A stretch of DNA of 64,000 nt from Synechococcus sp. KORDI-52 (lineage in GTDB: Bacteria; Cyanobacteriota; Cyanobacteriia; PCC-6307; Cyanobiaceae). The notes beneath the pieces are model-generated. The model was not told the origin of the DNA. It saw only the letters and a program-made list of their open reading frames with translations, and did no database searches. This document shows positions 1-64,000 of the stretch, one piece after another (position 1 is the first letter of the stretch; every line of letters starts with the position of its first letter). A program made the position numbers and the translations under genes. The stretch is taken from assembly GCF_000737595.1 (NCBI RefSeq), contig NZ_CP006271.1:248001-312000 (forward strand), read 5' to 3'.

Positions 1-838
1 AAGTGACACCTTTGCCTTTTTCAGCGTCAGCTGGCTTAACGACACACGGAAAACCGATTCTATTGATTAACTGCTTGATCGTCGCGTCTGAACTGTCTGC
101 ATCAAAACTGATTTGCTTGGGAACACGAACCCCAAGCCTGGCCAATAGACCATGCGAAGCACGTTTGTCATTGGCAAATGTCGCACCAAGATGACTGTCC
201 AAATCGTTCGCCGAAGAGCTGCATAGTCTTCCCTGAACCCCTTCGCCGAAGTGATACGTCCTTGAACGTTCATCCAGCAGGGAGAAAGAAATCTCTCGTT
301 TTGAAGCTTCGGCCAAAAGAGCTGCTGTCAATGGATGATCGCAGCAGACACGAACAAGCCGAACCAAACGAATGTGTTCAGCTTGAAAGCCTGGGGCAGG
401 ATCGAATGGGATGTTGCCGGACCATCTTGAGAAACATTCCCGCAGAAGGTTGACGGACAATTGAACGACAGCACCCAAGATCTCGTGCTGATCACTTTCA
501 ACGGCGAAACAAACTCCAACGGCCTTGACCTCAGGCCTCAAAGGGCAAGATCTTAATTCTGCAGGCGACAGCATGGATTGCGCCAAAGCAAAAACAACTT
601 GTTCACAACCAGCCTCCTGCCGGCATTCAGCCTCAACCTTCCGCAGGATGGATGGCTTGATATTGAGCGCAGGAACCAAAAGACGCATCAACGTCCAGAC
701 ATCCGCAACACGCAGGAACCGATGAACGGAGTCGAGCTGAGAATCACTTAAAGGCCAGTGAGCCAGCCAACATCGCCTAGCGAACAGAGGCCCTTCTCCC
801 CAAACCTCAGAAACACTGACCTGAGGGAGATCAGCCAT
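1..838 (-). CDS. ATP-grasp ligase, cyanophycin-synthetase-like (partial, 5' part only)
   Basis: The reverse strand is open without a stop from an ATG at 838 to the window edge, giving 279 residues of an unfinished gene. From about residue 200 it resembles the start of the CphA-type ATP-grasp domain: FGEGVQGRL, then FANDKRASHGLLARLGVRVP, then a phosphate-loop-like GFPCVVKPADAEKGKGVT just before the edge. This family ligates amino acids to peptides or carboxylates using ATP. The N-terminal 190 residues were not recognised and do not look like the usual CphA N-domain, so cyanophycin synthesis itself is not established; another peptide ligase is equally possible. It is downstream of photolyase on the same strand but separated by 234 bp, so it probably has its own promoter. 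Confidence 0.7.
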   Translation of the reverse strand, partial: MADLPQVSVSEVWGEGPLFARRCWLAHWPLSDSQLDSVHRFLRVADVWTLMRLLVPALNIKPSILRKVEAECRQEAGCEQVVFALAQSMLSPAELRSCPLRPEVKAVGVCFAVESDQHEILGAVVQLSVNLLRECFSRWSGNIPFDPAPGFQAEHIRLVRLVRVCCDHPLTAALLAEASKREISFSLLDERSRTYHFGEGVQGRLCSSSANDLDSHLGATFANDKRASHGLLARLGVRVPKQISFDADSSDATIKQLINRIGFPCVVKPADAEKGKGVT

Positions 839-876
839 CGAATTAAAATTAAACCAATAGGATCAACTTAACACGA

Positions 877-898
877 AAATACTTGAGCGAAAGTATTT
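877..898. promoter_or_regulatory. 8-bp inverted repeat upstream of the ATP-grasp gene
   Basis: AAATACTT and AAGTATTT form perfect 8-bp arms around a 6-base centre (GAGCGA), about 40 bp upstream of the ATG at 838. The spacing and symmetry fit an operator for a dimeric regulator. With no T-tract on either side it is less likely to be a terminator for photolyase. The rest of 839-1072 shows no gene. Which regulator might bind is unknown. Confidence 0.25.
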
Positions 899-1072
899 CA
901 ACGAGCAAACATCAAGACTGAAGTTCAGACCCCTTCAAGGCAACAGATTTGAGCACCTGCGCTCCAGCATTACCATGCAATCAACTTGTCGCCGCTTAAA
1001 CAGCAGCGCCTTTTGCTTGGCCTTTAAGTCTGGAACACAACTGTTTAAATTCAAGTTGATGTCTTTTACGAA

Positions 1073-2506
1073 CTACTGGCGAATCGTTGCGTAGAGAGCT
1101 TTAAAACGAGCCTGCTGCTTCTTGTGATCCACGAGCAGTTCGGGATAGTCCCGCCGTTCCAGAGCACCGATCTCCCCGCTGAGCAGATCCTTGGTGTTCA
1201 CATGGCGCAGCTCCGGCACCCACTGGCGGATGTAGTCCCCAGCTGAATCAAACTTGGAGGCCTGGGTTGCTGGGTTGAAGATGCGCAGGGGCTTGGGATC
1301 CATGCCGCTGCTCGCACTCCACTGCCAGCCACCGTTGTTCGCAGCAAGATCCCCGTCCACCTCCAGCTCCATGAAGGCGCGCTCACCCCAGCGCCAGTCG
1401 CAGATCAGGTCTTTGACCAGATAGGACGCCACGATCATCCGGCAGCGGTTGTGCATCCAGCCGGTCTGGTTGAGCTGACGCATGGCGGCATCAATGATCG
1501 GCATGCCGGTCTGCCCCTCCCTCCAGACCTTGAACCAGTCGTCGTTGTTGTCCCAAGGAAAACGACGCCACTGCTCGCGGTAAGGGCCATCGGCCAGTTC
1601 AGGGAAATGGAACAGGGCCTGCTGGTAGAACTCGCGCCAACCCAGCTCCTGTTCCCACACAGCGATGGCCTGCAAGTGCTCCTCGCTGCGGGCCTGCTCA
1701 CGGGCCGCCTGGGCCGTGCACCAGGCCTGGCGGGGACTGAGGGTGCCAACGCTCAGGGCCGCACTGAGGTAGGAGGTGCCTGGGATGCCGGGAAAATTGC
1801 GATCCGGTTCGTAGCCGAACAGGGGGCCATCGCAGAAACGGGTGAGCTGCTCGAAGGCCGCCGCCTCTCCAGGGCGACAGGGGCAGATCTCGGTGCCCTT
1901 GAAACCATGGTTGGCCTGCAGGGCCGCGAGGGACTCTCCCTCCGGAGCTTGAGCAGGATCCAGGTCCACCAAAGCGGAGGGAGCGGCAACGGTGCTGGGT
2001 TGCTGGGCCAGCACCTGACCGCGCCAGTTGCGCAGGAAAGGGCCGTACACCCGGTAGGGATCACCAGCGCCGGTCTTGAGCAGCTCCGGAGCGATCAGCA
2101 ACTGATCCCAATCCACCACCACCTTGCGGCCATCGGCCTGGAGCTGTTTGGCCACCTGGCGGTCACGCTCACGGGCGTAGGGCTCCACGTCGCGGTTCCA
2201 CACCACGGCCTCAGCACCGATCTGCTTCGCCAGCTGTGGCAAGACCACCACCGGGTCGCCTTTGACGACCAGCAATCGGCTACCGGCCTCGCGCCAGCGC
2301 TGCTGAAGTTCCACCAGGCTTTCGATCAGAAACCACAAGCGGGCGGGGGCCATCGGTGGCAGATGCTCCGGCGGGCTCATCACCTGCGGGTCGAGCACAT
2401 AGACCCCGGTCACCGCCGGGCTGATCGCCACAGCTGCAGCCAAACCGAGGTTGTCCGCCAGACGCAGATCACGGCGGTGCCAGAACAGAACGCGAGAGGT
2501 GGTCAT
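1073..2506 (-). CDS. phr: DNA photolyase (class I cryptochrome/photolyase family)
   Basis: 477 residues. It repairs UV-induced pyrimidine dimers using light, with FAD as catalytic cofactor and a second antenna chromophore (8-HDF in cyanobacterial members characterised so far). The N-terminal antenna domain starts with RVLFWHRRDLRLADNLGL. The C-terminal FAD domain has the signature GQTGMPIIDAAMRQL, TGWMHNRCRMIVASY, DGDLAANNGGWQW and RIFNPATQASKFD. The ATG at 2506 is chosen because it overlaps the stop of the upstream Nudix gene as TGATG; a longer reading frame upstream has no family similarity. It is the last gene of a folK-Nudix-phr operon. Confidence 0.95.
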   Translation of the reverse strand: MTTSRVLFWHRRDLRLADNLGLAAAVAISPAVTGVYVLDPQVMSPPEHLPPMAPARLWFLIESLVELQQRWREAGSRLLVVKGDPVVVLPQLAKQIGAEAVVWNRDVEPYARERDRQVAKQLQADGRKVVVDWDQLLIAPELLKTGAGDPYRVYGPFLRNWRGQVLAQQPSTVAAPSALVDLDPAQAPEGESLAALQANHGFKGTEICPCRPGEAAAFEQLTRFCDGPLFGYEPDRNFPGIPGTSYLSAALSVGTLSPRQAWCTAQAAREQARSEEHLQAIAVWEQELGWREFYQQALFHFPELADGPYREQWRRFPWDNNDDWFKVWREGQTGMPIIDAAMRQLNQTGWMHNRCRMIVASYLVKDLICDWRWGERAFMELEVDGDLAANNGGWQWSASSGMDPKPLRIFNPATQASKFDSAGDYIRQWVPELRHVNTKDLLSGEIGALERRDYPELLVDHKKQQARFKALYATIRQ

Positions 2507-3066
2507 CAGAGGCCGAGGAGCTGCTTGGCGCGGAACCAGGCGGTCACGCTCTTGCCATCGAGCCATTCATCGCCCGATGCCAGCGCAGCATCGAGCTGAT
2601 CTGGGCGCATCAACACCACCTCCAGGTCTTCGTCGTCATCACCGGCCGGAGGGTTCTCCAGGGGGGTGAGCTCCCGGGCCAGAAAGCAATGAATCACCTC
2701 ATCGGAATAGCCAGGGCAGGGCAGCATCGGCCCCAGGGCGTCCCAGCGCGCTGCGCTGTAGCCGGCTTCTTCCCCCAGCTCCCGCTGCATCGACTCCAGG
2801 GGATCTTCCCCCTCCTCCAGGGTGCCGGCGGGAAACTCCAGCAGACGCGCCTGCACCGCAAAGCGGTACTGCCGCAGCAGCACCACCTCTCCGTCATCGG
2901 TGAAGGGCACCGCCAGGGATGCGCCGGGATGGCGGATCATCCCGAAGGTGGCCTCCACCCCCATCGGCAGCCTGATCCGATTGCGTTCAAAACGAATCTT
3001 GCGGGCGTCCACCGTTTCAACGGTGCCGATGAGTTCAAAGGGTTCCGGGGCCGGCAGCGGCGCCAT
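2506..3066 (-). CDS. Nudix hydrolase, ADP-ribose pyrophosphatase type
   Basis: 186 residues. A full Nudix box is present around residues 80-102: G-x5-E-x7-REL-x-EE-x-GY (GTLEEGEDPLESMQRELGEE followed by AGY). The preceding FTDDGEVVLLRQYRFAVQ and following LPCPGYSDEVIHCFLA resemble ADP-ribose/nucleoside-diphosphate-sugar hydrolases, which clear toxic or surplus ADP-ribose. The substrate cannot be fixed from sequence. The gene starts 18 bp after the folK stop and shares one base with the photolyase start, so the three genes are probably cotranscribed. Confidence 0.88.
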   Translation of the reverse strand: MAPLPAPEPFELIGTVETVDARKIRFERNRIRLPMGVEATFGMIRHPGASLAVPFTDDGEVVLLRQYRFAVQARLLEFPAGTLEEGEDPLESMQRELGEEAGYSAARWDALGPMLPCPGYSDEVIHCFLARELTPLENPPAGDDDEDLEVVLMRPDQLDAALASGDEWLDGKSVTAWFRAKQLLGL

Positions 3067-3084
3067 GGGAGCAGATCTGACGGC

Positions 3085-3582
3085 CTACCAGCATGGCGGG
3101 TTTGTGGCCTGCATCGCCTGAAGCAACGGCTCCAGCACGAAGCGGCGCAGGTGCATGCGGGGGTGGGGCAACACCAGACGGGGATGGTCGAGCCTCATCT
3201 CCCCCCAAAACAACAGGTCGAGATCCAAGGGGCGCGGCCCCCAGCGCTGCTCGCGAGCACGGTCGCGGCCGCAGTCCTGTTCCAACCGCTGCAGGTGATC
3301 CAGCAACTCCAGCGCTGCACGTTCGGAAAGCGGCCGCCGCACGCGGGTGAGCAGAAGAACGGCATTGAAGTAGGGGGCTTGGCCTGGCGGCCCGCCAATC
3401 GGCTGGGTCTGCAGAAAGGCAGAACAACGAACGTCCTGAGCATCGCCATCGCCCCAATCCAGAAGGAGGTCGCTCAGGCGGGGGGCCAACCACCTCAGCG
3501 TGGATTCAGGCGGCCCGTGGCAGCTGCTGATGTTGGCGCCGAGGCCGATGGCCAGTGCTGACTCCAAGGGGAACGGCGCCAT
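3085..3582 (-). CDS. folK: 6-hydroxymethyl-7,8-dihydropterin pyrophosphokinase
   Basis: 165 residues, normal for monofunctional FolK. It transfers pyrophosphate from ATP to the pterin precursor of folate in the cytoplasm. The family signature RWGPRPLDLDLLFWG and the later LDHPRLVLPHPRMHLRRFVL are intact, and the N-terminus ALAIGLGANIS starts the fold. The ATG at 3582 is chosen because it lies ten residues before this first conserved segment; upstream in-frame codons add 46 unconserved residues that would overlap the divergent gene at 3670. First gene of the folK-Nudix-phr operon. Confidence 0.93.
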   Translation of the reverse strand: MAPFPLESALAIGLGANISSCHGPPESTLRWLAPRLSDLLLDWGDGDAQDVRCSAFLQTQPIGGPPGQAPYFNAVLLLTRVRRPLSERAALELLDHLQRLEQDCGRDRAREQRWGPRPLDLDLLFWGEMRLDHPRLVLPHPRMHLRRFVLEPLLQAMQATNPPCW

Positions 3583-3669
3583 GGCGATTGGCTTGACCGA
3601 GCACGCCTCGACCCTAGGAACCGAACCGTGCAAGGATCCGCTCCACCAGTGGTTCAGCGCGTCGAGGGC

Positions 3670-5085
3670 ATGATTTTCGATCAAGTCTTGGCAAGATTTC
3701 GCCACCACACCGGCAAGCAAAGCCGCAGAAACAACAACAAAAGCAAGCAGGTCGCCTCAGCAACCAAGGCCAAACTTCAACGGCCTTTATTCCAGGCCAG
3801 CGAACACCTGAACACCACAAACAATCTCAATCAAGCTCTTCAAGAGATCAACAAAGCTGTTCAAAACCAAACAGCAACAGATCAACAACTCCTGCTCAAG
3901 GCCGAAATACTTCTGCGAAAAGAAAAATATCGCAAGGCCAAGGGGGTCTTGACCGAGCTCAGCAGCCAGAGCAAAGACCAGAAGACACTCAACACCTCAA
4001 AGCATCTGCTTGAACAGCTTCCGCACCTTCAACAAAAAGCCAGCCACGACAAGACCAGAACGCTGGTCAGCGATTTGCACAACATCGCCGAGACCTATCA
4101 AACCAAGCTTTCAAGCTTGCCAGCACCTGATGAGCTCACACCAGACTTCGACATCACACTCTCGATTCGCAGAGAATCACGCCTGGCCCGATCCTCCGAT
4201 CTGCCTGGCCTGTCCTACGACCTGATTGAGCGCACGCTTCAAAGCGGAGACGAATCCCCTTGGCTGTTCCACGACAAGGCTTTGTCGCTGAACATGATGG
4301 GTCAAAAGCAGACCGCCCTCAAGCTCCTGACAGACCTCAAAAAAATAACCGGGAAAGAAAAACTGACGCAGTCCATCAACAAAAACATTGATGCCATTCA
4401 AAAAAATCCCAAGAATTACCAGTTGAAATCCAAGCTTTTCTTCGCCAAGCAAGTCAGAATCGCCGCCAGCAGGAATCACCTCGACGCCGACTTCATCCCC
4501 GAGACCAGCGCCATCAATCAGACAACGCGCGTCAAGTTCCTGGCCTTCAGAAAAGCAAGAGCAGTCCTGTCAGACAACCCCCAAGCTTGCCTCGATCTTG
4601 TTGACGTGATCCTCGCTTATTTCCAAGGCGATCTGGCAGCGCTGCTGCTCAGAGGCGAAGCCCTTGCCGCCCTTAAAAAACCCGGCGCAGCCATGGAGAT
4701 CTGGACCAATCTAGCCCGCTCAGACGACAAAAATATTGCTCAAAAAGCGTCTGAGCTTGTGTCACAGCACTTCTCTCGCAAAGCCAGAGCCATCAGCAAA
4801 AACAATTCAGCCGATGCAGCCCTTGCTTTCTTCATCAAGCAGCACTTGAAGCTCAACCTTGTGCCAATGCTGAACAAGGATGTCAAAAAAATCCTTGAAC
4901 GGCTCGACGGTTTCGATGGCACGTTGAATGACCCCGAGCTGGAGCACCACCAGCTCCAGCTGCTGTTCAACACGCAATTGATCGACTGCCTCGAGGCTCA
5001 GCTGCGTGAGCAAGGCCGCCTGGGTGGCACCTCACCAGCTCAGAAACCTGGCGCCATCGGCAAGACTGCCCCCAAAGCTGGGTGA
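3670..5085 (+). CDS. Hypothetical helical-repeat (TPR-like) protein
   Basis: 471 residues from the ATG at 3670; an in-frame ATG at 3628 is possible but adds unremarkable sequence. No catalytic motif was recognised. It is rich in Lys, Gln and Asn at the N-terminus and contains paired amphipathic helices such as [37 protein letters not shown] and [21 protein letters not shown], which look like degenerate tetratricopeptide repeats and suggest a scaffold. No signal peptide or membrane segment is seen. Its TGA overlaps the GTG that can start chlD, so the two may be translationally coupled. Its Lys/Asn-rich composition differs from chlD. Confidence 0.75.
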
Positions 5086-7202
5086 ATGCCTCCATGGCGG
5101 CAAGCGGTGTTGCAATCAAGGACGACCAGGCCACCCGCGCCTTTCCCCTGGCCGCCATCACCGGCCACGGGACCCTCAAGCTGGCCCTGTTGCTGGCAGC
5201 GGTCGATCCGGGGCTGGGAGGTGTGGTGATTGCTGGTGGTCGCGGCACCGGCAAATCGGTGTTGGCCCGCGGCCTGCATGCCCTGCTGCCCCCCATCGAC
5301 GTGCTGGATGTCGAAGGCGGCGTGGGCCGCAACCTCGACCCTCAGAACCCGGAGGAATGGGACGACGCCACCCGGGCGCGCATCAACGGCGAAGCACCGT
5401 CCACAGTGATCCCCGCCCCCTTCGTTCAAATCCCCCTCGGCATCACCGAAGACCGACTGGTGGGTGCCGTGGATGTGGCCGCCTCCCTCTCCAGTGGCAG
5501 CGCCGTGTTCCAGCCCGGTTTGCTGGCGGATGCCCACCGCGGCGTGCTCTACGTCGACGAGCTCAATCTTCTCGATGACGGCATTGTCAACCTGATGCTC
5601 GCGGCCGTGGGCAGTGGCGAGAACCGCGTGGAGCGCGAGGGCCTCAGCCTCAGCCACCCCTGCAGGCCCCTGCTGATCGCCACCTACAACCCAGAGGAAG
5701 GCAACGTGCGCGATCACCTGCTGGATCGCTTTGCCATCGCCCTCTCGGCCAATCAGCTGGTGAGCACCGAGCAGCGGGTGGAGATCACCAACGCGGTGAT
5801 CAGCCATGGCCAATGCAGCCGCAGCTTTGCTGAGACCTGGAGCGAAGAGACCGATGCCCTGGCCACCCAGCTGCTGCTGGCTCGCCAGTGGCTGCCGGAT
5901 GTGCAGATCAGCGGGGAACAGATCGAATATCTGGTGACTGAAGCCATCCGTGGGGGTGTGGAAGGCCACCGTTCCGAGCTCTATGCCGTGCGGGTGGCCA
6001 AGGCCCATGCCGCCCTCAGCGGCCGAGACCGGGTGGAGGCCGACGACCTTCAGGTGGCTGTGGCCCTGGTGATCGCACCGCGGGCCTCGCAGATGCCACC
6101 GCCCGACCAGCAGATGGAACCGCCACCACCGCAGGATCAGGAGCCGCCGCCACCGCCACAGGATCAGGGCGAACAACAGCAGGACAATCCACCCCCGCCG
6201 CCGGAAGGATCCGACGACGAGGAGAACGAGCCGCCGGAGGACAACAGCGAGGACGACACCACCGACGACGACGACGGTGACGGCGAGGAGGACCAGGCGC
6301 CACCCGCGGTGCCCGAGGAGTTCATGCTCGATCCTGAAGCGATCGAGGTGGACCCCGATCTGCTGCTGTTCAATGCCGCCAAGGCAAAAAGCGGCAACAG
6401 CGGCAGCCGTTCGGTGGTGCTGAGTGACAGCCGTGGGCGCTACGTGAAACCGATGCTGCCCCGCGGCCCGGTGCGCCGCATTGCGGTGGACGCCACCCTG
6501 CGGGCAGCGGCGCCTTACCAGAAGATCCGCCGGGAACGGGAACCGGGCCGATCGGTGATCGTGGAGGAGGGCGATCTGCGGGCCAAGTTGCTGCAACGCA
6601 AAGCCGGTGCCCTGGTGATTTTTCTGGTGGACGCCAGCGGCTCGATGGCCCTCAACCGGATGCAGAGCGCCAAGGGTGCCGTGATCCGGCTGCTCACCGA
6701 GGCCTACGAAAATCGCGACGAGGTGGCCCTGATCCCCTTCCGCGGCGATCAGGCCGAGGTGCTGCTCCCCCCCACCCGCTCGATCACAGCGGCGCGGCGC
6801 CGACTGGAATCGATGCCCTGCGGTGGTGGTTCACCCCTTGCCCATGGCCTCACCCAGGCCGCCCGCGTCGGCGCCAATGCCCTGGCCACGGGGGATCTCG
6901 GCCAGGTGGTGGTGGTGGCCATCACCGACGGACGCGGCAACGTGCCCTTGAGCACCTCCCTGGGCCAACCCGAACTGGAGGGCGACGACAAACCCGACCT
7001 CAAGCAGGAGGTGCTGGATGTGGCTGCCCGCTACCGGATGCTCGGGATCAAGTTGCTGGTGATCGACACCGAACGCAAGTTCATCGGCAGCGGCATGGGC
7101 AAAGACCTCGCCGAAGCCGCCGGAGGCAAATATGTGCAGCTGCCCAAGGCCAGCGATCAGGCCATTGCAGCGGTTGCGATGGAGGCCATCAGCAACATCT
7201 AA
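5082..7202 (+). CDS. chlD: Magnesium chelatase subunit D
   Basis: 706 residues from GTG at 5082 (an ATG at 5094 is the alternative). With ChlI and ChlH it inserts Mg2+ into protoporphyrin IX, the committed step to chlorophyll. The N-terminal AAA+ domain has a Walker A GGRGTGKS near residue 52 and a Walker B-like [12 protein letters not shown] near residue 156. A Pro-rich then Asp/Glu-rich linker spans about residues 333-406. The C-terminal integrin I (VWA) domain carries the MIDAS motif DASGSMA near residue 517. This order is diagnostic of ChlD as opposed to ChlI. The GTG overlaps the upstream stop. Confidence 0.96.
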
Positions 7203-7207
7203 ACAGC

Positions 7208-7250
7208 ACGATATCGGATCAAAATCGTACCAATATTGGAGCGATATCGT
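7208..7250. repeat. Nested palindromes between chlD and the MCE gene
   Basis: ACGATATCG (7208-7216) and CGATATCGT (7242-7250) are inverted copies, and between them lies a perfect palindrome CCAATATTGG (7230-7239). They fill the 50-bp gap between two converging genes. The arms could form a hairpin serving both transcripts as a terminator, but no T-run follows on either strand, so this role is tentative. Confidence 0.35.
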
Positions 7251-7252
7251 TC

Positions 7253-8113
7253 CTATTGAGCCGTTTGCGCCGGATAGATCTCGCCGAACAATTCACCCAA
7301 GCCAATGGTGAGATTGCGCACACCCTTCATGAACTCGGGATCCCCCGTGAGTTGAGCCACATCGCCGCCAACTGCGTCGATCTTGGCGGTGAGCTTTGCG
7401 GCATTGGCGGCCGTCTGCTTGAGCTCATTCAACGTCTGGGGATTGTCGAGGGAGGCGACGATGTTGTTGGCATGGGCCGTGGCAGCCTCCAGGTTGCGAA
7501 TCACGGGGCCGGCATGGGCCAGCTCAGCCTGGAGCTGCTCCGTCAGCGCCTGGAACTCCTTGGTGGTGGCTTCAATCTGCTCAAGGGAAGCCGCCACATT
7601 GGGGATCACCCGTTCGTCCTGAACCTCGGCCAGCAGCTCCTGCATGGTTGCGGTCACGGTGGAGAGGCTGGGGGCTTCCCGGCCCTCAACGGTGCCGCCG
7701 TTGCAGAGCTGGCGAGCAGGCTGGCACTCAGCCGCTCGCGGCAAGGGTGCGTTCTGGGGAAGCGGGGTGCCGCGGCTGACCAAGGCCACCTGGGCATCGC
7801 CCCCCAGCAGGGAACCAGCCCCCACCGTGGCCGTCACGGGCAACGGCAACCGCAGATCACCGTGGTTGATTTCGAGCTCCGCCACCACCGCTTCGGGTGT
7901 CACCGCAATTGAGCGCACCGAACCCACCAGAATGCCCCGGTAGGTGACCGGGGAACGCTCCGCCAGACCCGCCGCATCACTAAAACGGGCGGAGAGGCTC
8001 CAATGGCTGGCCCCCAACCGCACTCCCCTGAGCCACAGGGCCATGCCCGCAAATCCGATCACCCCGCCGATCACTGTGAATCCGACGATGGCATCACGAA
8101 CGCTGCGTCGCAT
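7253..8113 (-). CDS. MCE-family (MlaD-like) lipid-transport substrate-binding protein
   Basis: 286 residues. One N-terminal membrane helix (about residues 8-28, IVGFTVIGGVIGFAGMALWL) anchors the protein, followed by a single MCE domain (about 38-115, including YRGILVGSVRSI and GAGSLLGGDAQVALV) and a long helical C-terminus (about 150-280). MCE proteins form hexameric rings that pass lipids between inner membrane and envelope as part of an ABC importer/exporter. The ATPase partner is the next gene upstream on the same strand, 5 bp away. No MlaE-type permease gene lies here, so it must be elsewhere in the genome. Confidence 0.88.
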   Translation of the reverse strand: MRRSVRDAIVGFTVIGGVIGFAGMALWLRGVRLGASHWSLSARFSDAAGLAERSPVTYRGILVGSVRSIAVTPEAVVAELEINHGDLRLPLPVTATVGAGSLLGGDAQVALVSRGTPLPQNAPLPRAAECQPARQLCNGGTVEGREAPSLSTVTATMQELLAEVQDERVIPNVAASLEQIEATTKEFQALTEQLQAELAHAGPVIRNLEAATAHANNIVASLDNPQTLNELKQTAANAAKLTAKIDAVGGDVAQLTGDPEFMKGVRNLTIGLGELFGEIYPAQTAQ

Positions 8114-8118
8114 GGTGG

Positions 8119-8904
8119 TCAGTGCTCCGCCGGTTGCATCGGTCCGCGCAGGCTACCCGTCCTGAACTGCTCGACATAGGGGTTGTCTGTGCTGCGGAAC
8201 GCATCCACGGAGCCTTCCCACTGGAACTGGCCGTCGTAGAGCATCACCACCCGTTCCGCCGACCGTTCAATCGTGCTGCGCACATGGCTCACCACCACCG
8301 AACAGCCCCGGGCGACGGTGGTGGTTTTCACAATCAGATCCTCGATCCGCGTGCAGGCCACCGGGTCCAGCCCAGCGGTGGGCTCGTCGTACAGCAACAG
8401 GGGCATCGATTGATCCCCCCGCTGGGGGTCATCAATCAGGGCACGAGCGAAGCTCACCCGCTTCTGCATGCCACCACTCAGTTCCCCCGCATAGAGGTGG
8501 GCCACGTCATAAAGCCCAACCGCATCCAGGCAGGCATTCACACGCTCACGAATCTGCTGCCGCGACAGCTGCGCCCGTTCCCGCAACAGAAAACCGACGT
8601 TCTCCTCCACGGTGAGCGATGCCAGCAGAGCGGGGTTCTGGAACACCAGCCGCACATCCGGCGGATCGGTCTGATCGAGCCGAAGGTACGTCTGGGGTTG
8701 ATCAAACAAACGCAGCTCACCACGGGTGGGCAGCTGCAAACCGGCCAGCAGGCGCAGCACCGTCGACTTTCCCGCACCCGATGGCCCAACCACCGCCAAC
8801 CGCTCCCCAGCGCGCAGGGTCAGATTGACCCGATCCAGAACAGGCCGAGGGCCCCACTGCATCGTGAGGTCCCGCATCTCCACAACGGCTTCAGGCTGCG
8901 GCAC
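8119..8904 (-). CDS. ABC transporter ATPase, MlaF-like
   Basis: 261 residues from GTG at 8904. Walker A GPSGAGKST, Q-loop VFQNPALLASLTVEENV, signature LSGGMQKR and Walker B LLLYDEPTAGLDP are all present, with the switch His in VVVSHVRSTI. Pairing with the MCE protein marks it as the motor of a phospholipid or other lipid transport system (in plants and algae, the TGD system). An open frame continues upstream to 9009, but that would run to the divergent yvcK promoter and has no conserved residues; ATG at 8877 is another possible start. Confidence 0.88.
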   Translation of the reverse strand: MPQPEAVVEMRDLTMQWGPRPVLDRVNLTLRAGERLAVVGPSGAGKSTVLRLLAGLQLPTRGELRLFDQPQTYLRLDQTDPPDVRLVFQNPALLASLTVEENVGFLLRERAQLSRQQIRERVNACLDAVGLYDVAHLYAGELSGGMQKRVSFARALIDDPQRGDQSMPLLLYDEPTAGLDPVACTRIEDLIVKTTTVARGCSVVVSHVRSTIERSAERVVMLYDGQFQWEGSVDAFRSTDNPYVEQFRTGSLRGPMQPAEH

Positions 8905-9026
8905 GATCTGAGCCGAAAAACACTGACATCCTGCCGCCTTTCGCCAAGCTCCGTACAGTTCGGTGAACCTGCAGACCAAGCCGCTCCTTGGCGCTGAAGC
9001 CTCCGACAAGCAGACGCCAGGCCCGG

Positions 9027-10382
9027 ATGGTGCGCGATCAGCGGCGGCGCGATCTGATGACCCGATCCCAGCGGGCCGTGCGATGGCTGCAACCCGGTCT
9101 GGTGGTCAAACGCTGGCTGCTCACCTCCGGCTTGGGTCTGCTGATGGCGCTGCTGGGGGCCGCCGTCTGGGCGGATCTGAAACCGATTTACTGGATTCTG
9201 GAAACCCTCAGCTGGCTGCTGAGCATCCTCACCACCGTGCTGCCCCGCGAGATCACCGGGCCGCTGGTGGTGCTGATCGGCATCGGCCTGCTGGTGTGGG
9301 GGCAGAGCCGCAGCTTCGGCTCGATCCAGCAGGCTCTCGCACCGGACAAGGACACCGTTCTGGTGGATGCTCTGTGGGCCAAGAGCCGCTTGAACCGGGG
9401 GCCGAACATCGTGGCCATCGGCGGCGGCACGGGTCTGTCGACCCTGCTGAGTGGTCTGAAGCGCTACAGCAGTCACATCACCGCCATCGTCACCGTGGCG
9501 GATGACGGCGGCAGCAGCGGTGTGCTTCGGCGGGAACTGGGGGTGCTGCCCCCGGGCGACATCCGCAACTGCCTGGCCGCCCTCTCCACCGAAGAGCCCC
9601 TGCTCACCCGCCTGTTCCAGTACCGCTTCTCGGCCGGCAGCGGCCTCGAGGGCCACAGCTTCGGCAATCTGTTTCTCTCCGCCCTGTCTGCGATCACGGG
9701 CAATCTCGAAACCGCCATCACCGCCTCCAGCCGCGTGCTGGCGGTGCAGGGGCAGGTGGTGCCGGCCACCAATGTGGATGTGCGGCTCTGGGCCGAGCTT
9801 GAAAACGGCGAACGCATCGAAGGCGAAAGCAACATCGGCCAGGCCCCGAGCCCCATCGTGCGTCTGGGCTGCATTCCCGAACGCCCTCCGGCCCTGCCCA
9901 GGGCGGTCGAGGCGATTGCCAACGCCGACCTGATCGTGCTCGGCCCGGGGAGTCTTTACACGTCGCTCTTGCCGAATCTGCTGGTGCCCGAACTGGTGAG
10001 CGCGATCAAACGCAGCCGGGCCCCACGGCTCTACATCTGCAACCTGATGACACAGCCTGGCGAGACCGACGGTCTGGATGTGCGTGGTCATATCAGAGCG
10101 ATCGAAGCACAACTCGCCAGCCTGGGCATTGAACCCCGGCTGTTCAATGCGGTGCTGGCCCAGGACGACCTCCCCTCTTCAGACCTGGTGCGCCTTTACC
10201 AGAGCCGCGGTGCTGATCCGGTGCGTTGTGACGCCGAAGGGCTGCGCTCGGATGGCTATGACGTCACCCAGGCTCCGCTGCAAGGGGTGAGGCCAACAGC
10301 CACCTTGCGCCACGATTCCCGCAGTCTGGCGCTCGCTGTGATGCGGTTCTACCGATCGCACCGACGGGAGCGCGATCAATAG
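9027..10382 (+). CDS. yvcK: YvcK/CofD-like protein with N-terminal membrane anchor
   Basis: 451 residues from ATG at 9027. The C-terminal 330 residues are the YvcK/CofD-like fold: [60 protein letters not shown] and [16 protein letters not shown]. In Bacillus, YvcK binds UDP-sugars and is needed for cell shape on gluconeogenic carbon; the cyanobacterial role is not settled. About 100 N-terminal residues contain two hydrophobic segments ([18 protein letters not shown] and [13 protein letters not shown]) absent from Bacillus YvcK, implying membrane tethering. Its stop overlaps the converging ndhJ by 7 bp. Confidence 0.9.
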
Positions 10383-10942
10383 GCGTCTTGCATTTCGTAG
10401 AAATCGGGCTGGACGTAGTCCTTGCGCAGCGGCCAACCTTTCCAGTCTTCAGGCATCAGCAGACGCTTGGGATGGGGGTGCCCCTCGAACTGGATGCCGT
10501 ACATGTCGAAGGTTTCACGCTCCTGCCAATCCGCACCACGGAACAGGCCGTAGATCGACGGCAGCGAAGGAGTGCCTTCACGGCTGAGGAACACCTTGAT
10601 CCTCACTTCACGGAGCTTGGCTGAAGGATCGGCTGCCATGGCCTCCACCTGTTCCGCCATCGCCAACAGGTGATAAAAGCAAACCAGTTGCTCTCCCGGC
10701 CCTTCGTCGTAGCCCCCTTGGCACTGCAGGTAATCGAAACCATTGCTCTTGAGCGCCGCAGCGATGATCGGAAGCACGGGAGCCTCCACACCGATCTGCT
10801 CAACGCCAAGGTGGTCGGGTTCAAGGCTGGTGTGCTCGAACCCCTGCTTGTTCAACCACTGGCTGACGGGGCCGGGCTCGGGAGCAACAACGGCACCAGC
10901 TTCATCCGAGCCGACAGATTTTTTGGAAGGGGTTTCATTCAT
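10376..10942 (-). CDS. ndhJ: NAD(P)H-quinone oxidoreductase (NDH-1) subunit J
   Basis: 188 residues. It is the 30-kDa (Nqo5-like) subunit of the peripheral arm of cyanobacterial NDH-1, which takes electrons from ferredoxin for cyclic flow and respiration. The family core [20 protein letters not shown] and [16 protein letters not shown] are intact. The first 25 residues ([19 protein letters not shown]) are acidic and variable, as usual. Its ATG overlaps the ndhK stop as ATGA, so it is translated after ndhK in the ndhC-ndhK-ndhJ operon. Confidence 0.96.
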
Positions 10943-11679
10943 AACTCGACGGATTCAGCAGCTGGGGTGAGGACGGCGGCATCGGTGGCCAGGGTCTGAC
11001 CCGCCGGCGCAGCGGCCAGGGCAGCTTTCTGGGTTTCAGCCCTGAGGTAGGAGCCGGTCACGACAGGTTCCACCCGCTTCATCTGATGGGACACCGTCAG
11101 GTAGCGGTGGGTCTGCTGATGCTTGCGCCGCTCCGCCAGCGACTCATCACCCACTTTCTTGCGCAGCTTGATCACGGCGTCGAAGATCGCTTCGGGCCGG
11201 GGCGGGCAGCCCGGCAGATACAGATCAACAGGGATCAGCTTGTCCACGCCGCGAACAGCTGTGGTGGAGTCAGCGCTGAACATGCCACCGGTGATGGTGC
11301 AAGCCCCCATGGCGATCACATACTTCGGCTCGGGCATCTGTTCGTAGAGGCGCACCAAAGCCGGGGCCATTTTCATGGTCACCGTGCCAGCCACGATCAG
11401 AAGATCGGCCTGGCGCGGTGAACTGCGGGGCACCAGACCGAAGCGGTCGAAATCGAAGCGAGAGCCAAGCAAGGCCGCAAATTCAATGAAGCAACAGGCC
11501 GTGCCATACAGCAGGGGCCAGAGGCTGCTCAAACGGGCCCAGTTGTGCAGGTCATCCAGGCTCGTGAGGATGACGTTTTCACTGAGGTCGTTGGTGACCG
11601 CCGGGGCACCGATGGGGCCGCAGCTGGCTTCGCGCAGGTCGCGAACCGCTGCAATGGAGGGGGAGGTGTTCTCGGACAT
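10939..11679 (-). CDS. ndhK: NAD(P)H-quinone oxidoreductase (NDH-1) subunit K
   Basis: 246 residues from ATG at 11679, two bases after the ndhC stop; a GTG at 11691 is in frame but less likely. NdhK carries the N2-type [4Fe-4S] cluster next to the quinone site. The four ligands are visible as Cys62 and Cys63 ([11 protein letters not shown]), Cys127 ([10 protein letters not shown]) and Cys158 ([11 protein letters not shown]). The intervening [18 protein letters not shown] is typical. The 70-residue C-terminal tail ([15 protein letters not shown] onward) is a variable cyanobacterial extension. Confidence 0.97.
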
Positions 11680-11681
11680 AA

Positions 11682-12044
11682 CTAGCTCCACTCAAGGGCG
11701 CCCTTGCGCCAGGCGTAGGCCAAGGCCACCAGAAGGATGGCAATGAAAATCAGGGCCTCGATGAAGGCCAACAGACCAAGGCGGTTGAAGGCCACGGCCC
11801 AGGGGTAAAGGAACACGGTCTCGACATCGAAGATGACGAAGACCAGAGCAAACATGTAGTAGCGGATATTGAACTGAATCCAAGCCCCACCAATGGGTTC
11901 CATGCCGGACTCATAGGTGAGCTGACGCTCACCGGCGCGGCTTTTCGGTGCCACCAGCTTGTTGGTGATCAGCGCCAGGGCCGGCACTGCGGCGGCAATC
12001 AGCAGAAACCCCAGGAAGGCGTCGTAGCCGGGCAGGGCAAACAT
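11682..12044 (-). CDS. ndhC: NAD(P)H-quinone oxidoreductase (NDH-1) subunit 3
   Basis: 120 residues from ATG at 12044. It is the three-helix membrane subunit (NuoA/ND3 homologue) at the join of the two arms of NDH-1. Membrane segments are at about 8-28, 65-85 and 92-113, and the conserved loop [32 protein letters not shown] (split as [12 protein letters not shown] and [18 protein letters not shown]) is present. The upstream in-frame ATG at 12080 would add 12 unconserved residues. First gene of ndhC-ndhK-ndhJ; it diverges from rubA, with promoters for both in the 83-bp gap. Confidence 0.96.
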
Positions 12045-12127
12045 GGAGGTCCCCGTAGACCGGTGCAGTCTGGCATTCACCGCCGGGAGTTGTCGTCGAT
12101 AGAGTCACTCCGCCCAGCAACACAGCG

Positions 12128-12526
12128 GTGAGCGACGAACAACAGTCCGTCCAGCCGGTCGAGACCACCGAAGCGGTGGAGCCAGCGGTTGACACCGCTC
12201 CCGAGAGCGACCCACGGACGCACCGCTTCGAATGCCGCAGCTGCGGCTACGTCTACGACCCGGATGAAGGCGTCAAGAAGGTAGGCATCGAACCCGGCAC
12301 CGCCTTCGAGGACCTCGACGCACTGGCCTTCCGCTGCCCCGTGTGCCGCAGCAAGGTGGCCGCATTCCGCGACATTGGCCCCCGCAGCAAAGCCAGTGGT
12401 TTCGACGAGAACCTGAATTACGGCTTGGGGGTGAACCGGATGACCCCGGGCCAGAAAAACGTTCTGATTTTCGGCAGCCTTGCTCTGGGCTTTGCCTTCT
12501 TCCTCTCCCTCTACTCCCTGCGCTGA
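12128..12526 (+). CDS. rubA: Membrane-anchored rubredoxin
   Basis: 132 residues from GTG at 12128. An acidic 30-residue lead is followed by a rubredoxin domain whose iron ligands are Cys36, Cys39 (FECRSCGYVYDPDEG) and Cys70, Cys73 (FRCPVCRSKV). A single C-terminal membrane helix (about 110-129, NVLIFGSLALGFAFFLSLY) anchors it in the thylakoid. RubA homologues are needed for photosystem assembly in cyanobacteria, algae and plants. The 9-bp gap to ycf48 and the psbEFLJ genes beyond make this a photosystem-II assembly operon. A TAGAGT in the gap from ndhC could be its -10 box. Confidence 0.95.
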   Translation: MSDEQQSVQPVETTEAVEPAVDTAPESDPRTHRFECRSCGYVYDPDEGVKKVGIEPGTAFEDLDALAFRCPVCRSKVAAFRDIGPRSKASGFDENLNYGLGVNRMTPGQKNVLIFGSLALGFAFFLSLYSLR

Positions 12527-12535
12527 GGCCACCCC

Positions 12536-13537
12536 ATGAAACGTCTGCTCAACTCTGCGACCCAGCTGCTGCTGGTGCTGGTGCTGGGGATCAGCCTCAG
12601 TGGTTGCGTCACCACCAAGGTGCCCACGGCAAGCACCAGCCCCTGGCAGGCCCTGGATCTCGACACCCAGGCCAATCCACTGGATGTGGCCTTCACCAGC
12701 AGCCGCCACGGCTTCCTGGTGGGCAGCAACCGGATGATCCGGGAAACCAACGATGGCGGCGCCCACTGGAGCGAACGCAGCCTCGACCTGCCCGACGAAG
12801 AAAATTTCCGCTTGATCAGCATCGACTTCAATGGTGATGAAGGCTGGATCGCCGGCCAGCCAGGGTTGCTGATGCACAGCGACGACGGCGGCCAGAACTG
12901 GATCCGGCTGTTCCTCGACACCAAACTGCCCGGCGAGCCGTACCTGATCACTGCGCTGGGGCGCCATTCCGCTGAACTCGCCACCAACGTGGGGGCGGTC
13001 TATGAGACCCACAACGATGGGGGCAGCTGGGAAGCCAAGGTGACGGATGCCGCAGGTGCCGTGCGGGATCTGCGCCGGAGTGATGACGGCAGCTACGTGA
13101 GCGTCAGCAGCCTCGGCAACTTCTACGCCACCTGGGAACCCGGGGATGCCGTGTGGCAGGTGCACCAGCGCGTGAGCAGCCAGCGGCTGCAGAGCATCGG
13201 CTATCAGCCCGACGGCAACCTCTGGATGGTGGCCCGTGGCGCCCAGATCCGTCTCAATGACAAGCCCGGCGATCTGGAGAGCTGGGGCAAGGCGATCATC
13301 CCGATCACCAACGGCTACGGCTACATGGATCTGGCCTGGGATGGCGATGGGGCGATCTGGGCCGCAGGGGGCAACGGCACCCTGCTGGTGAGCCAGGACG
13401 GGGGCGACAGCTGGCAGAACGATCCCGTCGGGGACCGTCAGCCCAGCAACTTCACCCGCTTGATCTTCAGCGGTGAACACGCGTTTGTGCTCGGAGAGCG
13501 CGGCAATCTGCTGCGCTGGGTCGGCAACGCTGTGTAA
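12536..13537 (+). CDS. ycf48: Photosystem II assembly/stability factor Ycf48
   Basis: 333 residues. It is a seven-bladed propeller protein on the lumenal side that helps early D1 assembly and repair of photosystem II. The N-terminus is a lipoprotein signal peptide, with lipobox LSGC and acylated Cys24, as known for cyanobacterial Ycf48. Repeated propeller motifs of the Asp/Gly-rich BNR type occur (ETNDGGAHWSE, HSDDGGQNWIR, ETHNDGGSWEA, SQDGGDSWQND). The gene lies directly between rubA and psbE, the usual cyanobacterial order. Confidence 0.96.
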   Translation: MKRLLNSATQLLLVLVLGISLSGCVTTKVPTASTSPWQALDLDTQANPLDVAFTSSRHGFLVGSNRMIRETNDGGAHWSERSLDLPDEENFRLISIDFNGDEGWIAGQPGLLMHSDDGGQNWIRLFLDTKLPGEPYLITALGRHSAELATNVGAVYETHNDGGSWEAKVTDAAGAVRDLRRSDDGSYVSVSSLGNFYATWEPGDAVWQVHQRVSSQRLQSIGYQPDGNLWMVARGAQIRLNDKPGDLESWGKAIIPITNGYGYMDLAWDGDGAIWAAGGNGTLLVSQDGGDSWQNDPVGDRQPSNFTRLIFSGEHAFVLGERGNLLRWVGNAV

Positions 13538-13578
13538 CTGAGGCCGGCTCCGAGCCTCGGGCCGCCGGTGCCACCTCC

Positions 13579-13584
13579 TAAGAT
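13579..13584 (+). promoter_or_regulatory. Possible -10 element for psbEFLJ
   Basis: TAAGAT lies 25 bp upstream of the psbE ATG in the 71-bp gap after ycf48. It resembles a sigma-70 -10 box and would give a short leader of about 18 bases. No clear -35 is seen, and readthrough from ycf48 is also possible. Confidence 0.3.
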
Positions 13585-13608
13585 CATCGTCCTGACACGC
13601 CCAACGCC

Positions 13609-13857
13609 ATGGCCGCCGGCTCAACAGGAGAACGTCCGTTCTTCGAAATCATCACGAGCATCCGCTACTGGGTGATTCACGCCGTGACTCTCCCGTCCAT
13701 CTTCCTGGCAGGATTCCTGTTCGTGTCCACCGGCCTGGCCTACGACGCCTTCGGAACCCCTCGCCCCGATGCTTACTTTCAGGCTTCTGAAAGCAAAGCT
13801 CCGGTGGTGAGCCAGCGCTACGAAGGCAAGTCTGAACTCGACATTCGTCTGAAATAA
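13609..13857 (+). CDS. psbE: Cytochrome b559 alpha subunit
   Basis: 82 residues, full length. Cytochrome b559 is an essential heme protein of the photosystem II core. The heme-ligating His is in the first membrane helix ([20 protein letters not shown], about residues 19-38), and the conserved lumenal stretch [10 protein letters not shown] follows. It starts the tight psbE-psbF-psbL-psbJ cluster, with 3 bp to psbF. Confidence 0.98.
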
Positions 13858-13860
13858 GCC

Positions 13861-14001
13861 ATGACTCAGGCACCTCCCGTCTCCACAACACCACGCAACT
13901 ATCCGATCTTCACGGTGCGTTGGCTGGCCCTTCACACCCTCGGCGTGCCGACGGTGTTCTTTCTCGGCGCCCTCGCCGCGATGCAGTTCGTCCGCCGCTG
14001 A
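13861..14001 (+). CDS. psbF: Cytochrome b559 beta subunit
   Basis: 46 residues, normal for PsbF. The sequence [20 protein letters not shown] contains the single membrane helix and the second heme ligand (His25); it ends [11 protein letters not shown] as in all cyanobacterial PsbF. It binds the b559 heme jointly with PsbE. It is 3 bp downstream of psbE and 9 bp upstream of psbL. Confidence 0.98.
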
Positions 14002-14010
14002 TTCCGATCC

Positions 14011-14130
14011 ATGGAACGCAATCCCAATCCCAACAACCTGCCGGTTGAACTCAACCGAACCAGCCTTTATCTGGGCCTGCTGTTTGTCTTCGTGACCGGC
14101 GTGCTCATGTCCAGCTACTTCTTTAACTGA
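14011..14130 (+). CDS. psbL: Photosystem II protein L
   Basis: 39 residues: [20 protein letters not shown] is followed by one membrane helix and the C-terminus SSYFFN, matching PsbL throughout. This one-helix subunit sits at the monomer interface of photosystem II near the QA site and is needed for stable electron flow. Too short for most gene finders but unmistakable in the psbEFLJ order. Confidence 0.98.
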
Positions 14131-14140
14131 GGATTATTCG

Positions 14141-14341
14141 ATGAGCGGAAAAAAATCCCCATATCCCGACGGTCGCATACCCGATCGCAATCCTGATGGC
14201 ACTCCAGCTGTACCCTGGAGAAGCCGCTGGACTGAAGGCGTTCTGCCTCTTTGGCTGGTGGCCACGGCAGGTGGAATGGCAGTTCTCTTTGTTGTGGGCC
14301 TCTTTTTCTACGGCTCCTACACCGGAGTTGGTTCTGCTTGA
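14141..14341 (+). CDS. psbJ: Photosystem II protein J
   Basis: 66 residues with one membrane helix ([21 protein letters not shown]) and the end [10 protein letters not shown] typical of PsbJ. It helps plastoquinone exchange and late photosystem II assembly. The N-terminal 30 residues ([20 protein letters not shown]) are longer than in plants, as usual in marine picocyanobacteria. Last gene of the cluster; a strong terminator follows 22 bp later. Confidence 0.97.
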
Positions 14342-14363
14342 TCAAATGACTTCGTCTTGAGAA

Positions 14364-14389
14364 AACTGGGCAACAGCCCAGTTTTTTTT
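14364..14389 (+). terminator. Rho-independent terminator of psbEFLJ
   Basis: A perfect 8-bp stem AACTGGGC/GCCCAGTT with a 4-base loop (AACA) is followed by a T-run to 14389. It ends the psbEFLJ transcript and also marks the boundary between the conserved photosystem genes and the AT-rich glycan island. Confidence 0.9.
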
Positions 14390-14449
14390 ATGAAGCAAAT
14401 CAAAACATCCCATACTCGCAGTAGCTTTAAGAGGATAATTTAATACATA

Positions 14450-14893
14450 TCAAGCTATTGCCGAAATCAAAGCAAAAGCTTTTTTAGAAATGTTGCTAGA
14501 AGCGCTGAGCATTTCGGACTGACGACGACTAACCAAAAAATAACGCTCCAGTTCTTCTTGAACCTGATGTAACTGAAGCAATATCAATTCTGCATCTTCA
14601 GAAGCAACATTTGCCTCAGCCTCCTTCTCTCTAAGAGAAGCCAAAGCCTGCTCCAACTGCTGTCTCAACACTGTTAGCTGATGCTGGGTATCTTCTTTCT
14701 CCTTCTCCTGAAGGGAAATCGTACGCGATAGCTCGTTCCTCAAATGGGAACACTCCGCAGATGTGTCCCTGATAACGCAGGAAAGCCGTGAGATCTCCAA
14801 TCTCGCAAGCTCTAAATCGCCTTGGGCTTCCTGCAGGGCAACAATAGAAGCTTTATCCAAAAAATCATTAATGGGCTCAGGGAGCTTCTCCAA
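14450..14893 (-). CDS. Coiled-coil protein with LHQVQEELERYF motif
   Basis: 147 residues, almost entirely predicted coiled coil (about 18-125) with heptads rich in Leu, Glu and Gln (LEISRLSCVIRDT, LTVLRQQLEQALASLREKEA). The segment LLQLHQVQEELERYFLVSRRQ is a pattern I recall next to or fused to polysaccharide glycosyltransferases; its function is unknown. The only plausible start is TTG at 14893, because a TGA lies two codons upstream in frame, so the gene may be a 5'-truncated remnant. It diverges from the sulfotransferase gene by 27 bp, leaving little room for two promoters. Confidence 0.6.
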   Translation of the reverse strand: MEKLPEPINDFLDKASIVALQEAQGDLELARLEISRLSCVIRDTSAECSHLRNELSRTISLQEKEKEDTQHQLTVLRQQLEQALASLREKEAEANVASEDAELILLQLHQVQEELERYFLVSRRQSEMLSASSNISKKAFALISAIA

Positions 14894-14920
14894 ACCTCAA
14901 TCCAGTAAAATTTAGAATTG

Positions 14921-15823
14921 ATGCTATCACATGCGATGCGAAGAAAAAACCTTAAACCCGAACTAAACAGAGTGCTCGAGAAAATGAAAAATGAAGATAA
15001 TTCACATGCGATCAATGAAGAGCTACTCAACGCTGAATGCAGAATCATATGGAGGGACGAACCGTTCGCACATATTAACAATTTCACAGATTCGCTGAAA
15101 ACATTAAGCACATATTCTGCCTGGATATCTTACGGAGGCTTAAGAACTGGCTCGACGTTTGTCACCATGGCGATGAGAATATTATTAAGCTCAATGGTTG
15201 ATATATTCCTAACAGGGTGGGAAGGTGACTACAAAGAACCACAAAAATTCTTCGAACTTGCCCAGGAAACTCCAGGAATAGAAGCCGGCATTCTAAAAAT
15301 TCATAGATACGAGAAATTTTGCAACAAATTACTGAAACAAGATAGAGCAAAGGCAGTTGTTAGCACAAGAGACTACCAATCAATCGCGGGTAGCTATACC
15401 AGGATGAAAGCAAATCGTCATTCACCATTTTTCCAAAAACAGAAGGTATCCGACCAACAATTGCTTGATTTTATTGGCAAACAGATCGAAGATCACAAGA
15501 AAAAAAGAGAAATACCCAATACGCTTTTTATCAGGGAAAGTGAAATAAGGCAAAACCCTGGCGGGGCTGTGTCAAGAATTGCCGGCCATATGGGGCTTCA
15601 TCTAACCGCCACATCGACTCGCTACATCGGAGAAAAACTGAATATTGAATCTCAAAAAAAGACCCAGCAAAAAACAATCATCAATTCAACAGGTCATGGT
15701 GAAAGCAACTTTATGCATCACGAGCACATCAATACAACAGAAGAAGGATACGAAAACAAATTTAGCGAACTTATTTTCGCACACTTTGGCAAAGAACTGG
15801 GCGAAGACGGTTACTTGAAATAG
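14921..15823 (+). CDS. Sulfotransferase-like protein
   Basis: 300 residues from ATG at 14921; in-frame ATGs at 14936 and 14984 are alternatives, since the first 50 residues are unconserved. YGGLRTGSTFVTMAM fits the 5'-phosphosulfate-binding loop of PAPS-dependent sulfotransferases, and AVVSTRDYQSIAGSYTRM fits the 3'-phosphate-binding strand and helix. Such enzymes move sulfate from PAPS to a hydroxyl, here presumably on a glycan. No signal peptide, so it would act in the cytoplasm. AT-rich codon use differs from the psb genes next door and suggests transfer. Confidence 0.65.
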   Translation: MLSHAMRRKNLKPELNRVLEKMKNEDNSHAINEELLNAECRIIWRDEPFAHINNFTDSLKTLSTYSAWISYGGLRTGSTFVTMAMRILLSSMVDIFLTGWEGDYKEPQKFFELAQETPGIEAGILKIHRYEKFCNKLLKQDRAKAVVSTRDYQSIAGSYTRMKANRHSPFFQKQKVSDQQLLDFIGKQIEDHKKKREIPNTLFIRESEIRQNPGGAVSRIAGHMGLHLTATSTRYIGEKLNIESQKKTQQKTIINSTGHGESNFMHHEHINTTEEGYENKFSELIFAHFGKELGEDGYLK

Positions 15824-16123
15824 CTAGACAGTAAGATCCAAAAACAAAGCACCGAGGTCAAGATAATTTTACATACTTGATATCGGAAGCAGAAGGCAGA
15901 TGGGCTATGTATTTATTTACAAAAATGTCTCAACTTCGGTCCCATGCTGGTCACATAGGCAAAACACAAAAAGCCAAACAAAACCTATCTCGGCGAAATG
16001 ATACTTGCTCTCCTGGAAAGCAAAGTTCAGTCTGATAATGTCCAAAGACTCCGAGGCTAGGGCTAGGTCCTTCATGGGCAGATCGGAGGTGATCCATTGA
16101 TCCTCGCAATCAAATTAGAATAA
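15824..16123. other. 300-bp intergenic stretch without a recognised gene
   Basis: This gap separates two converging genes (sulfotransferase and the GT2-GT4 fusion). No reading frame of useful length, RNA gene or clear terminator hairpin was seen. The sequence is moderately AT-rich and may hold remnants of island rearrangement, but nothing specific is recognisable. Confidence 0.5.
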
Positions 16124-18337
16124 TCAACCTGAATTCCATTTCAGCCCAGAGGCAACTAATGCACGGCTATCCCAAAGGTTTTTTAACCTTTGTAGATAGC
16201 GAATTCCAACCTGCGAGAACGAGAAACGGCTTCGATGTGGAGATAGCCAAGTAAGCTCACAGCCATAATTAGATGAAGCCTGATTGCTACGAAAATCAAG
16301 CCTGCGAAGAGCGACCTTTCGGCATAACTCAGCAGCATGATTAAGATCTGGCTCTGCCCAGATGTGGCCATCTGCGTATGGATAACTACCACGAGGGATT
16401 GGGTTTTTTCGCCATCGAACTGGATGGGCGAGTGGACCTGTACAGAAATCAGTATTACCACCAAAATCAGTAGCGATGACATCAAGCCCAAGCTGAAATG
16501 CTTCAGCCATCCCGCGCCCGAAACCTTCTGAACGATGAAGGGACAGGAACGCATCACAGCTCCCATAAAGCGCAAGGAGCTGGTCACGAGGAAGGTTCTC
16601 AGCAATCAAGGTAATTCGATGGTCTTCTGCAGCTCGGGTCTGTAACCACTGCCATTCGGCACTTATACGCTGGGGTGGAAATGTTTTGATCAGCAAGGAA
16701 ACCTGATCAGATAGAGGGTGGCTTGTGAACTCACGACCAAACGTGGCTGGCAGATGCGGCAGAGGAAAAGCCCGTTGAAAAGCCTCAAGTGCACCCATCG
16801 GATTTTTGCGAATAGTTGAGGAGTTAAAATCAAAGCCATAACCGAACAAGACCGCCTCTGAAGGAATGCCAAGGCTCTCACGTGTTGAGGCTCGAGCTGC
16901 TGCATTGCAGAAGCGATCAGGCTCAGAAATCTCCGCGGCCATCGGCATCACCTGCAAGGGCATCCCAGCTTGTGCTGCTGGACCCGCCAACGCTGCCGCA
17001 GTGAACTGACTCGAAGGCCACAACTCATCGGCAACATCAAGCAATGCCATCCAGGCATCAGGCCACTGTTGGGTTTCCCAAGGCCAACTGGCGATGGTAT
17101 AGCGCTCACGCAGGGGGTCACAGCCGGCTTGGCGCAACCAGCGGGCCTGAATCGGTGCAGCCATACATACCAAGTTGAAGGCATAGGGGCCACCTGTAGG
17201 ATCACTGCAGATAAACGGCTCGAGTGTGCGATCACTGCAAGCCGCACCGTTAGCAGCAGGGTGGTGGATTACAGAGCACGGCACACCAGCTGTTTGCAAT
17301 GCCCTGGCAGCCATGCGGATGTCTTCTCCGATGCCGAATATCTCAAAGGCATGGCCAATCAGGTTCACCCCGAATGGACGTTCCGCAAACGGCACCACAC
17401 TCCTCGGGAGTGCCGGTTGCAAATTTTCAGAGTGCCATGAACAAGGTTCGCTACGCGGTGGTTGAGGTAGATCCCCTGAAAGCCAAGTGTGTTGAATATG
17501 AACCAGTGCAGCCGGAGTTAGCGAGGGGCGTGCTAATTCAAACAATTGCTGAAGGTGAGTGACCAAGTCAACACCTTCAGGCATCTGTGCAATTCCAAGC
17601 TGCAACTCCAAAGCATAGTTATGCAGCCGTTTGGCATCTGCAGCACCAAAGTGGCGCGCCAGCAACTGCGTTGCTTCCAGAGCAACCTGAGCGCGTTGTT
17701 TGGACGTGATCGTTGCACTGTGCAACCGCGTTCGGCCCTGGAGGTGGGGTATATAGCCGATGCGATGAGGAAATGCTTCGAATGCTCTAAGCCAGTAATC
17801 GAAATCAAAGGCCGTACGCCACTGAAGATCAAACTTGCTTAGCAATAAGCCCATAGTTCGTCTAAAAACCACAGATGGTTGACAGATAAAGCAATGAGAG
17901 CGAAAGCCATTGATCCCCACTGAAGATGGAAGGGTTGGGTAGCGCTGAACTAGTCCTGTATCTTCATTGAATTCCTCTCCTTCACCGTAGACAAGTAGCC
18001 AATTGGGATTGAAATTAAGAGCTGCTACTGCACGTGCCAAAGCTCCAGGCGCATAGAGATCGTCTGCGTTCAGCCAGCCTATAAACGTGCCACGCGCCGA
18101 GCAATAAGCCTTATTTAGAGCATCAGCTGGGCCCTTATCACAACGACTGATTATGCGCACTCTGGAATCTACGCCTGCAAGCCCCTCTAGTTTTTGTAAA
18201 GAACCATCGGTAGAACCACCATCAGCCACAAGAAGTTCAAGACATTCCGGCTGTGCAAGAACAGATTCGACTGCTGCCTCCAAGAAAGGCATAGCATTGC
18301 GACATGGCATCAGAACGGAGACAGATTTATTAGACAT
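16124..18337 (-). CDS. Two-domain glycosyltransferase, GT2 fused to GT4
   Basis: 737 residues from ATG at 18337. Residues 1-230 are a GT2 enzyme: SVLMPCRNAMPFLEAAVES, VADGGSTDGSLQ, the metal-binding WLNADDLY and a later FDFDYWLRAFEAFP acceptor-site region. Residues about 310-640 are a GT4-like enzyme: FGVNLIGHAFEIFGIGEDIR at the start and the nucleotide-sugar-binding end DAFLSLHRSEGFGRGMAEAF followed by VIATDFGGNTDF. Each half transfers one sugar, so one polypeptide could add two sugars in sequence. No membrane segment. It stands alone on the reverse strand inside the island; its base composition is closer to the chromosome than to the AT-rich genes around it. Confidence 0.85.
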   Translation of the reverse strand: MSNKSVSVLMPCRNAMPFLEAAVESVLAQPECLELLVADGGSTDGSLQKLEGLAGVDSRVRIISRCDKGPADALNKAYCSARGTFIGWLNADDLYAPGALARAVAALNFNPNWLLVYGEGEEFNEDTGLVQRYPTLPSSVGINGFRSHCFICQPSVVFRRTMGLLLSKFDLQWRTAFDFDYWLRAFEAFPHRIGYIPHLQGRTRLHSATITSKQRAQVALEATQLLARHFGAADAKRLHNYALELQLGIAQMPEGVDLVTHLQQLFELARPSLTPAALVHIQHTWLSGDLPQPPRSEPCSWHSENLQPALPRSVVPFAERPFGVNLIGHAFEIFGIGEDIRMAARALQTAGVPCSVIHHPAANGAACSDRTLEPFICSDPTGGPYAFNLVCMAAPIQARWLRQAGCDPLRERYTIASWPWETQQWPDAWMALLDVADELWPSSQFTAAALAGPAAQAGMPLQVMPMAAEISEPDRFCNAAARASTRESLGIPSEAVLFGYGFDFNSSTIRKNPMGALEAFQRAFPLPHLPATFGREFTSHPLSDQVSLLIKTFPPQRISAEWQWLQTRAAEDHRITLIAENLPRDQLLALYGSCDAFLSLHRSEGFGRGMAEAFQLGLDVIATDFGGNTDFCTGPLAHPVRWRKNPIPRGSYPYADGHIWAEPDLNHAAELCRKVALRRLDFRSNQASSNYGCELTWLSPHRSRFSFSQVGIRYLQRLKNLWDSRALVASGLKWNSG

Positions 18338-18577
18338 CAAAAATGATTACCTTTTGAGCTAAATCTGCAGCCAGACGGACCACAGACTACGATATCAGTT
18401 GAGCAAACAAGAGATAGAAACAAGTAATCAATAACTAGAGGGGTCACAACCGCCGCAAAGATGTAAGATCGCTGGAAGCAAAGCATAACCAATTGCCAGC
18501 CGAGCTGCGAAAACATATGCAAACCATATTAGCAGAAAAATCTTATATAAATTAATCAAAAACCAAGTATTCATGAA
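18338..18577. other. Intergenic gap upstream of the GT2-GT4 gene
   Basis: The 240-bp AT-rich gap should hold the promoter of the reverse-strand GT2-GT4 gene. No conserved box, RNA or convincing short gene was seen. A 61-codon open frame here has no recognisable features and is not called. Confidence 0.4.
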
Positions 18578-19829
18578 TCAGGGAAAATAATCGCGCCTTA
18601 CTCCCGTTACATCGCAAAAACGACGATGGGCATCGCGATCCAACAACCTTGAAATTCCTTTTTTAATTAGTAATTCCAAAGGATCGCTGGGGTCGTATGT
18701 TTGCGCCAAATAGACTCGTGATCTCTCGACAAAGCTTTGTAAACGCAGAACTTCTAGACGTGAAAACTCAATGCCACAGAAATCAACAAGCTTTAAGGCA
18801 TTACCAACCGAATCAAAAGTATGCTCATAAGAGGAAAAGCAAAAGCGCGAAAAAACATCAGGTCGTTTATCATGCAAATGTATTATCTGCCTAATGCTTG
18901 AATTGTATAAAAGAATGGTATGCTCAATTCCCTTTTCAGGACTCCAACGATCCTACCGGTCAATACATCTTTTGTGAGAAGATCTACATATATCGACAAG
19001 GGATCTCTCCATATAAATACATTTAAAATATTCAAACCCTATATCATCAAAAGAAGACTCTGCACAAAATTCAAAGTAAGGCCTTTTATCTCCAATAACT
19101 TTAGATGATGAATGCTTTGGAAGCAGTTCAATAAATTGATGTTTACGATGATCCTTAGAAGCCATTTCCAGCAATTTAATTTCTGAAAAATCGAATCGCG
19201 AATAGCCCTCAAGCCTAAAAATGAGTACAATTCAGTATATATTTCAACGGAAGAGGAAATATTCAACAATTTACCCAAGGCTGTTGTACCACTGCGACCA
19301 AGACCAGCTATGAATACATGCTTCTTAGGCACGACGTAGTTATTAACACAAGCCGATCGCTTTGATTGAAGAATTTCAAAAAAATGCGGTGTAGAAGAAT
19401 ATGTAATTAAATCTTCCGGGCATAATCGAATATTATCACTCTCGCTTCGATCCATGGTCTTCTCTTCAATACCTAAATAGCAATTTACATACCTGAGATA
19501 TTTAATTAATTTAATTTCACAAGGAAACCATTCTAAACCAGCCTGCAAGGTTGCTCGAGATTCTTCAAATCTCTTGAGAAGGAGCAAGGTCTTTGCATTA
19601 ATCAAGTATACATTGAAATTTTGAGGATAGGAATCAGTAAGAAGTTTTGAAAACGCAAGAGACTGTTGATGATCACCCAAAGAACGATATAGATTGGTAG
19701 CAAGAACAAGAAGATTAAATTGTGAAGGGAATTGCTTGAGTCCACATATAATTTTTTTTCTGCAGTAATTAAATCTCTCGCCTTGATAGATCGTCTTGCA
19801 GAGAGAAAGACTTCTTCCAAGCTGGTCAT
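18578..19829 (-). pseudogene. Broken TPR-sulfotransferase gene (two frameshifts, one in-frame TAG)
   Basis: Four open pieces on the reverse strand read as one protein: a start MTSLEEVFLSARRSIKARD (19829), TPR-like sequence after a frameshift in an A8 tract (19752-19759), GDHQQSLAFSKLLTDSYPQN, then the sulfotransferase loop HVFIAGLGRSGTTALGKLL. A second frameshift near 19205-19225 leads to RFDFSEIKLLEMASKDH, VIGDKRPYFEF and YMERSLVDICRS. An in-frame TAG at 18955-18953 is followed without frame change by DRWSPEKGIEHTILLYN and the C-terminal FSRFCFSSYEHTFDSV. Both shifts behave as 1-base losses; restoring them gives 418 codons, normal for TPR-sulfotransferases, which would sulfate glycans. The three lesions make loss of function most likely. 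Confidence 0.8.
19752..19759 (-). repeat. A8 homopolymer at the first frameshift
   Basis: Eight T on the plus strand (A8 in the gene) lie exactly where the TPR-sulfotransferase frame changes. Nine A would join the two frames (EKKIICGLKQFP). Such tracts slip during replication, so the first lesion could vary between cells, or be a sequencing error. Confidence 0.6.
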
Positions 19830-20093
19830 GTAAAATCTTCTAGATAAGATAAATTCTACTACACCGAGTCAACAATATCAGTTTGATACTCAAGTAGCCT
19901 CACTCAACAAGAAAGAACATGGGCTACGAGCTTATTAATCCCTAGCTAAAGCGTAAAAAGTTTATAGAGAACTTTTATCCAAGATCAAAAACAAGAGTCA
20001 GACTAATGCAAAAAGATAGATATGCAAGCAGATAGAGATACTATTGTTATAGGCACAGAATGTGGAAAATATCAATCTCAGGACTACTTGTTA
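19830..20093. other. Intergenic gap between two broken sulfotransferase genes
   Basis: 264 bp of AT-rich sequence between the start of the TPR-sulfotransferase pseudogene and the end of the next one. It should carry the former promoter of the pseudogene. No gene, hairpin terminator or repeat was recognised. Confidence 0.4.
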
Positions 20094-20765
20094 TTAACGC
20101 AAGGATCTAAGATATAAATCAAAATCAATGCTATGCTTTTCCCTCAAGTAACTAAGGTCGTCTGCCTCGATATTTTCTATACTAAACAAATTTACACTGG
20201 GATCGAGATCAGTGGTTTTATTTCTAATTTTCATTTATGACAAACTAATCTTAAGTTCTTCAGCAAAAAAATTACTGAAACCTTTGATAGAATTTTCAAT
20301 CGGAAAGAGCTTCATTATTTCAACTATATCATCGATAGATGATTTATCAGAAGGCTTGAGGAAATCATATTGAATGTTAGCTGGTTGAAGCTTTATGTAA
20401 TCCATCGGAGACATTCCTCTAATTTCATCGTGCAACCGGTGTTTAACATTACAAGAAACATAGTTGTATTCGCTCACCAATCTTTCGACGGGGTTTCTGA
20501 CAGAGGTCAATATCTGGACATTTCCATCATCAAATTCTCTCTTGGCATAGCTGTTCTTTAAAAAATCGGACAAACGCAAATGCCCCACAACCGCAGATAT
20601 ACCTTTAAATTCATGACTACTTAAATCCGGGAATTTATCGCTACTTACATCAGAGCCGAAAGCTCTCCACACTTTAATGCACCTCCCACGCCCAAAAGCC
20701 TCATAAAAGCCCTGCTTCAAGGTTTGGCCGCCAGCTTTTGGGATATGGGGGAAAAAAACTAACAC
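20094..20765 (-). pseudogene. Sulfotransferase (family 2-like) interrupted by in-frame TAA
   Basis: The reading frame begins at GTG 20765 with FFPHIPKAGGQTLKQGFYEAFG, the PAPS 5'-phosphosulfate loop of the Sulfotransfer_2 (heparan 2-O-sulfotransferase-like) family, and has LTSVRNPVERLVSEYNY as the 3'-phosphate-binding segment. It stops after 176 residues at TAA (20237-20235). The same frame continues directly for 46 codons (DPSVNLFSIENIEADDL, YLREKHSIDFDLYLRSLR) to a second TAA at 20096-20094, and this tail looks like the family C-terminus. Total 222 sense codons, close to relatives. A TAA also lies directly before the GTG, so the 5' end may be damaged as well. A shortened but active 176-residue enzyme cannot be excluded. 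Confidence 0.65.
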
Positions 20766-21413
20766 TTAGCAGTAGCTACAAAACCTAAATTAGACTTTAC
20801 CATACAATTAAGCGCGGGCACATAAAACGATTGATGTTCAGAAGTTTATTCTACCCAAAACCAGCAAAAGCATGGGAAAATGAATATTCAAGCGACGTAC
20901 ACTAAAAATCAAAAACATTTCTATTCATTGAAGCCAAAAAAAGGCGGAGGCGTAAGGCGTAGTTCCTCCATCTCAAGAAAAGCCAAGACACAAACCAGCC
21001 TCAAAAGCAGTTTAAAATTAATCGAAGCTTGTCATCATGATTGAATCATCGAAGAATATCTTGCAACATCATCCAACAAAAAACTCCTTAAATACCTAAA
21101 AAAACAATCTCTAGCGACCGACAACATCATACGAAATTAAGAATGACATGCTATACAAGGAAAATCTCTCGTTGCGGTATCAAAAGCGGAAAAGCTTAAA
21201 TCGCGACAAAAGACTATAAAAAGATTCAGAATAAGTAATAAGTGCAGCAGCATGCAGGTATATTCACACAGCACAAGAAAATCATTGATAGCCTGAACAA
21301 AAAATACTATCACAGCTGAAATGCCAACAATGCAATACCTAAGCGGGGTTGTAGCCACAAACCCAAGTGGCATCAACTAATGTGGTAAGATATATTAAGT
21401 GGTGACGGAATTC
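20766..21413. other. 650-bp AT-rich region without a recognised gene
   Basis: This stretch separates the broken sulfotransferase from the giant glycosyltransferase and must hold the promoter of the latter. Stop codons are frequent in all frames. A 79-codon hydrophobic frame on the reverse strand (21137-21376) has no support. A short GGAGG/CCTCC inverted repeat at 20946-20969 is too weak to call. The region may be decayed sequence. Confidence 0.5.
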
Positions 21414-24400
21414 ATGAGCGCTTTAAATAGCAAACTTCATGTAATTTCTCAAACACTGAATCAAGAATTAATAGAGCAAATATTAAGACCATTAAATGCT
21501 ACCATTTGCGATAAAACTTCTGCCTTTAATATCTATAAAGGAAAAAACAATATTGATGCATACCTTGAAAACATCAAGCAAACATATTTGAAGTCGAGCG
21601 AAGATCTGAGCAAAACAGTTGAATGTGATGTGCTGGCCTATTTAGGCATGGCCAGTAGAGACGATTATTTGAACCAATTCAATAATGTGTGCCAAGAATT
21701 AGAAAATAGATCAATCAGAGTGTCACGACACTACACAAAAACAACCTCCATACAACTGCAAGAAAATAATTTAATACTTTCAAAATCATTGCTTTTATTT
21801 GCAAAGCATATCTGCAAAACATTTAGAATCTACAGGCATGTATCAGATCAAGGAGAGTATGTTGAAAGACTTTGTGAGCTAGAGATAAGCAGAATTATAA
21901 AGCCAAGCTTTGTGAATATGTTCATGCGCACGAAACTCCTGCTTGTGTATGCAAGTATGCAGCCAGAAGATTGCTTGATGGTAAACATATTTAAAAAGCT
22001 TGGAGTCAAAACAGCGACATTACAGCATGGATTGTACGTTAACTACCTTAATACAGACACAATTAACAAGATAAATTATCAAATACAGCCAGCAGAGCAT
22101 TTCTTGTCATGGGGGGATGAAACTAGTCAGCTAATTTACAGTTATCATCCAAAAACTATCATTCATAATTGTGGGCGTCCAATATTATACGCAGAAAAAA
22201 ACATTGCAAGTGATAAAAGCAAAAAAAAAGTAATTTTGATTTGCCTCGATCAAAAGCTTTATGAAGCTGAAAACTTAAAAATGATAGAAACTGTTGTTGA
22301 AGCAAAGAATGTATTACAGGATCAAAATTATGAGATTAAATTGCGACTTCACCCACAGTTACGCCCAAACTTTTACAAACAAAATTTTCCAGACCTAGAT
22401 CAATGCGGAGAATTATCTGACACGACATTGCTTATTGGACACACTACAACCATGTTGCACGAAGCAGCATACAAAGGACTACGAACTTACAAATTCAAAA
22501 CAGTAGCAGAATGCGTTTCTTTCCCGGCAAAGTATTGCTTTAGTAGCCCACAAGAGCTCATAGAAATACTACAAAGTCCAATTCCCTATAATAATAGTTT
22601 TACGCGACAATTTTTTCATTCAGTTGGCACAGAAGCTATAAATAAAAGCGCTAATGCGATTCAAGCCATAATTGATGAATACGAAATTGAGCCAAACACT
22701 ATTACCTATAAACTAGAAAGAACAAGCGATACCACGCTCACGATTTCCAATGAAGGAAGAATCCTACCAGCTCAAACATTTGTAATTGCCACAACAGTTT
22801 TTAATGAGACAAATTATATCGAAGAGACAATTAATTCGATTCTACACCAAGAAGGAGATTATGAACTTTATTACATAGTCAAGGATGCCTCAAACAACAT
22901 AAAATCATCAATAGAAATTGGCCAAATACTTGGTCGCAAGATACCCATGCTTGCAGTAAATAATAAAAAAATTAATATTATATATGCACACAAATCAGAC
23001 TCTGGGATGTACGAAGGCCTTCTTGATGCCTTCAGTTTAATCAGATACAATCCTAAGCCTGATGATATTGTCAGCTACATAAATGCAGATGATATACTAG
23101 AAAGTGACGCTTTTGAAAAAGTACAATTTGCATTTAAAAATAAGAATTGCAAACTGCTATTGGCTCGTACGACAACAATCAATTCTAAAGATGGTGGCAA
23201 TAGGCGAGTACAAAAATCACCCTATCACTACAGTTCAAAGAAAATGATTGAGGGGACACCATATCTTGGAATTGATGAAAATGCATTTATTCAGCAAGAG
23301 GGATCTTTTTGGTCGGGTTCAATCCACACCAAGGTACTAGAAGTACTAAATCTGAAGCCAAAAGTAGCTGGTGACTATTTAATCTGGAAATACTTATCTA
23401 GGTTTACTGAGTTTTATATAAGTTCAATAACAACTGGTCTATTTAGAATGAGAATTGGTCAGAAGTCCGAAGATATTGACAGTTACTTTAGAGAGATCAA
23501 AGAACTTGCGAAGCACCCGTTATTCACCTCATCTATTAACAATAATGATGCAGATGATATTGGATATCTCTTCATGGCCGCATCACAAGAGATTTGCAAA
23601 TTTCCCTTATTCGCAGCATTTCGATCAACAAATAATAGATTAAGTCATTCATTGGTGATTTCAGATGATACTGTGAATTCAAGTGCTAAATATTTTAAAC
23701 CAAATGAATTGAGAATATTTGCAGAGATTGAGAATGCTTGCACGGATTCGCAGCTAAGTGAATCAAATTTAATAGGCAATTGGCATCAGATTGATACAAT
23801 TTACCACAAGGCGCATAATTGCACCTACAACATAACTGAAATAATTCAACAAGACAATTCGTACGAACTATGTGTTGACTTTTTGGTTGCTAATAAAGAA
23901 ATAAATCACAAGAAAATCGGAATTGGAATTACTGTATCATTAGAATGTAATAATGAACGGCAATCATTCGATTTCTCTTATTCACTAGTACCGCATGTAA
24001 ATCTCTATAAGCTTAGGAGTATCATCAAAGTCAATGGTAATTTCATAAACCATTCCAAGTGTAAATTAAGTATTAAATTAAATGGTGAGTCATCGAAAAA
24101 CACCGAAGTCTTTATTCCAAGAAACTTACTTTATCTCATCCCTAGAGCTAATCTTAGCAAGAATACAGTGGTCAAGAGCTCAGTATCAGTGATAACAATT
24201 ACATATAACGATTTAAAAAATTTAAAAAAAACTGTTGAGAGTTTTAAAAAGTTCTCAGCACTAAACACGCAATTTAAGCTTGAATATATTGTCATTGATG
24301 GCAATTCCACTGATGGAACAAAAAGCTATCTCCAATCACAGTCACAATATATAGATAAGTTTATTTCGGAAAAGGATTCAGGAATATATGATGCAATGAA

Positions 24401-24926
24401 CAAAGGAATCAAGATGGCAGGAAAAGAATATGTGTGGTTCATGAATGCTGGCGATGAATTTATTCCTAAAAAGCTGTTTAAACTTGACTTATTATTGAAG
24501 GAACATGCCTATGATGTAATCTATGGTGACAGGATTTATATAGATACTGATGACAACAAAGAATATACTCAAAAAGCCAAAAAAATATCAGAAATTCAAT
24601 ACGGGATGTGTTTTGGCCATCAATCAACAATTTACAATAGACAAATATTAGAAAAGTATTTATTTAATCTCACATATAAATATGCCGGCGACTATGAGCA
24701 ACTTATTAGATTGTACTTAAACAATAAATCATTTAAATATATCAGTTTCCCTCTATGCAGGTTTTATTCTGGAGGGGCTTCAGAATCAGGAATAGGGCCT
24801 CATTTAGAGGCAACATATATTCAATCAAAGTACTTTAAGGCAGATACACTGAAGAAAAGTAGATATATTAACGGATCTATAATTCATCTTAAAAATATAA
24901 TGGAAGAAGTAAAGCATGGAAACTAG
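21414..24926 (+). CDS. Giant glycosyltransferase with a GT-B-like and two GT2 modules
   Basis: 1170 residues from ATG at 21414 (GTG at 21399 also in frame). Residues about 130-440 resemble capsule/teichoic-type GT-B transferases: ATLQHGLYVNYLN near 200, HFLSWGDETSQL and IHNCGRP. A first GT2 module starts near 455 (FVIATTVFNETNYIEETINS, IVKDASN, YINADDILESD). About 780-910 looks like a beta-rich linker. A second GT2 module starts near 923 (SVSVITITYNDLKNLKKTVE, IVIDGNSTDGT, EKDSGIYDAMNKGI, FMNAGDEF). Each GT2 has a DxD-like metal site, so three sugar or glycerol-phosphate transfers may be combined to build a repeat unit. No membrane segment. Very AT-rich, consistent with transfer. The N-terminal module's donor is a guess. 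Confidence 0.85.
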   Translation: MSALNSKLHVISQTLNQELIEQILRPLNATICDKTSAFNIYKGKNNIDAYLENIKQTYLKSSEDLSKTVECDVLAYLGMASRDDYLNQFNNVCQELENRSIRVSRHYTKTTSIQLQENNLILSKSLLLFAKHICKTFRIYRHVSDQGEYVERLCELEISRIIKPSFVNMFMRTKLLLVYASMQPEDCLMVNIFKKLGVKTATLQHGLYVNYLNTDTINKINYQIQPAEHFLSWGDETSQLIYSYHPKTIIHNCGRPILYAEKNIASDKSKKKVILICLDQKLYEAENLKMIETVVEAKNVLQDQNYEIKLRLHPQLRPNFYKQNFPDLDQCGELSDTTLLIGHTTTMLHEAAYKGLRTYKFKTVAECVSFPAKYCFSSPQELIEILQSPIPYNNSFTRQFFHSVGTEAINKSANAIQAIIDEYEIEPNTITYKLERTSDTTLTISNEGRILPAQTFVIATTVFNETNYIEETINSILHQEGDYELYYIVKDASNNIKSSIEIGQILGRKIPMLAVNNKKINIIYAHKSDSGMYEGLLDAFSLIRYNPKPDDIVSYINADDILESDAFEKVQFAFKNKNCKLLLARTTTINSKDGGNRRVQKSPYHYSSKKMIEGTPYLGIDENAFIQQEGSFWSGSIHTKVLEVLNLKPKVAGDYLIWKYLSRFTEFYISSITTGLFRMRIGQKSEDIDSYFREIKELAKHPLFTSSINNNDADDIGYLFMAASQEICKFPLFAAFRSTNNRLSHSLVISDDTVNSSAKYFKPNELRIFAEIENACTDSQLSESNLIGNWHQIDTIYHKAHNCTYNITEIIQQDNSYELCVDFLVANKEINHKKIGIGITVSLECNNERQSFDFSYSLVPHVNLYKLRSIIKVNGNFINHSKCKLSIKLNGESSKNTEVFIPRNLLYLIPRANLSKNTVVKSSVSVITITYNDLKNLKKTVESFKKFSALNTQFKLEYIVIDGNSTDGTKSYLQSQSQYIDKFISEKDSGIYDAMNKGIKMAGKEYVWFMNAGDEFIPKKLFKLDLLLKEHAYDVIYGDRIYIDTDDNKEYTQKAKKISEIQYGMCFGHQSTIYNRQILEKYLFNLTYKYAGDYEQLIRLYLNNKSFKYISFPLCRFYSGGASESGIGPHLEATYIQSKYFKADTLKKSRYINGSIIHLKNIMEEVKHGN

Positions 24927-25051
24927 TAATAGATGTTTATTGCCGAAAATTCACTAATTTAATTTTCAGAAATTCAAAAAAAGCAATCATTTACAATAAG
25001 ATTGCAATCAGGATTCGAACTAGAGCATTTTGTTGGGTTTAATGGGAAAAC

Positions 25052-26167
25052 CTAAGGCATTATAGATTGAAAACTAGATGCAATGACTTTTTTATTATCA
25101 ATATACTGGATAATGGAAGTTCCAATAGAAGGGACAAGGACAAATCTATTACCTTGAGATGTTCTTTTTTTATCATTAATTAAATTATTTACGAGAACTT
25201 CTACGCTTGGAAAAAGACAATCAGGTTGATCAGAAATTAGAACAGGTAAATTATATTGCTTCAGAATCTTCTTGGTAAAATCAAGTAGATCAGAAGATAA
25301 GCTTGATTGATTAATTGAATTGATGGCACTTGCAGCACAAATCATGCCAAGTGCCACAGCTTCGCCATGACGATAATGATCTTGATATAAACCGTAAAAT
25401 GTTTCTATTGACTGCCCAAATGTATGGCCATAATTTAACGTGAGGCGTATCCCTTTTTCATTCGGATCATCTCCTACATGGAAAAGCTTGATCTTTGTAG
25501 ACCATATAACTAAATCGACTAAAGAAGCAATTTCTCTATTATTAGAAGCCAACAAAGTAGAGTTGTTCAGCAATTTTTTTGCTTGCGCGGCATCAGAAGT
25601 AACCGACATTTTAATCGCTTCGCAAATTCCTGCAAAATAATCTCGAGTATTTAAAGTCAACAAAAATCTTACGTCCATAAATACTGCCTTAGGGTTATAG
25701 TATGTTCCAATAGCATTAACTTGATCCTGAAAATTAATCCCAGTTTTACCACCGATTGCACTGTCAATCATAGAAGTTGTTGTTGTTGGAACCAAAACAA
25801 GTCCAGTTCCCCTCATATAGGTGCTAGCGACAAAAGCGGATAAATCACCTATAACGCCACCGCCTATAGCGACAATAACACCGTCTCTTGGAAGTTTAAT
25901 ATCTAACAACCACTTCATTGCAAGGCTGTAAGCTTCTAGTCCTTTAGATTGAAGCCCCCCTGGCAAGTATAAGCATTTATATTTGGCCAAGAAAATATTA
26001 AGCTCATTGTATAAAGAATTATCGTTTTCTTTGAAAAATTCGTCAACAATACAAACTACATTCTCTTGAGAATAACCGTCACAAAAATCAATAAGTTCGT
26101 TGATAGAGTTATCAGAAACGAGTACAGGATATTTACCAGAGCCAACTTTTGCATTAATAACTGTCAT
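25052..26167 (-). CDS. 3-dehydroquinate-synthase-like sugar-phosphate cyclase
   Basis: 371 residues of the AroB/sugar-phosphate cyclase family, which use NAD+ and a divalent metal to cyclise 7-carbon keto-acid or sugar phosphates. GGGVIGDLSAFVAS and IDSAIGGKTGIN bind the cofactor; metal ligands Glu183 (CEAIK), His248 (NYGHT) and His267 (YRHGEAV) are intact, as are Lys141, Lys186, Arg241 and Asn245. Two usually invariant substrate-contact positions differ: Gln252 replaces the His of GHTFGHAIE and Val150 replaces the Lys of GKN. It ends an operon with a KdsB-like gene and an SDR, its start sharing one base with the KdsB-like stop. A second copy of shikimate AroB is possible, but the context argues for an island sugar or cyclitol enzyme. 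Confidence 0.85.
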   Translation of the reverse strand: MTVINAKVGSGKYPVLVSDNSINELIDFCDGYSQENVVCIVDEFFKENDNSLYNELNIFLAKYKCLYLPGGLQSKGLEAYSLAMKWLLDIKLPRDGVIVAIGGGVIGDLSAFVASTYMRGTGLVLVPTTTTSMIDSAIGGKTGINFQDQVNAIGTYYNPKAVFMDVRFLLTLNTRDYFAGICEAIKMSVTSDAAQAKKLLNNSTLLASNNREIASLVDLVIWSTKIKLFHVGDDPNEKGIRLTLNYGHTFGQSIETFYGLYQDHYRHGEAVALGMICAASAINSINQSSLSSDLLDFTKKILKQYNLPVLISDQPDCLFPSVEVLVNNLINDKKRTSQGNRFVLVPSIGTSIIQYIDNKKVIASSFQSIMP

Positions 26168-26916
26168 CAGTATTTACCATAATAAGGATCATTAGTCATA
26201 GCCAAACGAGCTCTGTCTAAGTCATCTTGAAGATCTACCGAAAAGGAATCACCGTTAAGAGGAAGCGCAAGAATAGACATATCGTTCTCTAATGCTCGCA
26301 ATAACTCGACATTTTCAACAATTTCATTATGTGATTGGCTAAGATTTGAATATAATTCAAGGCTCCTTTTGCTGAACCCAATAATTGAAAGATGTTTGTA
26401 TATATGCTGAGGATTTTTATTATAAATATGAGGTATATTTGCTCTTGAAAGCGTCATCACACGATTACTATTTGATATTTGAACTCTCACAATAGAGTCC
26501 GATGCAGTGTAAGGAACTTTCAGTACAGGTAGTACTATGTCGTATTGTGAGGGCAAGTTAATGAGGCAATCTACAACTGCATCAATATGCGAAGGATCAA
26601 TTAGCGGTTCGTCGCCTTGAATGTCGATAAAGAAATCATCATTCAAACTATTTGCGGCTTGAGCAATTCTTTCAGTACCGTTAATACATCCAGATGAAGT
26701 CTTTATTACTTTAATGCCGAAGCCAGCGCACGTATCTGCAATCTTATCGCTATCAGTACAAACGAAAACGTCTGTTAGAGATTTAGAAAGAAGGGCTCTT
26801 TTGGCAGTATGAACAACCAACGGCATGCCAGCTATATCAGCAAGAGCTTTACCTGGAAGCCTTGTTGAAGACAATCTAGAAGGTATCAGACCAACACATT
26901 TTTTAGATGTGCTCAT
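26167..26916 (-). CDS. KdsB-like CMP-sugar-acid synthetase (cytidylyltransferase)
   Basis: 249 residues. The N-terminus GLIPSRLSSTRLPGKALADI is the CTP-binding motif of 3-deoxy-manno-octulosonate cytidylyltransferase; VFVCTDSDKIA, GTERIAQA, FIDIQGDEPLIDPSHI and the C-terminal FSVDLQDDLDRARL match the rest of the fold, including the metal-binding Asp residues. It should activate a sugar acid as its CMP ester. A separate canonical kdsB lies at 42068-42847 beside kdsC and kdsD, so this divergent copy probably handles another substrate, perhaps the product of the neighbouring cyclase. It overlaps the SDR stop by 4 bp and the cyclase start by 1 bp. Confidence 0.87.
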   Translation of the reverse strand: MSTSKKCVGLIPSRLSSTRLPGKALADIAGMPLVVHTAKRALLSKSLTDVFVCTDSDKIADTCAGFGIKVIKTSSGCINGTERIAQAANSLNDDFFIDIQGDEPLIDPSHIDAVVDCLINLPSQYDIVLPVLKVPYTASDSIVRVQISNSNRVMTLSRANIPHIYNKNPQHIYKHLSIIGFSKRSLELYSNLSQSHNEIVENVELLRALENDMSILALPLNGDSFSVDLQDDLDRARLAMTNDPYYGKY

Positions 26917-27659
26917 TTTGATGTCCAGCCTCCGTCACAGTATATCACAGAACCGGTCATATATGAATTTTTTTCTGAAATAAGGAACATAGCCATTTCT
27001 GCAATTTCTCGGCATTCTCCCCATCTCTTCAAAGGAGTTTGTTCAAGAGTCCATTCGTACAACTCTTTTTTATTTTCCTTAAACGCAGTCTCATATGAGC
27101 TTTTAGCAAAGCCTGGATTTAAACTATTAATCAAAATATTATCACTGGCTAATTCGACAGCCGCAGATTTAATAAAACCCTCAAGTGCCGATTTAGAGAC
27201 TCCATATGTAGATAGGTCGACAAAACCACGTTGGCCGACGATTGATGAAATCACCAAAATAGAGAGTGGTTTTGAGTTGTTTTCTCGTGTAGAAGCAAGA
27301 TGTTTTACGATATTAATTTGCGAAATCGTATTCGTCTCTAGAACCTGTCTGTATGTATCTATCAATGCATCTTTAATGCTAATCCTAGATCTCATGCCCG
27401 CATTGCATATTGCACAGTCAATTTGACCATTTACTTCTTGGAATTGGGTTATTAACGAATTCACTTCTAAATGTCGATTAATATCTAGCGCTTTGAAGAA
27501 AAATTGATCAGCATATCGATCTTGGAGATCCTGGACCTCCTTTGTTTTACTACGTGAAATACCTAATATTTTTCCATCTGGGTTGTTTTCAAAAAATTTT
27601 TCCGCACATGAAAGGCCAATTCCCCTGCCACACCCTGTAATTAAAGATATTCGAGCCAT
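26913..27659 (-). CDS. Short-chain dehydrogenase/reductase
   Basis: 248 residues from ATG at 27659. Classical SDR: cofactor motif ITGCGRGIG near residue 7, CNAGMRSR (NAG motif), catalytic Ser in ILVISSIVGQRG and YxxxK in STYGVSKSALEG, and the C-terminal GSVIYCDGGWTS. It reduces a ketone or oxidises an alcohol with NAD(P)H. An upstream in-frame codon at 27674 adds five residues. As first gene of the SDR/KdsB-like/cyclase operon it may reduce the keto group made by the cyclase or epimerise the sugar; this is inference. Codon use is AT-rich. Confidence 0.9.
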   Translation of the reverse strand: MARISLITGCGRGIGLSCAEKFFENNPDGKILGISRSKTKEVQDLQDRYADQFFFKALDINRHLEVNSLITQFQEVNGQIDCAICNAGMRSRISIKDALIDTYRQVLETNTISQINIVKHLASTRENNSKPLSILVISSIVGQRGFVDLSTYGVSKSALEGFIKSAAVELASDNILINSLNPGFAKSSYETAFKENKKELYEWTLEQTPLKRWGECREIAEMAMFLISEKNSYMTGSVIYCDGGWTSK

Positions 27660-27820
27660 TTTCTCGCAAAACAATGATTATTTTAACATAGATCGCTCCC
27701 AAGGAAAAAGTAACAAATCAGCGCCATTCAATTTATCGACACAATGTGATTCCTCTAAGACAAAAATTGCCAGAACATGGCATCTACTTTAATTTGTATG
27801 ATACTGATTAAGTGAATAAC

Positions 27821-28795
27821 TCAGATTGACCGTACTAGATTCTGTTCCATGTGCTCTTTGAAAGTATGGATAGTGTCACGAAGACCATCTTTCAACGATA
27901 TCGAAGAAGACCATCCAAGATCTCGAAGTTTACTAACATCGAGTTGTTTCTTTGGAGTACCATCAGGTTTACTTGCATCCCACAGAATGTTGCCTTTATA
28001 TCCAATGATATTAGCAATATAAGTTGCCAACTCACTAATTTTTAAATCTAACCCAGTACCTACATTAAGAAACTGAATATCGTCGGGATTTGGCTTCCAG
28101 TTTTCTAAGACAAATACACATGCGTCCCCAAGATCATCCACGTGCAAAAATTCGCGAAGTGGAGAGCCCGTCCCCCAACAACTCACGCTCTCTAAACTTG
28201 ATTTCTTAGCCTCATAAAAACGACGTATTAATGCTGGTAAAACATGACTGTTCTCAGGATGATAATTGTCTCCAGGGCCGTAGAGATTAGTTGGCATTAA
28301 ACTTATTGCATCAAAACCGTACTGCATCCTCAGTGATTGGCATAACTTAATGCCTGTAATTTTTGCCAACGCATACCATTCATTAGTCGCCTCCAGGGAG
28401 CCGGTCAATAAAGATTCTTCCTTGATAGGTTGCTCAGCGAACTTTGGATAAATACAACTGCTGCCAAGAAATAGCAATCGCTTTACTCCACTGCGCCAAG
28501 CTGTTTCGATCACATTTGTTTGTATTTTCATGTTCTCCAGCAAGAAATCAGCTGGATATGCATTATTTGCATGAATGCCGCCCACCTTGGCAGCGGCTAG
28601 CACAACCACAGTGGGTTTTTTTGAAGCAAACCAATGCTGAACAGCCTGAGGATTCAGTAGATCCAACTGATCCCGACTTGCCGTCAGCAGGTTCTCATAG
28701 CCACTGCGTTTTAATGCCCTACAGATCGCACTACCGGCCATACCGCGGTGGCCCGCAACAAAAAAACGATCATCTTTGTTTATTAACATCTCCAT
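27821..28795 (-). CDS. fcl: GDP-L-fucose synthase
   Basis: 324 residues from ATG at 28795, which shares its A with the gmd stop (TGATG). The enzyme epimerises and reduces GDP-4-keto-6-deoxymannose to GDP-L-fucose using NADPH. FFVAGHRGMAGSAICRAL binds the cofactor, LGSSCIYPKFAEQPI and NEWYALAKITG hold the catalytic Ser and Tyr-x3-Lys, and NSHVLPALIRRF and GTGSPLREFLHVDDL are family hallmarks. It follows gmd in a two-gene operon. Confidence 0.95.
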   Translation of the reverse strand: MEMLINKDDRFFVAGHRGMAGSAICRALKRSGYENLLTASRDQLDLLNPQAVQHWFASKKPTVVVLAAAKVGGIHANNAYPADFLLENMKIQTNVIETAWRSGVKRLLFLGSSCIYPKFAEQPIKEESLLTGSLEATNEWYALAKITGIKLCQSLRMQYGFDAISLMPTNLYGPGDNYHPENSHVLPALIRRFYEAKKSSLESVSCWGTGSPLREFLHVDDLGDACVFVLENWKPNPDDIQFLNVGTGLDLKISELATYIANIIGYKGNILWDASKPDGTPKKQLDVSKLRDLGWSSSISLKDGLRDTIHTFKEHMEQNLVRSI

Positions 28796-29931
28796 CAACC
28801 TTGGCTCCTTCTGGCCTGGATTGCTGCTGAGCTAGTCGGTGGATTTTCCATGGATCCCACCACGTTGAATCCCTTCAGACGCAGAATCCCTTCTTTACGA
28901 GCTTCTTCTCTATCTATTTGCACCATCTCTGCGACCAATTCCTCCAAAGTTGTCGTTGGCTTCCAACCCAACTTGGCATGGGCCTTACTGGGATCACCTA
29001 GCAATGTATCCACCTCCGCTGGGCGGAAGTAGCGCGGATCAATACGCACGACCACTTCACCAGTGCTGCGGCGACCCACTTCATCCAATCCCTGACCTTC
29101 CCACTCGAGAGCACCCCAGCCAAGCGCCTCTGCAGTGAGCTCGATGAAGCGCCGGACACTCTCCTGCCGGCCAGTGGCAATCACAAAGTCTTCAGGCGGC
29201 CCCTCCTGCTGCAGCATCCTCCATTGCATCTCCACATAATCACGGGCGTGGCCCCAGTCCCTTAGGGAATCAAGATTGCCCATGTAGAGGCAGTCTTCCA
29301 GCCCTTCATTGATCCGCGCCAAGCCCCGTGTGATCTTGCGGGTCACGAAAGTTTCGCCACGCCTTGGGCTCTCGTGATTGAAAAGAATGCCGTTGCAGGC
29401 ATACATGCCGTAGGCCTCGCGGTAGTTCACCGTAATCCAATAGCCGTACAACTTGGCCACGCCATAAGGGCTTCTCGGATAAAAAGGCGTGCTCTCTTTC
29501 TGAGGCACCTCCTGCACGAGTCCATAAAGTTCACTGGTACTAGCCTGATAAATCCGGGTTGTTTCAACTAAACCCAGAATTCGCACGGCCTCCAGGATCC
29601 TGAGGGTGCCGAGAGCATCACTATTGGCTGTGTACTCAGGCGCCTCAAAGCTCACAGCCACGTGGCTCTGGGCACCGAGGTTATAAATCTCATCAGGCTG
29701 CACTTGCTGGACAATCCGAATCAGGTTGGTGCTGTCAGTCAAATCCCCGTAATGGAGAACTAACCGTGGATCGGCCTCATGGGGATCCTGGTAGAGGTGA
29801 TCAATCCGGTTGGTGTTGAAGCTGCTTGCCCGACGCTTGATTCCATGGACTTCATACCCCTTCTCCAGCAGTAGTTCAGCCAGATAACTACCGTCTTGCC
29901 CAGTAATCCCGGTAATCAGAGCTTTTTTCAC
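28795..29931 (-). CDS. gmd: GDP-mannose 4,6-dehydratase
   Basis: 378 residues from GTG at 29931; a TTG four codons upstream is a weaker start. It converts GDP-mannose to GDP-4-keto-6-deoxymannose, the precursor of GDP-L-fucose. [18 protein letters not shown] is the NADP loop, and [20 protein letters not shown] with [11 protein letters not shown] holds the catalytic residues; [20 protein letters not shown] is specific to GMD. The 136-bp gap upstream separates it from the UDP-sugar operon and should hold its promoter. Confidence 0.96.
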
Positions 29932-30078
29932 ATTGCAGAGCAAGCTTGCACAAATATATCATCAAGAATTAACCTAGATGACGCTTTCAACCCCAAATAA
30001 CAAACAAGCGAATACCAAGCTTACTTTTTAGTTTGGCAATTATACCGCAGAAACGATGATAGCCTTGAAAGGCGCACC

Positions 30079-31098
30079 TTAATAGTAAACCCCTGCAAAC
30101 CAGGAAATAAACTTCTTTATTCCAACATCAATGGGAGTAGAGGGCTTGAACCCAACCCATTCTTCTAAAGCTGACGTATCAGCCGCAGTCGCCACCACAT
30201 CACCGGGCTGCATCGGCTGGAAATCCTTAAGTGCCTGCCTGCCGAGAGCTGCCTCCATCGTCTCGATGAAGCGCAGGAGCTCTGTCGGCTGGCTGTTGCC
30301 AATATTGAAAACCCGATGCGGTGCCGCCGCAGTAGCCGGGTCGGGTTGAAGGGGATCAAAATCAGGATTAGCAATGGCTGGTTTGTCGCAGCAACGGATC
30401 ACACCCTCAACAATGTCGTCGATGTAGGTGAAATCGCGCTGCATCTTGCCGTGGTTGAACACCTTGATCGGCTCACCGGCCAGTATCGCCCGAGCGAACA
30501 GCATCGGCGCCATATCCGGACGTCCCCAGGGGCCATACACCGTGAAAAAGCGCAGCCCCGTGGCCGGCAATCCATAGAGATGGCTGTAGGTGTGCGCCAT
30601 CAACTCATTGGCCTTCTTGCTGGCGGCGTAAAGACTCACCGGGTGATTGACCGGTTGACGCTCATGAAACGGCAGATTGCGGTTGCCGCCATACACCGAA
30701 CTGCTCGAGGCATACACCAGATTCCCAACACCGTGGTGCCTACAGCCCTCCAAGACATTGCCGAAGCCCACCAGGTTGCTCTGGATGTAAGCCGCGGGAT
30801 TCTCGAGCGAATAACGCACGCCAGCCTGAGCCGCCAGATTGACCACAACATCAGGCTTCTCGTCAGCGAAGAGTCCCATGAGGGCTGCGCCGTCTTCCAG
30901 AGCCATGCGCTCAAATCGCCAGGCTCCTGATGAGGCAACGGTTTCGATCTGCCGCAACCTCGCCTGCTTCAACGCTGGGTCGTAATAGTCGTTCAAGTTG
31001 TCGAGGCCAACCACCCGATCACCGCGTTGCAACAGCCGCTGCGACAGGGCCGCACCGATGAAACCAGCAGCCCCAGTCACAAGGACAGTCTTCGCCAT
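30079..31098 (-). CDS. UDP-glucuronate 4-epimerase
   Basis: 339 residues from ATG at 31098, sharing one base with the upstream dehydrogenase stop. An extended SDR: VLVTGAAGFIGAALSQRLL at the N-terminus, GLDNLNDYYDPALKQARL (typical of UDP-glucuronate epimerases), YASSSSVYGGNRNLPF and SLYAASKKANELMAH (Tyr-x3-Lys), then FFTVYGPWGRPDMAP. It interconverts UDP-glucuronate and UDP-galacturonate, supplying uronic acid for surface polysaccharide. It is the last gene of the hisS-uxs-ugd-epimerase run. Confidence 0.92.
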   Translation of the reverse strand: MAKTVLVTGAAGFIGAALSQRLLQRGDRVVGLDNLNDYYDPALKQARLRQIETVASSGAWRFERMALEDGAALMGLFADEKPDVVVNLAAQAGVRYSLENPAAYIQSNLVGFGNVLEGCRHHGVGNLVYASSSSVYGGNRNLPFHERQPVNHPVSLYAASKKANELMAHTYSHLYGLPATGLRFFTVYGPWGRPDMAPMLFARAILAGEPIKVFNHGKMQRDFTYIDDIVEGVIRCCDKPAIANPDFDPLQPDPATAAAPHRVFNIGNSQPTELLRFIETMEAALGRQALKDFQPMQPGDVVATAADTSALEEWVGFKPSTPIDVGIKKFISWFAGVYY

Positions 31099-32501
31099 CA
31101 ACCCTCTCCATCCCCCACACGCCAAAGAGTGAGGCCCGCCGCCCTCACTTGGGCGGGATCAGCAACAGCCCTGGCATCAAAAACCCAGGCCGGCTTGCGC
31201 ATCCGAGCGGCAAGAGAAATCCAGTTCAGGTTGCGGTAGGCCTGCCACTCGGTGAGCACAAGCACGGCATCAGCTCCCGTGACGGCGTCCTCAACACTGG
31301 CTGCCTGCGCCCAACTCCCGGTGCCACTGAGGGCATCCGCCTGGGGGGCTGCCTCCTGTTGCAGATCCCGGGCCATCTGATCACAGGCCACCTTGGGATC
31401 GTGAATGGCCAGCTGAGCGCCCTCCTCCAGCAAGTCCAGGCAGATCCGGATCGCCGGTGCCTCACGTGTGTCGTTGGTGTCGGCCTTGAAGGCAAAGCCA
31501 AGAATCGCCAGCCGCTTGCCGGTCACCGTGCCGAACAGCCTCTCCACCACCAACCGGGCGATGCGGTGCTGTTGCCAGGTGTTCAGGGCCACAACACTCT
31601 CCCAGTAATCCGCCACCTCCGGCAGGCCGAAATGGCGGCAGAGATACACCAGGTTGAGGATGTCTTTCTGGAAACAGCTGCCGCCGAATCCAGGCCCGGC
31701 ATTGAGAAATTTCGAGCCGATCCGGCTGTCGGTGCCAATCGCGCGGGCCACCTCGCGCACATCCGCCCCGCTGGCCTCACAGAACGCCGCAATCGAGTTG
31801 ATCGAACTGATCCGCTGTGCCAGAAAGGCATTAGCGGTGAGCTTGGAGAGCTCGCTGCTCCAGAGATTGGTACGCAAAATCTGCTGCTGCGGAACCCAGT
31901 GGGCGTAGATCGCGGCGAGGGCATCAATCGATGCCGGATCATCACCACCGATCAACACCCGGTCGGGAGCCTCCAGATCACGGATGGCCGTGCCTTCCGC
32001 CAGAAACTCAGGGTTGGAAAGAACCGAGAAGGTGCGCTGATCGTCTCCCTCACTGGCTGCTTCAAGGATGGTTTTGATCGCGGCAGCCGTACGCACCGGC
32101 AGGGTGCTCTTCTCCACCACGATCGTATGGCCGGTGGCCGCCTGCGCCACCTCGCGGGCACAGGCTTCCACCCAGCGCAGATCGCTGGCCTGTCCAGCCC
32201 CAAGCCCCTTGGTCTTGGTGGGGGTGTTCACTGAAATGAACACCATGTCTGCCGCGGCGATCGAGGCCGCCACATCGGTTGAGAACGAGAGGTTGCGCCC
32301 CCGCGCCCGTTTCACAACAGCATCCAAGCCGGGTTCGTAAACCGGCAACTTGCTGAAGTCGGCATCATTCCAAGCGTCGATCCGCGCCTGGTTGATGTCC
32401 ACCACCTGCACATCAACCTCAGGGCAGCGATCAGCGATCACTGCCATGGTCGGGCCGCCCACATATCCCGCACCGATGCAGCAGATCCGTTGAATGGTCA
32501 C
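31098..32501 (-). CDS. ugd: UDP-glucose 6-dehydrogenase, eukaryotic-like type
   Basis: 467 residues. It oxidises UDP-glucose twice to UDP-glucuronate with NAD+. [18 protein letters not shown], then [30 protein letters not shown] and NLSFSTDV read like animal and plant UGDH, not the shorter bacterial Ugd/KpsB type. The catalytic Cys lies in [20 protein letters not shown], and [17 protein letters not shown] is the UDP-binding end. It overlaps uxs by 4 bp and the epimerase by 1 bp, so the product is made beside the two enzymes that use it. Confidence 0.94.
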
Positions 32502-33448
32502 GTTCCGCAGCTTTCGGCCAGTCCGAGGAGACTACGGAAGGAGTCGATGGTGGGAGCCAGACCCTGCTCCAGTGACACAGTCGGCTGCCAGTTCAGCTGC
32601 TCACGAGCGAGATCAATCGCCGGCTGCCGCTGATGGGGATCATCCTGCGGCAAGGGCTTTTCCTCCAACGGCAAATCCGGCTTGATCTGCTGGCGCACCA
32701 GCTCCGCCAACTGCCGGATTGTGAATTCCTCGGGATTACCCAGGTTGATCGGCCCGCTTTGTTCGCCATTCATGAGGCGGAACAAACCCTCGATCAGATC
32801 ACTCACGTAACAGAACGAACGGGTCTGGCTGCCATCGCCGTAGAGCGTCAGCGGTTCGCCCCGCAACGCCTGCACAATGAAATTACTCACCACCCGGCCG
32901 TCATCCGGGAGCATTCGCGGGCCATAGGTGTTGAAGATGCGTGCCACCCGCACCTCCACACCATTCATGCGCTGGTAATCAAAACAGAGGGTTTCAGCGA
33001 TGCGCTTGCCTTCGTCGTAGCAGCTGCGAACACCGATCGGATTCACAGAACCCCAATAACCCTCGGGCTGGGGGTGCACCTCAGGATCGCCATACACCTC
33101 GCTGGTGCTGGCGAGCAGCAAGCGCGCCCCCACCCGGCGGGCCAGCCCCAGCATGTTGTAAGTGCCAAGAAAACTGGTTTTGGCCGTCTTGACGGGATTG
33201 AACTGGTAGTGGATCGGCGAGGCCGGACAGGCCAGATGCCAGATCCGATCCACCTCCAGCTTGATCGGTTCGGTGACGTCGTGACGGATCAGTTCGAAAC
33301 GGGGATGGCCAATCCAGCGCGCGATGTTGGCCTTACGGCCGGTGAAGTAGTTGTCCAGACAGATCACCTCATCGCCGGCCTCCATCAGCCGGTCGACCAG
33401 GTGCGAGCCAAGAAAACCGGCACCGCCTGTGACGAGGTGAATCTGCAT
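32498..33448 (-). CDS. uxs: UDP-glucuronate decarboxylase (UDP-xylose synthase)
   Basis: 316 residues from ATG at 33448, two bases after the hisS stop; upstream in-frame sequence overlaps hisS and is not conserved. It oxidises, decarboxylates and reduces UDP-glucuronate to UDP-xylose with bound NAD+. [65 protein letters not shown] and [10 protein letters not shown] match the UXS family closely. It overlaps ugd, the source of its substrate. Confidence 0.95.
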
Positions 33449-33450
33449 CC

Positions 33451-34743
33451 TCAGGGGTTGAGCAGTCTCTCCACGATCGCGGCCACCGGCGCAAGCGCAA
33501 CGGTGAATTCCTCCGCCTGCTGCTGCAACGGCTTCAAACGCACCTCCCCACGTTCGGCCTCCTCGTCTCCGAGCACCAGGGCCCACGGCGCCCCGCTGCG
33601 ATCAGCCCGCTTGAACTGCTTGCCGAAGGCCGAGCCCGATGCATCCAACTCCACCCGAAGCCCCGCGCCCCGCAGATCCCGGGCCAACGCCAAAGCAGCA
33701 GGCTCAGCCTCATCACCACGGTTCACCACATACACATCGGGAGCTGGCGCTGCGGTCAATCGGGCGGCGACACCTTGAGGATCCGCCTGGGCGACAGCCT
33801 CCAGCACCAGCAACAACCGTTCCATGCCAAGAGCCCAACCAATGGCGGGGGTCTGGGGGCCTCCCAACTGGCCGATCAAACCGTCGTAACGCCCACCACC
33901 ACAGACGGTGGCCTGGGCACCCAGCTGGTCGCTGGTGATCTCAAAGGCCGTGTGGCTGTAGTAGTCCAAACCCCGCACCAGCCGCGGATTGAGCCTGAAG
34001 GGAATTCCCAGAGCGGTCAGCCCCCGCTGCACCTCCGCAAAACGCTCACGGCTGGCTTCACAAAGCGCATCCGCCAGGGTGGGTGCGTCTTCCAGCAACG
34101 CCTGGGTGTCTTTGTTTTTGGAATCGAGGATGCGTAGCGGATTGGTGCTCAGCCGCGCCTGGGAATCGGAATCAAGGGACTCTGAGCGCTGCTCAAGCCA
34201 GGCCACCAGAGCATCGCGATAAGCCTGGCGATCTTCAGCGGTGCCAAGGCTGTTCAGTTCCAACTGCAGGCCCCCCACACCCAGGCTGGCCAGCAGATCC
34301 CAGGCCAGGGCGATCACCTCAACATCGCTTAGGGCCCGCTCCGCCCCAAGCCACTCCACCCCGATCTGGTGGAACTGCCGTTGCCGGCCCGCCTGGGGGC
34401 GCTCGTAGCGAAACATCGGCCCCGCGTACCAAAGCTTCTGAGCGCCCTGACTGAGCAAGCCGTGCTGGAGGGCAGAACGCACCACGGATGCGGTTCCCTC
34501 CGGCCGCAAGGTGCAGGAGCGATCACCCCGATCCTGAAAGCTGTACATCTCCTTGCCAACCACATCAGTGCCCTCACCGATGCCACGGCAAAACAGATCC
34601 GTCGTCTCCAACAGCGGCGTACGGATCTCGCCAAACCCAGACCGCTGGAAATGCTCCCGTGCCATCGCCTCAACGGCCTGCCAGCGCTGGAGTGTTTCCG
34701 GCAGCAGATCCACCATGCCCCTGAGGCTCTGGAGCTGACTCAC
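33451..34743 (-). CDS. hisS: Histidyl-tRNA synthetase
   Basis: 430 residues, normal for class II HisRS. Motif 2 is [20 protein letters not shown]; the histidine-binding motifs are [13 protein letters not shown] and [14 protein letters not shown]; the C-terminal anticodon-binding domain has [13 protein letters not shown] and [15 protein letters not shown]. It charges tRNA-His. It is the first gene of a tight reverse-strand run with three nucleotide-sugar enzymes. Confidence 0.98.
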
Positions 34744-34853
34744 GTGCGGGATGCAGGTACAGCGGCCCAGTCTGCCCGGTGAGACTTCGACACCTCAAAG
34801 CCCTCGTGTCAGCAGCCTGCTTCAGAATCGTCTGGATCAGAACGATTCAGGCC

Positions 34854-35888
34854 ATGGGACGGCGCGTGTTGATCACCGGCGGAGCCGGCTTCATCGGCAG
34901 CCACACCTGCCTTGTGCTGCTGGAGCAGGGCCACGAGCTTGTGGTGCTCGACAACTTCGATAACAGCAGTCCAGAAGCGCTAAGGCGGGTGCAGGAGCTG
35001 GCGGGTTCCACCCAGCTGACCCTGGTGGAAGGAGACGTCCGCAACCCCAGCGCTGTTGATCAGGCCTTCAGCGCTGCCGTTGCTGTGGATGGCGTGATCC
35101 ATTTCGCCGGCCTCAAGGCCGTTGGGGAATCGGTCGCCAACCCACTCCTCTACTGGGATGTGAATGTAAATGGCAGCCGGGTTCTGGCGGCGGCCATGGA
35201 GCGCCATGGCTGCCGAACGCTCGTGTTCAGCAGCACCTCCACCGCCTACGGAGAACCCGAAACCTTCCCGCTGCGGGAAACCATGCCGACGGCACCGGTG
35301 CACCCCTACGCCCAGACCAAAGTGGCGGTGGAACAGATGCTGGCGGCCCTCTGCCGCTCAGGTTCCTGGCAGGTGGCCTGCCTGCGCTACTTCAATCCCG
35401 TCGGCGCGCACCCGAGTGGACGCATTGGTGAAGACCCGCTGGGCATCCCCAACAACCTGTTCCCCTTCATCACCCAGGTGGCCGCAGGGCGCCGCGAGTG
35501 CCTGCGTATCTTCGGCCAGGACTACCCCACCCCTGACGGCACCGGCATCCGTGATTACCTGCACGTGATGGATCTGGCCGAAGCCCATGGCGCGGCCCTG
35601 AACCACCTGTTCGAGCGGCAAGCATCCGACCCCTTGACGCTCAACATCGGCACAGGCCGAGGGCTCAGTGTGCTGGATGTGGTGAACGGTTTCGAACAGG
35701 CCACAGGCTTGAGCATCCCCTACGAGGTTGTGGAGCGTCGACCCGGCGATGTGCCCCGCCTCGAGGCCTGCCCCCGAACGGCGCAAACCGTGCTCGGCTG
35801 GAGCGCCCGCCGAAGCCTGGAGGAGATGTGCCGCGATGGCTGGGCATGGCAGCAGGCCAATCCAACGGGGTATCGGCACAAGCCATGA
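34854..35888 (+). CDS. galE: UDP-glucose 4-epimerase
   Basis: 344 residues from ATG at 34854; upstream in-frame codons (34779) lack conserved sequence. RVLITGGAGFIGSHTCLVLL is the NAD loop, LDNFDNSSPEALRRV the following strand, VFSSTSTAYGEP and PVHPYAQTKVAVEQML hold the catalytic residues, and LRYFNPVGAHPSGRIGEDP is specific to GalE. It interconverts UDP-glucose and UDP-galactose. The stop overlaps the start of the NDH-SelD gene (ATGA). Confidence 0.96.
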   Translation: MGRRVLITGGAGFIGSHTCLVLLEQGHELVVLDNFDNSSPEALRRVQELAGSTQLTLVEGDVRNPSAVDQAFSAAVAVDGVIHFAGLKAVGESVANPLLYWDVNVNGSRVLAAAMERHGCRTLVFSSTSTAYGEPETFPLRETMPTAPVHPYAQTKVAVEQMLAALCRSGSWQVACLRYFNPVGAHPSGRIGEDPLGIPNNLFPFITQVAAGRRECLRIFGQDYPTPDGTGIRDYLHVMDLAEAHGAALNHLFERQASDPLTLNIGTGRGLSVLDVVNGFEQATGLSIPYEVVERRPGDVPRLEACPRTAQTVLGWSARRSLEEMCRDGWAWQQANPTGYRHKP

Positions 35889-37909
35889 GTGCAGATGCTG
35901 GGGTGCTTTTGGCCGGCGGCGGCCACAGCCATGCCCTGCTGCTGAAGCGCTGGGCGATGCGGCCGGAGCGACGGCCGCAGCACAGCATCACGCTGGTGAA
36001 CCGCAGCAGCACAGCCCTGTATTCCGGCATGGTGCCGGGGTTGATCGCCGGCCTCTATCGGCGCGAGGAACTCGCCATCGACCTGCGTCAGCTCTGTGAT
36101 CGGGCCGGGGTGGCCTTCATGGAAGCGGAAATCACCGGATTGGACCCTCAGGACAGATGTCTGAGACTGCGCGATCGGCCTGCACTCCACTTCGATTGGC
36201 TCAGCCTGGATGTGGGAGCCGAGAGCCGACCCAGCGCCACCGGAGTTCCGATCAAACCGTTGGAAGCCTCGCTCGCCTTTCTGGAGCGCGAAGGCGCCAA
36301 CCACCCCAAGCCCCTGCGGGTGATCGGAGCGGGAGCAGCCGGCCTCGAAGTGGTGCTCGCCCTGCGACGGCGCTGGCCACAGCGGGCCCTGGAGCTGCAA
36401 CAGCGCCCTGGGCAGCTGGATCCAGCTGTCCAACAGGTGCTGCAACAGGCCCGCATCAGCTTGATCGACGACGGCAGCCACCCCAGCGGACTCTGCCTGC
36501 TCTGCACCGGTAGCCAGGGCCCCGCCTGGTTGTCGACGACCGGCCTGCCGCTGGATCCCGATGGCCGGATCCGCACCGATCCCTGCCTCAGGGTGGAGGG
36601 ACACCCCTCCGTCTTCGCCAGCGGCGACTGCGCCGTGATCAGCGCAGCACCCCGGCCGGCATCCGGGGTGTGGGCGGTGCGGGCCGCACAGCCCCTGGCC
36701 ACCAATCTGGAGGCGGCCTGCCAGGGCCAACCACTGCGCCCCTGGCATCCACGACGTGAGGCGCTGCAACTGATTGGCACCCACCGGAACGCCGCTTGGG
36801 CGCAATGGGGGAGCTGGCGGCTGGGGCCATCCCCCCTGCTTTGGCAGCTGAAGCAACGCATCGATCAGGCCTTCATGGCCGGCTTTCAAGGGCCGGCTGC
36901 GATGGCCGACGCGCCGCCGATGGCCTGCCGGGGCTGCGCAGCCAAGTTGCCGGCCCAACCCCTGGCCGCAGCCCTGGCACAGGTGGGGCTGGGCCGGCAG
37001 CCGGAAGATGCCGCCTCGCTGCCGGGCGATCCCGAGCTGCTGCAAAGCGTGGATGGATTTCCCGCCCTGGTGAGTGACCCCTGGCTCAACGGCCGTCTGA
37101 CGGCCCTGCATGCCTGCTCGGATCTCTGGGCCTGCGGTGCTGCCGTTTCCGGCGCCATGGCAACGGTCACGCTGCCGATGGTCGCAGCCAACGAACAGCA
37201 GGATCTGCTGGTGCAAACCCTCGCCGGCATCCGGTCGGTGCTGGATGAACAGGGCGCCGAGCTGATCGGTGGACACACGATGGAAGCCCGCAGCACTGCA
37301 CCCCTGCCGGCCAGCCTGGGGGTGCAGATCACCCTCACGGTGAACGGGCGCAGCCCATCGCCCTGGCTCAAATCAGGCCTGCAACCCGGTGATGCCCTGC
37401 TGATCAGTCGCCCCCTGGGCACCGGGGTGCTGTTTGCAGGGGCGATGAGCGGCGCCACCAAAGCCGCTGATCTGGACGCAGCCCTGCGGGGCATGACCTC
37501 CAGCCAGCACACGCTGCTCCAGCAGGTTGAACCGATGCGCAAGGGCATTCACGCCTGCACCGACATCACCGGTTTCGGGCTGCTCGGGCACCTGGGCGAG
37601 ATGCTCCAGAGCCATCCAGAGCTCACCGTCCAACTCGATGGCTCGGCCATCCCGGCCTACCCCGGTGCGCTGACCCTGCTCGAAGGGGGCCTCTCCAGCA
37701 GCCTGGCCCCCTCCAACCGGGCCGCCTGGCGCTGGCTGGACGGCCCGGTTCAGCTGCAACAGCCGCCCTCCTCTGCCCTGCTGGAGCTGCTGGTGGACCC
37801 GCAGACCTGTGGCCCCCTACTGCTGGCCTGCACCAGCGCAGCCGCCGCAGAACTCACTGAGATGGGCCCATGGATTCAGATCGGCAGCGCAACAGCCGCC
37901 CATGGCTGA
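35885..37909 (+). CDS. selD: NADH dehydrogenase-like domain fused to selenide, water dikinase
   Basis: 674 residues. The N-terminal 330 residues are a pyridine-nucleotide-disulfide oxidoreductase of the type-2 NDH kind: VLLAGGGHSHALLLKRW, VIGAGAAGLEVVLAL, then VFASGDCAVI for FAD. The C-terminal half is selenophosphate synthetase: Cys348, Cys351 and Lys354 in CRGCAAKLP, HACSDLWACGA, LIGGHTMEA, and DITGFGLLGHLGEML. SelD makes selenophosphate from selenide and ATP. The fused oxidoreductase may supply reduced selenium, but this is inference. No selenoprotein gene is seen here, so the product probably serves tRNA 2-selenouridine. The 3' end overlaps the converging gene by 56 bp. Confidence 0.93.
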   Translation: MSADAGVLLAGGGHSHALLLKRWAMRPERRPQHSITLVNRSSTALYSGMVPGLIAGLYRREELAIDLRQLCDRAGVAFMEAEITGLDPQDRCLRLRDRPALHFDWLSLDVGAESRPSATGVPIKPLEASLAFLEREGANHPKPLRVIGAGAAGLEVVLALRRRWPQRALELQQRPGQLDPAVQQVLQQARISLIDDGSHPSGLCLLCTGSQGPAWLSTTGLPLDPDGRIRTDPCLRVEGHPSVFASGDCAVISAAPRPASGVWAVRAAQPLATNLEAACQGQPLRPWHPRREALQLIGTHRNAAWAQWGSWRLGPSPLLWQLKQRIDQAFMAGFQGPAAMADAPPMACRGCAAKLPAQPLAAALAQVGLGRQPEDAASLPGDPELLQSVDGFPALVSDPWLNGRLTALHACSDLWACGAAVSGAMATVTLPMVAANEQQDLLVQTLAGIRSVLDEQGAELIGGHTMEARSTAPLPASLGVQITLTVNGRSPSPWLKSGLQPGDALLISRPLGTGVLFAGAMSGATKAADLDAALRGMTSSQHTLLQQVEPMRKGIHACTDITGFGLLGHLGEMLQSHPELTVQLDGSAIPAYPGALTLLEGGLSSSLAPSNRAAWRWLDGPVQLQQPPSSALLELLVDPQTCGPLLLACTSAAAAELTEMGPWIQIGSATAAHG

Positions 37910-39278
37910 GGTCGTTGGCGTGGGGTTCACAGCGGAAACCGGCCCGCTCAAGCCATGATTGCAGGGGCTTGAGCTTGCGCTCCATCGCTGCCGGAGGCCC
38001 ACTGCTGGCCAGCCAGAGCTGCCGCGGCGGATCCGGCTCCTGCAGCCGTTGTTTCAACGCTTCCTTTCCCCTCCAGGGCGCTGAAGGCGAGGGAATCCGG
38101 CCCATCGCCGCCTCCATCCGGTCGCTGAGGTTGAACAGACGTTCACGCGGGCTGTAGCGCTCCTCCAGCCCGCTGCTGCGCTGGCTGATCCGATGGAACT
38201 GGTCCTGTTCCCGCACCCCACCAACGCCGGCATCGAGCTCGCTGAACCCCGGCCCCCACCAGCTGGCCAGCAGCAACCCCAGCACCACCAGACCACAGCC
38301 GCGGCCGAAACGATTGAGCTCCAGAGCACCGATCTGCACCGCCAGAACAGGCACCACCGCCGGCAGGAGCACCACGAAGTAGCGGCTGAAGGCCATCGGC
38401 TTCACAAACGACACCACCACAACCCCAACAACCATCAGCAGGGACGGGATCAGACCGCTCCGATCCAGCAGATCTATCCCGGGCCATTGCCAACGGCACA
38501 GCCCTCCCCAGCGCCGCAGCACCACCAGCAACAGCAGCAACAAGGCCAATTTGGGCAACGGCCAGAGGCCGAGGCCGCGGGCCAGGGTCTCCTCAAACAA
38601 GGCGTAATCCGGCACACCGATCCAGCTGCCGGCCCGGGAGCTGAACAGGTAGTCCGCGGCATAGGCCATCCAGGCCAGGGCCGGGAGGGCTCCGATCAGA
38701 GCAGCGGCGGCCATGGTCCAGCGACGTTGCCAGCCATCCCAGGCCGCAGCCGCCAGCACCAGAAACAACCCATAGAAATGGGTCAATCCGGCCAAGCCGG
38801 CCACAAGGCCATAGGCGATGGGGTGGCGTGAGCGGCGCCACCACCAGGCCAGAGCCACCAGAAGCACCAACACCGCATAGCTCTTGCCCTCGATCGCGAA
38901 CCGAATCGGATACGGACTGCAGAAGGCCAGCAGCGCCGCTGTGGCCGCCACCTTGGCCCTGGTGCCCGCCTGGCCGAAGGCCATCGCCTGAGCCACCATC
39001 ACCAGACCACCCCCCAGATACGCCAGCCAGGACAGCAGGCGCAGGCTCACCGGGCTCTGACCCACCAGATGCCCCCAGAGCCAGAGCAGGGCGTAATAGG
39101 CCGGGGGGTGGGTGTCCTCCCGCAACATCGCCAGCAACGTGCTGAAACTGGGCTGGAAACTCTTGCCGACGCTGTAGAGCTCATCGCTCCAGAGCCCCGT
39201 GGCGTCAATCAACAACAGGGCCCGCAGACCAAAGACCAGGCAAACGGCCACCACCAGCACAAGCCAGCTGCGTGTCAT
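37854..39278 (-). CDS. GT39-like membrane glycosyltransferase
   Basis: 474 residues with about ten hydrophobic segments. The first loop has LWSDELYSVGKSFQPSF and EDTHPPAYYALLWLW, where the acidic pair (Asp-Glu) and DTHPPAYY are typical of GT39/ArnT-type enzymes that use polyprenyl-phosphate sugars at the outer face of the membrane. A soluble C-terminal tail of about 120 residues follows. The acceptor (lipid A, protein or glycan) is unknown. Its start overlaps the cca stop by 4 bp, and its 3' end is antisense to the end of selD. Confidence 0.8.
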   Translation of the reverse strand: MTRSWLVLVVAVCLVFGLRALLLIDATGLWSDELYSVGKSFQPSFSTLLAMLREDTHPPAYYALLWLWGHLVGQSPVSLRLLSWLAYLGGGLVMVAQAMAFGQAGTRAKVAATAALLAFCSPYPIRFAIEGKSYAVLVLLVALAWWWRRSRHPIAYGLVAGLAGLTHFYGLFLVLAAAAWDGWQRRWTMAAAALIGALPALAWMAYAADYLFSSRAGSWIGVPDYALFEETLARGLGLWPLPKLALLLLLLVVLRRWGGLCRWQWPGIDLLDRSGLIPSLLMVVGVVVVSFVKPMAFSRYFVVLLPAVVPVLAVQIGALELNRFGRGCGLVVLGLLLASWWGPGFSELDAGVGGVREQDQFHRISQRSSGLEERYSPRERLFNLSDRMEAAMGRIPSPSAPWRGKEALKQRLQEPDPPRQLWLASSGPPAAMERKLKPLQSWLERAGFRCEPHANDLSHGRLLRCRSESMGPSQ

Positions 39279-40486
39279 CGGCTGCGGTCCTGCGCTGCGC
39301 TGCGCTGCCGGCGCAACTCATCACCAATCGCCAGCCCCGGCTGCCAGCCAGCGGCAATCAGGTCGCGCGCCGTCTGCGGCGCCTGAATCCGGCGCCAGCG
39401 GCCCCACCAGCGCAACAACGGTTTCCAATGCTTCGGCTTCAGGGTCACCGCCAGGGCCACCGCCTCCGGCGGCCAACCCTGGTGTTCGATGGCCGCCGAC
39501 CAGACCGACGGGCTGGCCTGCAAGGGCAGTGGCGTTTCCTCCAGCCAGTCGCCCAGGGCCCCGCACTGCTGCAGCCATTGCTGTTGTTTGCCGGGAATCT
39601 GCAACCGCTGGGCCAGCGCAACCGGATGGACTGCCCCCAGCAGTAGGGCAGGCATCAACGGCAAACCAAGGCGCTGGGCCCAGCGCAACCGCTGCGTGCG
39701 CCGTGGATCGCTCTGAAGCTGCGGATCCAGCAGCGGCAGGGCTTGCCACTGCTCCAACAAGTCCAGCGCCTGCGGCCAAGGTTCCCGATCCAGCAACCGC
39801 TCCAGCTCCATCCGCAGTCGCGTAGCCAGAGCCGGCGGCGCCGTCAACGCCGCATCGCGCTGGCCCCAGCCCCAGGGCCACTGAGCCATGGTGCTGTGGA
39901 TCTGCGCAAGGCTCTCGTCCGCTAGCTGGAAGCCGAGCCGGGCGGCGTAGCGGGCGGCCCGGATCACCCGGGTGGGATCGTCCTCCACGCTGCCGGCGTG
40001 CAGAAAGCGCAGCTGACCAGAGGCCAGATCCTCCTGGCCATGGTGGAGATCAATCAACTCGCCGGCCACCAGATCGAAGGCCATGGCGTTAATCGTGAAA
40101 TCCCGGCGGGCGAGGTCGGCGTGCAGGCTGCCCGCCCGCACCACGGGGTTCTCCGCAGGGGCGGGGTAGTGCTCCTCTCGCGCCGTCGCCAGATCCAACG
40201 GGATCCCATCCAGCTGCAAGGCGACCGTGCCGAAGGCTCCATGCTCCTGAACACCGGTGATGCGCTCGCCGCCGATCTGACGCACCAGTTCCGCCACGAG
40301 CGCAGCGGCATCGCCCTCCACCACCCAATCCAGATCAGGAGCACCCAACCAGGGCCGGCCGCAGCGCTGATGCAGCAGCTGATCGCGCACGGCACCGCCC
40401 ACCAGGGCCAGGCGCGGGATGCCAAGGGATCGCGCAGCGCCCTGCAACGCCTCCAGAACAGAAGACGGCACACCCGGGAGATCCAT
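39275..40486 (-). CDS. cca: tRNA nucleotidyltransferase (CCA- or A-adding)
   Basis: 403 residues of the class II nucleotidyltransferase family. ALVGGAVRDQLLHQRCG, APDLDWVVEGDAAA (metal-binding Asp-x-Asp), HADLARRDFTINAMAFDL and DDPTRVIRAARYAARLGF are the head and neck motifs. It completes the 3' end of tRNA. Some cyanobacteria split the task between CC- and A-adding enzymes, which cannot be told apart here. It diverges from kdsD with an 18-bp gap. Confidence 0.92.
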   Translation of the reverse strand: MDLPGVPSSVLEALQGAARSLGIPRLALVGGAVRDQLLHQRCGRPWLGAPDLDWVVEGDAAALVAELVRQIGGERITGVQEHGAFGTVALQLDGIPLDLATAREEHYPAPAENPVVRAGSLHADLARRDFTINAMAFDLVAGELIDLHHGQEDLASGQLRFLHAGSVEDDPTRVIRAARYAARLGFQLADESLAQIHSTMAQWPWGWGQRDAALTAPPALATRLRMELERLLDREPWPQALDLLEQWQALPLLDPQLQSDPRRTQRLRWAQRLGLPLMPALLLGAVHPVALAQRLQIPGKQQQWLQQCGALGDWLEETPLPLQASPSVWSAAIEHQGWPPEAVALAVTLKPKHWKPLLRWWGRWRRIQAPQTARDLIAAGWQPGLAIGDELRRQRSAAQDRSR

Positions 40487-40504
40487 TGCAGGGCGTGCAG
40501 GAGA

Positions 40505-41518
40505 ATGGGTCGATCATCACGGATTACATCCTTGTCCGCTCTCACCCGCTGCCTTGAGGAGGAAGCCTCAGCGATCGCAACGGCTGCCGAACGCCTGAGC
40601 AGCGACCAGGTGGAGGCCGCCCTCGCCCTGCTGGAGCGCTGTGCAGATCGCAAGGCCAAGCTGGTGATCACCGGTGTGGGCAAGAGCGGCATCGTGGCCC
40701 GCAAAATCGCCGCTACCTTCTCCTCGATCGGGCTCATGGCCCTGTTCCTCAATCCCACCGACGCCCTCCATGGCGATCTGGGTGTGGTGGCCGCCGAGGA
40801 CGTCTGCCTGCTGCTCTCCAACAGCGGCGAAACCAGCGAGCTGTTGGAGGTGTTGCCCCACCTCACCCGCCGCGGAACCGGGCGCATCGCCATCGTCGGC
40901 CGTGCCGACTCCTCCCTGGCCCGCGGCAGTGATGTGGTGCTGGAAGCCGGCGTGGACCGTGAGGTGTGCCCTCTGAACCTGGCTCCCACCGCCAGCACTG
41001 CCGTGGCCATGGCCATCGGCGACGCCCTGGCTGCGGTCTGGATGGAGCGACGCGGCATCTCACCGGCGGATTTCGCCCTCAATCACCCCGCCGGATCCCT
41101 GGGCAAGCAGCTCACCCTCACAGCCGCCGACCTGATGGTGCCCGCCAGTCAGCTGCACCCCCTGCAGCCCCAGACCCCCTTGCCCGAGGTGATCGGCGGT
41201 CTGACCCGCGACGGCATCGGCAGTGGTTGGGTCGAAAATCCAGACAACCCGGGAAGCCTGCTCGGCATCCTCACGGATGGCGATCTGCGCCGGGCCCTCC
41301 AGGACCACGGCGCTGAAACCTGGAGCCGTCTTACGGCGAAGGATCTGATGACGGCCGATCCGATCACCGTGAAGTCGGATGTGTTGGTGGTGAAGGCCCT
41401 GGCGCAGATGGAGCACAACCGCCGCAAACCGATTTCCGTGCTGCCCGTGGTGAATCAAGACCATGAACTGATGGGTCTGCTGCGTCTGCATGATCTGGTT
41501 CAGGCCGGCCTGGCATGA
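40505..41518 (+). CDS. kdsD: D-arabinose 5-phosphate isomerase
   Basis: 337 residues from ATG at 40505, preceded by AGGAGA. An upstream in-frame extension is antisense to cca and rejected. The SIS domain has VITGVGKSGIVARKIAATFS, LNPTDALHGDLG, SNSGETSELLEVL and NLAPTASTAVAMAIGDA; two CBS domains follow (DLMVPASQLHPL, LMTADPITVKSD). It converts ribulose 5-phosphate to arabinose 5-phosphate, the first step toward Kdo. Its stop overlaps kdsC (ATGA). Confidence 0.96.
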   Translation: MGRSSRITSLSALTRCLEEEASAIATAAERLSSDQVEAALALLERCADRKAKLVITGVGKSGIVARKIAATFSSIGLMALFLNPTDALHGDLGVVAAEDVCLLLSNSGETSELLEVLPHLTRRGTGRIAIVGRADSSLARGSDVVLEAGVDREVCPLNLAPTASTAVAMAIGDALAAVWMERRGISPADFALNHPAGSLGKQLTLTAADLMVPASQLHPLQPQTPLPEVIGGLTRDGIGSGWVENPDNPGSLLGILTDGDLRRALQDHGAETWSRLTAKDLMTADPITVKSDVLVVKALAQMEHNRRKPISVLPVVNQDHELMGLLRLHDLVQAGLA

Positions 41519-42066
41519 ACGGACTGCGCTGGTGGTGGCTGCGGCGCCGGCTGCGATCGATTCAGCTGCTGGTGCTGGATGTGGACGGTGTGCTCACCGA
41601 TGGAGGCCTCTGGTTCGATGCCGAGGGGCAGCTCAGCAAGCGCTTTGATGTGCGTGATGGTCTAGGCATCCGGTTGCTGCAACAGGCGGGGCTCCACATC
41701 GCCTTTCTCAGTGGAGGCCAGGGAGGAGCGTCGGAGGTGCGGGCCCGGCAGCTGGGCATCAGCCATTGCCTTGTCGGCATCAAGGACAAGCCAGCTGCCC
41801 TCACCAGCCTGCAGAACCAACTGGGGGTGAGCGCCGAACAGACGGCCTTTGTGGGGGATGACCTCAACGATCTGGCCGTACGCCCGGTGGTCGGCCTGTT
41901 GTTCGCACCCGCCGACGCCTGTCAGCCGGTGCGCCGTGGTGCCGATGCCGTGCTCCACCGCCCGGGTGGCCATGGGGCCGTGCGCGAGTTGGCGGAGCGC
42001 ATCCTTCAGGGGCGGGGCCGCTGGGGACAACTGCGCCGCAACGGCTGGAAAGACCGCAACGACTAA
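41515..42066 (+). CDS. kdsC: Kdo-8-phosphate phosphatase (HAD family)
   Basis: 183 residues. The HAD nucleophile motif is LLVLDVDGVLTDGGLWF, followed by KRFDVRDGLGIRLLQQAG, IAFLSGGQG, the Lys of VGIKDKPAAL and VGDDLNDLAV. It removes the phosphate from Kdo-8-phosphate made by KdsA, giving free Kdo. It overlaps kdsD by 4 bp and converges on kdsB with one base between the stops. Confidence 0.94.
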   Translation: MNGLRWWWLRRRLRSIQLLVLDVDGVLTDGGLWFDAEGQLSKRFDVRDGLGIRLLQQAGLHIAFLSGGQGGASEVRARQLGISHCLVGIKDKPAALTSLQNQLGVSAEQTAFVGDDLNDLAVRPVVGLLFAPADACQPVRRGADAVLHRPGGHGAVRELAERILQGRGRWGQLRRNGWKDRND

Positions 42067-42067
42067 C

Positions 42068-42847
42068 TCAGACCATGGCCCGGGCCTGTTCCAGCTGCTC
42101 AGCGGTGTCCACCGACAAGGATGTGCCCTGCACCCGGAACGTGGCGATGGTGAGTCCAGCCTCGATCAGCCGCAGCTGCTCGAGCCGCTCCAGATCCTCC
42201 AGGGATGAGGCAGGCAGCTGATCCCACGCAGCCAGCACGTCTCCCCGGAAGCCATACATGCCCACATGGCCCCAGTAGGTGGTGTGCTGATGCCAATCGG
42301 CCTCAGCCACGTCGCGCACATGGGGGATGGCGGAGCGGGAGAAATACAGGGCGCGACCGTCGTGGGCCAGCAGGGTCTTCACCACGTTGGGGTTGTGCAC
42401 CGATTCGGGCTTGAGCCCATAAACGGGGGTCACGACCGCAGGCACCGGATCCTGACGCCTGAATTCCTCGACCATGGCATCGATCACGGCGGGGTCAATG
42501 AACGGTTGATCGCCCTGAACGTTGATCACAGCCGTCTCCTCCGCCACGGGATCTGCATCGCCCCAGCCCAGGGCCATCAGGGGCTGCGCCACTGATGCGA
42601 TGCGCTCACTGCCGGAGTTGCAGGATGCCGCGGTCATCAGCACCGGGAAGCCCCAGCCCTCAGCCAGGCTCTGCAGCTCAGAGCTGTCAGTACAAAGCAC
42701 CACCGCTTCAACGCCGGAGGCCTGACGGCAGCGTTCCAGAACACGCTGGATCATCGGCTTGCCGCCGATGTCGGCCAGCACCTTGTTGGGCAGTCGCGAC
42801 GACTGAAGCCGGGCCGGAACGGCCACCACACACTTGCGAATCGCCAT
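42068..42847 (-). CDS. kdsB: 3-deoxy-manno-octulosonate cytidylyltransferase
   Basis: 259 residues from ATG at 42847, sharing a base with the upstream glycosyltransferase stop. CVVAVPARLQSSRLPNKVL is the CTP-binding loop; VLCTDSSEL, GSERIASVA, INVQGDQPFIDPAVID, YWGHVGMYGFR and LSVDTAEQLEQAR complete the family pattern. It makes CMP-Kdo. Beside kdsC and kdsD it is the canonical copy, unlike the divergent KdsB-like protein of the island. Confidence 0.94.
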   Translation of the reverse strand: MAIRKCVVAVPARLQSSRLPNKVLADIGGKPMIQRVLERCRQASGVEAVVLCTDSSELQSLAEGWGFPVLMTAASCNSGSERIASVAQPLMALGWGDADPVAEETAVINVQGDQPFIDPAVIDAMVEEFRRQDPVPAVVTPVYGLKPESVHNPNVVKTLLAHDGRALYFSRSAIPHVRDVAEADWHQHTTYWGHVGMYGFRGDVLAAWDQLPASSLEDLERLEQLRLIEAGLTIATFRVQGTSLSVDTAEQLEQARAMV

Positions 42848-43557
42848 CAATCCCAGAGTTTCATTGCATCGTCGCGGGCGCTGAACCACTCAGCCGCCAA
42901 AGGGCCACCCATGGTGCGTTGCTCGCGGAACCAGGGACCACCGAGGGTCCAGTGCAGCATCGGAGCGGCCTGCTCGGACTCCGGCGGTGCTTGCACGTCC
43001 ACCAGATGGTTCCAACCGCCCTGAATGGCACCGATCTCGTGGTCACCCTCCAACCAGTGGAAGCGGTGCAGCTCCAGGCCCGTTGCCGTGTTCACGTAGT
43101 CGGGCGTGAGTTTGGTGCAGCGGCTGCAGTTGAGCAGCATTAGGGAACTCCAGTTCTTCTTGGGGTAGGCGCTCTGCACCTCGCCGAGGAATTTCACGGT
43201 CTCCCCGGGCACATGCTCATGCTGCACGCACATGGCGCCGTAGCGGTCATCGCGCTGATCCCAGATCGCCTTGATGTCGGCCCGGCAGAGCATGTCGCAA
43301 TCCATGAACAGAGCCCAGCCCTCGTAGCCCATCAGATGGGGCACCAGAAAGCGGGTGAACGAAAACGCTGTGCTCTGTTTGGGATCCCGTTCGCGGCGAA
43401 ACAGGCCCTGCGCCTCGAGTTGAGGCGTCACCAGCGGCGTGATTGCCAGAGGAACACTGCTGTTCTGGTAAAGGCTGTCGATCAGAACGTTGGTCGCCGC
43501 CCGCTCTCTGGGGTCGTAGCCGATGAAAATGGGGATCGGCGGACTGGAGGTCGACAC
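42847..43557 (-). CDS. GT-A-type glycosyltransferase next to kdsB
   Basis: 236 residues. IPIFIGYDPRERAATNVLID opens the fold, ALFMDCDMLCRADI carries the DxD metal site (about residues 85-90), and NWSSLMLLNCSRC and GWNHLVDV follow, resembling small GT8-like enzymes often found beside kdsB. The sugar it moves is unknown. Translational coupling to kdsB (TGATG) suggests a role in Kdo-containing glycan or LPS. No membrane segment. Confidence 0.8.
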   Translation of the reverse strand: MSTSSPPIPIFIGYDPRERAATNVLIDSLYQNSSVPLAITPLVTPQLEAQGLFRRERDPKQSTAFSFTRFLVPHLMGYEGWALFMDCDMLCRADIKAIWDQRDDRYGAMCVQHEHVPGETVKFLGEVQSAYPKKNWSSLMLLNCSRCTKLTPDYVNTATGLELHRFHWLEGDHEIGAIQGGWNHLVDVQAPPESEQAAPMLHWTLGGPWFREQRTMGGPLAAEWFSARDDAMKLWD

Positions 43558-43582
43558 AGGCCGTGGATGGCTGCAGAGGAGA

Positions 43583-45973
43583 TTAAGCGGTGGTCACGGG
43601 TTCGATCGGCGCCAGGCGCGGATCCAGAATCTTGGGCCCCATCCCTGCGAACTTCACCGCGATCGACACTTTCTCGCCACTGCCGAAGGTGTGGGTGATC
43701 TCACCCACACCAAAGCTGGCGTGGATGACCTGATCGCCGACCTGCCAGCTGCGGCCCGGGGCGGGGCCCGCCTGACGGCGACGCACGGCGTTGGCGGGGG
43801 CCGATGACGGCTTGTCGCGGTCCACACGGGTGAGCCGATCGAGGCGCCGTTCCCGCCGCAGCGCCGCCCCACCGGTCTGGGGAAGGTCGCCCTGAATCAG
43901 CGCTTCCGGCAACTCCGACAGGAAGACCGAGGGCACCGCCGCTTCACGCATGCCGCCCCAGAGACGCCGCTCACAGGCATGGGACAGGAACAGCCGTTCC
44001 TTGGCTCGGGTGATGCCCACGTAGCAAAGCCGCCGCTCCTCCTCCAGTGAGGCCGGGTCATCCAGGGAGCGGTAGCTGGGGAACAGACCCTGCTCAAGGC
44101 CCACCAGGCACACCACGGGGAACTCCAGCCCCTTGCTGCTGTGCAGCGTCATCAAGGTGACGCGGTCCGCGGCCGTGTCCTTGTTGTCGGCATCGCTGGA
44201 CAAGGCTGCCGTGGCGAGGAATCCCTCCAAGTCGCCCTCGTCGTTTTCCTCCTGGTACTGCAGTGCGGCATTCACCAGTTCCTGCAGGTTGCGGCGGCGC
44301 TCCTCAGCCTCATCGGTGCCATCGGCAATCAACTCGCTCACGTAGCCGCTCTTCTCCATCACCTGCTGGATCAGTTCCGAGGGGGCCACATCAGCGCTGC
44401 GGGCCTTCAGATCGTTGACAAGGTCACAGAACTGCAGAAGACCCTTGGCGGAACGGCCGCCGAGGGAGCGCACCGCTTCGGGATCACTCACCACATCCCA
44501 GAGCGGAATCCCCAGCTGGTTGGCCGCATCGGTGAGCCGCTGAATCGTGGTCTTGCCGATGCCGCGCTTCGGAACGTTGATCACCCGCAGCAGGCTGACG
44601 GTGTCGGCCGGATTCACCAGCAACCGCAGATAGGCCAGCAGATCCTTGATTTCGCGCCGGTCGTAGAAGCGCAGCCCCCCCACAACGATGTACGGGATGC
44701 CCCAGCGCACCAGCGATTCCTCAATGGAGCGGGACTGGGCATTGGTGCGGTAGAGCACGGCCATGTCACCCCAGCTCAACTCAGGATTGGCCGCTTCCAT
44801 CGTGCGCAGGCGGTGCACCACGGCTTCCGCCTCGGCGATCTCATCGTCACAGCGGGTGAGGGTGATCAGCTCCCCTTCCCCACGGGTGGGACGCAGAACC
44901 TTGTCGATCCGTTCGCTGTTGTTGGCGATCAGGGCATTCGCCGCTTCGAGAATCGTGGCGGTGGAGCGGTAGTTCTCCTCCAGCTTCACCATCGTCCGGG
45001 TGCTGTCATCCGGCGCCTGATCACCGAAGTCGTCCTGGAAACCCATCAGGATCGTGAAGTCAGCCGCGCGAAAGCTGTAGATGCTCTGGTCGGCATCGCC
45101 GACCACAAACACGGAACGGCCCGACCAGTCCTCCACATCCTGAGGATCCTTGCCATCGGTCACCAACAGCTTGATCAGGTCGTACTGAGTGCGGTTGGTG
45201 TCCTGGTATTCATCCACCAGCACGTGGCGAAAGCGGCGGTGCCAATAGCTGCGCACCTGCTCGTTCTGCTGGAGCAACTGAACCGGCAGCAACAGCAGAT
45301 CGTCGAAATCAAGGGCGTTGTTGGCCGCCAGGGCCTTGCGATAACGCCGATAAACATCCGCGGTGAGCTTGCCCCGCTGGCCTTCCGCGTTCGCCTCGAG
45401 CTGGTCTGGCAGCCAGCCCTGGTTCTTGGCGTTGCTGATGGCCCAGCGGGTCTTCTTGGGCTCGAACCGCTTGGGATCCAGCTGCAGTTCCTGGGTCACG
45501 ATCTCCTTCACCAGGCTCTGGGCGTCGGCCTCGTCGTAGATCGAAAACTGCTTGGTCCAGGTGAGTCCTTCCGCGTCCTTGAACTTGTCGATGTCGTAGC
45601 GGAGCATCCGCGCGAACAGGGCATGGAAGGTGCCAATCCACAGCTCCTTGGTCACCTCCCGGTAGATGCGTGAGCGCAGCTGACGCTGATCCACCGGAGG
45701 CAGGGTGCTCCAGGGCTGGCCGTACTGGCTCTGGGCCAGACGCTGAGCCAGAAGAACCTCAAGCCGCTCCTTCATCTCCCGGGCGGCTTTGTTGGTGAAG
45801 GTCACCGCCAGAATCTGAGCCGGATCGGCACCGTGCTCACCGATCAGGTGAGCAATCCGATGGGTGAGGGCGCGCGTCTTGCCACTTCCAGCACCCGCCA
45901 CCACCAGCAGGGGACCCTCGTGATGGTCGACAGCCCGCCGCTGGGCATCGTTGAGGCCGGCCAGAAAGCTCAT
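43583..45973 (-). CDS. uvrD: UvrD/PcrA-type DNA helicase
   Basis: 796 residues, full length for superfamily 1A helicases. Motif I is LLVVAGAGSGKTRALTHRI, Ia AVTFTNKAAREMKERL, II LVDEYQDTN, III VVGDADQSIYSFRAAD, IV KLEENYRSTATILEAAN, V MTLHSSKGLEFPVVCLVGLE and VI EERRLCYVGITRAKERLFL. The C-terminal GDQVIHASFGVGEITHTF is the PcrA-type Tudor-like domain. It unwinds DNA in nucleotide excision and mismatch repair and removes proteins from DNA. PcrA-type by its C-terminus; the name uvrD is used broadly. Confidence 0.97.
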   Translation of the reverse strand: MSFLAGLNDAQRRAVDHHEGPLLVVAGAGSGKTRALTHRIAHLIGEHGADPAQILAVTFTNKAAREMKERLEVLLAQRLAQSQYGQPWSTLPPVDQRQLRSRIYREVTKELWIGTFHALFARMLRYDIDKFKDAEGLTWTKQFSIYDEADAQSLVKEIVTQELQLDPKRFEPKKTRWAISNAKNQGWLPDQLEANAEGQRGKLTADVYRRYRKALAANNALDFDDLLLLPVQLLQQNEQVRSYWHRRFRHVLVDEYQDTNRTQYDLIKLLVTDGKDPQDVEDWSGRSVFVVGDADQSIYSFRAADFTILMGFQDDFGDQAPDDSTRTMVKLEENYRSTATILEAANALIANNSERIDKVLRPTRGEGELITLTRCDDEIAEAEAVVHRLRTMEAANPELSWGDMAVLYRTNAQSRSIEESLVRWGIPYIVVGGLRFYDRREIKDLLAYLRLLVNPADTVSLLRVINVPKRGIGKTTIQRLTDAANQLGIPLWDVVSDPEAVRSLGGRSAKGLLQFCDLVNDLKARSADVAPSELIQQVMEKSGYVSELIADGTDEAEERRRNLQELVNAALQYQEENDEGDLEGFLATAALSSDADNKDTAADRVTLMTLHSSKGLEFPVVCLVGLEQGLFPSYRSLDDPASLEEERRLCYVGITRAKERLFLSHACERRLWGGMREAAVPSVFLSELPEALIQGDLPQTGGAALRRERRLDRLTRVDRDKPSSAPANAVRRRQAGPAPGRSWQVGDQVIHASFGVGEITHTFGSGEKVSIAVKFAGMGPKILDPRLAPIEPVTTA

Positions 45974-46062
45974 GGATGGAGATTAAGGGGGCTCGGATGG
46001 ATCCATGGGCCATTGGAGCCAGGACCAACGCCTAAATTCCAAGCCAGGGCTGTCATCCCACC

Positions 46063-46887
46063 TTGCCGTTCTCGCGCACCCGGAAACGCATCCGCCGAGA
46101 CCTTCGCGAGCAACGTGCCCTGTTGGCCCTGGGGTGGGCAAGACGAACACTGAGCTTGAGACGAGACAACATCGACCGGGTTGTTTTTTACACGGACCAC
46201 AACATCGCCTTCAACCGAATTGCCAAAAGTGGCAATTCATCGGTGATTCTTTACCTCGATGAAGCCATTCGTGGCGCGAACACCCATACAGACGACTACA
46301 AGCAAGCCAAACGAACGGCCATGGGTGCAGGCAAAAGCCTGATCGACATGTCGAGATCAAAACAGGATCGAGCCAGCCTGAAAGAGTTTTCTTTTTTCAC
46401 GGTGGTTCGCAACCCCTGGACCCGAACGCTATCGGCCTTTCTCGACAAAATTGCCAACGGTCCCCACGACAAATACGGATCCGTTCCGGGATTTGGCGAC
46501 AACAGCCAAACCGGCTTCGAAGCCTTCATCGCATTTCTGGGCAACGGCGGATTGCATTCCAATCATCACTGGAAACCGCAAATCGATGCCCTGCTTCTGC
46601 CCCCATCCCATTTTCAAACGGTGTGCCGGCTCGAACACCTCGCCGAAGAGTTGCCCCTCGCCCTTGCCAGAACAGGCTTAACGCTCCCCAGCCCCGATCG
46701 GCTGCGACAGCCGCACCGCATCGAGAGCAATCAGCGCAGCAAACTCACCCAGGCGGCAAGCAAGTTGCTGAAGTACTACAGCCCAACCACCGTCCAGGCG
46801 GTCGCTGATCTGTATACCGCCGACTTCAAACTTGGCCGCTACTCCATGGACCCCCGCAGCCTCGGATTGCCTCCGCTGATGGCTTGA
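46063..46887 (+). CDS. Sulfotransferase, family 2-like
   Basis: 274 residues from TTG at 46063, the only start in this frame after the last upstream stop. HNIAFNRIAKSGNSSVILYL is the PAPS 5'-binding loop of Sulfotransfer_2-type enzymes and FFTVVRNPWTRTLSAFLDKI the 3'-phosphate motif; FQTVCRLEHLAEEL and YSPTTVQAVADLYTADFKL follow as in relatives. It would sulfate a carbohydrate hydroxyl in the cytoplasm. The Arg/Lys-rich N-terminal 30 residues could sit on the membrane. GC-rich, unlike the island sulfotransferases. Confidence 0.78.
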   Translation: MPFSRTRKRIRRDLREQRALLALGWARRTLSLRRDNIDRVVFYTDHNIAFNRIAKSGNSSVILYLDEAIRGANTHTDDYKQAKRTAMGAGKSLIDMSRSKQDRASLKEFSFFTVVRNPWTRTLSAFLDKIANGPHDKYGSVPGFGDNSQTGFEAFIAFLGNGGLHSNHHWKPQIDALLLPPSHFQTVCRLEHLAEELPLALARTGLTLPSPDRLRQPHRIESNQRSKLTQAASKLLKYYSPTTVQAVADLYTADFKLGRYSMDPRSLGLPPLMA

Positions 46888-46894
46888 GCCAAGA

Positions 46895-46907
46895 CGGGTA
46901 GGCTCGC
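46895..46907 (+). promoter_or_regulatory. CGGGTAGGCTCGC promoter-like motif, copy 1
   Basis: The 13-mer CGGGTAGGCTCGC lies 4 bp before the ATG at 46911 and is repeated exactly at 48825-48837 before kdsA. TAGGCT resembles a -10 box; transcription would start at or just before the short frame at 46911, leaving it almost leaderless. Confidence 0.4.
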
Positions 46908-46910
46908 GCC

Positions 46911-46985
46911 ATGGCTGAAACACGGACGCTGATCAACATCGTCGACCTTTGTTGTACGTCCATACCCGACAAAGAGATTCCCTAG
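46911..46985 (+). CDS. Possible 24-codon leader peptide
   Basis: An ATG directly after the promoter-like 13-mer opens a 24-codon frame (MAETRTLINIVDLCCTSIPD and four more residues) that stops 3 bp before the start of the 602-residue membrane protein. The tight spacing suggests translational coupling or a leader peptide. It may also be chance; no family is recognised and it contains two adjacent Cys. Confidence 0.25.
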   Translation: MAETRTLINIVDLCCTSIPDKEIP

Positions 46986-46988
46986 GCC

Positions 46989-48797
46989 ATGCGTGAAACG
47001 ACAACGGTCTTCGAACAACGCTGGAGCGTCTGGCTGTCAACGCTGTCTGGCATCGCATTGATCATCAGCGCGGGCCTGGCCCTCTGGCTTCAGCTTGGCG
47101 GCAGTGGATTCAGCACGCTTCCAGAACCAACAAGGGAGTCTCTGCTGAGCCAGTACAACGCCATCGCCCATGGAGGATTTTTCGCTGTTCTGGCTGTTCT
47201 GGCTGGACTGCTGATGCGTTCCATTGCCCAAGCGAACCCACAGGACGCAAAGCCAAAACCAGACAAACCCTGGCCCTTAGCCATCACAGATTTCATCAAA
47301 CAACATCCAGTCGTCACGATCGTGCTCACGATCTATGTGGTGCTGATGGTTCAGGAGAGCAGCTGGTTCTACAAAGAGATTCTCACCTGGTACGACGACA
47401 TCTTCAGCGATCAACTCCTCAACAATTTCAGCCTCAGAGAGAAGTTGATCAACGAAACGATGGGGCGAAACGATTTCCGCTTCTTCCCACTCTCCCACCA
47501 GGATCTTCATGCCCTCAGCTGGTTGACGCCTTACATCAAGGTCTGGTCATTGGTGAGTGCCCTTGAACTCATCGCCACCATCATCCTGGGCTGCAAGCTG
47601 ATTGAACGGGTCAAAAACAACGGCACAAGCGCTGGCCTCATGCTGATGGGAACACTGCTGTTCCTCTTTACCAGCGCATCCGCCTACAACTATTTTCAGT
47701 TCATCTACAGCGAGAGGTTTCTCACCTTTCTGCTGGCGTTGTACGCCTATCACTACAGCGTTTACCTGGACTCCGGCCGGCTGCACAACGGCCGACTCGC
47801 CCTGCTGTTCGCACTGTTCATCCCCTTCTTCAAAGACACCGCGGTGCTGCTGGCCGTGATCCCCGCAGCTACCACGATCGTTGCAGGCAGCCTTGGAGCC
47901 ATGCCCAGCCGCCCGGCATGGGGATCAACCAAGCCCTCCAAGTGGATGGAGGCCTATGCGCTGGACATCGCCATCGTCAGCCTGGCGCTCTTTTTCCTGG
48001 CCTCATTTGCAATGCTCAGTGGACTTCCCAGCCTTGCCGCTGATGTGCCCCGCTACGACGAGCATCTGGGCTTCTCCGTGCTGGCACTCGACATTCGCCT
48101 GATCATCTTCCTGGGCTTCATCGCATCACGCCTGTGGCTGATCGGCCGGAAACACGCCAATGTCACCGCACTGGACGGACTCAACCTTGCGGCACTGGCC
48201 TATGGATTTGCCCTGTACGCCTTGGTGGGCCTGGAAGGCAGCAACTACATGAGCCTGCCGATTCAGTTTGTCGCCGTTCTCGACATCCTGATGATCTGGG
48301 AAAGCCTCATCGCGCCGAAGCTGAACCACCGCATGGGCAGTCGCCAGGCTCAAGCCGTGGCCCTGGGCACCACCTTGTTGCTGCTGAACATTGAAGATCG
48401 ACAAGCCGCCACGTTCCGACAACGGGCACAACTGATCAGCTGGAAACAACGTTCATGGCGGACAACCCTGAACGAAGCCAGAGCCATCACAGAACGCGCC
48501 AAAGAGAACGGAGAAACAGTCAACCTCATCTACTCAAAAGGATGGTTCAAGCATTCCGACCAGATGAAAGCTCTCAGCTTCGACCGTCTTGTCTATTACG
48601 ACATCGACACCCGGCGCTACATCGTCAAAGCCGGAATCGGAAAAGGAGAGTTCTACACACCACAACCGGGCGATTATTTGGTCGACATCGACACGGGCAA
48701 GAAACTCACCCAATTCGGCATTGATCTCTCCAACTACGACGTGCTGTACCAGGAGGATCCAAACCGTCAATACGCACGGATCTTCCGCCACCGCTGA
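46989..48797 (+). CDS. Large integral membrane protein, possibly a GT-C-like transferase
   Basis: 602 residues. About ten hydrophobic segments lie between residues 12 and 435 (for example LSTLSGIALIISAGLALWLQ, VVTIVLTIYVVLMV, LLFALFIPFFKDTAVLLAVI, VLALDIRLIIFLGFIAS). A large loop near 120-175 follows the second of these (SWFYKEILTWYDDIFSDQLL) and could hold an acidic site as in GT-C enzymes, but no family motif is certain. The last 150 residues are soluble and basic and end YQEDPNRQYARIFRHR. It sits between a sulfotransferase and kdsA, so an envelope-glycan role is reasonable; sugar transferase, polymerase or transporter cannot be distinguished. Confidence 0.7.
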   Translation: MRETTTVFEQRWSVWLSTLSGIALIISAGLALWLQLGGSGFSTLPEPTRESLLSQYNAIAHGGFFAVLAVLAGLLMRSIAQANPQDAKPKPDKPWPLAITDFIKQHPVVTIVLTIYVVLMVQESSWFYKEILTWYDDIFSDQLLNNFSLREKLINETMGRNDFRFFPLSHQDLHALSWLTPYIKVWSLVSALELIATIILGCKLIERVKNNGTSAGLMLMGTLLFLFTSASAYNYFQFIYSERFLTFLLALYAYHYSVYLDSGRLHNGRLALLFALFIPFFKDTAVLLAVIPAATTIVAGSLGAMPSRPAWGSTKPSKWMEAYALDIAIVSLALFFLASFAMLSGLPSLAADVPRYDEHLGFSVLALDIRLIIFLGFIASRLWLIGRKHANVTALDGLNLAALAYGFALYALVGLEGSNYMSLPIQFVAVLDILMIWESLIAPKLNHRMGSRQAQAVALGTTLLLLNIEDRQAATFRQRAQLISWKQRSWRTTLNEARAITERAKENGETVNLIYSKGWFKHSDQMKALSFDRLVYYDIDTRRYIVKAGIGKGEFYTPQPGDYLVDIDTGKKLTQFGIDLSNYDVLYQEDPNRQYARIFRHR

Positions 48798-48824
48798 TCC
48801 ACCGAATACCGAATGGATGGAAGG

Positions 48825-49710
<886 letters not shown>

Positions 49711-49734
49711 TGCGCGTTCGTACGGCAGCATCTC

Positions 49735-50565
49735 TTGGCCTCTGACGCAACCTTTCTGCTCGGCGTTGGCGCCCAGAAAGCAGGAACCTCCTGGCTGCAC
49801 GATCAACTGCAACGCCGCAGCGATACCGATTTCGGTTTTCTGAAGGAGTACCACGTTTTCGATGCTCTCGAGCTGGAACGCTTTGCCAGCTTCCGGCCCA
49901 AGCGCCCCACACCACTGAAGTGGCGCACCTGGCGTCGGGCGCGCTTCATCGCACGTCCCGAGCGCTACTTCGACTACTTCGCATCACGGGTCCGGCCAGC
50001 CCGGATCCGCCTCACGGGAGACATCACCCCCTCCTACGCCGGGTTGAAAGCGGAGAGCTATCAGCACATCCAGAAGGCCTTCGCGCAACGCGGTGTGAGA
50101 ACGCGGGCGGTGTTCATCATGCGCGACCCGGTGGAACGGTTTTTGTCGCAGCAACGCATGCAACTGCGCAAGCGCGGCTTGCTCACGCCCGACCATGAAA
50201 CCGAGCATCTGAACAAGGCCAGCCTCAAACTGCTCAAGCGTGAATCGTCCCGTAGCGATTACCCCGCAACCATCGATGCCCTGCGGGACGGATTCGCAAC
50301 ATCGGAGGTCTTCATCGGCTTGTACGAAACCCTGTTCACCGCAGACAACCACCGTGCCTTGTGCCGGTATCTCGGCATCCCGGAGCAGATCCCTGATTGG
50401 AGTCATCGGGTGAATGCCAGTCAGGCCACAGCCTCGGTTCCACCGGAGCTGTTGCAACGCCTAAGCCAGCACTTCGACCCGTTGGTGAAAGCCGTGCAGG
50501 ACCGCTGTCCTGATCTCAAGGTTGAAGAGCAATGGGCCACCGCCATGACCTGGCGAGAGAGCTGA
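49735..50565 (+). CDS. Sulfotransferase, family 1-like
   Basis: 276 residues from TTG at 49735, 24 bp after kdsA. FLLGVGAQKAGTSWLHDQLQ is the PAPS 5'-phosphosulfate loop and AVFIMRDPVERFLSQQRMQL the 3'-phosphate motif; GFLKEYHVF and GDITPSYAGL match heparan-sulfate-type and Nod-factor sulfotransferases. It likely sulfates a sugar. It may be cotranscribed with kdsA. Its 3' end converges on the next sulfotransferase with 5 bp between stops. Confidence 0.85.
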   Translation: MASDATFLLGVGAQKAGTSWLHDQLQRRSDTDFGFLKEYHVFDALELERFASFRPKRPTPLKWRTWRRARFIARPERYFDYFASRVRPARIRLTGDITPSYAGLKAESYQHIQKAFAQRGVRTRAVFIMRDPVERFLSQQRMQLRKRGLLTPDHETEHLNKASLKLLKRESSRSDYPATIDALRDGFATSEVFIGLYETLFTADNHRALCRYLGIPEQIPDWSHRVNASQATASVPPELLQRLSQHFDPLVKAVQDRCPDLKVEEQWATAMTWRES

Positions 50566-50570
50566 AGCCG

Positions 50571-51431
50571 TCAACGGCAGAACAGGTCGTTGGAATACAC
50601 CAGGCGGCGGTTCATCCGCGCCACCGCAGGCAGGAGCAAACCGAGATGGGCAGCCGTGGGTGCTGGCGCCCCCAACCAGCCCCCGTCGTAGGCAATCGTT
50701 CGACTGCGGTCCGCATCGAAGCGGACCCGGTTTCCAGCCAGGATGTGGCTGCTGCTGTTCAGGCCGGGAGCCAGCATCGCCTCCTGGAAATCGATGGCCA
50801 GCCAACTGCAGAGCAACTGCAGACTGCGCTGGGGCTGAAGCGCGAATTCCTCATAACCCAGACGAAACACCGGGTAGGGAGACTGGCGAAAAGCCCGTTC
50901 AAATTTGGCGTTGACACGCCACCAGCGCGCCAGTTGACGCGCTGCAGACCAACGCTGGCCTGCCTTACGCCCGGCCTGGGCCCGCGAATGAACCCAGGAG
51001 CGCACATCGCGCACCAGATGGATGATCCGAATGTCGAACATCGCCTCGGGCAACCGCGTCATCTCCAGATCGTCCTGATAGGAGTCCACATGCCACACCG
51101 CCTCCCCGGCGTGGGGTGAATGCATCAGCAACCGCCGCACTTTGTCCTGCATCGACGTTTGGTCATGCAGGCGCAACCACTCGAGCTGCGGACCCCACAG
51201 TGGGCACTCCGCCGCGATGGCACCACAGGTGCAGCGCCGCTCAAACCGGTGGGCACCGCGCAGTTGGCTGGGCCCGCGATGCTCATCCCCGGGTTGCGGC
51301 GTCGCCAGGATCCGCGCCGCCTCACCCAGGCCGATGATCAGCGGATGCGACCCCAGGGCCAGATCCAGCATCGTTGTACCGCTGTGGCCGAGACCACGGA
51401 TCAGCAGCAACTTCAATCGCGTGCTGCTCAT
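50571..51431 (-). CDS. Sulfotransferase
   Basis: 286 residues. LLIRGLGHSGTTMLDLALG is the PAPS 5'-binding loop and IIHLVRDVRSWVHSRAQAG the 3'-phosphate motif. FERRCTCGAIAAECPLW with three Cys in a short loop is a less common insertion. It is the last gene of a seven-gene operon of glycosyltransferases and an exporter, its ATG overlapping the preceding GT4 stop, so its substrate is probably the glycan made by that operon. Confidence 0.82.
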   Translation of the reverse strand: MSSTRLKLLLIRGLGHSGTTMLDLALGSHPLIIGLGEAARILATPQPGDEHRGPSQLRGAHRFERRCTCGAIAAECPLWGPQLEWLRLHDQTSMQDKVRRLLMHSPHAGEAVWHVDSYQDDLEMTRLPEAMFDIRIIHLVRDVRSWVHSRAQAGRKAGQRWSAARQLARWWRVNAKFERAFRQSPYPVFRLGYEEFALQPQRSLQLLCSWLAIDFQEAMLAPGLNSSSHILAGNRVRFDADRSRTIAYDGGWLGAPAPTAAHLGLLLPAVARMNRRLVYSNDLFCR

Positions 51432-52552
51432 CGGCTCTGATCCACCAAACCGTTGAGGAGCATTGTGATCTGATTCACATGATGCGCCACGGTGAACCGA
51501 GCCTGGGCCCGACGCTGACCCGCAGCGCCCCAGGCAGCCGCGAGGTCCGGCCGATGCACCAGCAAGGCCATGGCCTCCGCCATCGCCCGACGATCGCCTT
51601 CCTCCACCAGCCGTCCGGTCTGCTGATCCAGAACCACGTCAGGAATGCCGCCATGACGGGTGGCCACAACGGGCAGACCACAAAGTTGAGCTTCCATCAC
51701 GGAGACCGGGCATCCCTCCTCATCACCATCCTCCGCGGTGCGGGAATGCTGCACAAACACCCGCGCGCGCCGCATCTCCTGCACCACCGCATCGGGCGAG
51801 AGAACACCAGGAAACAGAACACACTGCTCGAGGCCAAGCTGACGCACCCGTTGCTGCACAACGGGAAGCAGAGGCCCATCACCCACCATCACCAGGCTGC
51901 AGGCATCGGCCTGATCCGTCAGGCCTCGCAAAAGGGCAAAAGCTTCCAATGTGTCCATCGGCCCCTTTTTGGAGACAAAACGCCCCACCGCCAGAAACCG
52001 CGGTGGCATGGAGGCGGGATTGGCCCCCTGAAAGCGCTGCTCGTCGGCACCGGATGGACTGATCACCACGTGCGCCGGCTGAGCGCCAAGGGCGATCAAA
52101 CGGCTCCGCATCGTCTGGTTCTTGACGATCACAGCCGAGGTGAGCTGAAACAAGCGGCGATAGCGCTGCTCCAGGCGGTTCACGTAGCGCTCCGCGGAGG
52201 CATCGGCGCCCCGGAAGTGCACCACCAGGGGGACTCCCGTGCGAGCCAGCTCCATCACCCGAACGGCATGAAAGCCGAACTCCACCATCACCACATCCGG
52301 CCGATGGCGGCGCACCAAGAGCACAGCCACGCTGGATGCGGGCAGGGTGGCCAGCCGCAGCCAACCCAATCGGGTGCAGACCTTGCTGGTGAGCACCGCC
52401 AGGCCATAGAGCGCTTTGAGGGGCTCGCGCCAGGGAATCTCATCCCCGAAACAAGCCTCCACCGCAAACGGCAAGCGGGCCAGATTCGCGCGCACGAAGG
52501 TTTCCGTTCGGGCCCGACGGGTCGGCGCCAACACCAGAACACGTGCTGTCAT
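51428..52552 (-). CDS. GT4-family glycosyltransferase
   Basis: 374 residues from ATG at 52552, overlapping the upstream gene's stop by 4 bp. RARTETFVRANLARLPF opens the N-domain; VVHFRGADASAERYVNR and VISPSGADEQRF lie near the cleft; FLAVGRFVSKKGPMDTLEAF and the C-terminal EGCPVSVMEAQLCGLPVVAT with RHGGIPDVV form the nucleotide-sugar-binding E-x7-E motif. It adds a sugar to the growing glycan on the cytoplasmic side. Donor unknown. Confidence 0.9.
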   Translation of the reverse strand: MTARVLVLAPTRRARTETFVRANLARLPFAVEACFGDEIPWREPLKALYGLAVLTSKVCTRLGWLRLATLPASSVAVLLVRRHRPDVVMVEFGFHAVRVMELARTGVPLVVHFRGADASAERYVNRLEQRYRRLFQLTSAVIVKNQTMRSRLIALGAQPAHVVISPSGADEQRFQGANPASMPPRFLAVGRFVSKKGPMDTLEAFALLRGLTDQADACSLVMVGDGPLLPVVQQRVRQLGLEQCVLFPGVLSPDAVVQEMRRARVFVQHSRTAEDGDEEGCPVSVMEAQLCGLPVVATRHGGIPDVVLDQQTGRLVEEGDRRAMAEAMALLVHRPDLAAAWGAAGQRRAQARFTVAHHVNQITMLLNGLVDQSR

Positions 52553-53811
52553 GACAAGGCCAGGATCGACCGCCAGAGCGGTTCCAACTGGGGCCAATCC
52601 AACGCAGCGATTCGCTGCCTGGCCGCTGCACCCATCCGCCGGCAACGCTCTGGATCCGAGGCCAGCTCCTGCATCGCTGCAGCCAAAGCAACGGGATCAT
52701 CACTCGGTACAACCAAACCGCTCACCCGTGGCTCCACCACCTCCAGGGGACCCGGGGAGGCATCCGTCACGATCACGGCCAGACCGGCAGCCATGGCCTC
52801 CAGCAGAGCATTGGGCATGCCTTCAAAACGGGACGGCAGCACAAACACAGCAGCGTCCGCCAGAAAGCGCTCGGGATCAGAGCGGAACCCCAGCCATCGC
52901 AGCCGTCCTGATACCCCGAGATCCTGCGCCTGTTGCTGCAACATCTCGCGCTCCGGCCCATCACCCACCGAGGTGACGGGCCAGGCCGCTGCGGCTCCGC
53001 TCAACCTGGGCAACGCGGCAAGCAAGACATCGAGCCCCTTCTGCGGCACCAGCCTGGCCACGGTGATGAAGCCGATGGCGTTGGACGCACCGCTGCCCAC
53101 ACCAGACGCGGGCACACCGGGCATCGGGTTGGGCAGCAGGGCCAACCGCTGCCAGGCCCCCATGCCGTCCAACGCCGAGAGCACGCCAGCTGTGTTGGCG
53201 GTCACCACATCCGCCCGCCGATAGGCCAGGGGCCGGAGCCGCTGCCACACCTCCGGCAGCAACTGAAGCGAGGGGTCGTTGCGCTCCGAGACCACGAGGT
53301 GGATCGGCAAGTCCCAGGCGGCGCAACAGCAGGTGATGTTGGTGCGGGTGAGCAGGGCCAGGATCCGATGGGGCCGCTGACGGCGCAACTGCCGGCGCAG
53401 CTGCCGGAAGCGAAAACCAGCCGTCGCCTCCGTTCCGACTCGAAACAGCTGCATGGCCAGGCCCCCAGCCCCTGGATCAACGCGGCCTTGAAACCAGCCG
53501 CCGAACCAGCGCAACTGCAGCTGAAACAACAAGCGGATCAACTTGTCGAGCTGCGCCAGGGTGAAACGCCCCCCACGGGCCCACCAGGAGCGATGGGTCG
53601 GTGCCCCCAGTTCAAGCAGTGGAATCCCGTCGGGAAGGGCATGGGCCACGGGATGGCCTGGGATGAGCGTGACCAGCTTCACCTTCAACCCCTGAGCTGC
53701 GAAATGAAGGGCGGCAATCAAGGCCACTTTCTGAGCACCCCCCGCCCCCAGATGCGGCAGCACGATCCACAGATCATCACGACCTGAATCCACCAGCTCC
53801 GGCACGTCCAT
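52549..53811 (-). CDS. GT4-family glycosyltransferase
   Basis: 420 residues from ATG at 53811, sharing a base with the upstream stop; about 57 in-frame codons further upstream overlap that gene and are not conserved. WIVLPHLGAGGAQKVALIAA is typical of the GT4 N-domain; VSERNDPSLQLLPEVWQRL, ITVARLVPQKGLDVLLAALP and FVLPSRFEGMPNALLEAMAA with the E-x7-E pair follow. An insertion near residues 75-130 is rich in aromatic and Arg residues and may touch the membrane. Its partner downstream overlaps by 4 bp. Confidence 0.9.
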   Translation of the reverse strand: MDVPELVDSGRDDLWIVLPHLGAGGAQKVALIAALHFAAQGLKVKLVTLIPGHPVAHALPDGIPLLELGAPTHRSWWARGGRFTLAQLDKLIRLLFQLQLRWFGGWFQGRVDPGAGGLAMQLFRVGTEATAGFRFRQLRRQLRRQRPHRILALLTRTNITCCCAAWDLPIHLVVSERNDPSLQLLPEVWQRLRPLAYRRADVVTANTAGVLSALDGMGAWQRLALLPNPMPGVPASGVGSGASNAIGFITVARLVPQKGLDVLLAALPRLSGAAAAWPVTSVGDGPEREMLQQQAQDLGVSGRLRWLGFRSDPERFLADAAVFVLPSRFEGMPNALLEAMAAGLAVIVTDASPGPLEVVEPRVSGLVVPSDDPVALAAAMQELASDPERCRRMGAAARQRIAALDWPQLEPLWRSILALS

Positions 53812-54950
53812 CAAAGCGACCTCATTAAATCGAGAAACACAGGTCGCAAGCTCTCCGGTGCATTGCGTTGACGAACCGCTTGTGCTCGTGAGGCGAAAGC
53901 CGCGCGCGCAGTGACGTCCTCCAAGGCACGGCGCAAGGGTTGTGCCATATCGGTCGAGGCGACGTGCTCGGAGACGAGCCATCCGTTCATGCCTGAATCA
54001 ATGAGGTCCGAGGGGCCTGTCGGACAGTCCACAGCAAGACAAGGCAAACCAGAGGCCATCGCCTCCAGCAACACATTGGGATAGCCCTCAAAACGGGATG
54101 AGAGAACAAACAGGTCGCTGGCCTCATACCAATCCCCAACATTGCCGACGTTCCCCGGAAGGATCAGACGCGAGGAATCCGAACCCATCAGCTGGCGCAG
54201 TCGGGCCACCTGATTGACGCCGCGATACGGTGCTTCCTCGATGCCCAGGATCACCAGGGACCAATCGGGGTAGTCAGCCTGCAGGGCAGCAAAGGCGGCC
54301 ACCAAACGATCAAAGCCTTTCTGATGGAGCTTGGTTCCAACCGCCAGGATCAACTTCTGGCCCGGTGGCACAGAAGCCGCTGGATTCAGCTGAGGAACGA
54401 GACGCGGCATCGGCCAAACAATCGCGTTGGGCAAAACCGCTGTGCGGCGGGCCAGGCCGCGTTGATGAAGCCACTGAGCAATGCCCTGCGTTTGCACCAG
54501 ATGCATATGCGCTCGGGGATAGGCCAGGCGCCGCAGCAGCCGCCAACGCCAAGCCAGCGGACGGGCCGGGGGATAGTTGCGCTCCGACAACACCAGGCGC
54601 AACGGCAGACCGATCGAAGCCAGTGCCACCTTGATCGATGGCAGCGTCGTCATGCCGATCAGGAGATCGGGCTGCTCGCGTCGAAGCAGCTTGCGCAAAC
54701 GCCAAAGCTTCAACGGCCAAAACAAGGCACGATCCAACCCACCGGGCAGGACAGGCTCCTGCAAGCGGCGGAGACCAGCGGGAACGGGATAGAAATCGTG
54801 GCTGGCGGACTTTGAGGTCAACAATGTGACGCTCCAACCACCTGCCAACAACCATTCAGCCCACTGCAGGGTGACGCGCTCAGCGCCACCGAGCTTGAGC
54901 GAGTCGATGAAAAGCAAGGCCGATCTGCACCGCTGAGCTGCTGGCTTCAT
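53811..54950 (-). CDS. GT4-family glycosyltransferase
   Basis: 379 residues. LLFIDSLKLGGAERVTLQWA, LVLSERNYPPARPLAWRWRL, ILAVGTKLHQKGFDRLVAAF and FVLSSRFEGYPNVLLEAMAS (E-x7-E) place it in GT4, close in layout to the next gene, from which it may have arisen by duplication (both share the GGAQ/GGAE and SERN motifs). Its start overlaps the upstream repeat protein by 4 bp. Confidence 0.9.
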   Translation of the reverse strand: MKPAAQRCRSALLFIDSLKLGGAERVTLQWAEWLLAGGWSVTLLTSKSASHDFYPVPAGLRRLQEPVLPGGLDRALFWPLKLWRLRKLLRREQPDLLIGMTTLPSIKVALASIGLPLRLVLSERNYPPARPLAWRWRLLRRLAYPRAHMHLVQTQGIAQWLHQRGLARRTAVLPNAIVWPMPRLVPQLNPAASVPPGQKLILAVGTKLHQKGFDRLVAAFAALQADYPDWSLVILGIEEAPYRGVNQVARLRQLMGSDSSRLILPGNVGNVGDWYEASDLFVLSSRFEGYPNVLLEAMASGLPCLAVDCPTGPSDLIDSGMNGWLVSEHVASTDMAQPLRRALEDVTARAAFASRAQAVRQRNAPESLRPVFLDLMRSL

Positions 54951-56119
54951 GGCTCAGGCTCGTTCAATTGCCTCTGCACCAACGCCGCGATCGTGTCAGT
55001 CAGGCTGCCTTCCGAGGAGTGATTCAGCAAACGGGCCCAGTGACGGCAAGCCTGCGGGGTCACGGCATCACCAGCCCGGTGAAGCTCCTCACTCCTGTTC
55101 TGCAATTGCTTGAGGAACAGGAGATGGTTTTCCTGAGGCGTCCTTCCCCTAATCCGTCGTCTCGGAGCAAGCCCTGCAGCGTTGGCAGTCGTCCAGGCGT
55201 TCAACAAAGTCAACGCATCGCTGCGAACCGTTCCGTGTTGACGTGGATCCAGCAGAAAGCCAAGGGCAAGGCCGCGCCCGAGGTTGCTGGACATCCGGAA
55301 CAACGCGTCAGCATTCATCCGATCCCTGTCGATCGCTCGACTGAAGTCAGCAAAGCGTTGCCAACAGCGCGCCAGCAATGGCATGTCCCCCTCAAGCAGA
55401 GCGAGGTGATAGAGGGCACTGCTGATCGACACATACAGCTTCCCCAGGTTCTGGCGATTGGACTGCGGACAACAGGTTGTTGCTCGATCGCTGCGCAGCC
55501 TCTCTGCCATGGCCTCCAAAGCCGAAACCAACTCCGGAGCACGCGCCACACGCTTCAAGCGAAGAATCAGATAGGCGTCGGCGACCAGCGCATAGGAGCG
55601 CCGGGTGAGGTCTAGGTCAGCACGATGGGAGAGCCAACGAAACACCTCGTCGCTTTGCTGGAGATCACGGGGGCGGGATCCAGTGCGAAACAGAACCCGA
55701 TCCACAGCCCGATAATCCGCAGCGAACAGGCAGTGCTCCAGCAGAGCCAAGGCCTCGGGTAAGGCACCAGCCCTCAGCGCCAAGGTGCACTGCATGGCAA
55801 CAACATCGATGGCATCCGGCCAGCGGCGCCGCGCCGCATCAGCCATCCAGGAGGCCTGCTGATACCGATGAAGGCGAAGGCTGGCATCAAAGATGAGATA
55901 GCTCGTTGAAGCGGAGGAGAGCCTCCCCTGGGTGAGTCGAAACAGAGCAAGGCCGAAGGCATGACCCAGGTGGCTGTTGCGCCAGACGTAGGCCAAAGGA
56001 CTGGCCCAAAGCCGTTCACGCCACTGGTTCAACGCCTTGAGCAACGCAAAAATCGGCGGAGCAACGCGTTTCAGCCATCTCTTGACAGCAGCCAGATGGA
56101 GCGAGAGCTGCTCCTTCAT
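54947..56119 (-). CDS. Unrecognised helical-repeat protein of the glycan operon
   Basis: 390 residues from ATG at 56119, chosen because AAGGGGA lies 9 bases upstream and the ATG overlaps the preceding stop; ATG at 56128 is the alternative. No enzyme motif was found. Arg- and Leu-rich paired helices (YQQASWMADAARRRW, TLALRAGALPEALALLEHCL, YALVADAYLILRLKRVARAP) suggest TPR-like repeats across about 80-330. A basic amphipathic N-terminus (LAAVKRWLKRVAPPIFALLK) could bind the membrane. Its place between glycosyltransferases suggests it organises the assembly complex or controls chain length; this is inference. Confidence 0.72.
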   Translation of the reverse strand: MKEQLSLHLAAVKRWLKRVAPPIFALLKALNQWRERLWASPLAYVWRNSHLGHAFGLALFRLTQGRLSSASTSYLIFDASLRLHRYQQASWMADAARRRWPDAIDVVAMQCTLALRAGALPEALALLEHCLFAADYRAVDRVLFRTGSRPRDLQQSDEVFRWLSHRADLDLTRRSYALVADAYLILRLKRVARAPELVSALEAMAERLRSDRATTCCPQSNRQNLGKLYVSISSALYHLALLEGDMPLLARCWQRFADFSRAIDRDRMNADALFRMSSNLGRGLALGFLLDPRQHGTVRSDALTLLNAWTTANAAGLAPRRRIRGRTPQENHLLFLKQLQNRSEELHRAGDAVTPQACRHWARLLNHSSEGSLTDTIAALVQRQLNEPEP

Positions 56120-57303
56120 CCAACGCATTCCCCTTGAGAACGCAGCAAGTTGAGCATGCGCCGCGTTCGACCGGCATAGGTGTAGCCCTCGATCCCGCTC
56201 AATCGCGTCTCAAGGCTCGGCCCCTGGCCTCCCAGCACCCGTTGGAGCTGCTTGCTGAACGCCAACGGATCCGGTGGACAGAGGCAGCAAATCGCTTCGA
56301 AGGAACGAAGGGCATGAATCCGTGTGGACACCACCGGCAAACCAGCGAACAGATACTCGAAAAATTTCATCGGAAACATCGCCCGGGTGTAGGCGTTGCA
56401 CTGCAATGGCAGCCAGCCGCACTGAAAGGCAGCCAAAAACCGCGGGAGTTGGCTGTAGGGCTTGGGGCCGAGCCAATGCACGTTGCTGAGGCCGCACAAC
56501 TGGGAGAGATCGGTGCTGGGCTCACCCTCAGACTGTGGACCTATGAAGACGAAATGCCACTCAGGATGGCGGAGGGCAACAGCGCGAATCAGAGCAAAAT
56601 CCAGTTTGTAGCTGCTGATCGCACCAACAAAACCGATTCTGGGCTCAGGAATCCCCTCCAGCTCCGGCGGATCGACAAACCCTGGGGTCTGACGAAGCAC
56701 CCTTGAGGCGGAGAAATGATCCCGATCCGCCACGTTGGGCTCGTAACAAATTCGCTCTGCATGCACGGCCAATCGCTCAGCCAAATAGGGCGACGTGGTG
56801 AAGACCTGGTCGACGGAACGACACAGGCGGGCTTCCTCGGACTCGATCAAGCTCCTCGGCATGCAGGGCTGCTCCTGAACTGCATCCACTGCGTGGTAGA
56901 TCGACAGCTCAAACCCTTTCAACGGCAGATAAAGCAACGTCAACGGGTTGTACGTCCAGAGCCAGGGAGCACGAAAACGCAGCAACCAACAAGCGATGGA
57001 GACACTGCAGCGCACCACCAAGCGGTTGAGGCGAAGCGAAACCCCATGGGAACCACCGGGAAGGACCAACGGAGATAAGACCCAGACCCCAGGCCGCACA
57101 GCCCGCACAAAACGCAGACCAAGAAACAACCGCCGAAGAATCCTTCTGAAATCCTGAGTTTTGACCTGAACTGAGCGAAGGCCAAGGGATTCAACGTACA
57201 GAACACGCTCGCCTTCAGCGGCCAGAGCACAGGCAACGTGCTGCTTGTTCGTCCAAAGGGGATGATCCCAGTCAGCCGTGGACAGCAGAACGATATCCGC
57301 CAT
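56116..57303 (-). CDS. GT4-like glycosyltransferase
   Basis: 395 residues. IVLLSTADWDHPLWTNKQHV and ERVLYVESLGLRSVQ open the N-domain in the manner of GT4 enzymes such as teichuronic-acid TuaH-like proteins; YHAVDAVQEQP and VFTTSPYLAERL lie at the cleft, RIGFVGAISSYKLDFALIRA starts the C-domain, and FPMKFFEYLFAGLPVVST holds the sugar-nucleotide site. It shares a base with the ABC exporter stop (TAATG). Confidence 0.85.
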   Translation of the reverse strand: MADIVLLSTADWDHPLWTNKQHVACALAAEGERVLYVESLGLRSVQVKTQDFRRILRRLFLGLRFVRAVRPGVWVLSPLVLPGGSHGVSLRLNRLVVRCSVSIACWLLRFRAPWLWTYNPLTLLYLPLKGFELSIYHAVDAVQEQPCMPRSLIESEEARLCRSVDQVFTTSPYLAERLAVHAERICYEPNVADRDHFSASRVLRQTPGFVDPPELEGIPEPRIGFVGAISSYKLDFALIRAVALRHPEWHFVFIGPQSEGEPSTDLSQLCGLSNVHWLGPKPYSQLPRFLAAFQCGWLPLQCNAYTRAMFPMKFFEYLFAGLPVVSTRIHALRSFEAICCLCPPDPLAFSKQLQRVLGGQGPSLETRLSGIEGYTYAGRTRRMLNLLRSQGECVG

Positions 57304-59141
57304 TAAGTGTTTTCAATGCGATACATATCTCGGAATGTTTCCGAATTCTCGCAAAGGGATACAAAATCGCCCTGAGCATGGATCTTTCCATTTTCAATCT
57401 CAACAATTCGATCACATTTTTTGACTGTTGATAGCCGATGGGCGATCACGATGGTTGTGCAACGGCGCCCAACCAGATCCAGAGCTTGAAGAAGATCATG
57501 CTCGGTTCTGTTATCGAGAGCGCTTGTTGCTTCATCCAGCACGAGAACTTTGGCACCGCGATAAAAAGCTCGCGCCAGCGCAAGACGCTGGCGCTGTCCC
57601 CCCGACAACTTCACACCGTTTTCTCCAATCATGGTGTAAAGGCCGTAGTGCATTTGAGCAACAACATCGTCAAACTGAGCCGTCTTCAGCGCCGCCCAAA
57701 TGTCCTCATCGTCGATCGAATCATTGTCCAATCCAAACGCAACATTGTCTCGAATACTTCCATCGAAAAGACGTATGTCCTGAGGGACCAAGGCGCAATT
57801 GGCCTGCCATGCCGGCAAGTCTTGGGGACTCACGGGAATACCATCCAACATGAGCTGACCCGACGTTGGCTGGAGCAAGCCCAGCAAAAGATGGCCGATC
57901 GTTGTTTTTCCACTTCCCGTGCGCCCAACCAAGGCAAAACGGGATCCAATCGGAATGGAGATATTGACAGCATCAACCACCAATCGATCGCTGCGCCGAT
58001 ATGAAAAACTGACATCCTTCAATTGAATCAGTCGTCGTGGCATCAACCCTTCCGGGGTTGGCACACCAGGAGAAGAGAGAAGCAGTCGCTCAGGCTTCAG
58101 ATCCAACAAATCAAGTGCATCTTTAATTTCCGGAAGACCGCCACGCAAACGATTCAGGCTGCGGAATGTGTTCTGAAGTGGCCCAGAAATCTTCAACAGC
58201 GTGAACATAATTGCGAACAAATCTGGAATCGCATTGCGCACATCGCCGGAATCTCCACTCAACACTGCAGGAGCCAAACCGACCAAGAACAAAATCGAAA
58301 CACCCGCTGGCTCAATCAGAAATCGCGGAACGTCGGGCAGCAAACGCGTTAATCGATCGTATCGCTTTGCAATCACTCCATCCGAAGAAAAGCGAGTCAC
58401 AAAGTATTTGTCCGCGGAATAAAGATGAACATCACGAATCGATCGCAACGACTCCATCAGCAAGAGGTTGATCCGACGTCCATAACGGACGCGCTGCTTG
58501 GTCGCCAGCCTCAGATAGGGAGTGATCAGCACCGAGGCCACTGCATAGGCCATCAACATCAGCAGGAAGATGGCCAAGGCTTGGTAGCCAAGGACAAAAA
58601 CAACACCAATCAATAACGACGTCACCGACAAAGCATTGCCGGCAATCGCAATCAAAGGAATGACAACCTTGGTAGAAACACTATTAAGTATTCGATTGAA
58701 TTTTTCGGAAAGATTGGCGGTGCGGTTTTCAATAAAAAATTCATAACGCTGTTGCAGTACATTTTGGTAGACTTGATTTACAAGGTCGTTCCATATTTCC
58801 GCACTCAAGAGGCTTTGCATCAAAGACACAAGAAAGCGCACGAGGGATGTGAGCCAGAAGGAAGCAATCAACAGGGCCAAAAGCCAACCCGTTTGATCTA
58901 AAATTCCTCCACCAAAAACCAAAATTCCTGGCAATCGATCTGCCAGTTTTGCCCCCGAAAAAAGGCCCACAAATCGGGCCAAGAAGGCAATCAGAAGAAG
59001 ATCAAGAATACCTTGGAAAAACGACGCCAGAAGAACGAAACCGACCAACCGCTTCCGCCGAGCCGGCAACTTGCCCAGCAACGCCGAAATATCTTTCCAC
59101 GTCTGACTCTGCAGCGAGAGTCTCGGAAACTGACGGCTCAT
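57303..59141 (-). CDS. ABC exporter (fused membrane and ATPase domains), MsbA/PglK-like
   Basis: 612 residues from ATG at 59141 (an in-frame TTG is at 59150). Six membrane helices lie in the first 330 residues (GFVLLASFFQGILDLLLIAF, LLALLIASFWLTSLVRFLV and later pairs). The ATPase domain has Walker A VGRTGSGKTT, signature LSGGQRQR and Walker B VLVLDEATSALDN, with IAHRLSTV as switch. Half-transporters of this type flip lipid-linked oligosaccharides or lipid A across the inner membrane. It heads the seven-gene glycan operon, so its cargo is probably that glycan on a lipid carrier. Confidence 0.93.
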   Translation of the reverse strand: MSRQFPRLSLQSQTWKDISALLGKLPARRKRLVGFVLLASFFQGILDLLLIAFLARFVGLFSGAKLADRLPGILVFGGGILDQTGWLLALLIASFWLTSLVRFLVSLMQSLLSAEIWNDLVNQVYQNVLQQRYEFFIENRTANLSEKFNRILNSVSTKVVIPLIAIAGNALSVTSLLIGVVFVLGYQALAIFLLMLMAYAVASVLITPYLRLATKQRVRYGRRINLLLMESLRSIRDVHLYSADKYFVTRFSSDGVIAKRYDRLTRLLPDVPRFLIEPAGVSILFLVGLAPAVLSGDSGDVRNAIPDLFAIMFTLLKISGPLQNTFRSLNRLRGGLPEIKDALDLLDLKPERLLLSSPGVPTPEGLMPRRLIQLKDVSFSYRRSDRLVVDAVNISIPIGSRFALVGRTGSGKTTIGHLLLGLLQPTSGQLMLDGIPVSPQDLPAWQANCALVPQDIRLFDGSIRDNVAFGLDNDSIDDEDIWAALKTAQFDDVVAQMHYGLYTMIGENGVKLSGGQRQRLALARAFYRGAKVLVLDEATSALDNRTEHDLLQALDLVGRRCTTIVIAHRLSTVKKCDRIVEIENGKIHAQGDFVSLCENSETFRDMYRIENT

Positions 59142-59207
59142 TTTTCCCAAGCCAGAACCGACGCATCAACCTCTTGGGTGACCGTACGCGTCAAGGATCA
59201 GAGTGAA

Positions 59208-60245
59208 CTATCTGGAAGGCCAGACGGGCAACCGATTGACCACTCGCTGCAGCCGAGCAAGCAGCTGCTGCAGTCGCAACCGCCCTGTGGAGGGACTGCT
59301 CAGGGGTGGTCCCGATGCAGCCTCCAGGGCATCCAGATGAGCGAAGGCGTCCCGCCAGCGGTACAGCAGCGCAGCTTCTGAACACTCCTGCAGCAGGGTG
59401 TCCAAACGATCTGCCGAGGGCCGCCAGCCCTGGGGTGCAGCAACGGCAGCCTTGATCCGTTCAACATCGAAACGCAACCGGCCACAACCGATCTGATGCA
59501 AGGTGGTACCAGGGTCGCCGTAGTCGGCCAAAGCATGATTGAGGCTGCTGAACACAACACAGCCGCAGGCCAACGCTTCCAGCGGTGGCAAGCCGAAGCC
59601 CTCGGTCACGCCGCGGCCACGCCAGTACTCCGCAGAGTCGTAGAGGTAGACCGTGGAGCGATTGAACAGATCAACCAGGTCATCCACCCAGCCGGCCTGC
59701 ACCTCCACCTCAAGACCCGCCTGCCGCAACGCCGGCACCAGCTGCTTGAGCACATAGGGGCTGCTTTTGCGGGCCTGCACCAACACATCAATCGGTCGGC
59801 GCCGGCCGGACGAACGGTCGCCACGGTCGATCCAAGCCTGATCCAGAGCATTTGGAACCAGGAGCAGGGGATTACGGGGAGCCTTGTTCCCCCAATAGCC
59901 CAGAGTGTTGCGGCTGACCGCCAAGACGGGAACCCCCGGCGGCAAGCCGAAGCCGTATTGACTGCTGTGGGCGTGGTAGGCCACCCGGTGGCCTCGGAGC
60001 CGACGGATCAAACCGGGAACATCAAAACCCCAGCTCACCACCCAGAGCACCTGGGCATCCGGAGGGTCTTGGCGGAGGCAGTCGTCCAAGTACGGGTGAT
60101 CGCCTGAACGCTCGCAATAGGTGACCAGTTCCGTTGGGCACAGATTCGCCACCAGTCGGGCGGTCTGCTGTTCAACGCTCAGTCCGCCACACCGGAACCG
60201 GCCACTGGTGCCGGGGACCAGGAAGCGGACAAGCGCAGGAGACAC
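59208..60245 (-). CDS. Glycosyltransferase (GT1/GT4-like)
   Basis: 345 residues from GTG at 60245, five bases after the heme oxygenase stop; an ATG at 60305 inside that gene is less likely. GRFRCGGLSVEQQTARLVAN opens the N-domain, VVSWGFDVPGLIRRLRGHRV and VPVLAVSRNTLGYWG follow, and YWRGRGVTEGFGLPPLEALA with the E-x7-E spacing forms the nucleotide-sugar site. Its donor is unknown. It follows heme oxygenase and precedes the exporter operon by 66 bp. Confidence 0.8.
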   Translation of the reverse strand: MSPALVRFLVPGTSGRFRCGGLSVEQQTARLVANLCPTELVTYCERSGDHPYLDDCLRQDPPDAQVLWVVSWGFDVPGLIRRLRGHRVAYHAHSSQYGFGLPPGVPVLAVSRNTLGYWGNKAPRNPLLLVPNALDQAWIDRGDRSSGRRRPIDVLVQARKSSPYVLKQLVPALRQAGLEVEVQAGWVDDLVDLFNRSTVYLYDSAEYWRGRGVTEGFGLPPLEALACGCVVFSSLNHALADYGDPGTTLHQIGCGRLRFDVERIKAAVAAPQGWRPSADRLDTLLQECSEAALLYRWRDAFAHLDALEAASGPPLSSPSTGRLRLQQLLARLQRVVNRLPVWPSR

Positions 60246-60249
60246 AGAA

Positions 60250-60963
60250 TCAGGCAGCAACAGCCTCCGTGCTGCCGGCCCGCTGGCGGCGGGTGAGGAA
60301 ACCAAACAGCACCTTGCCGATGGCAGCGACCAGATTGCCCTCCAGCTCCTTAAACATGTTCATGTTCAGGTGGAAGGCGTGGTTGGCCTCCTCCACGATG
60401 CGATCGGCCATGGCCTGATCGATCGGCAGGGTGTCCATGGCGGAGCGATAGGTCGTCTTGAACGCCTTCTCATCGGCGATGTCGTCGAAGACGTAGAAGC
60501 GCAGACCGGCGTCGCCCTCCATGTTCATCGCCTTCTGAGCAATGTTCTTGAGGATCTGACCACCGGAGAGATCACCGAGATAACGGGTGTAGTGGTGACC
60601 CACCAATAACTCGGGAGACTCCTGCGCCACAGCATGAATGCGCTCCACATAGGCGGCTGCTGAGGGCGAAGGCTGGATCTGGTCTTTCCAGCCCTCGCCG
60701 AAGTAATAGGTGAGGTCTTGCTCGAGGGCCTCACGACGGTTGAGCTGGGCCATGGCGACAGGGCCAACAACCGGGTGATCGGACAACTTGCCGATCTCCT
60801 CTTCCATCGCGGAGTAAACGAAATACAGATCAGCCACCAGCTTGCGATAGCTGGCCTTATCAACAACTCCCTTCAGAAAGCAGCTCACGAAGCCGGTGTT
60901 CTCGGCCATGGTGTGCGACTTTTTCGTGCCTTCCCGGAGCTGGGCAGCAAGGGCGACAGACAT
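60250..60963 (-). CDS. ho1: Heme oxygenase
   Basis: 237 residues. It opens heme to biliverdin IXa with ferredoxin as electron donor, the first step to phycobilins. His17 in GTKKSHTMAENTGF is the proximal heme ligand; YFVYSAMEEEIGKL and VGHHYTRYLGDLSGGQILKN (distal helix Gly-rich motif) are typical of cyanobacterial HO1. The start is the only ATG near the conserved N-terminus. Confidence 0.97.
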   Translation of the reverse strand: MSVALAAQLREGTKKSHTMAENTGFVSCFLKGVVDKASYRKLVADLYFVYSAMEEEIGKLSDHPVVGPVAMAQLNRREALEQDLTYYFGEGWKDQIQPSPSAAAYVERIHAVAQESPELLVGHHYTRYLGDLSGGQILKNIAQKAMNMEGDAGLRFYVFDDIADEKAFKTTYRSAMDTLPIDQAMADRIVEEANHAFHLNMNMFKELEGNLVAAIGKVLFGFLTRRQRAGSTEAVAA

Positions 60964-61035
60964 GATTGCGAGAAATGGCCAGATATCGAACTTAAAAGGA
61001 GTTCAAGGCCAGACGGCCTTATGCGTTGCGAAGGG

Positions 61036-61443
61036 TTACGCCGCCGGTTCAGACGCAGCGCTTCCGTCAAAGAGTTCAAACAGCTCGCGACAGATCTGCT
61101 GAAGCTGCATCACCTGCTGCTGCTGAGGCAGATGGGGACCTTCAGGCAACCATTCACCAACGGTGGCCAGGCGCCAGCGTTCACCGTCGTAGGTCATGCC
61201 CCGCATCAACACCCCCAGCAAGCGCAGCTGGTCGTCACCCCGGTCCGCGCTGATGCGCAATTGCATTAGCAAACTGCGGCATTCCAGGCGTGGACTCCAG
61301 CCAGGAAAGTGAAAGGAGAGATCGAGTGATTCTGTTTCCGTCCACTGTCGGGTCTGCGGATCATCCCGCCAGGGGCTGAGGTTGGCCTGTGCAGCGGGAA
61401 ATTGGCGACGCACCAGAGTGATTGTGGATGCCAGAGCTCGCAT
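61036..61443 (-). CDS. Conserved hypothetical protein
   Basis: 135 residues from ATG at 61443; GTG at 61533 would add 30 polar residues and is possible. No known motif. The middle (LDLSFHFPGWSPRLECRSLL and MQLRISADRG) looks like a beta-sheet domain, and the C-terminus LPQQQQVMQLQQICRELFEL is a Gln-rich helix. No signal peptide or membrane segment. It lies between heme oxygenase and the aldolase on the same strand with wide gaps, so it is probably transcribed alone. Confidence 0.65.
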   Translation of the reverse strand: MRALASTITLVRRQFPAAQANLSPWRDDPQTRQWTETESLDLSFHFPGWSPRLECRSLLMQLRISADRGDDQLRLLGVLMRGMTYDGERWRLATVGEWLPEGPHLPQQQQVMQLQQICRELFELFDGSAASEPAA

Positions 61444-61571
61444 CCGGGCCACGCTGTGTACCGATTCGCCCGCGTTCACGTCAACCTCCCCATTCCGCAC
61501 AGTGTGGGTGGAGATGCGAGAGGTTGCCGTCACGGTTGCGCGAGGTTCACGAAACCATGACGCAACCGACG

Positions 61572-61618
61572 AGGGCGGCCATGGCTGTCGCGAAGCAGCG
61601 AACAGCCATGGCCGCCCT
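61572..61618. repeat. 17-bp perfect inverted repeat at the aldolase stop
   Basis: AGGGCGGCCATGGCTGT (61572-61588) and its exact complement ACAGCCATGGCCGCCCT (61602-61618) flank a 13-base centre. The right arm contains the aldolase stop codon (61619-61617). The hairpin should end or stabilise that transcript, but no T-run follows on the reverse strand, so it is not a standard terminator. Each arm also holds the short palindrome CCATGG. Confidence 0.75.
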
Positions 61619-62288
61619 AGAGGCCTGACGGGGGGTGCTCGTCAGGCTGGCCGTAGTCAAGGCCTTGAAACTGAGCATGCACCGCCTGCATCTGGGCTGG
61701 GGTCAGCAACGGCGGCTCGCCGAGCTGAAGGGCCTGGAGATACATCCGCGCCAAGGTCTCCACCTCCACGGCAATGCGCAGCGCCTGATCCAGGCTTGCC
61801 CCCGCGCTCACCAGACCGTGACGCGCCAGCAAGCAGGCCTGACGGTCCGCCATCGCCTCCACCGCCAAGCGGGACAGCTCCTCGGTTCCGAAGGTGGCAT
61901 AGGGAGCACAGCGGATGTCATCACCCCCTGCCACTGCAGTCATGTAATGGAAGGGAGGGATGCCTTTGTCATGGCAGGCAAGAGCCGTGCCATGGATCGG
62001 ATGGCAATGGAGCACCGCCCCGAGCTCAGGGCGGGCAGCGAGCACATCGGCATGAAGGCGCCATTCCGAGGACGGACGCCGGCCAGCGTCCTGCAACGGC
62101 TGGCCCTGCCAATTGATCGCCACGAGGTCACTCGGCCCCATGTGTTCGTAAGGAAGCGAGCTGGGAGTGATCAACAAACCCCCAGGACAACGCACCGAGA
62201 GATTGCCGGAGGTGCCCTGGTTGAGACCCGAGGCATTCATGCGCCGGGCCACGGCCACCAGATGCTCCCGGAGGGCCTGGTCAGTCAT
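61617..62288 (-). CDS. Class II (FucA-type) aldolase
   Basis: 223 residues from ATG at 62288 (ATG at 62294 also possible). GLNQGTSGNLSVR, LLITPSSLPYEHMGPSDLV, PSSEWRLHADVL, VLHCHPIHGTALACH (zinc-binding His residues) and YMTAVAGGDDIRCAPYATFG match L-fuculose-phosphate aldolase throughout. Similar aldolases paired with MtnA split 5-(methylthio)ribulose- or 5-deoxyribulose-1-phosphate into DHAP and an aldehyde (DHAP shunt), and the overlap with mtnA points that way. An MtnB-type dehydratase is less likely on sequence; fuculose degradation is possible but no fucose isomerase or kinase is seen. Confidence 0.88.
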   Translation of the reverse strand: MTDQALREHLVAVARRMNASGLNQGTSGNLSVRCPGGLLITPSSLPYEHMGPSDLVAINWQGQPLQDAGRRPSSEWRLHADVLAARPELGAVLHCHPIHGTALACHDKGIPPFHYMTAVAGGDDIRCAPYATFGTEELSRLAVEAMADRQACLLARHGLVSAGASLDQALRIAVEVETLARMYLQALQLGEPPLLTPAQMQAVHAQFQGLDYGQPDEHPPSGL

Positions 62289-63381
62289 CGGCATAAAGCC
62301 CCCGAAGACCCGCTTCACTGGCCTCCGCCACACCCCGTTCCGTGATCAAGCCCGTCACCAGGCGAGCAGGGGTGACATCAAAAGCGGGGTTAAAGCCAGG
62401 GCTGCCGTTGGGGGTGAGCTGCACGCTTGTCATCACTCCCGCTGGATCCAGGCCCTGAATATGCGTCACTTCAGCCTCAGAGCGGGCCTCGATCGGGATG
62501 CCATTCACCCCGTCATCAATGGCCCAGTCGATCGTGGAAGCCGGCAACGCCACATAAAAAGGCACCTGGTTGTCGCGAGCCGCCAAGGCTTTGAGATACG
62601 TGCCGATCTTGTTGCAGACATCACCACGGCGGGTGGTGCGATCAGTGCCCACGATCACGGCATCCACCTGACCGTGCTGCATGAGGTGTCCCCCTGCATT
62701 GTCGACCACCACCGTGTGTGGCACCCCCTCCCGACTCAACTCATAGGCGGTGAGTGAAGCCCCCTGATTGCGCGGGCGCGTTTCGTCGACCCACACATGA
62801 ATGTTCAGGCCGGCGCGATGGGCCTTGTAGATCGGCGCCAAGGCCGTTCCCCAGTCCACCGTGGCCAACCAACCGGCATTGCAGTGGGTCAACACATGAA
62901 ACGGTTCGACCTGGCGCGCCTGTGGGCGAGCCTCCGCGAGCCGCTGAAAGATCGCCAGGCCGTGATCGCCGATCGCTGCGCACATGCCCACATCTTCATC
63001 AGCGATCCGCGCCGCCTCTGCTTTTGCCGCCTCAGCCCGTTGCTCCTCAGGCAACGCCATCACCAGATCCCGCACCCGCTCCAGAGCCCAGCGCAGATTG
63101 ACCGCGGTGGGACGGGTGGCGTTGAGCTGATCAAAAGCAGTCTGAAGAGCGGCATCGGAGGGATCCGCCTGCAAGGCCAGCATCAAGCCATAGGCCCCTG
63201 TCACCCCAATCAACGGAGCACCACGCACCACCATCGTGCGGATGGCATGGGCAGCATCGTTACAGGTGCGAAGCGTGGAGGTCGTGAAGCGATGGGGCAG
63301 CAGGGTCTGATCAATCACCCCAACGGAACATCCATCACTCTCCAGCCAGATGGTGCGCCAGGCCTTGCCATCGATGTTCAT
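62281..63381 (-). CDS. mtnA: Methylthioribose-1-phosphate isomerase family (MtnA)
   Basis: 366 residues. It converts the 1-phosphate of 5-methylthioribose (or 5-deoxyribose) to the ribulose form in methionine or 5'-deoxyadenosine salvage. TMVVRGAPLIGVTGAYGL, VLTHCNAGWLATVDWGTA (catalytic Cys), WVDETRPRNQGASLTAYEL, VVVDNAGGHLM and VIVGTDRTTRRGDVCNKIGT (catalytic Asp) are complete. The eIF2B-like fold is shared with translation factors, but the catalytic residues support MtnA. It overlaps the aldolase start by 8 bp. Confidence 0.95.
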   Translation of the reverse strand: MNIDGKAWRTIWLESDGCSVGVIDQTLLPHRFTTSTLRTCNDAAHAIRTMVVRGAPLIGVTGAYGLMLALQADPSDAALQTAFDQLNATRPTAVNLRWALERVRDLVMALPEEQRAEAAKAEAARIADEDVGMCAAIGDHGLAIFQRLAEARPQARQVEPFHVLTHCNAGWLATVDWGTALAPIYKAHRAGLNIHVWVDETRPRNQGASLTAYELSREGVPHTVVVDNAGGHLMQHGQVDAVIVGTDRTTRRGDVCNKIGTYLKALAARDNQVPFYVALPASTIDWAIDDGVNGIPIEARSEAEVTHIQGLDPAGVMTSVQLTPNGSPGFNPAFDVTPARLVTGLITERGVAEASEAGLRGLYADD

Positions 63382-63479
63382 CGGCTGCAGATCAGCGGTG
63401 AATGCACCATGCTGCCTCCGATGAGAACGATCCTGATGCGCTGCGATCGCGCCCAGCTGATGAAGCAGTTGTCGACCCG

Positions 63480-64000
63480 ATGAATCTGCCGGGGGCCCTG
63501 AACCGACTGGTGCGTTACGGCTCCATCGGCTTCATCGCCGCCGCTGTGCACATCGGCGTCCTGCTGCTACTGGGCTCTTGGATGAGCCTGAGCCTGGCCA
63601 ACCCCATCGCCTTCCTCGCCGCCTCGGTGGCGGGCTATCTCGGCCACGCTCTGTTCACCTTTCGGGACGAGACCGGCGGTCGCCAGTTCGCCCGTCGCTG
63701 GCTGCTGCTGCAATACGTGGTCAACATCAGCGTCTGCGCCTTGCTCCCGCTGCTCCAGGCACCAACCCTGGTGCTGGTGTTCACCCCCACGGTGCTGAAT
63801 GCCCTGATCTGGAGCCGAGCAGCACGCTTCAGCGCTCAAGCCCGTCAGCTCCACAACGGCCAACCACCACTGCTCCATGCCGACGATCTCGGCTTGGCTC
63901 GTGGCGTGGATGCGGCCATCGTCGATCTGGCCCGCAACGGACAGCTCCAAGGAGCCAGTCTTCTGGTGAATGGACCAAGTGCGGCCGACGCCATGCAGGC
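63480..64000 (+). CDS. GtrA-like membrane domain fused to YdjC/ChbG-like deacetylase (partial)
   Basis: 173 codons from ATG at 63480 to the window edge. Residues 1-115 form four hydrophobic segments (LVRYGSIGFIAAAVHIGVLL, ANPIAFLAASVAGYLGHALF, RRWLLLQYVVNISVCALLPL, LVLVFTPTVLNALIWSRAAR) in the pattern of GtrA proteins, which help move polyprenyl-phosphate sugars across the membrane. From about 130 it changes to LLHADDLGLARGVDAAIVDL and GASLLVNG, the metal-binding start of YdjC/ChbG deacetylases acting on acetylated amino sugars. The two in one chain suggest a coupled flipping and deacetylation step. The 3' end is outside the window. Confidence 0.8.
   Translation, partial: MNLPGALNRLVRYGSIGFIAAAVHIGVLLLLGSWMSLSLANPIAFLAASVAGYLGHALFTFRDETGGRQFARRWLLLQYVVNISVCALLPLLQAPTLVLVFTPTVLNALIWSRAARFSAQARQLHNGQPPLLHADDLGLARGVDAAIVDLARNGQLQGASLLVNGPSAADAMQ

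What the first reader, a model, noticed from the sequence alone, without database searches (positions are those of the whole stretch)
25052..27659. Three-gene operon (SDR, KdsB-like, dehydroquinate-synthase-like): candidate for a new CMP-activated sugar-acid or cyclitol pathway
Seen: the three genes overlap start-to-stop (4 bp and 1 bp) inside an AT-rich glycan island, and a separate canonical kdsB lies beside kdsC and kdsD at 42 kb. Known: cyclases of this family make carbocyclic keto compounds from 7-carbon phosphates, SDRs reduce ketones, KdsB enzymes couple CMP to sugar acids. Inference: the operon makes and activates an unusual acidic sugar or carbocycle for the envelope glycan. No aminotransferase of the known 8-amino-Kdo route is present.
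Basis: partly seen in the sequence, partly recalled or inferred. Interest (0 to 1): 0.75.

Follow-up and report, generated by a model that had tools for sequence, protein, structure and literature searches.

The report
Marine cassette for CMP-activated shikimate-derived acid
Three neighbouring genes, carried together by unrelated ocean bacteria and in altered form by a virus, look like a pathway that turns a shikimate-pathway intermediate into a CMP-activated acidic building block, which may be carbocyclic, for cell-surface glycans; no such building block is known to us.

Summary
In detail: SDR, KdsB-like and AroB-like genes overlap by 4 and 1 bp in an AT-rich island, and the genome has a separate kdsB and a separate aroB-like gene. 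The trio is a conserved cassette. It stands in the same order in 14 genomes, window included (cyanobacteria, Pelagibacteraceae, another alphaproteobacterium, Nitrospina). Its cyclases form one clade apart from AroB, and the three genes share one history. A Pelagibacteraceae genome and a viral contig pair the same cyclase and SDR with a NeuA/PseF-like cytidylyltransferase; in the viral contig that domain is fused to a DAHP synthase. The cyclase keeps 10 of 11 published DAHP-pocket residues. The substrate is therefore most likely DAHP and the end product a CMP-activated C7 acid. Whether this is carbocyclic (quinate-like) or a non-cyclised 3,7-dideoxy-heptulosonic acid is open: the two are isomers, and the carbocycle would be a poor classical glycosyl donor. 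The His-to-Gln change that looked telling also occurs in AroBs beside shikimate genes, so it is no evidence. Ten searches of open-licence papers found no description. No reaction is shown biochemically.

The parts
26913..27659 (-). SDR-family oxidoreductase, first gene of the cassette; proposed reduction of the ketone left by the cyclase
   Evidence: PF13561 152.6 bits; TGxGxGIG, NAG, S139, Y152, K156 invariant in 10 of 10 aligned
26167..26916 (-). KdsB-like CMP transferase (CMPS); proposed CMP activation of the acid
   Evidence: PF02348 133.6 bits; below the TIGR00466 kdsB cutoff (125.3 vs 155.2); K23, D102 and D228 invariant in 9 of 9; AF2 pLDDT 89.4, best PDB match CMP-Kdo synthetase 1gqc
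25052..26167 (-). AroB-like sugar-phosphate cyclase of a separate clade; proposed DAHP phospholyase/cyclase
   Evidence: PF01761 and PF24621; TIGR01357 275.6 vs cutoff 305; 10 of 11 DAHP-pocket residues; trio-type clade SH-aLRT 99
21399..24926 (+). 1175-aa ORF, convergent with the cassette: two GT2 stretches and an N-terminal 455 aa without a reliable family match; candidate user of the product (unproven)
   Evidence: PF00535 107.5 bits; no reliable match for the N-terminal part
27821..29943 (-). GDP-fucose synthase-like (27821-28798) and GDP-mannose 4,6-dehydratase (28795-29943): glycan context
   Evidence: NF047922 474.5 (cutoff 500), TIGR01472 570.4 (cutoff 415); similar genes beside the L054 trio (product names there read by eye)
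42068..42847 (-). canonical kdsB, not part of the cassette (in-genome control)
   Evidence: TIGR00466 194.4 vs cutoff 155.2; outside the CMPS clade

Best explanation
The trio is a horizontally spread three-enzyme pathway that branches from the shikimate route. DAHP from the cell's own DAHP synthase is dephosphorylated and cyclised by the dedicated AroB-clade enzyme, giving a carboxylated ring product (3-dehydroquinate or a relative). The SDR reduces the remaining ketone. The KdsB-like enzyme transfers CMP to the hydroxyl beside the carboxylate. That HO-C-COOH centre is the carbocyclic counterpart of the anomeric centre of Kdo and sialic acids. The CMP-acid then feeds a surface glycan. Shown: gene order, conservation, shared history, separate aroB-like gene and kdsB, active-site residues, and the viral DAHP-synthase fusion. 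Inferred: every reaction. I put about 0.7 on 'DAHP-derived C7 acid activated with CMP' and about 0.45 on its being carbocyclic.
For: Trios in the order SDR-CMPS-CYC in 14 distinct genomes, window included (in L127 the cyclase is cut by the contig end); gene gaps -4 to 107 bp in the nine measured. Searches from both sides agree. A cyclase motif alone (21 loci) led to 9 loci of marine organisms by name, 8 with the whole trio and 1 variant. A CMPS profile alone gave 4 of 400 and 7 of 266 genomes at 1e-60, each with the trio (one genome seems to be in both). Of the neighbours of ten loci only the cassette families are in all ten; next come NAD-epimerase-type genes in seven. Distance matrices of 12 trios correlate at r 0.93, 0.95, 0.90, P 0.0001. 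Fourteen trio-type cyclases are one side of a branch, SH-aLRT 99. 10 of 11 DAHP-pocket residues listed in PMC6262012 (passages) are invariant in 16 cyclases (one ends before the last residue). The same type of cyclase and SDR stands with a NeuA/PseF-like transferase in L016/L056 (PF02348 39.3 bits) and L069; in L069 it is fused to DAHP synthase, TIGR01361 361.3 vs 267.75. Of nine genomes (8 trio, 1 variant) 7 hold a second aroB-like gene, as does the window's genome.
Against: No biochemistry. A saturated CMP-cyclitol acid lacks the ring oxygen that makes CMP-Kdo a glycosyl donor. If the product were plain 3-dehydroquinate the host AroB could supply it, so a dedicated enzyme suggests something else. 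The link to DAHP synthase rests on one viral contig. In 2 of 9 genomes no second aroB was found (these genomes may be incomplete). CMPS relatives occur without a cyclase found nearby (Rhodobacterales plasmids; a phage contig beside a KDPG aldolase). The His-to-Gln change is shared with AroBs in shikimate neighbourhoods. No glycosyltransferase is conserved with the trio in all ten loci compared.
Confidence: 0.45

Rival explanations
1. The AroB-like enzyme oxidises DAHP, eliminates phosphate and re-reduces, but the ring is not closed through carbon. The enol is protonated to a 7-deoxy keto acid, the SDR reduces it to 3,7-dideoxy-heptulosonic acid, and the KdsB-like enzyme activates its true anomeric hydroxyl.
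For: Explains a dedicated enzyme beside the host aroB, the constant SDR partner, and why KdsB-like or NeuA-like transferases, both ulosonic-acid enzymes, can serve. Gives a normal glycosyl donor. The Lys of the AroB GKN motif is V or I and a following Phe is Tyr in 16 of 16 cyclases, against K in 17 of 17 and F in 16 of 17 AroBs.
Against: No known enzyme of the superfamily does this (recalled). Ring opening and aldol closure are thought to need little help from the enzyme (PMC7144000 passages), although PMC6262012 assigns an Asn a part in both (passages); that Asn is kept here. Roles of the changed residues were not established.
Confidence: 0.22
2. The cyclase makes ordinary 3-dehydroquinate and the SDR makes quinate as a glycan or lipid substituent; the CMP transferase activates another ulosonic acid, and the three genes merely travel together.
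For: High AroB scores (275.6 to 320.2 bits in six tested, cutoff 305). The trio CMPS clade also holds relatives without a cyclase found nearby.
Against: Overlapping or close gene order and matched histories; no synthase or aldolase for another ulosonic acid is shared by the ten loci compared; cytidylyltransferase::DAHP-synthase fusion.
Confidence: 0.12
3. The cyclase acts on sedoheptulose 7-phosphate (valiolone type), giving a cyclitol without a carboxylate; the KdsB-like protein is an ordinary CMP-Kdo synthetase.
For: Family members with that substrate exist (PMC5133447 and PMC4426668 passages).
Against: DAHP-pocket residues kept; KdsB motifs HxGxY and EQLR, which I recall as near the Kdo site, replaced by HxSxI and ELLR; separate canonical kdsB.
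Confidence: 0.06
4. A spare aroB and kdsB duplicated from the host and drifting.
For: Same families as host genes.
Against: Trio-type cyclases form one clade across bacterial phyla, away from host aroBs; the window cyclase is 30% identical to its own aroB and up to 50% to trio relatives.
Confidence: 0.03

Closest known systems
CMP-Kdo synthetase KdsB/KpsU (PF02348)
   Same: Fold (TM 0.90 to 1gqc), catalytic Lys and the two Mg-binding Asp (named K19, D95, D219 in the A. aeolicus enzyme, PMC3149649 passages)
   Different: Below the TIGR00466 cutoff; HxGxY to HxSxI and EQLR to ELLR; no kdsA, kdsC or kdsD shared by the ten trio loci compared
3-dehydroquinate synthase AroB (TIGR01357)
   Same: Domains; 10 of 11 DAHP-pocket residues
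   Different: Separate clade; GKN Lys lost, Phe to Tyr; host has its own aroB-like gene; partners are an SDR and a CMP transferase
TIGR04425 AroB-related putative phospholyase (viral loci L070-L092)
   Same: Also an AroB relative with an adjacent SDR and sometimes a CTP_transf_3-like gene
   Different: Separate clade (SH-aLRT 99); P0001 scores 189 against cutoff 400; other partners (SIS, TPP, NeuB-like) in some loci
Carbasugar pathways of validamycin and acarbose (recalled; PMC9200736 seen in a search listing only)
   Same: Idea of a nucleotide-activated C7 cyclitol
   Different: Those use sedoheptulose 7-phosphate, no carboxylate, GDP and allylic activation (recalled)
8-amino-Kdo route KdnA/KdnB-KdsB (recalled)
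   Same: Modified ulosonic acid activated by a KdsB-type enzyme
   Different: Aminotransferase plus iron-type dehydrogenase rather than SDR plus cyclase

Membership tests
AroB / 3-dehydroquinate synthase | Curated NCBIfam score TIGR01357 >= 305 bits | tested here: not met
   P0001 275.6; L012 301.1, L015 275.8, L027 292.8 below; the variants L016 320.2 and L069 307.9 above
AroB / 3-dehydroquinate synthase | DAHP-pocket residues (11 named in PMC6262012) | tested here: inconclusive
   10 of 11 in P0001, with the published spacing where I compared it; the 11th (His) is Gln in 12 of 16 relatives and also in 9 of 9 AroBs selected for it
AroB / 3-dehydroquinate synthase | Groups with host aroB genes | tested here: not met
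   14 trio-type rows on one side of a branch, SH-aLRT 99, quick search without bootstrap
AroB / 3-dehydroquinate synthase | Makes 3-dehydroquinate | not testable with these tools
   needs an assay
KdsB CMP-Kdo synthetase | Equivalog score TIGR00466 >= 155.2 | tested here: not met
   P0002 125.3; own canonical KdsB 194.4
KdsB CMP-Kdo synthetase | Catalytic Lys and Mg-binding Asp pair | tested here: met
   K23, D102, D228 invariant in 9 of 9; correspondence to K19, D95, D219 of PMC3149649 by motif
KdsB CMP-Kdo synthetase | HxGxY and EQLR motifs | tested here: not met
   HxSxI and ELLR in 9 of 9 and in the 3 sequences printed
TIGR04425 | Score >= 400 bits | tested here: not met
   P0001 189
Classical SDR oxidoreductase | TGxxxGIG and Ser-Tyr-Lys | tested here: met
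8-amino-Kdo route | KdnA/KdnB genes | not tested
   no dedicated search; no aminotransferase shared by the ten loci compared

The most novel reading that the evidence does not exclude
The cassette makes the first CMP-activated carbocyclic 'ulosonic acid' (a quinate-type carba-sugar acid made from DAHP), used by ocean cyanobacteria and Pelagibacteraceae and by a virus to build surface glycans, with a pseudo-glycosyl or phosphodiester transfer step still unknown.
Probability: 0.33. Interest if true: 0.9.

Novelty: new variant of a known kind. Interest (0 to 1): 0.72.

Why it matters
It would join the shikimate pathway to surface-glycan synthesis and add a new kind of CMP-activated acid in some Prochlorococcus, Synechococcus-like cells and Pelagibacteraceae, whose surface glycans are thought to matter in phage attack (recalled). 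It would also correct annotations that read such genes as extra aroB and kdsB. Three small proteins, likely soluble, and a substrate that can be made enzymatically make it directly testable.

Tried and rejected
The His-to-Gln change (His275 in A. nidulans numbering) as a mark of new chemistry: rejected. Nine AroBs selected for the same Gln (8 Chloroflexota, 1 Levyibacteriota) have it, and 7 of the 9 have other shikimate genes beside them, read by eye; 4 of 16 trio-type cyclases keep His. T131 and D176 also proved not universal (13 and 15 of 16).

Single-protein scans of viral contigs and genome contigs with P0001 or P0002 found no relatives. P0001 at 1e-52 found only itself in 386 phylum genomes and at 1e-46 only itself in 34 genus genomes; P0002 at 1e-40 found only itself in 292 phylum genomes. 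The later profile at 1e-60, on a larger draw of the family, found three more trios, so those results understate the spread. Plasmid and phage protein searches listed no match above 42% identity; four plasmid neighbourhoods were opened, none with the trio, and the others were not opened. The phage search with the fusion protein matched only its DAHP-synthase half in the rows shown. L063 and L064 are KdsB-like, fall outside the CMPS clade and were not examined for neighbours. The fusion protein folded alone gave pLDDT 38 and was not used. Phage CMPS relatives with a KDPG aldolase (L031) or without any cyclase found (L033-L035) show that the CMPS clade is not tied to the cyclase. Paper searches covered only open-licence papers and found no account of the trio in their listings; absence elsewhere is not claimed.

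Neighbour clustering was run on ten loci and not repeated for L069, L093-L095, L126 and L127. Chloroflexota fusions were cut to their last 370 residues for the tree. Only 7 of 23 TIGR04425-type viral cyclases were put in that tree.
Full report
What is there. Three minus-strand genes occupy 25052-27659: an SDR (248 aa), a KdsB-like protein (249 aa) and an AroB-like protein (371 aa), overlapping by 4 and 1 bp. They lie in an AT-rich stretch, 36.5% G+C against 56.7% for the window, beside genes for GDP-fucose and UDP-sugar synthesis and a 1175-aa ORF with two GT2 stretches. The genome (2.57 Mb, one contig) has a second aroB-like gene and a second kdsB. The second aroB-like gene was not scored against the aroB model (one search failed), but its pocket residues are intact.

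Family tests. P0001 is an AroB relative but scores below the curated aroB cutoff (275.6 vs 305). P0002 is a KdsB relative below the kdsB equivalog cutoff (125.3 vs 155.2), while above one looser subfamily cutoff (211.4 vs 193). The canonical KdsB at 42 kb passes both. Three other trio cyclases score 275.8, 292.8 and 301.1, and two variants pass (L016 320.2, L069 307.9), so the score alone does not separate them from AroB.

Finding relatives. Whole-protein scans failed. A degenerate pattern for the AroB motif N-x-G-H-x-x-G-Q, designed on P0001, gave 21 loci in the species-genome collection. Nine are titled Prochlorococcus, Pelagibacteraceae, Alphaproteobacteria or Nitrospina. After fetching more sequence, 8 of these 9 carry the full trio in the order SDR-CMPS-CYC. 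The ninth (L016/L056, Pelagibacteraceae) has SDR, cyclase and then a different cytidylyltransferase. The other 12 show no SDR or CMPS match in the 4 to 8 kb held; in 7 of them neighbours read by eye are shikimate genes.

Converse search. A profile of nine CMPS proteins (A5) reached 1e-60 in 4 of 400 genomes of the window's family and in 7 of 266 genomes of the genus of one Prochlorococcus genome. All of these carry the trio. Trios thus stand in 14 distinct genomes: the window, eight from the pattern, three and two more (in one, L127, the cyclase is cut by the contig end). The trio is rare: at the settings used, P0001 had no relative in the other 33 genomes of the window's genus, and in the family of one Pelagibacteraceae genome only that genome and two lesser KdsB-like matches came up among 53.

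Shared history. Distances among 12 trios correlate at r 0.93 (cyclase-CMPS), 0.95 (cyclase-SDR) and 0.90 (CMPS-SDR), each P 0.0001 by permutation. Fourteen trio-type cyclases, the two variants among them, are one side of a branch with SH-aLRT 99, apart from host aroBs, Chloroflexota-type AroBs and seven TIGR04425-type viral proteins (quick search, no bootstrap, several rows of unusual composition). CMPS proteins of the trio, with two Rhodobacterales and three viral-contig proteins, lie apart from canonical KdsBs (support 96), but the trio CMPS alone need two changes on that tree. Clustering the neighbours of ten loci, only the cassette families are in all ten (cyclase and SDR 10 of 10; KdsB-like 9 of 10, with a NeuA/PseF-like protein in the tenth). 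NAD-epimerase-type genes come next, in seven. No aminotransferase, aldolase, synthase or glycosyltransferase is in all ten. Of seven candidate glycosyltransferase-like neighbours scanned, three match TIGR04326 surface-carbohydrate proteins (one above cutoff).

Active site. PMC6262012 (passages) lists 11 residues of the DAHP pocket of S. aureus DHQS. P0001 has 10, with matching spacing. They are invariant in 16 distinct trio-type cyclases (L127 ends before the last). The eleventh, His, is Gln in 12 of 16; ten of those were chosen by that Gln or are the sequence the pattern was made from. That His is linked to a proton relay at C5 (PMC7144000 passages), but AroBs in shikimate neighbourhoods have Gln too, so it proves nothing. 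Two changes are specific in my set: the Lys of the GKN motif is V or I in 16 of 16 (K in 17 of 17 AroBs), and a following Phe is Tyr in 16 of 16 (F in 16 of 17). Their role is unknown to me. The CMP transferase keeps the catalytic Lys and the two metal-binding Asp and is modelled as a KdsB fold (pLDDT 89.4; best match 1gqc, E 6.9e-26). Its HxGxY and EQLR motifs are HxSxI and ELLR. That these lie at the Kdo site is recalled, and Rhodobacterales and viral relatives share all or part of the change.

The viral clue. Among 24 AroB-like loci in IMG/VR, L069 is the one that belongs to the trio clade among those placed. Its genes run: a HAD phosphatase fused to a nucleotidyltransferase domain, cyclase, SDR (start-stop overlap), an MptE-like ORF (33.8 bits, just under the cutoff 34.6), and a 498-aa ORF. 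The first ~225 residues of that ORF are cytidylyltransferase-like (PF02348, 1.6e-7), and the rest is a DAHP synthase (TIGR01361 361.3 vs cutoff 267.75). Of six proteins compared, the cytidylyltransferase half is most like the one in L056 (27% over 238 columns). So CMP transfer is paired with this cyclase and SDR through two enzyme types, and once is fused to the enzyme that makes DAHP. That is my main reason for DAHP as substrate. It is a single contig.

How it most likely works. Inferred: DAHP to a ring acid (cyclase, NAD), ketone reduction (SDR), CMP transfer to the hydroxyl next to the carboxylate. In quinate-type acids that centre has the same HO-C-COOH arrangement as the anomeric carbon of Kdo. 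The weak point is chemical: without a ring oxygen such a CMP ester is not a normal glycosyl donor. The rival in which the ring is never closed, giving 3,7-dideoxy-heptulosonic acid, avoids this and explains the dedicated enzyme, but needs a reaction without precedent that I know of in the superfamily. The two products are isomers. I give the DAHP-to-CMP-acid core about 0.7, the carbocycle 0.45, the rival 0.22.

Known or new. No paper describing the trio appeared in ten searches of an open-licence library. The pathway kind (CMP-activated sugar acids) is known; a shikimate-derived member would be a new variant, and a carbocyclic one would be more than that.

Noticed in passing
L070-L092 (23 viral contigs): A different AroB-like clade (TIGR04425 best in the 5 tested, 1 above cutoff) has an SDR gene directly upstream in 20 of 23 loci (some near-copies) and a CTP_transf_3-like hit in 9 of 23, with SIS/GmhA-like, TPP and NeuB-like genes in some: an uncharacterised phage-borne sister cassette.
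   Followed up: partly
PMC5371798 passages: Prasinoviruses carry '3-dehydroquinate synthase' and acetolactate synthase, read there as amino-acid genes; by analogy with the viral loci above they may be glycan genes. Not tested.
   Followed up: no
L031:4130-5547: Viral contig with a KDPG/KHG aldolase (PF01081 222.9 bits) overlapping a CMPS relative 49% identical to P0002: perhaps another CMP-activated 2-keto-3-deoxy acid.
   Followed up: partly
L010, L014, L017, L019, L020, L025, L026, L028: AroB parts of aroK-aroB-like fusions in Chloroflexota carry Gln at the position of DHQS His275; 6 of these 8 have other shikimate genes beside them, read by eye.
   Followed up: partly
L005:1063-1743 (match at C1:959912-960136 of the window's genome): A third cytidylyltransferase, 226 aa, looks NeuA/PseF-like; no family scan was run.
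   Followed up: no
window 27821-32501 and L054: The trio lies near gmd, fcl, an epimerase and a UDP-sugar dehydrogenase in both the window and Prochlorococcus AG-388-A04 (names in L054 by similarity and by eye).
   Followed up: partly
window 19039-19680, 20235-20765: Short ORFs with sulfotransferase-like domains (PF13469 below and PF03567 just above threshold) in the AT-rich island; they look partial by eye.
   Followed up: no
L006 and L007 (Rhodobacterales plasmids): KdsB-like genes with the same HxSxI motif (ELMR in place of ELLR), beside a HAD hydrolase and a glycosyltransferase in L006 (hypothetical proteins in L007), no cyclase annotated nearby.
   Followed up: no
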